Positions 1 to 39,702 of a stretch of DNA of 39,702 bases are shown here, one piece after another (the stretch's first letter is position 1; each line of letters starts with the position of its first letter). Below the pieces are notes generated by a model, which saw nothing but the letters and a program-made list of their open reading frames with translations, did no database searches and had not been told where the DNA came from. Made by a program: the position numbers and the translations under genes. This DNA comes from Prevotella sp. (GTDB lineage: Bacteria; Bacteroidota; Bacteroidia; Bacteroidales; Bacteroidaceae), in NCBI GenBank assembly GCA_017449025.1, contig JAFSKJ010000061.1, positions 1 to 39,702 of the forward strand, given 5' to 3'.

Positions 1-170
1 AACCCCTGTAAACAGGAGGATGTAATCCCAACCCCGTAGGGGTGACAGCGCTCCAGCTCTGCTGGCTTGCCACCGAAGGGACGCAAGAACATTCTGCCGC
101 CCTTTCAGGGCTTCTTTACCCGCCATCTTTAGCAGGGGTTTTACCCCTGTCTGTGGTCTTAACACCCCTT
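1..170. repeat. Extragenic cluster of short perfect hairpins
   Basis: This stretch has no convincing gene. It carries four short perfect inverted repeats in a row: CCTGT/ACAGG at 5-16, ACCCC/GGGGT at 31-43, GCCCT/AGGGC at 99-111 and CAGGGGT/ACCCCTG at 133-149. That density suggests a structured extragenic repeat of the kind common between Bacteroidales genes. The left end is cut by the window, so its full size is unknown. No function is claimed; transcription termination for an upstream gene outside the window is possible. Confidence 0.45.
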
Positions 171-232
171 CTATGTTGCAATCCAAATTTCTGTTCCATT
201 TTTATTATTAATTAACGTTGTGTATCAGCCAT

Positions 233-286
233 GTAACTACTCAGCACCCTATGGCAGTAGATAGGAAAGTAACTACTCAGCACCCT
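233..286. repeat. Direct repeat of 18 bp at 36-bp spacing
   Basis: The 18-mer gtaactactcagcaccct occurs at 233-250 and again, identical, at 269-286. A close variant, aactactcatcaccctcaag, recurs at 20695-20714. In both places it lies upstream of the four-unit palindromic array (342-415 and 20898-20971), so it looks like part of one composite intergenic element. Confidence 0.7.
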
Positions 287-341
287 CAAGATGAGTGTCC
301 CATCCGATGCCATAGGCATAGCCATAGAGGCCCAAATCGTA

Positions 342-415
342 GAGTGGCACTTTACGGAGCTAAAGTGGCACTTTTTTGAAATTAAGTGCCACTTTACAGT
401 CGTAAAGTGCCACTC
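342..415. repeat. Four-unit 21-bp palindromic array, copy A
   Basis: Four near-palindromic units of the form AAGTG(G/C)CACTT are centred at 347, 368, 389 and 410, exactly 21 bp apart. The first two have central G and the last two central C, so the array is also an inverted repeat: 342-354 is the reverse complement of 403-415, and 361-373 of 384-396. The flank from 322 to 437 is shared with copy B at 20.9 kb. A minus-strand reading frame crosses it, but its heptad pattern of Trp/Cys-His residues is what 21-bp spacing would produce, so I treat this as a DNA-level element. It could be a MITE or a protein-binding array. Confidence 0.8.
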
Positions 416-526
416 CTCATCAGCCATGGTTCACGCCAGGGGTGCTGAACAGTTACAATAATTCTCTGAAATGCATAAAAAACATAAAAGATAGGGGTTT
501 TCTTCGACAGTCTCGTCGTAATTCAC

Positions 527-534
527 TACCTTTG
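527..534 (+). promoter_or_regulatory. Candidate promoter -7 box
   Basis: TACCTTTG matches the Bacteroidota -7 consensus TAnnTTTG. The -33 region is weak (TTCG at 503-506, 20 bases upstream). It lies 22 bases before the ATG at 556. It therefore favours that ATG over the GTG at 442, which would lie upstream of the transcription start. Confidence 0.5.
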
Positions 535-555
535 CGGGAAATTTGCGTGTGCAGC

Positions 556-1185
556 ATGAAAAATACTACCGAGTGGAGTGAAAATGTGATTGTGGTTGAC
601 GCCGACTATATAGACAAGGTGGCGTTCGACCTTATTGTTAACTTCGAGCGGATGATAGGCCGCAGGATTCCGCAGGCCGACATGGCGCGGTGGATAGACT
701 GCGTGGCACTCGACGGCGGACTGCGCGAGGGCGACCACCACACTCAGGTGGTGCTGATCCACGACAGGCAGCGCGAGGGCCTTAGCAATTTCATTCCCAG
801 CTCATATCTCGGTGAGCTGCACGGCAAGGCCTTCAGCGACAACCTTGGAGAGTTCTGTATCTCGGCATACGCCGTGGAGCATATCGTAAGCAAGGAAGAC
901 TATATTGCCGACGTGCTGCAGACCCTTCTGAAGCAGGCAGAGGTGAAGCGCATAATGGTGGTGGTGGACATGGAGAAACCGCTGATTGCCGCCACTGTGA
1001 GAAAGGTGCTGAGCCGGGGCGACTACGAGAGCTTGCCCACGGACGGCGCTATGCCGGAAACGAAGCGTGTCACCGTCTTTGCCATGCAGCCCATCAGCGG
1101 CGGCGGCTTCCGCCAGGAGATTCTCGGCTATTCGCTAATGGCTGCACTCGGCATCAAGGCCGAAGAGATAAAAGCAAACACCTAA
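556..1185 (+). CDS. Conserved Bacteroidales protein, DUF6621-like
   Basis: This is a 209-residue soluble protein with no signal peptide or membrane segment. The opening MKNTTEWSENVIVVDADYID and the block around NFERMIGRRIPQADMARW (about residues 30-47) resemble a conserved Bacteroidales family of unknown function that I recall as DUF6621; the family name is from memory. The frame is open back to a GTG at 442, but the ATG at 556 is preferred because a TAnnTTTG promoter box lies at 527-534 and because similarity to the recalled family starts there. The stop is 13 bases before the dehydrogenase gene, so the two are probably co-transcribed. The acidic VVVDAD opening followed by alpha/beta-looking sequence gives no secure catalytic clue, and no function is assigned. 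Confidence 0.7.
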   Translation: MKNTTEWSENVIVVDADYIDKVAFDLIVNFERMIGRRIPQADMARWIDCVALDGGLREGDHHTQVVLIHDRQREGLSNFIPSSYLGELHGKAFSDNLGEFCISAYAVEHIVSKEDYIADVLQTLLKQAEVKRIMVVVDMEKPLIAATVRKVLSRGDYESLPTDGAMPETKRVTVFAMQPISGGGFRQEILGYSLMAALGIKAEEIKANT

Positions 1186-1198
1186 GCTATGAAAGAAT

Positions 1199-2464
1199 AT
1201 GAGTAGAGTATTAATGATTGGCGCCGGAGGCGTCGCCACCGTTGCTGCGTTCAAGATTGCACAGAACGCCGATGTGTTCACCGAGTTTATGATTGCCAGT
1301 CGCCGCAAGGAGAAATGCGACGCCATTGTTGAGGCTATCAAGGCCAAAGGCCTTCTCTCACCTCACCCCTCTCACCCCTCACTAACAGAAATCAAGACCG
1401 CACAGGTGGATGCCGACGATGTGGAGCAGCTGAAAGCTCTCTTCACAAGCTACAAGCCGGAGCTGGTGATAAATCTGGCGCTGCCTTATCAGGACCTGAC
1501 CATCATGGAGGCCTGCTTAGCCTGTGGATGCAGCTACCTCGACACCGCCAACTACGAGCCTAAGGACGAAGCCCACTTCGAGTACTCATGGCAGTGGGCA
1601 TACCGCGACAGGTTCCGCGAGGCCGGCCTGACGGCCATTCTCGGTTGCGGCTTCGACCCAGGTGTCACCTCCGTCTACACGGCCTACGCTGCCAAGCACC
1701 ATTTCTCGGAGATTCAGTATCTCGACATTGTGGACTGCAATGCTGGCGACCACCACAAGGCCTTCGCCACCAACTTCAACCCCGAGATCAACATACGCGA
1801 GATAACCCAGAAGGGGCTGTACTGGGAAGATGGCAAATGGGTGGAGACAGAGCCGTTGGAGATACACAAGGACCTGACCTATCCAAACATAGGACCCCGC
1901 GACAGCTATCTGCTGCACCATGAAGAGATAGAGTCGCTGGTTATCAACTATCCTACGATACGCCGTGCCCGTTTCTGGATGACCTTCGGGCAGCAGTACC
2001 TGAAGCATCTTGAGGTGATACAGAACATAGGCATGAGCCGCATCGACGAAGTGGAGTACGAGGCCCAGCTTGCCGACGGAAGCGGAGTGGCCAAGGTGAA
2101 GATAGTGCCCCTGCAGTTTCTCAAGGCCGTGCTGCCCAACCCTCAGGACTTGGGCGAGAACTATGAGGGCGAGACCTCAATAGGCTGCCGCATACGCGGT
2201 ATAGGCAATGACGGCAAGGAGCACACCTATTATATATATAATAACTGCTCGCACCGCGCTGCCTACGACGAGACAGGAATGCAGGGAGTGTCGTACACCA
2301 CAGGCGTGCCCGCCATGATAGGCGCCATGATGTTCTGCAAGGGACTGTGGAAGAAGCCCGGCGTGTACAATGTCGAGGAGTTCGACCCCGACCCCTTCAT
2401 GGAGCAGCTCAACAGCCAGGGCCTGCCCTGGCATGAGATTCACGACGGCGACCTGGAGCTGTAA
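1199..2464 (+). CDS. Carboxynorspermidine/saccharopine dehydrogenase family
   Basis: This is a cytoplasmic NAD(P)H-dependent dehydrogenase of the saccharopine-dehydrogenase fold, 421 residues. The Rossmann motif is GAGGVATV at residues 8-15. Other family blocks include INLALPYQD, the CGFDPGVTSVYTAYA segment, DCNAGDHH, and the end GLPWHEIHDGDLEL. In Bacteroidales such enzymes usually make carboxyspermidine/carboxynorspermidine from a diamine and aspartate semialdehyde in polyamine synthesis; a lysine-pathway role is less likely. Residues 51-64 (with SPHPSHPSLTE) look like an insertion. They are encoded by the low-complexity ctcaccyct-type tract at 1357-1383 and fall just before the conserved IKTAQVDADD strand. 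The gene starts 13 bases after the upstream gene and ends 9 bases before rlmN, which implies one operon. Confidence 0.85.
   Translation: MSRVLMIGAGGVATVAAFKIAQNADVFTEFMIASRRKEKCDAIVEAIKAKGLLSPHPSHPSLTEIKTAQVDADDVEQLKALFTSYKPELVINLALPYQDLTIMEACLACGCSYLDTANYEPKDEAHFEYSWQWAYRDRFREAGLTAILGCGFDPGVTSVYTAYAAKHHFSEIQYLDIVDCNAGDHHKAFATNFNPEINIREITQKGLYWEDGKWVETEPLEIHKDLTYPNIGPRDSYLLHHEEIESLVINYPTIRRARFWMTFGQQYLKHLEVIQNIGMSRIDEVEYEAQLADGSGVAKVKIVPLQFLKAVLPNPQDLGENYEGETSIGCRIRGIGNDGKEHTYYIYNNCSHRAAYDETGMQGVSYTTGVPAMIGAMMFCKGLWKKPGVYNVEEFDPDPFMEQLNSQGLPWHEIHDGDLEL
1357..1383 (+). repeat. In-frame CTCACCCCT-type tract within dehydrogenase gene
   Basis: A short polypyrimidine direct repeat (ctcacccct twice, with a shortened ctcacct before it) sits inside the dehydrogenase reading frame and encodes the Ser/His/Pro-rich stretch around residues 53-62. 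It looks like an inserted low-complexity repeat that kept the frame. From the recalled family pattern, homologues go directly from the helix to the IKTAQVDAD strand here. Confidence 0.5.
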
Positions 2465-2473
2465 GAGGCGAGA

Positions 2474-3538
2474 ATGGAAATAAACAAGAAAACACTTCTG
2501 GGAATGACGGCGGCTGAGCTCAGAGAAGTCGCCCTGTCGATGGGCATGCCGGCCTTTACCGGCGGGCAGATTGCCAAGTGGCTGTATGAGCGCCACGCGA
2601 CCACCATCGACGAGATGACCAATCTGTCGAAGTCAAACCGCGAGCGGTTGAAAGAGGGTTACACGGTGGGAGCCATGGCTCATGCCGACAGCCAGCGCAG
2701 CATTGACGGCACAGTGAAATACTTGTTTCCCGTACGCACCAGCAGTCCGTCGCCCAGCAAGCCGCTGTTTGTGGAGACGGTGTTCATTCCCGACGGCGAA
2801 CGCGGCACGGTGTGCGTGTCGAGCCAGGTGGGCTGCAAGATGAACTGCCTGTTCTGCCAGACCGGCAAGCAGGGCTTTGAGGGACAGCTGACGGTTGCAG
2901 ACATACTGAACCAGATATATTCGCTGCCTGAGCGCGACCTGCTGACCAACGTGGTGTTCATGGGACAGGGCGAACCGATGGATAACCTCGACGCCGTGCT
3001 CAGGGCCACAGAGGTGCTCACCTCCGACAACGGCTTCGCCTGGAGTCCGAAGCGCATCACTGTCAGCTCAGTGGGCATAAAGGGAAAGCTGAAGCGCTTT
3101 CTCGACGAGAGCTGCTGTCATGTGGCCATCTCCATGCACTCACCGCTGCACGGGCAGCGCCGAGAGCTGATGCCAGCCGAGGGCCAGATGCCCATAGCCG
3201 ACGTGGTGGCGCTGCTGAAGCAGTATGACTTCACCCACCAGCGCCGCTGCTCGTTCGAGTACATCTGCTTCGGCGGACTTAACGACTCTACAGACCACGG
3301 GCGGGCCATAGTGAACCTGTTGAGGGGCTTGGAGTGCAGAGTAAACCTGATAAGGTTCCACGAGATACCCGGAACGGAACTGCCCTCTGCCGACGAGCAG
3401 CGCATGGAGAAACTGCGAGACTATCTCACGGCACATGGGGTGTTCACCACCATCCGTGCCAGCCGCGGCCAGGACATCCTTGCAGCCTGCGGGATGCTGA
3501 CAACGGCCAAGAAGACAGACCAGCTCATTGACAACTAA
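2474..3538 (+). CDS. rlmN: Dual-specificity RNA methyltransferase RlmN
   Basis: This is a radical-SAM enzyme that methylates C2 of adenosine in 23S rRNA (A2503) and in some tRNAs (A37). The 354-residue length is normal. The [4Fe-4S] cluster motif CxxxCxxC is at C121, C125 and C128. The two cysteines of the methyl-transfer mechanism are placed as in the family: C114, seven residues before the cluster, and C339 in RASRGQDILAACG. Other family blocks are GQGEPMDN, FEYICFGGLNDS and INLIRFHE-like VNLIRFHEIPG. The ATG lies 9 bases after the dehydrogenase stop and 33 bases separate it from pdxA, consistent with one transcript. Confidence 0.95.
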   Translation: MEINKKTLLGMTAAELREVALSMGMPAFTGGQIAKWLYERHATTIDEMTNLSKSNRERLKEGYTVGAMAHADSQRSIDGTVKYLFPVRTSSPSPSKPLFVETVFIPDGERGTVCVSSQVGCKMNCLFCQTGKQGFEGQLTVADILNQIYSLPERDLLTNVVFMGQGEPMDNLDAVLRATEVLTSDNGFAWSPKRITVSSVGIKGKLKRFLDESCCHVAISMHSPLHGQRRELMPAEGQMPIADVVALLKQYDFTHQRRCSFEYICFGGLNDSTDHGRAIVNLLRGLECRVNLIRFHEIPGTELPSADEQRMEKLRDYLTAHGVFTTIRASRGQDILAACGMLTTAKKTDQLIDN

Positions 3539-3571
3539 GAGTTTTACATATTAACAGATACACATAATGAC

Positions 3572-4693
3572 ATGGAAGAGAAAAAGATTCGCGTGGCAAT
3601 AACGCATGGAGACACCAACGGCGTGGGCTACGAAGTGATATTAAAGGCCTTCGACGACCCAGCAATGCTGGAATTATGTACACCTATTATATATGGTTCG
3701 CAGAAGGCGGCCGCCTATCACCGCAAGGCACTGGGACTGGATACTGCCTTCAACACCATCAGTAGGGCCGAAGACGCTAAGGCAGACAAGCTGAACCTGC
3801 TGTCGTGCTTCGACGAGGAAATAAATATTGACATGGGGCAGCCCACTGCCGATGCCGGCATGGCCGCTCTGAAGGCACTCGACCGCGCCATGGACGACTA
3901 TCAAAAAGGGCTGTTCGATGTGCTCGTGACAGCTCCCATCAACAAGAGTGACATTCAGGGCGAAGGCTTCCACTTCAACGGCCATACCGAGTATTTGGAG
4001 GCTAAGGCCGGCGAAGGACAGCACTCGCTGATGATACTTATGAACGACGAGCTGCGCGTGGCGCTGGTCACCAACCACCTGGCCATACGCGACGTTGCAG
4101 AGGCAATAACGAAGGCCAAGATTGTGGACAAGGCCAGAATCTTCCACAATGCCCTGAAGCGCGACCTGCGCATCTCCAATCCCCGCATAGCCGTGCTGGC
4201 CCTGAACCCCCATGCCAGCGACGACGGGCTGTTAGGCACCGAGGAGCAGGAGACAATAGCCCCGGCCATAGAGGAACTGGAACAGCAGGGCATTCAGGCC
4301 TTCGGTCCATATCCCGCCGACGGGTTCTTCGGCAGTTGCGCCTACCAGAAGTTCGACGGCGTGCTGGCCATGTACCACGACCAGGGGCTGGCACCGTTCA
4401 AGACCATAGTCTCCGGCGACGGCGTGAACTTCACCGCAGGACTGCCTGTCATACGTACATCGCCAGCCCATGGCACTGCCTACGACATTGCCGGCAAGGG
4501 CATTGCCGACGAGAACTCCATGCGCCACGCCATATACTTAGCCATAGACGTGTTCCGCAACCGCCAGAGCTACGACGAACCTATGCGCAACCCCCTGCCC
4601 AAGCTGTACCATGAGAAGCGTGACGACAGTGAAAAGGTGCGCTTTGCAGTGCCCAAGCAGAAGGAACAACAACACAAGGAAGATAAAAATTGA
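3572..4693 (+). CDS. pdxA: 4-hydroxythreonine-4-phosphate dehydrogenase PdxA
   Basis: PdxA oxidises 4-phosphohydroxy-L-threonine in the DXP-dependent pathway to pyridoxal phosphate; 1-deoxyxylulose-5-phosphate, made by the DXS encoded at 8 kb, is the other input to that pathway. The protein has 373 residues, slightly longer than usual because of a charged tail (about residues 345-373). The metal-binding histidines are visible: H138 in NGHTEYL, H169 in TNHLAIRD and H269 in MYHDQGL. The substrate/NAD blocks THGDTNGVGYE (residues 11-21) and SPAHGTAYDIAGKG (297-310) are present. The former is the Bacteroidota variant of the GDPAGIGPE motif. The gene ends 58 bases before the preferred start of the sigma-54 activator. 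Confidence 0.95.
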   Translation: MEEKKIRVAITHGDTNGVGYEVILKAFDDPAMLELCTPIIYGSQKAAAYHRKALGLDTAFNTISRAEDAKADKLNLLSCFDEEINIDMGQPTADAGMAALKALDRAMDDYQKGLFDVLVTAPINKSDIQGEGFHFNGHTEYLEAKAGEGQHSLMILMNDELRVALVTNHLAIRDVAEAITKAKIVDKARIFHNALKRDLRISNPRIAVLALNPHASDDGLLGTEEQETIAPAIEELEQQGIQAFGPYPADGFFGSCAYQKFDGVLAMYHDQGLAPFKTIVSGDGVNFTAGLPVIRTSPAHGTAYDIAGKGIADENSMRHAIYLAIDVFRNRQSYDEPMRNPLPKLYHEKRDDSEKVRFAVPKQKEQQHKEDKN

Positions 4694-4735
4694 TAAAAAG
4701 TCTGCCAAAATTGCAGCTGTCTCAGATTTATTGTG

Positions 4736-4743
4736 TAATTTTG
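4736..4743 (+). promoter_or_regulatory. Weak candidate -7 box before sigma-54 activator
   Basis: TAATTTTG fits TAnnTTTG, but it is only 8 bases before the ATG at 4752 and has no matching TTTG at the right distance. If real, the message would be nearly leaderless. The sequence alone does not settle this. Confidence 0.25.
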
Positions 4744-4751
4744 TCAGCTCA

Positions 4752-6482
4752 ATGAAAACTACAGAGCTACAAAGCATCAAGCAGCGGTACAACATCGTGG
4801 GAAACTGCGAAGCACTGAACCGCGTTTTGGACGTCGCCCTACAGGTGGCGCCCACCGACTTGAGCGTGCTCATCATAGGAGAGAGCGGAGTGGGCAAGGA
4901 AATCATCCCGCGCGTAATCCACGACAACTCCCCACGCCGTCGGGAGAAGTACTTTGCCATAAACTGCGGCTCCATACCAGAAGGCACTATCGACTCAGAG
5001 CTGTTCGGACACGTGAAGGGGTCGTTCACAGGAGCTATAAACGACTCACCCGGCTACTTCGGGGTGGCAAACCGCGGCACACTGTTCCTCGACGAGGTGG
5101 GCGAGCTGCCCTTAGCCACACAGGCGCGCCTGCTGAGAGTGTTAGAGAATGGCGAGTACATACCAGTGGGAGCAACGGAGGTTAGGCGCACCGACGTGAG
5201 AATCGTTGCCGCCACCAATGTGAACATACGCAAAGCCATCAGCGAGGGCCGCTTCCGCGAGGACCTGTACTACCGCCTGAATCAGGTGCCAGTGAACATG
5301 CCCCCACTGCGTGAGCGCGGCGAGGATATAGTACTGCTGTTCAGGCTCTTTGCCATGCAGATGGCCGAGAAGTACAAAATGGACCGCGTGGTGCTTACCG
5401 AAGAAGCCAAGCAGATGCTGATGCGATACAAGTGGCCCGGGAATGTGCGCCAGCTGAAGAACATCACCGAGCAGATCTCTGTGCTAAGCCAAGAGCGGAC
5501 CATCACTCCAGAGCTTCTGGCGCAGTTCATTCCACAAGACCGCGAAAGCACACAGCTTGCCACCATTCGCCATGACGGCGACCATTCGTTTGAGAACGAA
5601 CGGGAGATTCTCTATAAGATTCTTTTCGAGCTGCGAGGCAATGTCAACGACTTAAGACGAGACATGGGAGCACTGAAGAAACGCTTGGAGGAAGTGCAGG
5701 ACGGCATACTTGCGCCGCAGCCTGTGAGCACGAAGATAGCACCCATACAGACTGTCAGGCCGATGCAGCAGCCTAACTACGAGGAAGCTATTGCCGAGGA
5801 GTATGTGGAGCCGGAAACGGAGCCTGAATTGGAGAACCTGAACTTGAACCAGATGGGGAAGCAGATGCTTGAGAAAGCCCTCGAACGCAACAACGGCAAC
5901 CGCAAGAAGGCCGCACAGGAACTGGGTATCAGCGACCGCACCTTATACAGAAGGCTGAAACAGTACGGGCTGGAGATGTGCGTGGTGGTTGCGGTGCTCT
6001 TCGCGTCACTCTGTATTACAACATCGTGCTCCGTAAGCTATAAGTTCAACGGTGCCAGCATAGACTACTCAAAGACCAAGACCATACAGATTGCCGACTT
6101 CCCGATACGTGCAACCTACGTGTGGGGCCCGATGGGGCCGCTCTTCAACAACCAGCTGAAGGACCAGTTTGCCAACCACACGCGACTGGTACAGGTGCGC
6201 AGCAATGGCGACCTGAAGATTGAGGGAGAGATAACACGCTACGAACAGCGCAACAAGGCGGTGTCGAGCGAAGGATATTCTGCCCAGACAGAGCTGTCGA
6301 TGACGGTGAATGTGCGCTTCACTAACAATGTCAACCACAACGAGGACTTTGAGCGGCAGTTCTCGGCAGTGGCATCTTACGAGACCACCCAGTCGCTCAA
6401 CTCCGTGCAGGAGGAGCTGGTGACGCAGATGGTGAAAGAAATCACCGACCAGATATTCAACGCCACAGTGGCCAACTGGTAA
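4752..6482 (+). CDS. Sigma-54 AAA+ activator fused in frame to LptE
   Basis: The frame is continuous for 576 residues and joins two proteins that are normally separate neighbours in Bacteroidales. Residues 1-408 are a sigma-54-dependent activator with no receiver or sensor domain: Walker A GESGVGKE (43-50), the sigma-54 contact loop GSFTGA (90-95, a GAFTGA variant), Walker B GTLFLDE (109-115), then a charged linker and a Fis-type helix-turn-helix (KKAAQELGISDRTLYRRLKQ). Residues 409-576 are an LptE-like lipoprotein with a hydrophobic segment and lipobox. The start at 4752 was chosen because the AAA+ homology begins almost at once; the frame is open 47 codons further up, but those codons overlap pdxA. 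There is no stop between the parts, so the cell either makes a membrane-crossing fusion or starts LptE internally at 5976. Confidence 0.8.
   Translation: MKTTELQSIKQRYNIVGNCEALNRVLDVALQVAPTDLSVLIIGESGVGKEIIPRVIHDNSPRRREKYFAINCGSIPEGTIDSELFGHVKGSFTGAINDSPGYFGVANRGTLFLDEVGELPLATQARLLRVLENGEYIPVGATEVRRTDVRIVAATNVNIRKAISEGRFREDLYYRLNQVPVNMPPLRERGEDIVLLFRLFAMQMAEKYKMDRVVLTEEAKQMLMRYKWPGNVRQLKNITEQISVLSQERTITPELLAQFIPQDRESTQLATIRHDGDHSFENEREILYKILFELRGNVNDLRRDMGALKKRLEEVQDGILAPQPVSTKIAPIQTVRPMQQPNYEEAIAEEYVEPETEPELENLNLNQMGKQMLEKALERNNGNRKKAAQELGISDRTLYRRLKQYGLEMCVVVAVLFASLCITTSCSVSYKFNGASIDYSKTKTIQIADFPIRATYVWGPMGPLFNNQLKDQFANHTRLVQVRSNGDLKIEGEITRYEQRNKAVSSEGYSAQTELSMTVNVRFTNNVNHNEDFERQFSAVASYETTQSLNSVQEELVTQMVKEITDQIFNATVANW
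5976..6482 (+). CDS. lptE: LPS-assembly lipoprotein LptE (internal start of fused frame)
   Basis: LptE is the outer-membrane lipoprotein that plugs the LptD channel during LPS delivery. Read from the in-frame ATG at 5976, the product is 168 residues. It starts MCVVVAVLFASLCITTSC, a hydrophobic stretch ending in a lipobox-like cysteine, followed by the Bacteroidota LptE blocks CSVSYKFNGASIDYSKTKT and IADFPIRATYVW. The n-region has no Lys or Arg, which is odd for a signal peptide; the nearest basic residues (RRLKQ) belong to the fused activator upstream. I infer a small deletion removed the activator stop and the original lptE start. Whether LptE is made separately cannot be read from the sequence. 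It is followed 16 bases later by the TPR gene. Confidence 0.75.
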   Translation: MCVVVAVLFASLCITTSCSVSYKFNGASIDYSKTKTIQIADFPIRATYVWGPMGPLFNNQLKDQFANHTRLVQVRSNGDLKIEGEITRYEQRNKAVSSEGYSAQTELSMTVNVRFTNNVNHNEDFERQFSAVASYETTQSLNSVQEELVTQMVKEITDQIFNATVANW

Positions 6483-6498
6483 GGCACAAACAACACAG

Positions 6499-7248
6499 AT
6501 GGACATAGCAGAATTGATAAAACACCGCGAGATGCTTGACCGCAACACCCTCTACGAGTTGCGTGCCCTGCTCGCCTTGTATCCCTACTATCAAACTGCA
6601 CGCCTGCTGCTGCTCCACAATCTGTTTCTGCTGCACGACCCTACGTTCGACGAAGAGCTCAGCCGCGCAGCCATATACATAACCGATCGCAACGTGCTGT
6701 TCCAGATGACCGAGGCCGCCCACTACCGCCTGCCCAGCACTATACAGCCCCAAAAGAGCACGCCAACAGCTGACGGCGACCGCACCAGCGCGCTCATCGA
6801 CTCGTTTCTTGACACCATACCGCATGACACACCGGCAACTGAACGCAAGGGGAAACGGAAGCCTACCACTGCAGACGCCACCATCGACTATGCGGCATAT
6901 CTTGTTGAGACAGGAGGAGACGAGGAAGAACATGAAGTGCCTCAGCTGCAGGGACAGGACCTTATAGATTCTTTCATAAATAATGACAAAGGAAAGATTG
7001 TCTTGAGCGAAACGCCGCAGTACACGCCCGACCTCTCTTCAGGTGTAAATGGTGAGGGTGAAGAGCAGGAAGAGGGATTTTTTACCGAAACATTGGCCAG
7101 GATTTACATAAAACAGGGACGTTATGACAAGGCACTTGAAATTATTCGTCGATTAAGTTTGGATTATCCGAAAAAAAATGCTTACTTTGCAGACCAAATA
7201 CGCTTCTTGGAGAAATTGATAGTAAACAGCAATAAAAATAAACAGTAA
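6499..7248 (+). CDS. Tetratricopeptide-like protein upstream of secG
   Basis: This is a 249-residue soluble protein with no signal peptide. The N-terminal part (about 1-80) is helical and Leu/Tyr-rich (ELRALLALYPYYQTARLLLL). The middle (about 85-190) is polar and low in complexity. The C-terminal part (about 195-245) has a TPR-like helix pair, TETLARIYIKQGRYDKALEI. In Bacteroidales an equivalent gene commonly sits between lptE and secG, so a role connected with envelope biogenesis is possible, but none is established. It starts 16 bases after the LptE stop and ends 5 bases before secG, so it is clearly in the same operon. Confidence 0.75.
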   Translation: MDIAELIKHREMLDRNTLYELRALLALYPYYQTARLLLLHNLFLLHDPTFDEELSRAAIYITDRNVLFQMTEAAHYRLPSTIQPQKSTPTADGDRTSALIDSFLDTIPHDTPATERKGKRKPTTADATIDYAAYLVETGGDEEEHEVPQLQGQDLIDSFINNDKGKIVLSETPQYTPDLSSGVNGEGEEQEEGFFTETLARIYIKQGRYDKALEIIRRLSLDYPKKNAYFADQIRFLEKLIVNSNKNKQ

Positions 7249-7253
7249 AAAAA

Positions 7254-7643
7254 ATGTACACATTATTAGTAATTTTCATCGTGATTGCAGCCATACTTAT
7301 GATTGGCATCGTGCTCATACAAGAGTCAAAGGGTGGCGGTCTGGCTGCTAACTTCTCATCGTACAACCAGATTGGCGGTGTGCGCAAGACCACCGACTTC
7401 ATCGAGAAGACCACCTGGGGTCTGGCCGCCGCAATGGTGGTGCTCAGCGTGGCCTGCGCCTGGGTAGCACCTACCGCCTCTTCCGACGGTTCAGTGCTCG
7501 AAGGCATTGAGGTTCCTGCCGCCAACCCCAACAATGTGCCAGGCTTCGGAGCCAGCCAGCAGAAAAACGCCACTCCTGCCAAGGCAGCAGGCGACGCACC
7601 CGCCGAGAGCGCTCCCGCAGCTCCCGCTCAGCCTGCAAAATAA
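7254..7643 (+). CDS. secG: Preprotein translocase subunit SecG
   Basis: SecG is a small integral membrane subunit of the SecYEG channel that aids SecA-driven export. The product has 129 residues. The first membrane segment is about residues 2-22 (LLVIFIVIAAILMIGIVLI), followed by the family block QESKGGGLAANFSSYNQIGG and a second segment near residues 57-76. The C-terminal 50 residues form an Ala/Pro-rich tail (AESAPAAPAQPAK), common in Bacteroidota SecG and probably disordered. It is the last gene of the operon; an intrinsic-terminator-like hairpin follows at 7694-7727. Confidence 0.93.
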   Translation: MYTLLVIFIVIAAILMIGIVLIQESKGGGLAANFSSYNQIGGVRKTTDFIEKTTWGLAAAMVVLSVACAWVAPTASSDGSVLEGIEVPAANPNNVPGFGASQQKNATPAKAAGDAPAESAPAAPAQPAK

Positions 7644-7693
7644 CACCCACTGCAAGCGCAGATTGGCTGTGTTGGCATGACACCTCCACTTAG

Positions 7694-7727
7694 GCGTCCG
7701 CATCCATCAGTGAGCGCGGGCGTTTTT
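7694..7727 (+). terminator. Intrinsic terminator after secG
   Basis: A stem cgtccgc (7695-7701) pairs with gcgggcg (7716-7722) with one G-U pair and is followed directly by five T (7723-7727). It is nested in a wider inverted repeat, gacacctc (7679-7686) with gaggtgtc (7729-7736). It is placed to end the secG transcript before the tRNA-Leu promoter. Confidence 0.55.
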
Positions 7728-7818
7728 GAGGTGTCGTTATCCGCAAGTGAGAATGACAGCATTGTCAGACTGCTTATCTTGGCAACCTGCATGATTGTTG
7801 CAAATTTTAAGAGAATAA

Positions 7819-7850
7819 TTTGGCAGTCTCGCAAAAAAACAGTACTTTTG
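7819..7850 (+). promoter_or_regulatory. Bacteroidota promoter for tRNA-Leu
   Basis: TTTG at 7819-7822, a 20-base spacer and TACTTTTG at 7843-7850 match the -33/-7 consensus. The tRNA begins 56 bases after the -7 box. The same transcript may continue into dxs, which starts 38 bases after the tRNA without an obvious promoter or terminator between them. Confidence 0.75.
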
Positions 7851-7906
7851 CAAGCGAATCGGGAATGCCGGGTGATGCAACGGTGCATCCACGGCTGATT
7901 TCTTCT

Positions 7907-7988
7907 GCGCCTGTGGCGGAATTGGTAGACGCGCCAGACTTAGGATCTGGTGTTTCACGACGTGCAGGTTCGAGTCCTGTCAGGCGCA
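7907..7988 (+). tRNA. tRNA-Leu (anticodon UAG)
   Basis: This is an 82-base class II tRNA. The acceptor stem GCGCCTG (7907-7913) pairs with CAGGCGC (7981-7987), and the discriminator base is A at 7988. The anticodon stem CCAGA/TCTGG (7934-7938, 7946-7950) encloses the loop CTTAGGA with anticodon TAG at 7941-7943, reading CUA and related Leu codons. The D-loop has GGTAGACG and the T-arm GGTTCGAGTCC. The 3' CCA is not encoded. Confidence 0.95.
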
Positions 7989-8026
7989 CGCTTCATAATT
8001 ATGTAACTCATATTACATAGTAGCCA

Positions 8027-9934
8027 GTGGAAACAGCAGAAAAGAGCCTCTTGGGCCAGATAGACAATCCCGCCGATTTGCGGCAGCTGCCTGTTGGTGA
8101 GTTGCCGGCACTTTGCGAGGAGCTGCGCCACACAATAATCAGTGAGCTTTCTGTAAACCCAGGACACCTGGCTTCGAGCTTAGGCGTTGTGGAGCTTACC
8201 GTTGCCCTCCATTATGTTTTTGACACCCCCGAAGACCGCATAGTATGGGATGTAGGCCATCAGGCCTACGGGCACAAGATTCTCACTGGCCGCCGCCGCC
8301 AGTTCAACACAAACCGCAAGCTTGGAGGAATACGTCCGTTCCCCTCTCCCGAGGAGAGCGTGTACGATGCATTTATCTGCGGACATGCCTCGAACAGCAT
8401 ATCTGCAGCATTAGGCATGGCCGTGGCCAATCGCAACCGCAGGGTGGTGGCCGTCATCGGCGACGGTGCCATGTCTGGCGGCCTTGCCTTCGAGGGCCTG
8501 AACAACGTGTCGTCGAGTCCCAACGACATGCTCATCGTGCTCAACGACAATGACATGTCGATTGACCGAGCTGTGGGCGGCATGGAGAAATACCTGCTTA
8601 AACTGAACACCAAGGAGAGCTACAACCGCATGAGGTTCAAGGTGTCGCAGTGGCTGCACTCCAAGGGCCTTCTTGAAGAAGACCGGCGCAAGGGGCTTAT
8701 CCGCCTGACTAACGCCATCAAGTCGGCCATCTCACATCAGCAGAACATATTCGAGGGTATGAACATCCGCTACTTCGGACCTTTCGACGGGCACAACGTT
8801 AATGAGTTGGTGCGAATACTCCGCCAGCTGAAAGACATGAACGGCCCGAAGCTGCTTCACCTGCACACGGTGAAGGGTAAAGGCTACGAGCCTGCCGAGA
8901 AGGCCGCCACTATATGGCATGCTCCGGGGAAGTTCGACCCCGAGACGGGCGAACGCTTGGTAAACGACCAGGCGGGGCGCCCGCCGAAATACCAGGAAGT
9001 GTTCGGCGAGACACTCCTTGAGCTGGCCCGGCAGAACGACCGCATAGTGGGCGTTACTCCCGCCATGCCCACGGGATGCTCGATGAACATAATGATGCGC
9101 GAGTTGCCCGAGCGCACGTTCGACGTGGGCATAGCCGAAGGCCATGCCGTGACCTTCTCGGCAGGAATGGCCAAGGACGGTCTTCAGCCCTTCTGCAACA
9201 TTTATTCCGCCTTTGCCCAGCGCGCATACGACAATATTATCCACGACGTGGCCATACTGCGGCTGCCGGTGGTGCTCTGTTTAGACCGTGCAGGACTGGT
9301 GGGCGAGGATGGCCCCACCCACCACGGTGCCTTCGACATGGCCGCCCTGCGCGCGGTACCCAACCTTACCATCTGCTCGCCCATGGACGAGTTAGAGCTG
9401 CGGCAGCTCATGTACACGGCACAGTTGCCGGGAAAGGGGCCTTTCGTAATCCGCTATCCCCGCGGTCGCGGCATGAATATCGAATGGCGCTGCCCCTTCC
9501 AGGAGATAGCCGTGGGCACGGGACGCTGCCTGCGAAAGGGAAAGGGCGTAGCAGTGCTCAGCATCGGTCCTATAGGCAATGTCGTGTCTGAAGCCATAGG
9601 CCAAGCCGCGTCGCAGGCCTCAGACTCCAGCTCCCTGTCCACTGCCGCCCACTACGATATGCGCTTCCTGAAGCCCCTCGACGAGAAGATTCTGCACGAG
9701 GTGGGGAAGGAATTCGACAGGATAGTGACTGTTGAAGACGGTGTTGCCAATGGCGGATTAGGGTCTGCAGTGACGGAATGGATGAACGATCACGGCTATA
9801 TGCTTCCCATCAGGCGCATGGGACTACCCGACAATTTTGTGGAGCACGGCACTGTGAGTGAGCTGCGCCACATTGTGGGTCTTGACGCAGAGAGCATACG
9901 CAATGCTATATGCTCCGTAAGCAAGGAAAGCTGA
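8027..9934 (+). CDS. dxs: 1-deoxy-D-xylulose-5-phosphate synthase DXS
   Basis: DXS is the thiamine-diphosphate enzyme that condenses pyruvate and glyceraldehyde-3-phosphate, the first step of the MEP isoprenoid pathway and a source of DXP for pyridoxal phosphate synthesis. Its 635 residues are a full-length enzyme. Visible landmarks are the histidine of [10 protein letters not shown] (residue 47), [10 protein letters not shown] (75-84), the ThDP/Mg motif beginning GDGAMSGG (145-152) and ending LNDND (172-176), and the [10 protein letters not shown] block carrying the conserved glutamate. The start is GTG: an in-frame TAG at 8021-8023 lies two codons upstream and no ATG exists near the N-terminal homology. 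It is followed 25 bases later by trkA. Confidence 0.96.
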
Positions 9935-9959
9935 ACATACGAGAAAAAGGACAAGCAAC

Positions 9960-11315
9960 ATGAAAATAGTTATAGCCGGCGCAGGAGCCGTGGGCACACA
10001 CCTGTCGAAAATGCTGTCACGAGAGCGTCAGAACTGCACACTCATCGACGACGAAGATGAGCGACTGGCAGGCCTGTCGGACTACGACGTGATGACGCTC
10101 TGCGCCCAGCCAACAAGCATACAGGCTCTTAAGGACGCCGGTGCCGACCATGCCGACCTTTTTGTAGGCGTCACCACCGAGGAAACCACCAACATCACCT
10201 GCTGCATATTGGCCCACGCCCTCGGGGCAAAGAAGACTGTTGCCCGTATAGACAACTATGAGTATCTGGCTCCTCAGCACAAGACTTTCTTTCAGCAGCT
10301 CGGCATTGACTCGCTCATCTATCCTGAGGTGCTGGCTGCCATTGACATCGTAAACGGCCTGAAAATGTCGTGGGTGCGCCAGCGATGGGATGTCCACGAC
10401 GGCGCACTTGTGTTGCTCGGCATCAAGCTGCGTGAACAGGCAGAGATATTGAACCAGTCGCTGAAAGACCTGTGCGGCCCCGACGACCCCTATCACGTGG
10501 TAGCCATCAAACGCAACGGAGAGACGATTATTCCCAGCGGACTTGACGAGCTGCACGTGAACGACCTGGCGTACTTCATGACCACCAAGGACTACACGCC
10601 ATACATACGCAAGATTGTAGGCAAGGAACACTATACCGACGTAAAGAACGTTATAATCATGGGCGGGGGAAAAACGGCCGTGAGAGCAGCACTTACTACC
10701 CCCGACTATATGAACGTGAAAATCATTGAGCGCGACGCAGCACGCTGCGACAAGCTTAATCAGCTGCTGGCGGGCGATGACACAATGGTCATCCACGGCG
10801 ATGGCCGTGACCTGGCGCTGCTCGAAGAAGAAGGCATCAACAACACGCAGGCCTTCGTGGCACTTACCGGCAATGCCGAGACCAACATCCTGGCCTGCCT
10901 TACGGCCAAGAAGCTCGGAGTGAGGAAGACGGTGGCCATGGTAGAGAACTTGGACTACGTATCCATGGCCGAGAGCCTTGACATCGGCACCATTATCAAC
11001 AAGAAGACTGTGGCCGCGAGCCACATCTTCCAGATGATGCTTCGCGCTGATGTGCGCAACATGCGGTCGCTGATGATGGCCGACAGCGACGTGGCAGAGT
11101 TTGTGGCCGCAGAAGGGTCGAAAGTAACCCGCAAGCCTGTCAAGGACTTAGGCCTGCCGTTCGGAGTGACCATAGGAGGACTGGTGCGCCACGGTGAGGG
11201 AATGCTGGTGAACGGCAACTCGCAGATACAGCCCGGCGACTCGGTCATGGTGTTCTGTCACGAACACAAACTGGCGACTGTAGAGAAATACTTCAAGAAG
11301 ACAACACTCTTCTGA
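9960..11315 (+). CDS. trkA: Trk potassium uptake regulatory subunit TrkA
   Basis: TrkA is the cytoplasmic NAD(H)-binding gating ring of the TrkH potassium channel. The protein has 451 residues with two RCK repeats. The first Rossmann motif is GAGAVG (residues 7-12), followed by the conserved acidic residues in TLIDDEDERL. The second repeat starts near residue 235 with NVIIMGGGKTAVRAA. Each is followed by a TrkA-C type domain. It lies directly upstream of trkH (36-base gap), so the pair forms a functional unit. Confidence 0.95.
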   Translation: MKIVIAGAGAVGTHLSKMLSRERQNCTLIDDEDERLAGLSDYDVMTLCAQPTSIQALKDAGADHADLFVGVTTEETTNITCCILAHALGAKKTVARIDNYEYLAPQHKTFFQQLGIDSLIYPEVLAAIDIVNGLKMSWVRQRWDVHDGALVLLGIKLREQAEILNQSLKDLCGPDDPYHVVAIKRNGETIIPSGLDELHVNDLAYFMTTKDYTPYIRKIVGKEHYTDVKNVIIMGGGKTAVRAALTTPDYMNVKIIERDAARCDKLNQLLAGDDTMVIHGDGRDLALLEEEGINNTQAFVALTGNAETNILACLTAKKLGVRKTVAMVENLDYVSMAESLDIGTIINKKTVAASHIFQMMLRADVRNMRSLMMADSDVAEFVAAEGSKVTRKPVKDLGLPFGVTIGGLVRHGEGMLVNGNSQIQPGDSVMVFCHEHKLATVEKYFKKTTLF

Positions 11316-11351
11316 CACCTCATTATTCTTTACCCCTAATTCTTCAAAACC

Positions 11352-12809
11352 ATGGTCAACTTAAGCATCATATCCAAGATTATAGGCTCACTACTCTTTG
11401 TTGAGGCCTTCTTCATGGTGTGGTGTATTGGAGTTGCCTTCTTCTACGGCGAAAGCGACCTCATGGCTTTCACCATGTCTGCCCTGCTCACCTTTGGCTG
11501 CGGCTTCCTCTTCCTTTTCTTCGGTCGCAACTCGGGCAACAGCCTGAGCCGCCGCGACGCCTATTTGGTGGTGACAGCAGTCTGGGTTATCTTCAGCTTC
11601 TTCGGCATGTTCCCATACCTCATCCACGGTAGCATCACCAACCTAACCGATGCCTACTTCGAGACCATCTCCGGCTTCACCACCACCGGCTCCAGCATTC
11701 TCGACAATGTGGAGGTGCTGCCCCACGGTCTCCTTTTCTGGCGCTCGCTGACCCAATGGATAGGCGGATTGGGAATAGTGTTCTTCACCATAGCCGTGTT
11801 GCCGTCGTTCGTGGGAGGCTCGATGAAGGTCTTCGCAGCCGAGGCCACAGGCCCCGTGAAAGCAAAGATGCACCCTCGCCTGACCACCAGCGCCAAGTGG
11901 ATATGGAGCATCTACCTTGTGCTCACAATAGGCTGTGGCCTGGCTTTCTGGGCATCAGGCATGGACTGGTTCGACGCCACCAACTACTCGATGACCACCA
12001 CCGCCACTGGCGGCTTCTCCACCCACAACGACCCGTCGGCCTACTTCCAGTCGCCGATTATAGAATATGTGGCCATACTCTTCCAGTTCCTTGCCGGTAT
12101 CAATTTCACACTGCTCTACATGACCATCTTCAAGGGCAGGCTGTCGGCACTGCTGGGCAACTCGGAGTTCAAGTTCTATATCGCTGTGGTGATACTCTCC
12201 ACAGTGTGGATCATGTACTTGCTTGTCAGCCGTTTAGACTATCCATACGAGCATGCGCTGCGCTCCTCGCTGTTCCAGGTGGTGTCGTTCATGACCACCA
12301 CCGGCCTGTTCAACGACGACGCCGCTCAGTGGCCTCATATCACTTGGGTGCTGCTTGCCGTGCTGATGTTCTGCGGTGCCTGCGCAGGGAGCACCACCGG
12401 AGGCTTCAAGTGTGTGCGTAGCGTGATGCTGCTGAAGGTGCTGCGCAATGAGTTCCGCCACATCCTCCACCCCAACGCAGTGCTGCCTGTGAAACTCGGC
12501 GACCAGAGTGTGCCGCAGTCGCGCCTTGTGTCGCTGTTGGCATTCTTCACCGTCACCATACTCATGGTGCTCATTACTGGCACCATTATGATAGTTTCTG
12601 GTGTTGACGTGGTCAACTCAATGGTTATATCCCTGAGCTGCGTGAGCAACGTAGGCCCGTCACTCACCAACGACATAGGCCCGTCAATGTCGTGGAGCCA
12701 GCTGCCCGGCATGGTGAAGTGGGCATGCTCGCTGCTTATGCTCATGGGGCGATTGGAGATAATGACCGTGTTGGTGCTTTTCACCCGCAGCTACTGGAAA
12801 GACAACTGA
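11352..12809 (+). CDS. trkH: Trk/Ktr-type potassium channel TrkH
   Basis: This is an inner-membrane potassium-translocating subunit of 485 residues, with hydrophobic helices along its length. The four pore-loop signatures of the superfamily are visible in order: SGFTTTGSSI, TTATGGFSTH, SFMTTTGLFN and SCVSNVGPSL. The glycine in each is the filter residue expected for potassium. The start ATG follows a 36-base gap after trkA, and the partner is TrkA. After the stop comes an AT-rich heptamer tract (12811-12835), then manA. Confidence 0.94.
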   Translation: MVNLSIISKIIGSLLFVEAFFMVWCIGVAFFYGESDLMAFTMSALLTFGCGFLFLFFGRNSGNSLSRRDAYLVVTAVWVIFSFFGMFPYLIHGSITNLTDAYFETISGFTTTGSSILDNVEVLPHGLLFWRSLTQWIGGLGIVFFTIAVLPSFVGGSMKVFAAEATGPVKAKMHPRLTTSAKWIWSIYLVLTIGCGLAFWASGMDWFDATNYSMTTTATGGFSTHNDPSAYFQSPIIEYVAILFQFLAGINFTLLYMTIFKGRLSALLGNSEFKFYIAVVILSTVWIMYLLVSRLDYPYEHALRSSLFQVVSFMTTTGLFNDDAAQWPHITWVLLAVLMFCGACAGSTTGGFKCVRSVMLLKVLRNEFRHILHPNAVLPVKLGDQSVPQSRLVSLLAFFTVTILMVLITGTIMIVSGVDVVNSMVISLSCVSNVGPSLTNDIGPSMSWSQLPGMVKWACSLLMLMGRLEIMTVLVLFTRSYWKDN

Positions 12810-12810
12810 A

Positions 12811-12835
12811 ACTCTTAATTCTTAACTCTTAACTC
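12811..12835. repeat. Heptamer tract of TTAACTC/TTAATTC units
   Basis: A run of near-heptamers (actcttaattcttaactc, continuing to 12835) fills the gap between trkH and manA. The reverse-complement type of tract lies just before susD at 30846-30874. These look like slippage-prone intergenic filler. Confidence 0.5.
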
Positions 12836-12839
12836 AAGA

Positions 12840-13796
12840 ATGTATACCTTTAAGCCATTTCTGAAACAGACCATTTGGGGAGGCAACCGCATAATCCCAT
12901 TCAAGCACCTGGACCTCGGCACGGACTGCGTGGGGGAGAGTTGGGAGATCTCAGGTGTTACAGGCCACGAGACCGTGGTTGCCGACAAAGGTCCCGACTG
13001 TGGGAAACCGGTAAGCCAGCTTGTCAGCGAGCAGCAGCACCTGCTGGTAGGTAGCGACAATTATCGCCGTTTCGGAAATGAGTTTCCGCTGCTCGTGAAG
13101 TTTATCGATGCCCGTCACGACCTGTCTGTCCAGGTGCACCCTGACGACGAGATTGCTCGCCGCCATGGCTTTGACCACGGAAAGACGGAAATGTGGTATG
13201 TGTTGGATTGCGAACCAGGAGCAACACTCTATAACGGCCTGCTCCGTGAGCTTTCGCCCGACGACTACCGCGAGGCAGTGGCCAACCATACCATTTGCGA
13301 CGCCTTGGCGTGTCATGAGGTCAGTGCCGGCGATGCATTCTACATTCCAGCTGGGCGCATCCATGCCATAGGTGCTGGATGCTTTGTGGTGGAAATACAG
13401 CAGACAAGCGACGTCACATACCGTATCTACGACTTCGGACGCCGCGACAAGGATGGCAATCTGCGGCAGCTGCATACCGAAGAGGCGGCACAGTCTATCG
13501 ACTACCGCATCTACCGCGACTACCGCATCGACTACCACGCACAGAAAGACTGCGGCGTACAGCTTATCAGCTCTCCGCACTTCACCACGGCCGTTTACGA
13601 CCTCACCGAGCCAAGGACCCTTGACTACTCCGAGTTAGACTCATTTGTGATTCTTGTGGCAGTAAAGGGCGGGGGCACAATTTCCGATGGCTGTCGGCAG
13701 CTGCCTTTCCGCGCCGGCAACACCGTGTTGCTGCCAGCCACCACTCTGCAGGTCACTGTCAGCGGCGCCGTCACCTTCCTCGAGACCTACGTATAG
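12840..13796 (+). CDS. manA: Mannose-6-phosphate isomerase, class I
   Basis: This is a cytoplasmic zinc enzyme interconverting fructose-6-phosphate and mannose-6-phosphate, feeding GDP-mannose and mannose catabolism. At 318 residues it is the short cupin form common in Bacteroidota and Firmicutes rather than the longer E. coli form. Metal-ligand candidates are H100 in VQVHPDDE, E117 in KTEMWYVLD and H174 in IPAGRIHAIG. The N-terminal WGGNRI and the GESWEIS block are also typical. It ends 21 bases from the convergent araC-type gene, with no clear terminator between them. Confidence 0.93.
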   Translation: MYTFKPFLKQTIWGGNRIIPFKHLDLGTDCVGESWEISGVTGHETVVADKGPDCGKPVSQLVSEQQHLLVGSDNYRRFGNEFPLLVKFIDARHDLSVQVHPDDEIARRHGFDHGKTEMWYVLDCEPGATLYNGLLRELSPDDYREAVANHTICDALACHEVSAGDAFYIPAGRIHAIGAGCFVVEIQQTSDVTYRIYDFGRRDKDGNLRQLHTEEAAQSIDYRIYRDYRIDYHAQKDCGVQLISSPHFTTAVYDLTEPRTLDYSELDSFVILVAVKGGGTISDGCRQLPFRAGNTVLLPATTLQVTVSGAVTFLETYV

Positions 13797-13817
13797 TGGC
13801 CAAAGGACTTGTGGATT

Positions 13818-14702
13818 CTATTTACTGGTGCGATACTGAATGGGAGTCATTCCCAAGTGTTCCTTCGCATACTTGCCAAAGAAGGAAGTGTTTGGGAAGC
13901 CGAGCCGGTCGCAAATCTGCTTGATGCTGTAGTCGCTATGTTTAAGATAGTAGCGGATATCCTCCATCACCACCTCCGTGATCCATTCATTCGCCGTCTT
14001 GCCGGAGTTTTTCTTGCAGATGGCAGAGAGGTATTTGGGTGAGATGCAGAGTTCATTGGCATACCACTCCACCGGGCGATGCTTCACATCGACAGAGTGC
14101 AAAAGGTCGAGAAACCTCTGGAAGTGGTTGTTCACAACCTTGGCTTCGGGTGTGATGCCATCAGCGAGAATCCTCTGTTTCAGGGCGCCACAGAGTCCGA
14201 GAAAGGCTGCGCGCAGAAGCGACTGTATGACATCGGAACGGAATGGGAAGCCATTATGCTGGCTGGAACACATCTTGAGCATTTCATAGAAGTATGTATA
14301 GAACAGCAGGTCTTCATCGTCCAGTGTGATTACATGCATCCGGCGAACATAGACCACATCGTTCCATACATTCATTTTCTCGCGCAGGAAACTCTGAAGG
14401 ATGCTATTGGTGAAGAACATGGCCTTTAGGTCTAAATCGGGACTGACCATTGGGTCGGCTATGATAACATTCTGAGGAATAATGGCCACCTGGTTCTTGT
14501 GAAGTTCTATCAGCTTGCCGTTTAATGAACCCTGCACCTTGCCCTGTGTGCAGATGGCAATGGCGTTCATCGACACGTGGGCAGCATTGATTTCCGCAAA
14601 CTTCTGGATGCTGTCTATAATGACAATATCGTTGTCGCTGTAGCCTACTTGGATGTCCTCATTGTCGGTTAGCGACTGTAATGTAATCTCTTCTTGTTGC
14701 AT
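13818..14702 (-). CDS. AraC-family transcriptional regulator
   Basis: This is a 294-residue regulator with an N-terminal cupin-like sensing domain (about 1-180) and a C-terminal AraC DNA-binding domain (about 195-294). The latter has two helix-turn-helix units: WYANELCISPKYLSAICKKN and YSIKQICDRLGFPNTSFFGK, ending HLGMTPIQYR. The start at 14702 (ATG, MQQEEITLQ) is preferred over a TTG at 14732 because a TACCTTTG box on this strand lies between them at 14718-14711. The gene is divergent from the RND efflux operon with 167 bases between starts, which makes that operon its most likely target. This is inference from position, and the ligand is unknown. Confidence 0.9.
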   Translation of the reverse strand: MQQEEITLQSLTDNEDIQVGYSDNDIVIIDSIQKFAEINAAHVSMNAIAICTQGKVQGSLNGKLIELHKNQVAIIPQNVIIADPMVSPDLDLKAMFFTNSILQSFLREKMNVWNDVVYVRRMHVITLDDEDLLFYTYFYEMLKMCSSQHNGFPFRSDVIQSLLRAAFLGLCGALKQRILADGITPEAKVVNNHFQRFLDLLHSVDVKHRPVEWYANELCISPKYLSAICKKNSGKTANEWITEVVMEDIRYYLKHSDYSIKQICDRLGFPNTSFFGKYAKEHLGMTPIQYRTSK

Positions 14703-14710
14703 ATTGCTTG

Positions 14711-14718
14711 CAAAGGTA
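14711..14718 (-). promoter_or_regulatory. -7 box for araC-type gene
   Basis: TACCTTTG on the minus strand, 8 bases before the ATG at 14702, with no good TTTG at the -33 position. The very short leader suggests near-leaderless initiation or control by an activator. Confidence 0.45.
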
Positions 14719-14814
14719 CGCAAATTATTCAAAAAACCATGTTCTAATTAGCTTGTCTTTGTGTCTATTATGCCCATAGGTGAAAGAAAGGCAATAAAAA
14801 CAGCTGTTTGGGAC

Positions 14815-14845
14815 ATTGTTTATGGAGAAAAAAGTACTACTTTTG
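14815..14845 (+). promoter_or_regulatory. Promoter of the RND efflux operon
   Basis: ATTG at 14815-14818, a 19-base spacer and TACTTTTG at 14838-14845. One base departs from the -33 consensus. Transcription would start near 14852, downstream of an upstream in-frame start (14816). This supports the ATG at 14870 as the start of the adaptor gene. Confidence 0.65.
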
Positions 14846-14869
14846 TGCCCGAAATCAATAAAACAGATA

Positions 14870-15892
14870 ATGGAAAAGGGAATTATTGGACTGATAGCCG
14901 TGCTGCTGGTATGCAGTTGCGAAGAAAAAAAAGTGAACGGAGTGAAGGCGCCAACGAGAGTGACGACCGAGGTGGTCTCGTCGGATGGTGGCATGAGCAG
15001 ACAGACGTTTGTGGGCACCGTGGAGGAGCGCGAGGCTACCGCCGTGAGCTTCACGGGCATGGGAGTCGTGAAGCGCCTACTGGTAAACGATGGGCAGAGG
15101 GTTGGCCGCGGGCAGCTAATCGCCGAGATGGACGACACGCAGGCTCGCAACCTGCTCGCTGGTGCCGAGGCGCAGATGGCGCAGGCCAACGATGCCCTGG
15201 AGCGCTTCAAGATGCTGCACGACAACGGCTCGCTGCCCGAGGTGCAGTGGGTGGAGATTCAGAGTAAGGTGGCTCAGGCCAAGTCGCAGCTTGAGGTGGC
15301 CAAGAAGAATCTGGCCGACTGCAGGCTGACAGCTCCGGTGAGCGGCATCATTGGCAAGAAGATGATTGGGGCGGGGGAGACGGCTCTACCCTCGCAAGCA
15401 GTAGTGACCATCCTTGACATAAGCAGTGTGAAGGTAAAGGTGGCTATCCCTGAGGCGGAGATCAGTGGCATTTCTGCCAGCACGCCTACTATTGTCAAGG
15501 TGGAGGCTGCGGGTAAGGAGATGAGTGGCGGCAAGATAGAAAAAGGAATACAGGCAGACGCACTGACACATACCTATGATATCAGGATTAATGTACAGAA
15601 CGCCGACCGTAAGCTGTTGCCGGGCATGGTGGCGTCGGTACAGTTCAATGCCTCCCCAAGCCCCTTCCAAGGAGGGGAAGTCTTAATTCCTGTTACATCT
15701 GTGCAAAAACGGGCCGACGGAAGTCTGTTTGTATGGACTATAGATAGGGATAGCACCGCCCATCGCACAACAGTAAGCACAGGACATACCCAGGGCAATC
15801 GCATGATTATTACCAATGGTATAGAGAACGGCCAGCGTGTAGTGACTGAGGGCTATCAGAAACTAAGTGAAGGAACGAAAGTTGTCTTCTAA
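14870..15892 (+). CDS. RND efflux periplasmic adaptor (HlyD/AcrA family)
   Basis: This is a membrane-fusion lipoprotein linking the inner-membrane pump to the outer-membrane channel. From the ATG at 14870 it has 340 residues, opening with a lipoprotein signal (MEKGIIGLIAVLLVCSC, modified Cys17). A barrel-sandwich half-motif (GMGVVKRLLVNDGQRVGRGQ), an alpha-helical hairpin (about 90-135) and the second lipoyl half (LTAPVSGIIGKKMIGAGE) follow, then the beta-barrel and membrane-proximal domains. Residues 261-270 (ASPSPFQGGE) are encoded by an inserted palindromic repeat at 15651-15677, in an exposed loop just before the conserved VLIPV strand. It is the first gene of a three-gene efflux operon divergent from an AraC regulator. 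The substrate is unknown. Confidence 0.92.
   Translation: MEKGIIGLIAVLLVCSCEEKKVNGVKAPTRVTTEVVSSDGGMSRQTFVGTVEEREATAVSFTGMGVVKRLLVNDGQRVGRGQLIAEMDDTQARNLLAGAEAQMAQANDALERFKMLHDNGSLPEVQWVEIQSKVAQAKSQLEVAKKNLADCRLTAPVSGIIGKKMIGAGETALPSQAVVTILDISSVKVKVAIPEAEISGISASTPTIVKVEAAGKEMSGGKIEKGIQADALTHTYDIRINVQNADRKLLPGMVASVQFNASPSPFQGGEVLIPVTSVQKRADGSLFVWTIDRDSTAHRTTVSTGHTQGNRMIITNGIENGQRVVTEGYQKLSEGTKVVF
15651..15677 (-). repeat. In-frame 27-bp palindromic repeat in adaptor gene
   Basis: On the minus strand these 27 bases match 18829-18855 in the pump gene at 25 of 27 positions. The unit contains cccctcctt and ggggagg arms. It lies inside the reading frame and encodes Ser/Pro/Gly-rich residues in a loop. 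Confidence 0.75.
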
Positions 15893-15917
15893 AGGTAAAA
15901 AAGTAAAAAGCTAAAAA

Positions 15918-18900
15918 ATGAAATCGATGAACTGGCTCCGCTGGCCGCTGGAGCATTACTCAATAACACTACTGATTGTGGCCATCCTGTTTGTGATGGG
16001 CATATATGGCATGTACGTGATGCCGAAGGACGAGTTTCCACATGCCACCATCCGGCAAGGTGTGGTGGTGGCTGTCTATCCCGGTGCCACTACCGAGGAG
16101 GTTGAGCAGCAGGTGTCTCGCCCTTTGGAGCGCTACTTGTTTACTTACGGCGAGGTAAACCGCACAAAGACCACCACAACGTCGCAGAACGGCATGTGCA
16201 TCGTGATGGTAAAGCTGAACGATAACGTGAACAACAAGGACGAGGTGTGGTCGAAGATTAAACATGGCCTGAATGCCTTCAAGGCTCAGTTGCCCAGCGG
16301 TGTGCTGGCCATCGTGGTGAACGATGACTTCGGCAACACCTCGGCACTGCTCATCGCCATTGAGAGCAGCCAGCGTAGTTATCGCGAACTGAAACAGTAC
16401 AGCGACGACTTGGGCGACCGTTTGCGCCGCATCCCCTCTGTCGCTAACGTCAAGCTCTTCGGCGAACAGAAGGAGCAGATTTCGCTCTATGTAGACCGTC
16501 AACGACTGCAGGCCTACGGTATAGGTCAGCAGATGCTTTTTTCTCGTCTGCAAGCCCAAGGCATCACCACGATGAGTGGCAGCATCAGCGACGCCGACCA
16601 GCAGATACCCATCCACATCGAAGCCATGGAGAACAGCGAGGAGGAGATAGCCAACCAGATTATCTTCAGCGACCCTGTAAGCGGCAAGGTGGCACGGGTG
16701 CGGGACATAGCCCGTGTGGTGCGCGAATACGACCCGTTGGCAAGTCGCATAGAACAGAACGGGCATCCCTGCGTGCTCATGTCCATGGAGATGACGCCGG
16801 GCAACAATGTGATGCAGTATGGCGAGGAGGTAGACCGTGTGATCAGCAGTTTTGCTGCAGAAGAACTGCCTGCCGATGTCAATGTCACCCGCATTGCCGA
16901 CAAGCCGAAGGTGGTGACGCTGAGCATCACGTCATTCCTGCGCGACCTGCTGCTCTCCATGGCCATCATCATCCTGGTCATGATGGTGCTCTTCCCCATT
17001 CGCTCGGCCATCGTGGCCGCCATCACCATTCCGCTCAGCACGTTTGTCTCGGTGGCAATCATGTATATGATGGGCATCGAACTGAACATCGTGACGCTGG
17101 CGGCAATGATTGTGGTGCTTGGAATGATTGTCGACAACTCGATAGTGGTGATCGACGGCTACTTGGAATACCTGAATAAGGGCTTTGAACCCAGGGTGGC
17201 TGCCATCGAGTCGTCGCGTCAGTACTTCATGCCGATGATGCTGGCCACCATCTGTATCTGTGCCATCTTCTACCCCTTCCTCATCACCATGAAGGGTATG
17301 TTCCACGACTGTTTAGAGGATTTCCCCATCACCATAACCATCAACCTGATGGTTTCGCTCTTCTTGGCTGTATCAGTCATCCCCTTCTTAGAGGTGCGCA
17401 TTATCAAGCCGGGAAAAGTAAGCACCGATGGAAATGCTATCACAAAATGGGTGCAGAATATATATAATAAGGTGTTGGACTGGACCTTCAATCATCCCTG
17501 GCTCACCATCGGCGGCGGCATTGGTGTCATCCTGCTGTCTACGCTCATAGCCCCCACACTGAAGATTCGCCTTTTCCCATACGCCGACCGCGACCAGTTT
17601 GCCGTAGAGATATTCCTGCCCGACGGCAAGGGGTTGGCAGAGACCAGTGTGCTTGCGGATTCTGTCCGCCAGGTCCTCCAGAATGACGACCGCATCGTGG
17701 GCATCACCAGTTTCATAGGCTGTTCATCGCCCCGCTTCATGGATGCATACGCTCCTCAGATGGCCGGTGCCAACTATGCGCAGTTTATTGTCAACACCAA
17801 GTCTGACAAGGCAACGCTCAATCTGCTGGCTGAGTACCAGCCTCGGCTGAGCGAGGCATTCCCCAATGCATACGTGAAGTTCAAGCGACTGGATTATTTA
17901 GAGGTGAGCGAACTGGAATACCGTTTCTATGGCGACAACATCGACTCGCTGCGTATAGCCGCTGAACGGCTGATGGAACGCATGCGTGAGATGCCAGAAC
18001 TGGAGTGGGTACACACTGACTACCAGCAGCCCTACCCCATTATCAATGTGGAGCTCGATCCCGTAGCATCGGCTCAACTGGGCATCACACGTACCACGGC
18101 GCAATTGGCTTTGAGTGCCACGTCGAGCGACTTGCGCGTGGGTCAGATATGGGAAGGAAACTACGAAATGCCGATAGTAGTCAAGGATGATGCCGACATG
18201 ACGTTCTCCGACATCGAGAATCTGGGCATTTCGTCGCCATTTACCATGGTGTCAGGAGGCATCAACAATACAAATACCACCATACCTTTGCGCCAGATAG
18301 CCAAGGTGAGGCCCCAGTGGAGCGAGAGCCGCATCATTCATCGCGGCGGCGAACGCTGTATCACCGTGACTGCACAGTTTGCGCAGGGTGTCTATACTGC
18401 TCCTGTAGAAAAGAAGATAGCTCGCATGATGCAGGATGAGATTCAGCTGCCACAAGGTGTGCGCAGCGAGGTTGGCGGCGAGATAGAATATGGCGACGAG
18501 GCCATGCCGCAGATTATCGGCGGTATTGTCATCGCCATGATTATCGTGTTCTTCTTCCTGTTGTTCAACTTCAAGAAGTACGGTATCACGCTGGTTTGCA
18601 TGGCTGCCCTCGGACTGATGACACCTGGAGCACTCATCGGCTTAGGACTTATGAACCGTGCCCTCGGCCTCACCTCCATCTTCGGCCTCATCACGCTGAT
18701 GGGAATGATCATGCGCAACGAAATCCTTATCTTCGAGCATGCCAACAATCTGCTGAAAGCCCACCCAATCCCTCCCAAAGGGATGGATGTTGAGATACAT
18801 GATACCGCCTTATCATCTAATCAAACATCCCCTCCTTCGGAGGGGCTTGGGGAGGCTGCTGCCTACAACAAGGCCGTGAAGCGAGCTGCCTACGAGGCAG

Positions 18901-19088
18901 GCAAGCGCCGCATGGTACCCATATTCCTCACTACCGCCACTACTGCCGTCGGCGTGGTGCCGATGATCATCGCCCAGTCGTCGTTCTGGATGCCCGTAGG
19001 CGTCACCATCTTCGCCGGTGGCATTGGCTCGCTCATCTTGGTAGTCACCATGCTGCCCGTCATCTATTGGAAAGTTTCAACTAAATAA
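15918..19088 (+). CDS. RND efflux inner-membrane pump (AcrB/MMPL superfamily)
   Basis: This is a proton-driven multidrug/metabolite exporter of 1056 residues. The N-terminal membrane helix (about 15-35, ITLLIVAILFVMGIYGMYVM) is followed by the porter domain with YPGATTEEVEQQVSRPLE, the first block of membrane helices (about 335-500, with the relay motif area GMIVDNSIVVIDGYLEY carrying conserved Asp), a second porter domain, and the second helix block (about 870-1050). Residues roughly 950-985 form an extra polar loop in the cytoplasmic connection before AVKRAAYEAGKRRMVPIF; it contains SPPSEGLGEA (971-980), encoded by an inserted palindromic repeat. The gene starts 25 bases after the adaptor and ends 8 bases before the channel gene. 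Confidence 0.94.
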   Translation: MKSMNWLRWPLEHYSITLLIVAILFVMGIYGMYVMPKDEFPHATIRQGVVVAVYPGATTEEVEQQVSRPLERYLFTYGEVNRTKTTTTSQNGMCIVMVKLNDNVNNKDEVWSKIKHGLNAFKAQLPSGVLAIVVNDDFGNTSALLIAIESSQRSYRELKQYSDDLGDRLRRIPSVANVKLFGEQKEQISLYVDRQRLQAYGIGQQMLFSRLQAQGITTMSGSISDADQQIPIHIEAMENSEEEIANQIIFSDPVSGKVARVRDIARVVREYDPLASRIEQNGHPCVLMSMEMTPGNNVMQYGEEVDRVISSFAAEELPADVNVTRIADKPKVVTLSITSFLRDLLLSMAIIILVMMVLFPIRSAIVAAITIPLSTFVSVAIMYMMGIELNIVTLAAMIVVLGMIVDNSIVVIDGYLEYLNKGFEPRVAAIESSRQYFMPMMLATICICAIFYPFLITMKGMFHDCLEDFPITITINLMVSLFLAVSVIPFLEVRIIKPGKVSTDGNAITKWVQNIYNKVLDWTFNHPWLTIGGGIGVILLSTLIAPTLKIRLFPYADRDQFAVEIFLPDGKGLAETSVLADSVRQVLQNDDRIVGITSFIGCSSPRFMDAYAPQMAGANYAQFIVNTKSDKATLNLLAEYQPRLSEAFPNAYVKFKRLDYLEVSELEYRFYGDNIDSLRIAAERLMERMREMPELEWVHTDYQQPYPIINVELDPVASAQLGITRTTAQLALSATSSDLRVGQIWEGNYEMPIVVKDDADMTFSDIENLGISSPFTMVSGGINNTNTTIPLRQIAKVRPQWSESRIIHRGGERCITVTAQFAQGVYTAPVEKKIARMMQDEIQLPQGVRSEVGGEIEYGDEAMPQIIGGIVIAMIIVFFFLLFNFKKYGITLVCMAALGLMTPGALIGLGLMNRALGLTSIFGLITLMGMIMRNEILIFEHANNLLKAHPIPPKGMDVEIHDTALSSNQTSPPSEGLGEAAAYNKAVKRAAYEAGKRRMVPIFLTTATTAVGVVPMIIAQSSFWMPVGVTIFAGGIGSLILVVTMLPVIYWKVSTK
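18829..18855 (+). repeat. In-frame 27-bp palindromic repeat in RND pump gene
   Basis: This copy matches the inverted copy at 15651-15677 at 25 of 27 bases and a looser copy at 39252-39279 at about 20 of 28. It encodes SPPSEGLGEA in a cytoplasmic loop. A second small inverted repeat, atccct/agggat at about 18768-18784, lies in the same extra loop. Confidence 0.75.
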
Positions 19089-19096
19089 ACAACAAA

Positions 19097-20539
19097 ATGA
19101 AAAGAATTATATTATCTCATAAACGACAACTAAAACAACTAAGACAACTTTTTTATCTTCGACCAACTATCAAAAGTATCTCAAATAAGTTGTTTAAGTT
19201 GTCTCTGTTGTCGTTATTAATTCTCCCCTTGTCGTCTTTTGCTCAAATTTACACTTTAGAGCAGTTGAAAGATTCCGCCCTTCACAACAACATCGCCATC
19301 CGCAAGGCACAGCACGACATCGATGCCGCCCAGCAGCAGCGCAAGGAGGCCTTCACCAAGTATTTCCCTAACGTAAGCGGCACGGGCCTGTGGTTCAATG
19401 CCGACAAGGGAATGGCGAAGATGAACATGAACCCCTCGGAGCTTGTCTCGCCCGAGTTGGGCGCCACCCTGGCCCAGCTGTTTTCTTCCGAGGCTCTCGC
19501 AGCATTGGGAAACCCCATCAGTATGTCGATGATGAAGAACGGCACCATCGGCAGCCTCATGGCTGTGCAACCCGTATTCGCCGGAGGTCAGATTGTCAAC
19601 GGCAACAAGCTGGCCAAGGTGGGCGAGGACGTCAGCCGCCTGCAACTGCAACTCTCTGAGAACGAGGTGGAACGCCAGACCGGGCAGTACTACTGGCAGC
19701 TTGTCTCGCTGCAGGAGAAGATGAAAACCATAGAGGCCGTTGAGGCCCTGCTGGCCGACATCTTTAAAGATGTTGACGTGGCTGTGCGTGCGGGTGTGGC
19801 CATGCGCAACGACCTGCTGCAGGTGCAGCTCCGCCAGAACGACATAGAAAGCCAGAAAGTGAAGCTGCAAAACGGCATCGACATCGTACGTCTGCTGTTG
19901 GCGCAATACTGCGGCCTCAGCAGCCACAGTTTCACGGTTAGTGTGGGCGACGGTTTTGCCGTTGCCACCATTCCTCAACAACAAGACCACCAGCAGTCCT
20001 TGTTACAGACTGCAGAGTACCAACTTCTGCAAAAACAGGTTGAGGCCACCGGACTCCAGCACAAGATGGAAATAGGCAAAAACCTGCCGAGCGTTGGCAT
20101 CGGGGCTGGCTACAACTACCATAACCTGATGGAAAACGACCGCACCTTTGGAATGGTGTTCGCCACCGTCAGCATACCCATCTCCGACTGGTGGGGCGGC
20201 TCTTATGCAGTAAAGCGCAAGAAGATTGCCCGGCAGCAGGCCGAGGAACAGCTGGCAGACAACGCCGAACTGCTGAAAATACGTATGCAAAACGCATGGA
20301 ACAATGTCGAGGAGTCGCGCCTGCAGCTTCAGATTGCCCAGCGCAGCATCAAGCAGGCCGAAGAAAACCTGCGTCTGAACCGCGACTACTACCGCGCCGG
20401 CACTTCCAAAATGAGTGACCTCCTCGAAGCCCAGCTACTCTATCAGCAGGCTCTCGACCGTTGCACTGATGCATACGCCGACATGCAAAACAAACTGTTG
20501 GAATACCGTCAGGCGACAGGCCAGCAGGTTTCTTACTGA
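19097..20539 (+). CDS. TolC-like outer-membrane efflux channel
   Basis: This is the outer-membrane factor of the tripartite pump, 480 residues with two outer-membrane-efflux repeats. The first begins with YTLEQLKDSALHNNIAIRKA (about residue 52), and the family's helical coils carry AVRAGVAMRNDLLQVQLRQND and YRAGTSKMSDLLEAQLLYQQA. Signal-peptide cleavage is probably after SSFA (about residue 49). The N-terminal 30 residues before the hydrophobic core are unusually long and basic and are encoded by an imperfect inverted repeat (19122-19215). The true start may therefore be an alternative codon near 19188, such as the TTG just before the signal core. It is the last gene of the efflux operon. Confidence 0.9.
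   Translation: MKRIILSHKRQLKQLRQLFYLRPTIKSISNKLFKLSLLSLLILPLSSFAQIYTLEQLKDSALHNNIAIRKAQHDIDAAQQQRKEAFTKYFPNVSGTGLWFNADKGMAKMNMNPSELVSPELGATLAQLFSSEALAALGNPISMSMMKNGTIGSLMAVQPVFAGGQIVNGNKLAKVGEDVSRLQLQLSENEVERQTGQYYWQLVSLQEKMKTIEAVEALLADIFKDVDVAVRAGVAMRNDLLQVQLRQNDIESQKVKLQNGIDIVRLLLAQYCGLSSHSFTVSVGDGFAVATIPQQQDHQQSLLQTAEYQLLQKQVEATGLQHKMEIGKNLPSVGIGAGYNYHNLMENDRTFGMVFATVSIPISDWWGGSYAVKRKKIARQQAEEQLADNAELLKIRMQNAWNNVEESRLQLQIAQRSIKQAEENLRLNRDYYRAGTSKMSDLLEAQLLYQQALDRCTDAYADMQNKLLEYRQATGQQVSY
19122..19215. repeat. Inverted repeat of ACAAC units inside channel gene
   Basis: The 29-base arm at 19122-19150 and the reverse complement of 19187-19215 agree at 24 of 29 bases, with 36 bases between them. 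Each arm is built of three gacaac/aacaac-type units. It covers the predicted N-terminus and part of the signal peptide. Confidence 0.65.
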
Positions 20540-20583
20540 TAGTAATCAAGTAAAAGGATGACAGTTATTGAAGAAGCAATTAG

Positions 20584-20682
20584 GAGTCCACTTTAAAAGT
20601 CAAAACCATGATTAAGACGGCAAAAAACGGAGCGTAGTTTTTTAGTTGTTGCTTCCATTTGTTGACTTTTTAAAGTGGACTC
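20584..20682. mobile_element. MITE-like 99-bp element with 20/21-bp terminal inverted repeats
   Basis: The left end gagtccactttaaaagtcaa (20584-20603) is the reverse complement of the right end (20662-20682) apart from one extra A. The 58 bases between them have no gene. Size and termini fit a non-autonomous element or the remnant ends of an insertion sequence. No target-site duplication is clear. Confidence 0.6.
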
Positions 20683-20710
20683 AAGTAGGGTGGAAACTAC
20701 TCATCACCCT

Positions 20711-20733
20711 CAAGAGAAGCCCCCTCCTAACCT
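20711..20733 (-). repeat. G-rich repeat unit, inverted copy
   Basis: On the minus strand these 23 bases (aggttaggagggggcttctc plus ttg) are identical to 33194-33216 and, apart from one extra G, to 33046-33069. This links the repeat islands at 20.7 and 33 kb. Confidence 0.7.
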
Positions 20734-20867
20734 CCCCCTTGGGGGAGGAACTGTTTGTCCTCCCCTCAGCTTCTCCGGGGGTGCTTCGCACCACACGGTT
20801 ATTGAGAGGTGACCGCGTTGCGGTCATACTGCTGCTCAACCGCATACGTAAAAATTTTTCATGAGAA

Positions 20868-20995
20868 ATGGCGTGAAACATAGAGGTCCCAATCGTAGAG
20901 TGGCACTTTAGGGAGCTAAAGTGGCACTTTTTTGAAATTAAGTGCCACTTTACGGCCGTAAAGTGCCACTCCTCATCCGGCATGGTTCACGCCAT
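20868..20995. repeat. Four-unit 21-bp palindromic array, copy B, with terminal inverted repeats
   Basis: Near-palindromes AGTG(G/C)CACT are centred at 20903, 20924, 20945 and 20966, again exactly 21 bp apart, with the same G,G,C,C order of central bases as copy A. This copy is bounded by a perfect 10-bp inverted repeat, atggcgtgaa (20868-20877) and ttcacgccat (20986-20995). That gives a 128-bp unit resembling a MITE. Copy A keeps the right flank but not the left terminus. Confidence 0.8.
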
Positions 20996-21116
20996 GTGTT
21001 TTGCTGCTTTTTTGGGGAGGGGAAAAGGAAGCTTTCTTCCTGTCATAAGTGGCTTTTAGCGGCCCTTTTTGTTGTAAAGTGTGCAAAAAAGCTAAAAATG
21101 TGGGCAGAAAGAGCGA

Positions 21117-21142
21117 TGTTTCACGGGAAATGTGTACCTTTG
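21117..21142 (+). promoter_or_regulatory. parS-like site and -7 box upstream of parA
   Basis: The 16 bases at 21117-21132 (tgtttcacgggaaatg) match the widely conserved parS consensus (tgtttcacgtgaaaca) at 13 positions; all mismatches are in the right half. A TACCTTTG -7 box follows at 21135-21142, 31 bases before the parA start, with no TTTG at -33. The site would sit across the core promoter, which is suited to ParB autoregulation or may be a degenerate nucleation site. This is inference from pattern only. Confidence 0.5.
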
Positions 21143-21173
21143 CATTCTGTTTTTGTAAGTAAAAGGATTGAAA

Positions 21174-21944
21174 ATGGGAAAAATCATTGCATTAGCCAAT
21201 CAGAAAGGCGGCGTGGGAAAGACCACGACCACCATTAACCTGGCAGCATCGCTGGCCACACTCGAGAAGTCGGTGCTCGTGGTAGATGCCGACCCGCAGG
21301 CCAACGCCTCCAGCGGCCTGGGCGTTGACATAAAGGAGGTGGACTGTTCACTCTATGAGTGCCTCATCAACAAGGCCGACGTGCACGATGCCATCTACAC
21401 CACCGACATTGAGGGATTAGACATCATACCAAGCCATATCGACTTGGTGGGGGCCGAGATAGAGATGCTGAACTTAGACAACAGAGAGAAGCTGGTAAAG
21501 AACCTGCTTGCCCCCATAGCCTCTGAGTACGACTACATACTCATAGACTGCTCTCCCTCGTTAGGGCTTATCACTGTGAACTCCCTGACGGCAGCCAACT
21601 CGGTAATCATACCCGTTCAGTGCGAGTACTTCGCCTTGGAGGGCATCTCGAAGCTTCTCAACACCATAAAGATAATAAAGACCAAGCTGAACCCGAAGCT
21701 CGAGATAGAGGGTTTTCTGCTGACGATGTACGACTCTCGCCTCCGTCTGGCCAACCAAATCTACGACGAGGTGAAGCGCCACTTCCAGGAGCTGGTGTTC
21801 AAGACAGTGATTCAGCGCAATGTCAAGCTGTCGGAAAGCCCGTCACACGGCCTGCCCGTCATACTCTACGACGCCGACTCCACCGGCTCGAAAAACCACT
21901 TGGCATTGGCAAAAGAGATAATTAGCCGAGGAGAGAGGAACTGA
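21174..21944 (+). CDS. parA: Chromosome-partitioning ATPase ParA/Soj
   Basis: ParA is a cytoplasmic, nucleoid-binding ATPase that positions ParB-parS complexes. The protein has 256 residues from the ATG at 21174; a TTG two codons upstream is less likely. It has the deviant Walker A KGGVGKTT near residues 11-18 with its signature lysine, LVVDADPQAN (Walker A'), and YILIDCSPSLG (Walker B). No N-terminal DNA-binding domain is present, so it is the short chromosomal Soj type. It is followed by parB after 37 bases. Confidence 0.95.
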   Translation: MGKIIALANQKGGVGKTTTTINLAASLATLEKSVLVVDADPQANASSGLGVDIKEVDCSLYECLINKADVHDAIYTTDIEGLDIIPSHIDLVGAEIEMLNLDNREKLVKNLLAPIASEYDYILIDCSPSLGLITVNSLTAANSVIIPVQCEYFALEGISKLLNTIKIIKTKLNPKLEIEGFLLTMYDSRLRLANQIYDEVKRHFQELVFKTVIQRNVKLSESPSHGLPVILYDADSTGSKNHLALAKEIISRGERN

Positions 21945-21981
21945 CAGCTCCCTTAACTCCCTTTAACACCCACAGAAGAAA

Positions 21982-22905
21982 ATGGCAGTAAAGAAAAAAT
22001 TTGCGAAGAGCAACGTATTAGGACGAGGCCTTGACGAAATAGGCAACGGCAGGGGACTTGACGCCCTGATAGATACCGGCGAGGTGAAGACGCAGGGGTC
22101 GTCGAACCTCAGCGACATAGCCGTAAGCCAGATTGAGGCCAACCCCAACCAGCCGCGCCGCGAGTTCGATCAGGAGGCTCTGCAGGAGCTGGCCAACAGC
22201 ATCCGCGAGATTGGCATTGTGCAGCCCATAACACTGCGGCAGGTGGCCGAGGGGCGATACCAGATTATTGCCGGTGAGCGCCGCTGGCGGGCATCGCAGA
22301 TGATTGGCCTGGAAAGCATACCGGCGTACATACGCACAGTGGAGGACGAGAACGTCATGGAGATGGCGCTGGTCGAGAACATACAGCGCGAAGACCTCAA
22401 CGCCATAGAGATAGCACTGGCCTACCAGCACTTGGTGGAGACCACCAACCAGACGCAGGAGAAGATTTCGGAGCGCGTGGGCAAGAGCCGCGCCGCCGTG
22501 ACCAACTACCTGCGACTGCTGAAGCTGCCGGCGCAGGTGCAGATGGCACTGAAGAACCGCCAGATTGACATGGGCCATGCCCGTGCCCTGCTGTCGCTGC
22601 CCAGCCCGTCGATGCAGATTAAGCTGTTCAAGGAAATATCCAAGAACAACTACTCGGTGCGCAAGGTGGAGGATATGGTGCAGATGCTGAAAAGCGGAGA
22701 GGACGTGAAAGCCGGAAAGAAGAAGCTGGCCTCCAAGACACAGCTGCCCGACGAGTACAACGTGCTGAAGCAGCGGCTCTCCGACCTGTTCCAGGCCAAA
22801 GTTCAGATGACCTGCACCCCCAAGGGAACGGGAAAGATAAGCATACCCTTCGACAGCGAGGCAGCCTTAGAGCGCATTATGCAGGCCTTAGACCGCCTGA
22901 AGTAA
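21982..22905 (+). CDS. parB: Chromosome-partitioning protein ParB/Spo0J
   Basis: ParB is a parS-binding CTPase clamp of 307 residues. The N-terminal ParA-stimulating motif is doubled: GRGLDEI followed by GRGLDALI within the first 30 residues. The CTP-binding domain shows NPNQPRREFD and GERRWRA, then ENIQREDLNAIE, followed by a helix-turn-helix (EKISERVGKSRAAVTNYLRL) and a C-terminal dimerisation part. The candidate parS-like site lies about 850 bases upstream, in the parA promoter. Confidence 0.95.
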   Translation: MAVKKKFAKSNVLGRGLDEIGNGRGLDALIDTGEVKTQGSSNLSDIAVSQIEANPNQPRREFDQEALQELANSIREIGIVQPITLRQVAEGRYQIIAGERRWRASQMIGLESIPAYIRTVEDENVMEMALVENIQREDLNAIEIALAYQHLVETTNQTQEKISERVGKSRAAVTNYLRLLKLPAQVQMALKNRQIDMGHARALLSLPSPSMQIKLFKEISKNNYSVRKVEDMVQMLKSGEDVKAGKKKLASKTQLPDEYNVLKQRLSDLFQAKVQMTCTPKGTGKISIPFDSEAALERIMQALDRLK

Positions 22906-22933
22906 GTACACGAAAAGAGAAGGAGTCAGGGAA

Positions 22934-23689
22934 TTGAGACTATATAGCAAGACAACACGGTTTCTGAGGACAGCCATGACCTGCGCCCTCATGGCTATTG
23001 GCATTGAAAGCACCTGCGGACAGAACACCGCAGCTGACTCTACGGCCTACAGCACGCCTAAAGACTCGGTGGTTGTGGAGCTGATGGTGAGGGAGCCGGG
23101 AATGCCCTTTGACAGTAAGGACCTTAAGGAAGAGACCGTAGAGGTGGTGAAGCAGGTGCAGAAGATGGAGCGCGACTGGAACCTCTGGGCGCCCAACCCG
23201 CAGAGGGCGCTGTGGATGGCACTGGTAATACCCGGCGCCGGACAGATGTACAACCGCAAGTACTGGAAGCTGCCGCTGGTCTACGGAGGGTTCATGGGAT
23301 GCATCTACGCCATGTCGTGGAACAACATGATGTACAAGGACTATTCGCAGGCATACCTTGACATAATGGACGACGACCCCGGCACCGAAAGCTACAACAA
23401 GTTCCTGCACTTAGGCAAACGAATAGACGACACGAATATAGAGCAGTACAAGACGATATTCAAGAAGCGCAAGGACAAGTACCGCCGCTGGCGCGACCTG
23501 AGCTTCTTCTGCATGGTTGGAGTCTACGCCCTGTCGGTCATCGACGCCTACGTAGACGCAGAGCTGTCGGTGTTCGACATATCAAGAGACCTGAGCATGA
23601 AGGTGCGCCCCACCGTTATTGGCAGCAACGCATCGAAGAACCCCCTCTACGCATCGTCGTTGGGAGTAAACTGCAGCATCAACTTTTAG
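22934..23689 (+). CDS. DUF5683-family membrane/exported protein
   Basis: The protein has 251 residues. The start is read as TTG at 22934 because a good Shine-Dalgarno sequence, aaggag at 22920-22925, lies 8 bases before it. That start also gives a proper basic n-region (RLYSKTTRFLR) to a signal sequence ending near ESTCGQ; the next ATG, at 22976, would lose it. The DUF5683 core starts near residue 78 with NPQRALWMALVIPGAGQMYN, followed by membrane segments near VYGGFMGCIYAMSW and FFCMVGVYALSVIDAY. The family has no known function. Its place between parB and the transglycosylase gene suggests an envelope role. Confidence 0.85.
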   Translation: MRLYSKTTRFLRTAMTCALMAIGIESTCGQNTAADSTAYSTPKDSVVVELMVREPGMPFDSKDLKEETVEVVKQVQKMERDWNLWAPNPQRALWMALVIPGAGQMYNRKYWKLPLVYGGFMGCIYAMSWNNMMYKDYSQAYLDIMDDDPGTESYNKFLHLGKRIDDTNIEQYKTIFKKRKDKYRRWRDLSFFCMVGVYALSVIDAYVDAELSVFDISRDLSMKVRPTVIGSNASKNPLYASSLGVNCSINF

Positions 23690-23735
23690 TGGCTGCACAA
23701 GACACTATCAAACAAAAGAAACGCAAAAGACAGAA

Positions 23736-25193
23736 ATGACAACAAAAGCAACATACACCAAAGAGAAAGACTCCGGCAGCATGCTGATGCTAAGCCGGAC
23801 ACTGATGTTCATAGTATTAACACTGTTCTTCGCGCTCACACAGGCGAACGCCCAGACCGTTATCGACGACGAGGAAGAGGATGACGACGAGGAAGAGGTG
23901 GTAGAAGAAGACGAGATTACCGTGACCGACCAGCAAGGGCGAATGGAGGTGATTGAGTTTCCCGAGGCCATGACCTACGACCTTGACAGCCTTCTCAACC
24001 TGTACATGTCGAAGCAGTACATCTTGGGCGACGACAACTGCAACATGAAGGACGTGAACCCCGTGTTCACCAAGGAGGAGTATATTGACAGGCTCCGCCG
24101 CATGCCCACGGTGATGGAAATGTCGTACAACGAGGTGGTACAGAAGTTCATCGACCGCTACAGCGGCCGCCTGCGCTACTCCATCAGTTACATGTTAGGG
24201 GCGTCGAACCTCTACATGCCCATCTTCGAGCAGGCCCTCGACCTCTACAAGCTGCCTCTCGAGCTGCGCTACCTGCCCATAATTGAGTCGGCCCTCAACC
24301 CGATGGCCGTGTCCCACGCCGGGGCAACGGGACTCTGGCAGTTTATGCTGGCCACAGGCAAGCAGTACGGATTGGAGGTCACCTCGCTTGTCGACGAGCG
24401 CCGCGACCCGCTGAAGTCGTCGCTCGCCGCAGCCCACTACCTCAGCGACTTGTACAAAATCTACGGCGACTGGAACCTGGTCATAGCTGCCTACAACTGC
24501 GGCCCGGAGAACATAAGCAAGGCCATCCACCGCGCAGGAGGACAGAAGGACTACTGGCAGATATACCCCTATCTGCCCAAGGAGACGCGAGGCTACGTGC
24601 CAGCATTCATTGCCGCCAACTACATAATGACCTACTACTGCAACCACAACATCTGCCCCATGACCACCCGCCTGCCGGCAAAGACCGACACTGTGATGGT
24701 TAGCCGCGACGTGCACTTTGAGCAGATAGCTGCCGTGATGGGCCTCGACATAGACATGGTGCGCTCGCTCAACCCACAGTACCGCCGCGACGTGGTGCCC
24801 GGCCACAGCTCGCTGTCGTCACTGCGACTGCCACAGACGGAGGTTGGACGCTTCATAGACATGCAGGACTCCATCTACAGCTACAACGCCGCCGAGCTGC
24901 TGACAAAGCGCACCGTAGTGAACGTACCCGACGACTACGTGCCAACATACCGCAGCAAGAAATCGGCAGCGCGCAAGTCGAAAGCACGGAACAGACGCAA
25001 CAGCAAAGCCAGCAGGCGCTCGTCGAAGAGAGGCAGCAAGGCAGCAGGCAGAAACCAGAGCGTGACCATAAAAAGGGGGCAGACGCTGTCGGAGATTGCA
25101 CGCCGCAACGGCACCACCGTGGCCAAGCTGAAGAAGCTCAACGGCATCAAGGGCGAGAAGATACAGGCAGGCAAGAAGCTGAAGGTGAAATAA
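23736..25193 (+). CDS. MltD-like lytic transglycosylase with LysM domain
   Basis: This is an exported peptidoglycan-cleaving enzyme of 485 residues. The signal peptide ends near QANAQ (residue 40). A strongly acidic linker (DDEEEDDDEEEVVEEDE, 44-60) follows, then the SLT domain with the presumed catalytic E184 in LPIIESALNP, GATGLWQFM, and IAAYNCGPENI. Near residues 405-440 is a very basic Ser/Arg/Lys linker (KKSAARKSKARNRRNSKAS), and the C-terminus is one LysM repeat (TIKRGQTLSEIARRNGTT) that binds peptidoglycan. The acidic and basic tracts at opposite ends are notable. It lies 23 bases before the relA/spoT gene. Confidence 0.92.
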   Translation: MTTKATYTKEKDSGSMLMLSRTLMFIVLTLFFALTQANAQTVIDDEEEDDDEEEVVEEDEITVTDQQGRMEVIEFPEAMTYDLDSLLNLYMSKQYILGDDNCNMKDVNPVFTKEEYIDRLRRMPTVMEMSYNEVVQKFIDRYSGRLRYSISYMLGASNLYMPIFEQALDLYKLPLELRYLPIIESALNPMAVSHAGATGLWQFMLATGKQYGLEVTSLVDERRDPLKSSLAAAHYLSDLYKIYGDWNLVIAAYNCGPENISKAIHRAGGQKDYWQIYPYLPKETRGYVPAFIAANYIMTYYCNHNICPMTTRLPAKTDTVMVSRDVHFEQIAAVMGLDIDMVRSLNPQYRRDVVPGHSSLSSLRLPQTEVGRFIDMQDSIYSYNAAELLTKRTVVNVPDDYVPTYRSKKSAARKSKARNRRNSKASRRSSKRGSKAAGRNQSVTIKRGQTLSEIARRNGTTVAKLKKLNGIKGEKIQAGKKLKVK

Positions 25194-25200
25194 AAAAAAT

Positions 25201-25209
25201 AAAGGAGGG
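25201..25209 (+). promoter_or_regulatory. Strong Shine-Dalgarno before relA/spoT
   Basis: AAAGGAGGG ends 7 bases before the ATG at 25217. Strong Shine-Dalgarno sequences are uncommon in Bacteroidota, and this is the best one in the window. It fixes the start codon. Confidence 0.7.
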
Positions 25210-25216
25210 AAAAAAC

Positions 25217-27487
25217 ATGGATGTAGAGCAACAGAAGCGTGAGTCGGCCGACGACAAGCTAATAAACGACGCATTCCAGAAACTGCTTAACGACTATTTG
25301 GCATCGCGCCACCGCAAGAAGGTAGACCTCATAACCAAGGCCTTCAACTTTGCACGGCAGGCACACAAGGGCGTTCGCCGGCTATCGGGCGAGCCCTACA
25401 TCATGCACCCCATTGCCGTGGCCCAGATAGCCTGCTCCGAGATAGGACTCGGCTCTACCAGCATCTGCGCAGCACTGCTGCACGACGTGGTGGAGGACAC
25501 CGACTATACCGTGGAGGACCTGGAGAACATCTTCGGCTCGAAGATAGCACAGATTGTCGACGGACTGACAAAGATCAGCGGCGGAATCTTCGGCGAGCAG
25601 GCATCGGCACAGGCAGAGAACTTCAAGAAACTGCTGCTCACCATGAGCGACGACATTCGCGTAATACTCATCAAGATATGCGACCGTCTGCACAACATGC
25701 GCACACTGGACTCCCAGCCTGCCAACAAGCAGTACAAGATTGCCGGCGAGACACTCTACATCTATGCTCCGCTGGCCAACCGCTTAGGACTGTACAAGGT
25801 GAAGTCGGAGCTTGAGAACCTCAGCTTCCGATTCGAGCACCCCGAGGAGTATGCCTCCATACAGGACAAGCTCGCATCAACGCAGGCCTCACGCCACGAG
25901 CTGTTCGACCAGTTCACCACGCCCATAGAACAGGCCCTGAAGCAGATGGGCATACAATACCAGCTGAAGGAGCGCGTGAAAACGCCCTACTCCATCTGGT
26001 GCAAGATGCAGAACAAGCACGTCACCTTCGAGGAAATCTACGACATACTCGCCGTAAGGATAATCTTCACACCACGCAAGCGCGAGGAGGAGATGAACGA
26101 GTGCTTCAACATCTACGTGGCCATCTCGCAGATCTACCGCTCCCACCCCGACCGCCTGCGCGACTGGCTCAGCCACCCCAAGGCCAACGGCTATCAGGCC
26201 CTGCACGTCACCCTGATGTCGAAGCAAGGCCGGTGGATAGAGGTGCAGATACGCTCCGACCGCATGGACGAGATTGCCGAGCAGGGCTTTGCCGCCCACT
26301 GGAAATACAAGGAGGGCGAGGATGCCGAGTACACCGAGGACGAAAACGAGCTGAACGAGTGGCTGCGCACCATCAAGGAGATTCTCGACGACCCTCAGCC
26401 AGACGCCATGGACTTCCTTGATGCCATCAAGCTCAACCTCTTTGCCAGCGAGATATTCGTCTTCACTCCCAAGGGCGAGATTAAGACCATGCCCAACGGA
26501 TGCACCGCCCTCGACTTCGCCTTCTCCATCCACACCTTCCTCGGCAGCCACTGCATAGGAGCCAAGGTCAACCACAAGCTCGTTCCGCTGAGCCACCGCC
26601 TCAACAGCGGCGACCAGGTGGAGATACTGACCTCGAAGTCACAGCACGTACAGCCCGCATGGATCAACTTCGTCTCCACAGCCAAGGCAAAGGCTAAAAT
26701 CCAAGCCATACTGCGCCGCGACAACCGCGAGACGCAGAAGCACGGCGAAGAACTGCTCATAGAGTTCCTCAAGAAAAACGAGATAGAGTACACCCCCGCC
26801 GTTGCCGACCAGCTGGCAGAGTTCCACGACGTGGCAAAGCGCGACAACTTCTTCCTCTCCTTGGGAGAGAAAAACATCATCTTGGGCGACAAGGACATTG
26901 ACGAGCTGAACGGCAAGAACAAGAAAGGCACCGACGGCAAGAGCGGATGGCGCAAGTACGTGCCCTTTGTCAGCCAGAAGAAGAAAAAGGACGACGAACC
27001 CCAGCAGCAGCTATTCGTAGTCCCCGACAAGTTCAACCGCAAGAAGCCCATCTACATCACCGAGGAAACCATACACGCCTTTAAGTTCAAGAACTGCTGC
27101 CACCCCATACCCGGCGACGACTCTCTGGGATATATCGACAACAAGAAGCAGATTGAGATACACAAGCGTGCATGCCCCGTGGCCGCCAAGCTGAAATCGA
27201 GCTACGGCAACCGCATACTCGACGTGAAATGGGACATGCACAAGCTGATGTTCTTCGACGCCACCATACGTCTTAGCGGCATCGACCGCATAGGCCTGCT
27301 CAACGAGGTGACACAAGTCATCTCCTCGCAGCTGAACGTGAACATCCACACCATTAACATCACATGCGAAGACGGCATCTTTGAGGGCATCATAGAGCTG
27401 CGCGTACACGACCGCGAAAATGTGAAGGCAATCATCAGCAGCCTCAAGACCGTGCAGGACCTGAAAGAAATCTCAGAGATTATTTAG
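25217..27487 (+). CDS. Bifunctional (p)ppGpp synthetase/hydrolase, RelA/SpoT family
   Basis: This is a cytoplasmic long RSH enzyme controlling the stringent response, 756 residues. The N-terminal HD hydrolase domain is intact: YIMHP (H64), HD at 89-90 and HDVVEDTDYT. The synthetase domain follows, with EIYDILAVRIIF and HPKANGYQALHVT, then a TGS domain (IFVFTPKGEIKTMPNG) and a C-terminal ACT domain (near residues 680-756). A Lys-rich, variable linker (about 560-605, with NGKNKKGTDGKSG and QKKKKDDEP) joins TGS and the zinc-finger/ACT region. Because the HD motif is intact, SpoT-type hydrolysis is expected, with synthesis likely. Confidence 0.94.
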   Translation: MDVEQQKRESADDKLINDAFQKLLNDYLASRHRKKVDLITKAFNFARQAHKGVRRLSGEPYIMHPIAVAQIACSEIGLGSTSICAALLHDVVEDTDYTVEDLENIFGSKIAQIVDGLTKISGGIFGEQASAQAENFKKLLLTMSDDIRVILIKICDRLHNMRTLDSQPANKQYKIAGETLYIYAPLANRLGLYKVKSELENLSFRFEHPEEYASIQDKLASTQASRHELFDQFTTPIEQALKQMGIQYQLKERVKTPYSIWCKMQNKHVTFEEIYDILAVRIIFTPRKREEEMNECFNIYVAISQIYRSHPDRLRDWLSHPKANGYQALHVTLMSKQGRWIEVQIRSDRMDEIAEQGFAAHWKYKEGEDAEYTEDENELNEWLRTIKEILDDPQPDAMDFLDAIKLNLFASEIFVFTPKGEIKTMPNGCTALDFAFSIHTFLGSHCIGAKVNHKLVPLSHRLNSGDQVEILTSKSQHVQPAWINFVSTAKAKAKIQAILRRDNRETQKHGEELLIEFLKKNEIEYTPAVADQLAEFHDVAKRDNFFLSLGEKNIILGDKDIDELNGKNKKGTDGKSGWRKYVPFVSQKKKKDDEPQQQLFVVPDKFNRKKPIYITEETIHAFKFKNCCHPIPGDDSLGYIDNKKQIEIHKRACPVAAKLKSSYGNRILDVKWDMHKLMFFDATIRLSGIDRIGLLNEVTQVISSQLNVNIHTINITCEDGIFEGIIELRVHDRENVKAIISSLKTVQDLKEISEII

Positions 27488-27505
27488 CACTCCCCCTCTT
27501 ACCCC

Positions 27506-27612
27506 CCACAAGCCCCCCACCCCCACTTCCAGCCCATAGCCCCCTAAGGGGGGAACTACAGACTCTGCAGAAACTCCCCCTTAGGGGGTTGGGGGGCTGG
27601 AAGGGGGGCTGA
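27506..27612. repeat. MITE-like G/C-rich palindromic element, left of susC
   Basis: This is a long inverted repeat: agcccccc and cttccagccc on the left (about 27506-27536) pair with gggctggaag and ggggggct on the right (about 27594-27612). Inside lie two CCCCCT..AGGGGG palindromes (27540-27553 and 27576-27588) that flank a unique 21-base core (27554-27574). The same core and palindromes occur, inverted, at 33121-33171 beyond susD. There is no coding capacity. It may also terminate transcription after the relA/spoT gene. Confidence 0.75.
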
Positions 27613-27676
27613 GAAGTCAGAGTTGGGTTAAAAACATACTTTTTTGCGCTATGAGTGAAAAAACTTCAAGAAACTT

Positions 27677-27707
27677 TTTGCTGATAAGGTTATTTTTATT
27701 AGTTTTG
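27677..27707 (+). promoter_or_regulatory. Promoter of susC/susD pair
   Basis: TTTG at 27677-27680, a 19-base spacer and TAGTTTTG at 27700-27707 match the Bacteroidota consensus exactly. The implied start, about 27714, gives a leader of some 60 bases before susC. Confidence 0.75.
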
Positions 27708-27776
27708 CACTCTGAAAGAACTACACTGCTGACTAAACATCTTTATTATTATATTGTATAACTAAAACAAAACCTT

Positions 27777-30700
27777 ATGAAACAACATCTCAGAAGAGCC
27801 TCTATGGCTTTGCTCCTGTCAGTGATGTGCTTCATGGCCTACGCCCAGAAGACAGTCACCGGCACAGTGAAGGATGCTACAGGCGAACCGATGATTGGCG
27901 TAAGTGTCGTCGTCGACGGTACGACCATTGGTGGCGTAACCAACCTCGACGGTAACTTCACCATCCAGAAAGTTCCCAACAATGCAGTCCTGAAAATCAG
28001 CTACGTAGGTTACAAGGAACAGAAAGTGTCCGTGGCCGGCAAGACCAGCGTCAATGTTGTAATGCAGGAAGACGCCATGGGCCTTGACGAAGTGGTGGTC
28101 GTTGGTTACGGCACCATGAAGAAGAAAGACCTGACAGGCGCCGTGGCTTCAATCAAGCCCGCCGACATTGCACAGGTGGCAGCCCCCGACGCCATGCAGG
28201 CCATGCAGGCCAAGGTGCCCGGCCTCGACCTCCTGTCGGGCGACGGCCAGGCCGGCTCGTCTGTGAGCATCACCCTTCGCGGCAACCGCTCCATCACAGC
28301 CAGCAACTCACCGCTCATCATCGTCGACGGTGTGGAGTATTCGGGCAATCTGGACATCCCCGCCTCCGACATCGAGTCGATGGACATACTGAAGGATGCC
28401 TCCTCAACCGCCATCTACGGTACGAAAGGCGCAAACGGTGTGATTATCATCACCACCAAGCGCGGACAGGCAGGCAAGACGCGCGTCAACTTCTCGGCAT
28501 ACTTGGCCATGAAGTCGCCCACCAGCGCCGTCAAGAGCATGTACGGACAGACCGAGGTGCAGCGCTGGATTGACCGCGCCAACTACCAGGCCGACCTGAC
28601 TTCCGGCAACTGGGGTTCGTCGAACCTGACGGCAGACGACGTGTTCGGTGCCACCACCATAGCCGGCAACGACAACTACAAGGTGGTGGACCTTATTGCC
28701 AAGGGCGACTACACCGACTGGTATGACACCATACTGCAGAACAGCACCTCGCAGAACTACGAGGCCAGCGTAAGCGGCGGCAACGAGAAGACCAACTTCA
28801 GCGTGTCGCTTGCAGCCATGTACGACAAGGGACTGCTGAAGCACGACAAGATGGACCGCTACAACGGCCGCCTGAACGTGGACCACATCATTAACAAGTA
28901 CTTCAAGGTGGGCGGCTCGATGGCCTTCACCTACCGCAGCCACGACGCCCGCAACGCCTCGGTGTTCAACGCCGCCCGCAAGATGACCAGCATAACGCAG
29001 GCCTACAAGGAAGACGGCAGCATCAACGAGACGCCCAACGTGTGGTACACCGCACATGTGAACCCGCTGATGGACGAGGGCGACAACTACAAGCACCACA
29101 TTGAGAGCACACGCTACATTGGCAGCGCCTACCTGCAGATAACGCCGATTACCGGCCTGTCGCTGAAGTCGCAGCTTGCCGCCGACCGCCGTAACCGCCG
29201 CGTGGGACAGTACAACGACTACCAGTCGGCAGGACGCTACCAGGCTCCCTCTACCACCTATATGTCGAACGCATGGGACGCATGGACAATACTGACATGG
29301 CAGAACACCGCCAACTATAACATAACCCTCAACGAGAAGCACGACCTGGGATTCCTGCTCGGCCACGAGCTGCGCCAGGACGTTCGCGAGGGCCTGGGCT
29401 ACAACGGCACCGCCGGCAAGGAGCACTACTACAACCAGCAGTTCTACGACGTGACAAAGATTTCTTCCGACCAGACGCCATCGTCGAGCTACACCAAGCA
29501 GGCCATGCTGTCGTTCTTCGGACGTGTGAACTATACGCTCATGAACCGCTACCTCTTCTCAGCATCACTGCGTGCCGACGGCTCGTCGGTGCTGGCCGAA
29601 GGCAAGAAGTGGGGCTACTTCCCCTCAGTGAGTGCCGGTTGGCGCATATCAGAGGAGAGATTCATGGAAGGAGCCAAGTCGTGGTTGGACAACCTGAAGC
29701 TGCGCGCAGCATGGGGTATCTCGGGTAACGCAGCCGTCAGCCCATACCAGACGCTGGCCACCGTCAGCGCCACCACACCCGGTTCCAGCGACTCGTTCAT
29801 ACCCATGTCGATGAGCAACACCGACCTGTCGTGGGAAACCACCAGCAGCATCAACATCGGTCTGGACTTCGGAATCATCGGCGGACGCATCAACGGTACC
29901 ATCGACTACTACAGCACCAAGACCAAAGACCTGCTCTACTACAAGAGCGCTCCCGCATCGTCGGTGTTCACCAGCGTACTGTCGAACATCGGTGAGTCGA
30001 AAGGCCACGGTATAGAGGTGGGCATCAACGCCCTGGCAGTGAAGACCAAGAACTTCACCTGGGACATCAACGCCAGCTACACCAACCAGCACGACGAGAT
30101 TGTCAAGCTGGCCGACGGCTTAGAGCGCAACATAGACGGAACCACGGGACTCATCGTCGGCGAGGCCCTGTCGGCCTACTACGACTACGAGACCAACGGC
30201 ATCTGGAACGTGGGCGAGTACGAGCAGTACGTGGCCGACTACCAGGCCAAGGGCATCGAGTTCACTGCTCCTCTGAACAACTACGGCACGCCTGGCACGA
30301 TGAAGATTGTAGACCAGAACGGCGACGGCAAGATAAGCGAGGACGACAAAATTGTCTACAAGCGCACTCCCGACCACATTCTCGGCCTTACCAACACCTT
30401 CTCGTACAAGGACTTCGCACTTAGCGTACAGTGCATGGCACGTCTCGGCGGATATTTCGCCTTCGACAAGAACAACGCACTCGGACTGAACGACGGCGAC
30501 GCCAACTGGGCAGATGTGGACTACTGGACACCTACCAACACCAGCGCCAAGTTCCCATCGCCGGGAACCAACGGAACAGGCTACTCCAACCTGTACACCA
30601 CATACATGAGCTCGCTGCTCTACGAGAAGAACAACTTCTTCAAGATCAAGGACATAACCCTGAGCTACAACGTAAACAAGAAGTGGCTCAAGTCAATACG

Positions 30701-30842
30701 CATGGAGAGCGCCAAGGTGTACTGCTCGATGAAGAACTACTTCACCTTCGCCAGTGTAGACGACTATGACCCCGAGCGCGGCGGCAGCATCAACTGGCCG
30801 TTGGCAAAGCAGGTCGTAGTAGGTGTGAACGTGTCATTCTAA
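27777..30842 (+). CDS. SusC-type TonB-dependent outer-membrane receptor
   Basis: This is an outer-membrane beta-barrel that imports oligosaccharides or other large nutrients with TonB energy, 1021 residues. The signal peptide ends near AYA (residue 23). A CarboxypepD-like beta-sandwich follows (about 25-98, VTGTVKDATGEPMIGVSVVV), then the SusC hallmark LDEVVVVGYGTMKKKDLTG (103-121), the plug domain (ending about residue 225, with GTKGANGVIIITTKRG) and the barrel, which ends in the expected aromatic VGVNVSF. It precedes susD by 35 bases, with no anti-sigma-type N-terminal (STN) domain, hybrid two-component regulator or glycoside hydrolase nearby. The substrate cannot be told. Confidence 0.95.
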   Translation: MKQHLRRASMALLLSVMCFMAYAQKTVTGTVKDATGEPMIGVSVVVDGTTIGGVTNLDGNFTIQKVPNNAVLKISYVGYKEQKVSVAGKTSVNVVMQEDAMGLDEVVVVGYGTMKKKDLTGAVASIKPADIAQVAAPDAMQAMQAKVPGLDLLSGDGQAGSSVSITLRGNRSITASNSPLIIVDGVEYSGNLDIPASDIESMDILKDASSTAIYGTKGANGVIIITTKRGQAGKTRVNFSAYLAMKSPTSAVKSMYGQTEVQRWIDRANYQADLTSGNWGSSNLTADDVFGATTIAGNDNYKVVDLIAKGDYTDWYDTILQNSTSQNYEASVSGGNEKTNFSVSLAAMYDKGLLKHDKMDRYNGRLNVDHIINKYFKVGGSMAFTYRSHDARNASVFNAARKMTSITQAYKEDGSINETPNVWYTAHVNPLMDEGDNYKHHIESTRYIGSAYLQITPITGLSLKSQLAADRRNRRVGQYNDYQSAGRYQAPSTTYMSNAWDAWTILTWQNTANYNITLNEKHDLGFLLGHELRQDVREGLGYNGTAGKEHYYNQQFYDVTKISSDQTPSSSYTKQAMLSFFGRVNYTLMNRYLFSASLRADGSSVLAEGKKWGYFPSVSAGWRISEERFMEGAKSWLDNLKLRAAWGISGNAAVSPYQTLATVSATTPGSSDSFIPMSMSNTDLSWETTSSINIGLDFGIIGGRINGTIDYYSTKTKDLLYYKSAPASSVFTSVLSNIGESKGHGIEVGINALAVKTKNFTWDINASYTNQHDEIVKLADGLERNIDGTTGLIVGEALSAYYDYETNGIWNVGEYEQYVADYQAKGIEFTAPLNNYGTPGTMKIVDQNGDGKISEDDKIVYKRTPDHILGLTNTFSYKDFALSVQCMARLGGYFAFDKNNALGLNDGDANWADVDYWTPTNTSAKFPSPGTNGTGYSNLYTTYMSSLLYEKNNFFKIKDITLSYNVNKKWLKSIRMESAKVYCSMKNYFTFASVDDYDPERGGSINWPLAKQVVVGVNVSF

Positions 30843-30845
30843 ATA

Positions 30846-30874
30846 GTTAAGAATCAAGAATTAAGAATTAAGAG
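30846..30874. repeat. Heptamer tract of AATTAAG/GTTAAGA units
   Basis: Near-heptamer repeats (gttaagaatcaagaattaag and onward) fill almost all of the 35-base gap between susC and susD. It is the reverse-complement type of the tract at 12811-12835. Confidence 0.5.
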
Positions 30875-30877
30875 TAT

Positions 30878-32998
30878 ATGAAAAAGATATTTGCATTCAT
30901 CTTAGCTGCTGCCAGTCTCACCACAGGGATAACGTCGTGCTCCGACTTCCTGGAAGAGGACAACAAGACGGGCATGACAGCCGACCTGACCTATAACACC
31001 GTAAGCGGCATTGAGGGTCTGGTGAAATCGTGCTACGCATACACCCGCGGATGGTGGGGCAAGGAGGCCGGACTGGGACTCACCGAGTGCGGCAGCGACC
31101 TGTTCCTCGCCGGATTCGACAACAAGCAGAAGTCGCTCACGTCATATAACCTGACAGCACGCTCACTCGACGGTAACACTGCCGACGACGCAGTGCTCGA
31201 CCACTACTGGGAAATGTTCTACGACGCAATAGACGTGTGCAACAACGCCCTGAAGTACATCCCGCTGAACGAGAACATCACCGACACCAAGAAGGAACAG
31301 TATCTGGGTGAGGTGAAGTTCCTGCGCGCCCTCTACTACCTGCAGATGGTGGCCACCTGGGGACCCATTCCCTACAACACGGAACCCGTAACCGCACAGA
31401 CCACCACGCCCACCCGCATGCCGGAGGCCGAGGTATACAAGAACATTCTCACCGACATCGACGAGTCGATGGCCCACTTCAAGGCTGCCAACTTCACCGA
31501 GAAGAAGAAGGACGGCGGCGAGCTGGGACGCGCCACCTACTATGCCGCCGAGGCCCTGAAGGCTCGTGCTGCACTCTATGCCGCCTCATGGTTGGGCAAC
31601 AACGCCGTAGAGGGATATTCCAACCTCTACCAGATAGCCCAGACAGCCGCCGAGGATGTAATCGCCAACAGCGGTGCCTCGTTCTACAGCCGCTACAGCG
31701 ACACTTGGAACATGAACAATGAGGCCATACAGAACAACAACGAGGCCATCTGGGGTGTTGCCTACAACAACTCGCTGACCACCGAGAACTGCATACCCTA
31801 CCGCTACAAGACCGACGCCAACGGCAACCACATGTCGTTCAACTCGCTCATCACACGTACCGGCTACAGCCGTGGCGGCTCGGCCATGCTGCTGATGTTC
31901 GTACCCATGTGGAACAACGGCAACTCGGGCGACGTGGGCGGCAACGGCACCGGCGACGACCGCCTGTTTGTCCGCGTGCTCGGCACCTCGACCGCAAGCA
32001 TCAAGAGCAAGCTCACCGGACAGCAAGTGGAAGTGGCCAAGTACTACTCGCCTTACGGTCGCGGCTTCACCCGCTACACCACCACACCGTGGCTCTGGAA
32101 GAGCTTCGAGGCCGTGCGTGCCACCGACCAGCGCTGCGACGCCACAATGATGACCCACTACAACATTCCCGACGGACTGCAGGGCAACCGCCCCAACCAC
32201 TATCCGCTGATGGGACAGTTCATGACCAACCCTGACGTGGCCTACGCCGCCGACGGCAACTACTTCAACCAGGGCGACACCGCCATCTACTACTGCCCGT
32301 TGGACGGCGACTCTCCCGAGGGTCAGGCCATGCAGGCATGGGCCAAGAACCGCTACCGCATACAGTTCCTCTCCGGCGGCGACATCCCCGTCTACAACTC
32401 CAGCGCCCTCACAGCCGTTCCCACGCAGACCGCCAAGAAGGTGAGCGACGTTTATGGCGACGACCGCTACAACAACGTGAACATAGGCGGCTGGAAGTCA
32501 TACCCCGGCCTTAAGAAGTTCCTCGACGACCAGTACAACGCCACCTATCCCACGCACGACATCAGCTACCGCGACGCCATCGTCTTCCGCCTGTCCGAGA
32601 TGTACCTCATCAAGGCTGAGTGCCAGTTAGCCAACGGCGGCGATGCCCTTGCCACTATCAACCAACTGCGCAGCGCCCGTGCCATCAAGGGACAGGACAA
32701 CACCATCAGCGGCTCTGTAGACATCAACACCATACTCGACGAGCGGGCCCTGGAGCTTTGCGGCGAGCAGCAGCGCTGGTTCGACCTGAAGCGCACCCAC
32801 ACCCTCATCGACCGTGTGAAGAAGTACAACGGACAGGCTGCCGGCAACATAGCCATGCAGCACTACTATCGCCCCATCCCCGAGGCTCAGATGATTTCCG
32901 TGACCAACGAGGTGGCAGCACCCGCACAGCAGGATGCCAACGGCGTGCTCCAGTACACCTCCACCGCAGAGGGCTTCTGGCAGAACCCCGGCTACTAA
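30878..32998 (+). CDS. SusD-type nutrient-binding outer-membrane lipoprotein
   Basis: This is a surface lipoprotein that covers its SusC partner and binds the substrate, 706 residues, longer than the usual 500-600. The lipoprotein signal MKKIFAFILAAASLTTGITS is followed by Cys21 and SDFLEEDN. N-terminal SusD-like TPR helices run to about residue 250 (EVKFLRALYYLQMVATWGPIP). The C-terminal RagB/SusD part has VFRLSEMYLIKAECQLANGG and LDERALELCGEQQRWFDLKR, ending AEGFWQNPGY. The excess length lies in the middle (about 270-510), rich in Gly, Asn and Tyr. It is co-transcribed with susC. Confidence 0.94.
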   Translation: MKKIFAFILAAASLTTGITSCSDFLEEDNKTGMTADLTYNTVSGIEGLVKSCYAYTRGWWGKEAGLGLTECGSDLFLAGFDNKQKSLTSYNLTARSLDGNTADDAVLDHYWEMFYDAIDVCNNALKYIPLNENITDTKKEQYLGEVKFLRALYYLQMVATWGPIPYNTEPVTAQTTTPTRMPEAEVYKNILTDIDESMAHFKAANFTEKKKDGGELGRATYYAAEALKARAALYAASWLGNNAVEGYSNLYQIAQTAAEDVIANSGASFYSRYSDTWNMNNEAIQNNNEAIWGVAYNNSLTTENCIPYRYKTDANGNHMSFNSLITRTGYSRGGSAMLLMFVPMWNNGNSGDVGGNGTGDDRLFVRVLGTSTASIKSKLTGQQVEVAKYYSPYGRGFTRYTTTPWLWKSFEAVRATDQRCDATMMTHYNIPDGLQGNRPNHYPLMGQFMTNPDVAYAADGNYFNQGDTAIYYCPLDGDSPEGQAMQAWAKNRYRIQFLSGGDIPVYNSSALTAVPTQTAKKVSDVYGDDRYNNVNIGGWKSYPGLKKFLDDQYNATYPTHDISYRDAIVFRLSEMYLIKAECQLANGGDALATINQLRSARAIKGQDNTISGSVDINTILDERALELCGEQQRWFDLKRTHTLIDRVKKYNGQAAGNIAMQHYYRPIPEAQMISVTNEVAAPAQQDANGVLQYTSTAEGFWQNPGY

Positions 32999-33016
32999 GC
33001 CAGAGCAAGCCCACAA

Positions 33017-33236
33017 AAGCCCCCCTCTTATCCCCCCTTGGGGGGAGGTTAGGAGGGGGGCTTCTCTTGGGGGGAGTTAGCCCCCCAACCCCCCAAGGGG
33101 GGGATAAGAGGGGAGCTTACCCCCCTTTAGGGGGGTGTTTCTGCAGAGTCTGTAGTTCCCCCCTTAGGGGGCTAGGGGGCTTTGGGGGTTGGGAGGTTAG
33201 GAGGGGGCTTCTCTTGGGGGGAGGTTGGGAGGGGGC
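33017..33236. repeat. Composite G/C-rich palindromic repeat island after susD
   Basis: This gap of about 240 bases has no gene and is built from repeats. A 24-base inverted pair lies at about 33017-33040 and 33095-33118 (cctcttatcccccc type). The aggttaggaggggg-cttctcttggggggag unit occurs at 33046-33075 and 33194-33223. Between them, 33121-33171 is an inverted copy of the core element found at 27540-27588, with the 21-base core at 33137-33157. The island separates the convergent susD and nhaD genes and could end transcription both ways. Confidence 0.8.
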
Positions 33237-34565
33237 TTATAACAGCATGCGCTCGAGCCAATAGACAAGTATTCCGGCCAGATAGCCCGCAAAGGCAATC
33301 CATGTGATTTTCTTCATATACCAGCCGAAGGTAATCTTCTCTAATCCCATGACCACGACGCCTGCGGCAGAGCCTATGATGAGCATAGAGCCACCAACGC
33401 CTGCACAGTAGGCCAAGAGCTGCCAGAAGATGCCGTCTACGGCCATAGGCCCTGCCTCGGCCACAGGATACATGCCCATGCACCCCGCCACGAGAGGCAC
33501 GTTGTCGACAATGCTGGAGAGAACACCAATGATGCCGTTGATGAGATAGTAGTTGCCAGAGAATGCCTCGTTCAGACCCTCGCCAAGGGCAGTGAGCACA
33601 CCCACCTCCTGCAGCACTGCCACCGCCATGAGAATGCCGAGGAAGAACAAGATGGTTGAGAGGTCAATGCGGCTCAGCAAGTCTGTGACCCGCTTGGCCA
33701 TGGTATCGTCCTCAGCTGTGTTGTAATGGAAAATCTCGGTTACCGTCCAGAGAACGCCGAGCACCAACAGGATGCCCATGAACGGCGGCAGGTGGGTAAG
33801 CGTCTTGAATATGGGCACGAAGCAGAGGCCGCCCACGCCGAGCCAGAAGATGGTGTCGCGCTGAGCCTTGGTGAACTGGCTTACATCAGCCTTAGGCAGG
33901 TTCTGCTCCTTGTCAAACTTGCCCTTGAGCGACAGGCTCAGGATGGCAGCAGGAACAACCATTGACACGAGCGACGGTACGAAAATCTCGGAGATCACGC
34001 CCTGGGTGGTGATGACGCCCTTTATCCAGAGCATGATGGTGGTCACGTCGCCAATGGGCGAGAAGGCACCGCCGCTGTTGGCCGAGATTACCACAAGGGC
34101 AGCATATATCAGGCGGTCGTCGCGCGACTGCACCAGCTTGCGCAGCACCATAATCATCACGATGGAAGTGGTGAGGTTGTCGAGAATGGCCGACAGGAAG
34201 AATGTCATAAAGGCCATGCGCCACATCAGCTTGCGCTTGGAGCTCGTCTTCATGGTGTCGCGTACGAAGTTGAATCCGCCGTTAGAGTCGACAATCTCAA
34301 CAATGGTCATGGCACCCATAAGGAAGAAGAGCGTGCCCGCGGCATCGCCCAAGTGGTGCTCTATGACCTCGGCAATATGATGAACGACGCTGTCGGCGCT
34401 CACCTCAGGATAATAGGCTGCAGGACCCATCATGAGCAAGGTCCAACAGAAGACGCACATCAGCAGTGCTACGGCTGCCTTGTTGATTCTGGTCACGCTT
34501 TCCAAGGCTATTGACAGATAGCCGATGACGAAGACTGTGACGATAATGATTGTTAATGTAGACAT
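33237..34565 (-). CDS. nhaD: Na+/H+ antiporter NhaD
   Basis: This is an inner-membrane sodium/proton antiporter of the ion-transporter superfamily, 442 residues with about 10-12 hydrophobic helices along the whole length. It opens TLTIIIVTVFVIGYLSIALE. Family blocks include FFLMGAMTIVEIVDSNGGFN, LDNLTTSIVMIMVLRKLV, ISANSGGAFSPIGDVTTIMLW and SSIVDNVPLVAG. The Asp and Asn residues in the LDNLTT and VDNVPL repeats are the usual ion-site candidates. It lies 34 bases downstream of cdsA in the same direction, so it may be the last gene of that transcript. Its stop borders the repeat island. Confidence 0.92.
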   Translation of the reverse strand: MSTLTIIIVTVFVIGYLSIALESVTRINKAAVALLMCVFCWTLLMMGPAAYYPEVSADSVVHHIAEVIEHHLGDAAGTLFFLMGAMTIVEIVDSNGGFNFVRDTMKTSSKRKLMWRMAFMTFFLSAILDNLTTSIVMIMVLRKLVQSRDDRLIYAALVVISANSGGAFSPIGDVTTIMLWIKGVITTQGVISEIFVPSLVSMVVPAAILSLSLKGKFDKEQNLPKADVSQFTKAQRDTIFWLGVGGLCFVPIFKTLTHLPPFMGILLVLGVLWTVTEIFHYNTAEDDTMAKRVTDLLSRIDLSTILFFLGILMAVAVLQEVGVLTALGEGLNEAFSGNYYLINGIIGVLSSIVDNVPLVAGCMGMYPVAEAGPMAVDGIFWQLLAYCAGVGGSMLIIGSAAGVVVMGLEKITFGWYMKKITWIAFAGYLAGILVYWLERMLL

Positions 34566-34599
34566 GATTTTAAGTATTTAGTTGTTGTTTCAGACTATA

Positions 34600-35448
34600 T
34601 TATAGCAGCGTGAGGGTGTAGAGGTAGACTACGGCTGCGGGCATGGCAATTAGCGTGGAGTCGAAACGGTCGAGCATTCCTCCATGGCCTGGCAGTATAT
34701 TGCCGCTGTCCTTGATGCCAAGGGTGCGCTTCATGAGGCTTTCAACAAGGTCGCCCCAGGTGCCGAAGACTACCACCACCAGTCCGAGGCCCACCCACTC
34801 AAGGAGAGTAAGGCTGGCGGGCTGCAGGCCATAGTGCCTGACAAGGTAATAAACAGCCACGCTGCCTGCCACCACAAGCACGGCACCGCCTATGCTACCC
34901 TCCCACGACTTGCCGGGGGATATGCGTGGAAACAGCTTGTGACGGCCCAAGAGCGAGCCTATGCAGTAAGCACCAGCATCGTTGAGCCAGAGAAACACGA
35001 ATATACTCAGCGGCAGGGCGAGGGTATAGGTCACGTCGCCGTCAACGGCGTGAAACGCAAGGACGTTGATGAGCGACAACGGCAAGGCCACATACATCTG
35101 CGACATCATGGTGTAGGCCCAGTCGGCCAAGGGGTCGGCCTGCTTCAGGTAAAGCTCAGCTACCAGCAGGTAGACCAAGGTGAGCAGGTAGGGAATGAAC
35201 ACGCTGGAAGGAGTGAGGTTGCTGGCGAAGCCGGACATGGCCATGAAAAGATACACGCCGGCAGCTGTGGAAATAAAACGGTTGACCACGGCGCGACCAC
35301 TATCGTTGACAAGGCCGGTAAACTCCCAGAGCGTGAGCCCTGTGACAAGCGCAAAGAGCAACACCATAGCCTCTGGGCGAAGGAACGACGAGACTACGGC
35401 TGCCACGAAAAACACCGATGTGACGGTACGTACGATAAATATTTTCAT
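34600..35448 (-). CDS. cdsA: Phosphatidate cytidylyltransferase CdsA
   Basis: CdsA is an integral membrane enzyme making CDP-diacylglycerol from CTP and phosphatidic acid, the branch point of phospholipid synthesis. It has 282 residues and about seven to eight membrane helices. The complete family signature is near the C-terminus (about residues 238-264): SLMKRTLGIKDSGNILPGHG, then GMLDRFD. The ATG overlaps the ftsH stop by four bases (ATGA at 35445-35448), indicating translational coupling to ftsH. Confidence 0.95.
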   Translation of the reverse strand: MKIFIVRTVTSVFFVAAVVSSFLRPEAMVLLFALVTGLTLWEFTGLVNDSGRAVVNRFISTAAGVYLFMAMSGFASNLTPSSVFIPYLLTLVYLLVAELYLKQADPLADWAYTMMSQMYVALPLSLINVLAFHAVDGDVTYTLALPLSIFVFLWLNDAGAYCIGSLLGRHKLFPRISPGKSWEGSIGGAVLVVAGSVAVYYLVRHYGLQPASLTLLEWVGLGLVVVVFGTWGDLVESLMKRTLGIKDSGNILPGHGGMLDRFDSTLIAMPAAVVYLYTLTLL

Positions 35449-37478
35449 GCTTTCTTTTCCTCTTCTTTAGTTTCCTGTTCTGCAAGCTGGCGCTCGCGTT
35501 CTGCGGCCATGCGCTCGGCATCAGCCCGCATCTGTGCCTCTAAAAGTTCCTCGGCACGGCTGGTCCAGGGACGCTTGCCGAAGATTCGCTCAACGTCGTC
35601 GGCAAAGATTACCTCGCGGTCTACGAGCAGCTGGGCCAGCTGGGCGTGCCCATCCTTGTGCTCAGTGAGTATGGCCTTGGCGCGTTCGTACTGCTCGTTA
35701 ACCATGCGCAGCACCTCCTCGTCCATCACCCTGGCCGTCGACTCCGAATATGGGCGCTGGAACTGGTATTCCTGATTGTTGTAATAGCACACATTGGGCA
35801 GCTTGTCTGACATGCCGGCGTATGCAATCATGCCGTAGGCCTGCTTGGTGGTGCGCTCAAGGTCGTTCATGGCACCGGTGGAGATATGGCCGATGAACAG
35901 CTCCTCGGCCGCACGGCCGCCAAGCAGCGAGCACATCTCGTCGAGCATGGCCTCCTTGGTTTGGAGTACACGCTCCTCGGGCAAGTACCATGCTGCACCC
36001 AAGGCCTGTCCGCGGGGCACTATGGACACCTTGACAAGGGGGTTGGCAAACTCTGTGAACCAGGAGATGGTGGCATGTCCGGCCTCATGGATGGCTATCG
36101 ATCTCTTCTCCTGCTCCGTCATCACCTTGGTCTTTTTCTCCAAGCCGCCGATGATGCGGTCAACGGCGTCGAGGAAGTCCTGCTTGCCCACCTTCTCGCG
36201 GTTGTAGCGGGCGGCTATCAGGGCGGCCTCGTTGCAGACGTTGGCAATGTCGGCACCCGAGAATCCCGGTGTCTGGCGAGCCAAGAACTCAATGTCTACG
36301 CTCTCGTCGAGCTTCAGCGGCTTCAAGTGAACCTTGAACACCTCTGTACGCTCGTTCAGGTCGGGCAGGTCTACGTGTATCTGGCGGTCGAAGCGCCCAG
36401 CACGCAACAAGGCCGAGTCGAGCATGTCGGCACGGTTGGTGGCTGCCAGGGTGATGATGCCGCTGTTGGTACCAAAGCCGTCCATCTCCGTCAGCAGGGC
36501 GTTGAGGGTGTTCTCGCGCTCGTCGTTGCCGCCCATGGCGGGATTCTTTGAGCGCGCCCGTCCCACAGCATCAATCTCGTCGATGAAGATGATGCATGGA
36601 GCCTTCGACTTGGCCTGCTGGAAAAGGTCGCGCACACGACTGGCACCCACGCCCACGAACATCTCTACGAAGTCGCTGCCCGACATCGAGAAGAAGGGCA
36701 CTCCAGCTTCGCCGGCCACAGCCTTGGCAAGCAGGGTCTTACCCGTGCCCGGAGGGCCTACGAGCAGTGCTCCCTTGGGAATCTTTCCGCCCAGGTCGGT
36801 GTATTTCTGCGGGTTCTTAAGGAAGTCCACAATCTCCTGCATCTCCTGCTTGGCGCCAGCCTGCCCGGCCACATCCTTGAACGTGATGCCCAGGTCGCCG
36901 CCCTTCTCGTACATCTGCGCCTTCGACTTGCCGACACTGAAAATGCCGCCGCCACCGGCGAAGCCGCCACCACCCATGCGACGCATCAAGAAAATCCACA
37001 TAGCGATGATGAATACGAAGAACAAGCCGTTGTATAGCAGGGAGTTGAAGAAATCACTCTCGCGCTGGTTGTCATAGGAGTAGGTTCCTGTGAACGTGCT
37101 ATCAGCACGTGCAGCCTCAATGAACTGTTCCACTTGGTCGGCACTGCCTATCTCAACGCTAACGTACGGATTCTGGCCTGTCTGGTCAATGCCTTTATGG
37201 AAGACGTCGCGCACGTGCTCTGGCTTGACATACATCTTGAGAATGTTCTGGGTTTTGTTCACCACTATCTTCTCAGCGTAACCACGCCCAACAAATATCT
37301 TGAAGTCGCTGTATGTAGACTCGGTAGCAGTATGCGCAACGCTACCGTCGCTGTTGCTCGTCATGTAGAGAAGCACCAGCGTAAGTATGGCCACAAAGTA
37401 TATCCAGTTCATGTTGAACTTGGGCATGTTCATCTTCGGGCCGCCTCCCGGCCTGTTCTGTATCTTATTCTTTTCCAT
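35445..37478 (-). CDS. ftsH: ATP-dependent zinc metalloprotease FtsH
   Basis: FtsH is a membrane-anchored AAA+ protease that degrades misfolded membrane proteins and regulatory proteins. The 677-residue product has two membrane segments (about 24-39 and 147-166) around a periplasmic domain. Walker A GPPGTGKT is at 241-248, pore loop FVGVGA at 274-279, Walker B IIFIDE at 296-301, the second region of homology [20 protein letters not shown], and zinc motif HEAGH at 464-468. A Glu/Arg/Lys-rich coiled tail ends the protein. It starts only 6 bases after the rsfS stop and overlaps cdsA. Confidence 0.97.
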
Positions 37479-37484
37479 TCCTAA

Positions 37485-37841
37485 TCAAAAATCCTCTATT
37501 TGCGTCAACTTCGCATCCTCCCAAAGGTGGTCCAGGTCGTAATACTCACGCACGTCAGGCAGGAAGATGTGCACCATCACGTCGCCATAGTCCATGGCCA
37601 CCCACTGAGCATTGTCAAGCCCCACCACGTGCGTCGGCTTCTCGCCCATCTGTTCGCGGGCCACATCGCCCACCGACTCAGCAATAGCCTCCACCTGTGT
37701 CGGCGAGTTTCCTTGACAGATGATGAAAAAGCGGCAGATGGCTCCGTCAAGTCCCTGCATGTCCGTAATCACTATCCCTGTACCTTTCTTCTCTTGTATT
37801 CCCTTTATGATTGTCTGAACCAACAGCTCTGTTTGCTCCAT
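37485..37841 (-). CDS. rsfS: Ribosome silencing factor RsfS
   Basis: RsfS binds ribosomal protein L14 on the large subunit and blocks joining of the subunits under poor nutrition. The 118-residue protein fits the family. The IICQGNSPTQVEAIAESV block and the WVAMDYGDVMVHIFLPDVRE block are typical, and Tyr/Leu-rich EYYDLDHLW closes it. It is the first gene of the rsfS-ftsH-cdsA(-nhaD) unit; a TACCTTTG box lies 40 bases upstream on this strand. Confidence 0.94.
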   Translation of the reverse strand: MEQTELLVQTIIKGIQEKKGTGIVITDMQGLDGAICRFFIICQGNSPTQVEAIAESVGDVAREQMGEKPTHVVGLDNAQWVAMDYGDVMVHIFLPDVREYYDLDHLWEDAKLTQIEDF

Positions 37842-37880
37842 TTATAATATAAATAATGTGGTCGTTCTTTTTTCAGACTG

Positions 37881-37888
37881 CAAAGGTA
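37881..37888 (-). promoter_or_regulatory. -7 box for the rsfS-ftsH-cdsA unit
   Basis: TACCTTTG on the minus strand, 39 bases before the rsfS ATG. No exact TTTG lies 19-21 bases upstream, so the -33 element is weak. It is divergent from the tRNA-Gln promoter about 75 bases away. Confidence 0.5.
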
Positions 37889-37959
37889 ATGCTAATTATT
37901 GGATTAAAGGCGAAAATCTCCTTTTTTTTGCAGTTTTTTTAAAAAAAGTTGCCAAAAGT

Positions 37960-37990
37960 TTTGGTGGTTAACAAAAATGTCGTACCTTTG
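37960..37990 (+). promoter_or_regulatory. Promoter of tRNA-Gln
   Basis: TTTG at 37960-37963, a 19-base spacer and TACCTTTG at 37983-37990 match the consensus exactly. The tRNA starts 30 bases after the -7 box. Confidence 0.8.
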
Positions 37991-38020
37991 CACCCGCAAA
38001 TTAAGAATTGCAACAGCAAT

Positions 38021-38091
38021 TGGGGTATGGTGTAATGGTAACACTACAGATTCTGGTCCTGTCATTCTTGGTTCGAGTCCGAGTACCCCAA
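38021..38091 (+). tRNA. tRNA-Gln (anticodon CUG)
   Basis: This is a 71-base tRNA. The acceptor stem TGGGGTA (38021-38027) pairs with TACCCCA (38084-38090), with discriminator A at 38091. The D-stem is GTGT/ACAC, and the T-arm CTTGG-TTCGAGT-CCGAG. The anticodon loop TTCTGGT has CTG at 38053-38055. The anticodon stem ACAGA/CCTGT has an A-C mismatch at its last pair (38050 with 38058). The CCA is not encoded. Confidence 0.93.
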
Positions 38092-38110
38092 CAATTAGAA
38101 AAAACAAAGA

Positions 38111-38161
38111 ATCGTTGGAATGCCAATAAGCAAAGGCAACTCCAACGATTTCTCTTTTTGT
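38111..38161 (+). terminator. Intrinsic terminator of tRNA-Gln
   Basis: The stem aatcgttgga (38111-38120) pairs perfectly with tccaacgatt (38142-38151), extended inward by tgcc/ggca (38122-38125, 38136-38139), and is followed by tctcttttt. Confidence 0.8.
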
Positions 38162-38313
38162 TACGCTGACAAACATCGTTCATTCCCAACAAGTGCTATC
38201 GACACCTTGTGTCGCTTGCCTTGGCAAGATCTTTGCAGGGAAAAGGATGTGTTTGATGAAAAAAGTGGCTATTACGCTTTACATTTTCCTCGGCTGACCT
38301 GTATTATAGATGT
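38162..38313. other. Intergenic region before the ECF sigma gene
   Basis: These 152 bases hold no gene that I can support. A TTTG at 38252-38255 and TACATTTT at 38280-38287 are too far apart (24 bases) for a standard housekeeping promoter. An ECF-type or other promoter cannot be told by eye. Confidence 0.4.
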
Positions 38314-38802
38314 ATGACACGGAGTCAAATTGAAAATCTGTTCAAGACGCACTACGCACAGATGTACCGTCTGGCGGTGACCATCCTCTACGACGAAGCC
38401 GAGAGCAAGGACGTGGTGAGTGAGGTGTTCGCCCGTCTGCTCAACAGCAGCGAGACGCTGAGAGCGGACACGGCAGAGCGGTATCTGCTGGCAGCAGTGC
38501 GCAACCGGTGTCGCAACGTGCTGGAGCATCGGCAGGTGCGTGAGCGGTTCTTCCGCCTGATGTCTGACGAGGCCGTGCAGCCCACACTTTCTACTGACGA
38601 ACAGATACGCATGGAGGAACTGATGCAGTACATCCGCCAGCAACTACCACCGCTCAGCCAAAAAATCTTCCGACTGCGCTATTTACGGGAAATGACCTGT
38701 CAGGAGGTAGCTGACACGCTGGGCATCAGTCGCCAGACCGTCCACAGCCACCTCGTGCAGTCGATAGAGCGAATCAGGGAATATTTCAAATCAAACACAT
38801 AA
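38314..38802 (+). CDS. ECF-type RNA polymerase sigma factor
   Basis: This is an alternative sigma factor of 162 residues. Region 2 (about 10-72) includes HYAQMYRLAVTILYDEAESK and DVVSEVFARLL; region 4 (about 108-156) includes LPPLSQKIFRLRYLREMTCQ and the helix-turn-helix VADTLGISRQTVHSHLVQSI. The next gene is a DUF4974 protein, the usual Bacteroidota anti-sigma partner, 5 bases downstream. It probably belongs to a cell-surface signalling unit whose third gene is broken here. The target genes are unknown. Confidence 0.93.
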   Translation: MTRSQIENLFKTHYAQMYRLAVTILYDEAESKDVVSEVFARLLNSSETLRADTAERYLLAAVRNRCRNVLEHRQVRERFFRLMSDEAVQPTLSTDEQIRMEELMQYIRQQLPPLSQKIFRLRYLREMTCQEVADTLGISRQTVHSHLVQSIERIREYFKSNT

Positions 38803-38807
38803 CAAGT

Positions 38808-39497
38808 ATGATGACAGACAAACAGCTTATTGCAAGGTTCCTGGAAATGCAAGAACATCCAGAAGTGACCGACGAGCAGTTACGCCAGATTCTCAGCGAT
38901 GAGCAGATGCACGAGTTGGTTGAGCAGATGGCCTTCACCAAGCGGGCATTCAAGAACGAGGAAACTCTGACCGAGGAACCAGCCATAGCAGATGAGTGGG
39001 AGAAGTTTGCAACTGCCCATGCTGAAGAACTGGATGCCCTCGATGAAGATACCCCCAAGCCCCGTTTTGCTTTGCACCTCGCGCCCCGCAAGATTGCGGC
39101 ATCCTTTATCGGCGTGCTCTTGGCTTCGGGCATTGCCTTTGCTGCCATCCAAATCGTGCGTAGTGTTGGCGCGGATTTCAAATCCCCGACTCATGAGACG
39201 CGGATTTCAAATCCGCGCCAGCAAGTCTCAGACTCTACCCGCCAATCTTCTCCTCTTCCTTTGGAGGGGTCGGGTGAGGCTGTCATTACCTTCGACAACG
39301 TGCCTCTTGACACAATGCTCCTTGAAATGGCCGACTACTACCATGTCAGCGTAGAGTTTGAGCGTGAGGAAGCCCGCCAGCTCCGTTTCCATTTTGTCTG
39401 GAAGCTCACCGACGACCTCGACCGTCTGGTGGAGAAGCTGAACAACTTCGAGGCAGTAAACATCATCCGCGAACCTGAAAAACTGATAGTAAGATGA
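38808..39497 (+). CDS. DUF4974/FecR-like anti-sigma protein with inserted repeats
   Basis: This is a 229-residue single-pass membrane protein. The cytoplasmic part (1-93) would bind the sigma factor, the membrane helix is about 96-116, and the C-terminal DUF4974 domain is about 159-229 (FDNVPLDTMLLEMADYYHVS, ending REPEKLIVR). The usual FecR core is not visible, so this is a short form. Residues about 118-158 between helix and domain are encoded almost wholly by two inserted repeats: 39168-39219 (GADFKSPTHETRISNPR) and 39252-39279 (SPLPLEGSGEA). Its stop overlaps the start of the next gene by four bases (ATGA, 39494-39497). Confidence 0.88.
   Translation: MMTDKQLIARFLEMQEHPEVTDEQLRQILSDEQMHELVEQMAFTKRAFKNEETLTEEPAIADEWEKFATAHAEELDALDEDTPKPRFALHLAPRKIAASFIGVLLASGIAFAAIQIVRSVGADFKSPTHETRISNPRQQVSDSTRQSSPLPLEGSGEAVITFDNVPLDTMLLEMADYYHVSVEFEREEARQLRFHFVWKLTDDLDRLVEKLNNFEAVNIIREPEKLIVR
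39168..39219 (+). repeat. In-frame palindromic repeat (GCGGATTTCAAATCC type)
   Basis: gcggatttcaaatcc occurs at 39171-39185 and again at 39200-39214, and the whole segment ends in an 11-bp perfect inverted repeat, ggcgcggattt (39168-39178) with aaatccgcgcc (39209-39219). It is read through in frame within the DUF4974 gene. Confidence 0.75.
39252..39279 (+). repeat. In-frame copy of the SPxxEGxGEA-encoding repeat
   Basis: These 28 bases agree with the pump-gene copy (18828-18855) at about 20 positions and are read in the same orientation and frame, giving SPLPLEGSGEA here and SPPSEGLGEA there. Confidence 0.6.
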
Positions 39498-39592
39498 GAC
39501 GACAATATAATCTACTATTTCACCATTTACTACTTACTATCTGTTTGTCCTTTCTCTTTTCCCTTAATTCCGCAACACTATTACAAATATAA
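39494..39592 (+). pseudogene. Truncated gene: signal peptide only, third gene of sigma locus
   Basis: The ATG overlaps the DUF4974 stop (ATGA). The frame encodes 32 residues, MRRQYNLLFHHLLLTICLSF and then LFSLNSATLLQI before TAA. The product is a typical Sec signal peptide (basic start, hydrophobic core, NSA cleavage-like site) with nothing after it. In Bacteroidota this position usually holds an outer-membrane receptor or a carboxypeptidase-regulatory-domain protein. The homology appears to stop at about 39572, where an inverted-repeat segment begins. I infer an insertion or deletion removed the body of the gene; the remainder may lie beyond the window. Confidence 0.55.
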
Positions 39593-39603
39593 CTTTTTAA
39601 GTA

Positions 39604-39628
39604 CCTGAGCAACAAAAAGTTGCTCAGG
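39604..39628. terminator. Hairpin, possible bidirectional terminator
   Basis: This is a perfect 10-bp stem with a five-A loop. It is followed by attttg on the plus strand and, read on the minus strand, by tacttaaaaagtt. The T-tracts are short, so termination is only possible. Confidence 0.4.
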
Positions 39629-39630
39629 AT

Positions 39631-39661
39631 TTTGCCATGTCAGATTTTTCACCTATCTTAG
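39631..39661 (+). promoter_or_regulatory. Candidate promoter at the right edge
   Basis: TTTG at 39631-39634, a 19-base spacer and TATCTTAG at 39654-39661 (one mismatch to TAnnTTTG). It would drive a frame starting at ATG 39678 and running out of the window, perhaps a transposase. Confidence 0.4.
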
Positions 39662-39702
39662 TGTTGCAAATAAAAATATGTATCAAACCCGACAGACATG
39701 GC

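Follow-up and report, generated by a model that had tools for sequence, protein, structure and literature searches.

A four-unit palindromic array with a 21-bp period in Prevotella sp., probably a copy of a dispersed REP/BIME-like repeat

The array and its surroundings

The DNA under study, here called the window, is a stretch of 39,702 nucleotides from Prevotella sp. (GCA_017449025.1, contig JAFSKJ010000061.1), which carries two arrays of near-palindromic units, A and B, together with other repeats (Table 1). The units of array A are centred at 347, 368, 389 and 410, with successive steps of exactly 21 bp, and their central bases from unit 1 to unit 4 are G, G, C and C. These centres, the spacing and the central bases had been given in a first-pass annotation and were all reproduced by coordinates. 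The unit proposed there, AAGTG(G/C)CACTT, is exact for the inner two units, while the outer two (GAGTGGCACTT and AAGTGCCACTC) depart from it by one mismatch each. Over 32 nt, the arms 342-373 and 384-415 show 88% complementarity, and the RNA fold of 322-432 has an energy of -52.3 kcal/mol (z = -8.6), equalled in 0 of 200 shuffles; element B folds at -64.3 kcal/mol. When up to one mismatch is allowed, the window contains nine unit matches, eight in the two arrays and one lone, as compared to a mean of 0.83 in dinucleotide shuffles of the window, none of which (0/100) reached nine. An Rfam covariance-model search of the window at gathering scores returned two tRNAs only and no known RNA at the arrays, and terminator prediction called none at array A.

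Table 1. Positions of the arrays, their spacers and the flanking repeats in the window.
Feature	Position	Strand	Remarks
Flanking repeat GTAACTACTCAGCACCCT, copy 1	233..250	+	repeat comparison
Flanking repeat GTAACTACTCAGCACCCT, copy 2	269..286	+	36 bp after copy 1
Whole element A, approximate	321..438	.	array with flanks GAGGCCCAAATCGTA / CTCATCAGCCATGGTTCACGCCA common to other copies; limits placed by eye, left end degenerate
Array A, four near-palindromic units	342..415	.	units 342-352, 363-373, 384-394 and 405-415
Spacer 1 (TACGGAGCTA)	353..362	.	differs among copies
Central spacer (TTTTGAAATT)	374..383	.	mark of the genome's dominant sub-family, 56/72 arrays read
Spacer 3 (TACAGTCGTA)	395..404	.	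differs among copies
Flanking repeat, inverted copy across array A	440..457	-	repeat comparison
Whole element B	20868..20995	.	terminal inverted repeats ATGGCGTGAAACAT / ATGGTTCACGCCAT; limits placed by eye
Array B, same four-unit core	20898..20971	.	orientation as array A

Several other features accompany the arrays. Members of a repeat family with GTAACTACTCAGCACCC stand on both sides of array A (233-286 direct, 440-457 inverted) and also at 20693-20709. Since a flank related to this family adjoins the array of locus L017, arrays and other repeats are read as forming mosaics. Upstream of copy B, positions 20584-20682 contain another palindromic mini-element, unrelated to the arrays, which has GAGTCCACTTTAAAAGTCAA / TTGACTTTTTAAAGTGGACTC as its inverted ends and looks like a MITE. 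A gene for a ParA-type ATPase lies at 21174-21944, and just before it (21116-21132) is ATGTTTCACGGGAAATG, which we take to resemble a parS site. The first 200 positions of the window (CCCCTGTAAACAGG..., CTCCAGCTCTGCTGGCTTGCC) are similar by eye to array-adjoining stretches in L021 and L030 and are probably a further dispersed repeat. In another genome, G040, a palindrome with AATTTTCTAGAGAATT repeatedly adjoins arrays (e.g., L083, L100, L112), possibly as another mosaic module.

The repeat family in the genome of the window

The genome of the window (G000; 3.5 Mb in 134 contigs, the window being C110) contains 87 exact AAGTGSCACTT-N10-AAGTGSCACTT pairs according to a genome pattern search, and the same 87 were retrieved when spacers of N4-N30 were allowed, all 87 at 21 bp. 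From 73 loci, 72 distinct arrays were read, with four units in 58 cases, three in 10, two in 2, and five and six in one each. After deduplication, 205 of 206 gaps of up to 60 bp between successive units equal 21, the remaining one being 6. The possibility that the array is unique to two loci, raised in the first-pass annotation, is removed by these 72 arrays and by the other species that also bear the unit. Some copies are found no more than about 300 bp from a contig end (e.g., C4:260, C8:142, C25:18, C49:160), and since a dispersed repeat breaks the assembly, the copy counts in this genome are lower bounds.

A dominant sub-family, recognised by the centre TTTTTGAAATTA with up to two mismatches, comprises 56 of the 72 arrays; several of the 16 arrays outside this filter have a common alternative layout with GGATTTCCGTAAAGTGGCACTT. 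Within the 56 core copies (45 distinct), departures from the consensus amount to 1.7% at the non-centre positions of the units, 6.5% in the spacers and 13.4% at the centre base. Given that copies within one genome are of recent common descent, the low variation of the units is partly a result of copying. The long hairpin has two centre pairs, which in the 45 distinct cores fail to pair in 26 of 90 cells; compensating double changes are rare (4 spacer cells and 2 centre cells).

Distribution in other species and in phages

A scan of species genomes with RAGTGSCACTY-N10-RAGTGSCACTY yielded at least 79 stretches among the matches listed, 74 of them titled Prevotella, Prevotellaceae, Bacteroides, Mediterranea or Bacteroidales. 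Five non-Bacteroidota loci (L046, L050, L084, L096, L120) were chance-like and were left out of the pair-spacing counts. The same pattern matched five viral contigs. Viral contigs contain no exact centre of the type of the window's genome, and plasmid and phage records have no match to window 322-432.

A tabulation of unit and spacing in related Bacteroidales genomes, proposed as a check at first pass, showed that the unit recurs at a 21- or 22-bp step, with different spacers, in 14 other genomes of Prevotella and Bacteroides kin. Exact pairs (N4-N30) number 59 in G041, 47 in G042, where one pair among the matches listed is at 22 bp, 25 in G040, and 1 to 3 in each of nine other genomes. A scan of the family (399 genomes, from a larger group) returned four matching genomes: G000 with 87 pairs, G528 with 9 exact pairs (six among the matches listed, all at 22 bp), G529 with 3 and G688 with 2. 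The three pairs of G529 are spaced at 33 bp; they resemble a single inverted-repeat family of their own and were not considered further. When 393 genomes of the order were scanned, the sole match was G000, and none of the 387 outside the family has a unit pair.

The step is also kept by units that do not meet the search pattern. Pairs of this kind in 74 loci are spaced at 21 bp (58), 22 bp (36) or 23 bp (1), and distances up to 20 bp, as well as those between 24 and 41 bp, are not represented; the remaining pairs fall close to multiples of this step, and the distances 55, 76, 96 and 98 are each represented by a single pair. Arrays in other genomes have 2 to 15 units. The mean identity of neighbouring spacers is 60% in G041, 66% in G042 and 78% in G040, and the match to GTGSCAC per position in neighbouring units framed by AA..TT is 82-100%, 61-100% and 70-90%, respectively, with mixed cores such as GTGGCTG, CAGCCAC and GAAGCTG in G042. 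Variable spacing and unconserved units in copies elsewhere had been named at first pass as a refutation; instead, exact pairs in the window's genome are invariably at 21 bp and other species keep the unit and a step of 21 or 22 bp, with other spacers. Only 14 of 137 arrays from seven locus sets lie inside an ORF of at least 100 aa, and 8 of these ORFs are shorter than 145 aa. The repeats are short palindromes, in high copy number and mainly extragenic, as are REP/BIME elements.

Occupied and empty sites

A search for occupied and empty sites, likewise proposed at first pass, was successful at the end of an FHA gene and in a helicase gene. In G000, an element starts in the last codons of the FHA gene (PF00498) and provides its stop codon. 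This gene is present in 44 of 50 genomes, of which 30 loci were fetched, own copy included; in 29 of 29 relatives read, it has its own tail and no array within 400 nt downstream, one relative (L257) having a lone one-mismatch 9-mer 260 nt downstream. The helicase gene (UvrD family, RecB-like, as assigned by NCBIfam models scoring below their cut-offs) contains in G688 four 21-bp units in frame, which read KVPLCDA KVPLYDA EVPLYDA KPLHCES. It is present in 31 of 31 genomes, and 18 of the 20 loci fetched and read have no 21-bp repeat at this site, where the length of the loop varies. Arrays are therefore present in one genome and absent in relatives, both at a gene end and in frame in a gene. The copies are taken to be mobile, because the array stands at the FHA end in G000 and in none of 29 relatives, and because the helicase site is empty in 18 of 20 loci. 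The suggestion of a transposon end made at first pass may accordingly be recast as one of a small mobile repeat, which fits the occupied and empty sites at these two genes.

At the same point of the helicase, G922, from a sister species of G688, has three 21-bp units with the cores CCTCAAC, GTAGAGG and CCTCTAC, mostly with the TACGACGCT spacer, as in G688. A comparison of L176 (G688) with L177 (G922) reveals that the core has turned over, while the period and, for the most part, the spacer are unchanged. A similar in-frame run is found in BioC of G688 (TIGR02072 above cut-off, the matched stretch 17-314 exceeding the 244-position profile), and in three further genomes (L197, L198, L202) other cores are set in the 21-bp layout. 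The 7-bp core appears to be an exchangeable module, while the period and the spacer stay. A generic TTTACGN4TAAA-N3-12-TTTACGN4TAAA search found matches in 9 of 399 genomes, mostly at single places and partly of an unrelated N9 form. For arrays A and B, no orthologous empty site was obtained; several parA loci of relatives, compared with copy B by eye and with minus-strand loci unoriented, seem to have a different, divergent upstream gene.

Inverted pairs and direct repeats

The explanation that the arrays act as RNA, as intrinsic transcription terminators or 3' mRNA-stabilising hairpins whose sequence is just a good stem, draws on Prevotella genomes with few copies and on phages. In these, the centres of adjacent pairs are complementary in 13 of 14 (low-copy Prevotella) and 5 of 6 cases (phages), two pairs being in both sets, and 13 of 34 sides have a T-rich tail. 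Locus L094 is nearly identical to the phage contig L123/L276, and the phage array L125, an in-frame coding repeat, was excluded from the terminator counts. The low-copy set has 22 arrays, 18 with two neighbours, at a median distance of 23 bp from the 3' end of a flanking gene, and in four genomes (L035, L052, L072, L115) arrays follow the gene for an S46 peptidase. After a phage structural gene (189-195 aa; L273-L283), the array is present in 6 of 11 contigs and a variant in L282; the same 3' position is occupied by an unrelated hairpin with a T-run in L275 and L283, by an unrelated hairpin without a T-run in L280, and in L279 by neither array nor hairpin clearly.

Gene order around the arrays differs among genomes. 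On the basis of mechanical ORF calls (some short ORFs being false), small controls and uncorrected p values, gaps holding low-copy arrays are divergent in 0 of 18 cases as compared to 10 of 30 control gaps (p 0.008) and those of G041 (CAMGFM) are convergent in 11 of 28 as compared to 2 of 38 (p 0.001), both of which favour a terminator, whereas convergent gaps in G040 (1/12, control 4/34) and G042 (3/10, control 6/30) reveal no clear 3' bias. Arrays not flanked on both sides by a called gene were left out of these counts (low-copy 1/22, G041 9/40, G000 7/32, G042 8/19, G040 1/15). In G000, 32 arrays comprise 11 in divergent, 5 in convergent and 5 in tandem gaps, 4 in ORFs and 7 without two neighbours, the divergent excess over control gaps having an uncorrected p of 0.10.

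Other properties speak against an RNA role as a general account. Spacer complementarity in the low-copy set was matched by a fraction of 0.0055 of shuffles in one orientation, but this fraction has a mean of 0.058 (0.003-0.207) over random orientations and is not robust, and spacer covariation in the phage arrays shows no excess over shuffles. A test of covariation against conservation, as envisaged in the first-pass annotation, found covariation to be weak in the former set and absent in the latter, and units to be more conserved than spacers in G000 and G041; the terminator explanation is graded slightly lower because of the weak covariation. In G040, G041 and G042, the arrays are mostly direct repeats without a T-tract: complementary centres are rare (3/21, 5/45 and 4/24 pairs, respectively), the centres being mostly equal, spacers pair less than shuffles in any orientation, and T-tails are found on 2/30, 2/76 and 0/38 sides. 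Moreover, an RNA hairpin can form without palindromic arms and without a step of 21-22 bp. The species of the window stands between the two forms, with palindromic four-unit cores and a strong hairpin, no T-tract and no 3' bias; of the 65 distinct adjacent pairs in its arrays, 25 have complementary centres, and a T-tract is found on 1 of 126 sides.

The RNA structure suggested at first pass is consequently retained for the form with two units, as seen in low-copy Prevotella and in phages, and not for the mostly direct-repeat arrays of G040, G041 and G042. Sequence evidence supports, though it does not prove, that this two-unit form acts as a terminator hairpin. Given that the arrays of G000 have neither a T-tract nor a bias toward gene 3' ends, such a role is not transferable to array A, and an origin of the arrays as terminators is considered rather unlikely.

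Other origins of the arrays

A second alternative takes the element for a conventional MITE that a DDE transposon mobilises in trans by way of the terminal inverted repeats. Element B does have such repeats, many copies in G000 have flanks like CATGCCTCATCCGTA/TACGGATGAGGCATG, and the 56 core copies of this genome are near-identical. However, the ends differ by eye among 32 aligned copies, in which no target-site duplication was established by eye, and flanks or terminal inverted repeats of this type are absent from most arrays of other species, which makes this origin unlikely. Neutral slippage of a tandem repeat from one ancestral 21-bp unit, with a period that is not under selection, would account for the arrays of 2 to 15 units in other genomes, mostly direct repeats in G040-G042, and for the core turnover at the helicase site and in L197, L198 and L202. 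Neighbouring spacers in G040-G042 are 60-78% identical, yet the step is never below 21, and the 95 neighbouring pairs not meeting the search pattern keep to 21, 22 and once 23 bp; slippage is accordingly held to be improbable. Movement as REP/REPIN elements by a RAYT (Y1 HUH) transposase is disfavoured and very improbable: although the palindromes are dispersed, 29 of 32 aligned G000 cores have GTAG at their left edge (a tag not general in the arrays of other species), three Y1_Tnp genes score above cut-off in G000, and the available part of one report describes for Bacteroidetes subclasses of TnpA-REP whose atypical flanking structures are also repeated at other places in the genome (PMC6006769), no unit lies around four Y1 hits (within 1.5 kb per side, or 0.5 kb in the case of one flank of L040), L039 and L127 have palindromes of the GGGGACAG type beside their RAYT-sized genes, and the high-copy genomes G041 and G042 (both MAGs of unstated completeness) have no Y1_Tnp hit at E 0.001. 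Lone one-mismatch 9-mers in L127 (927) and L131 (46) were taken as chance.

A mobile repeat with a helical period

The favoured explanation, to which a probability of about 0.6 is assigned, is that array A is a copy of a dispersed, mobile and mainly extragenic palindromic repeat that is REP/BIME-like and apparently represents a separate lineage of repeats in the Bacteroidaceae. The family is multicopy and patchy among species, conserves its unit more than its spacers and has a period of two helical turns (21 bp, in some species 22 bp). A dimeric protein would bind each palindrome on double-stranded DNA, with all copies on one face of the helix, and such binding could maintain the fixed period in both the four-unit and the direct-repeat forms. 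The repeat may be moved by the same dimeric protein or by a transposase acting on a cruciform or single-stranded hairpin, and the hairpin form might be used secondarily for termination. A role on double-stranded DNA is preferred in view of the two-turn step, the dyad unit and the centre base of G or C. A pure RNA role is disfavoured, since it leaves unexplained the palindromic arms, the 21-22 bp step despite divergent spacers, and the direct-repeat arrays. The protein-binding array suggested at first pass fits the rigid period. Less strict cores in G042 (61-100% conserved by position) and G040 (70-90%) count against this explanation, and no binding protein or transposase for the arrays was found.

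A broader and tentative proposal is that of a mobile-repeat class of the Bacteroidaceae with a geometric invariant, AAA-core-TTT every two turns, in which the 7-bp core would be swapped as a module even at the same site in sister species, a putative dimeric protein would both recognise the core and drive the spread of the repeat, and phages and low-copy hosts would have recruited pairs of units as terminators.

Comparison with known systems

The closest resemblance is to the REP/BIME elements of enterobacteria and pseudomonads, including REPINs, as judged from properties that are in part general knowledge and in part drawn from abstracts. Both are short extragenic palindromes in many copies, with mosaic clusters and a patchy distribution among species, and both are frequent at gene 3' ends in some genomes, with terminator-like behaviour. 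The present family differs in its 11-mer unit with a one-base centre, its rigid 21/22-bp step, its arrays of 2-15 units, its sequence and phylum, and in that no RAYT linkage was found. Rickettsia palindromic elements (RPE) are single elements of about 100-150 bp; like them, the present repeat is palindromic, tolerated in frame in genes and also intergenic, and unlike them, it forms 7-codon repeats of a 21-bp unit. To our knowledge, a fixed helical step occurs in neither REP/BIME nor RPE; CIRCE, Fur and other boxes known to us were compared and put aside. As with intrinsic terminators, the two-unit form is a hairpin, often with a T-rich tail, after stop codons; unlike in these, both arms are conserved palindromes in their own right, and the sequence is found again at different genes, in different species and in phages.

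Further repeats share single properties with the family. GTAG- and CGTC-tagged REPs are also palindromic, some of them in replication and repair genes, and the CGTC class is without a dedicated transposase; the spacers of their dimers are mostly 20 to 100 bp, and the available part of the report mentions no fixed helical step, as opposed to the one found here (PMC3733652). PINSR of Prevotella intermedia is likewise intergenic, high-copy and confined to a Prevotella lineage, and is set apart by its description, in the accessible part of its source, as a 188-bp repeat without terminal inverted repeats (PMC4755523). PARCEL repeats, 25-residue repeats in ORFs according to the part of the source available, are also palindromic DNA read as protein, unlike the intergenic 21-bp arrays (PMC2996958).

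Literature searches by sequence and topic, with thin coverage of subscription papers, did not bring up any account of the sequence, of the arrays or of the KVPLYDA heptad, and the family is apparently undescribed so far. It points to a putative DNA-binding protein that could be retrieved with the array as bait. The REP-like repeats of proteobacteria are binding sites and terminators tied to RAYT transposases; Bacteroidaceae repeats that look independent of RAYT, with a strict helical period, in-frame entry and core swap, would constitute a second, independent case of bacteria acquiring such repeats.
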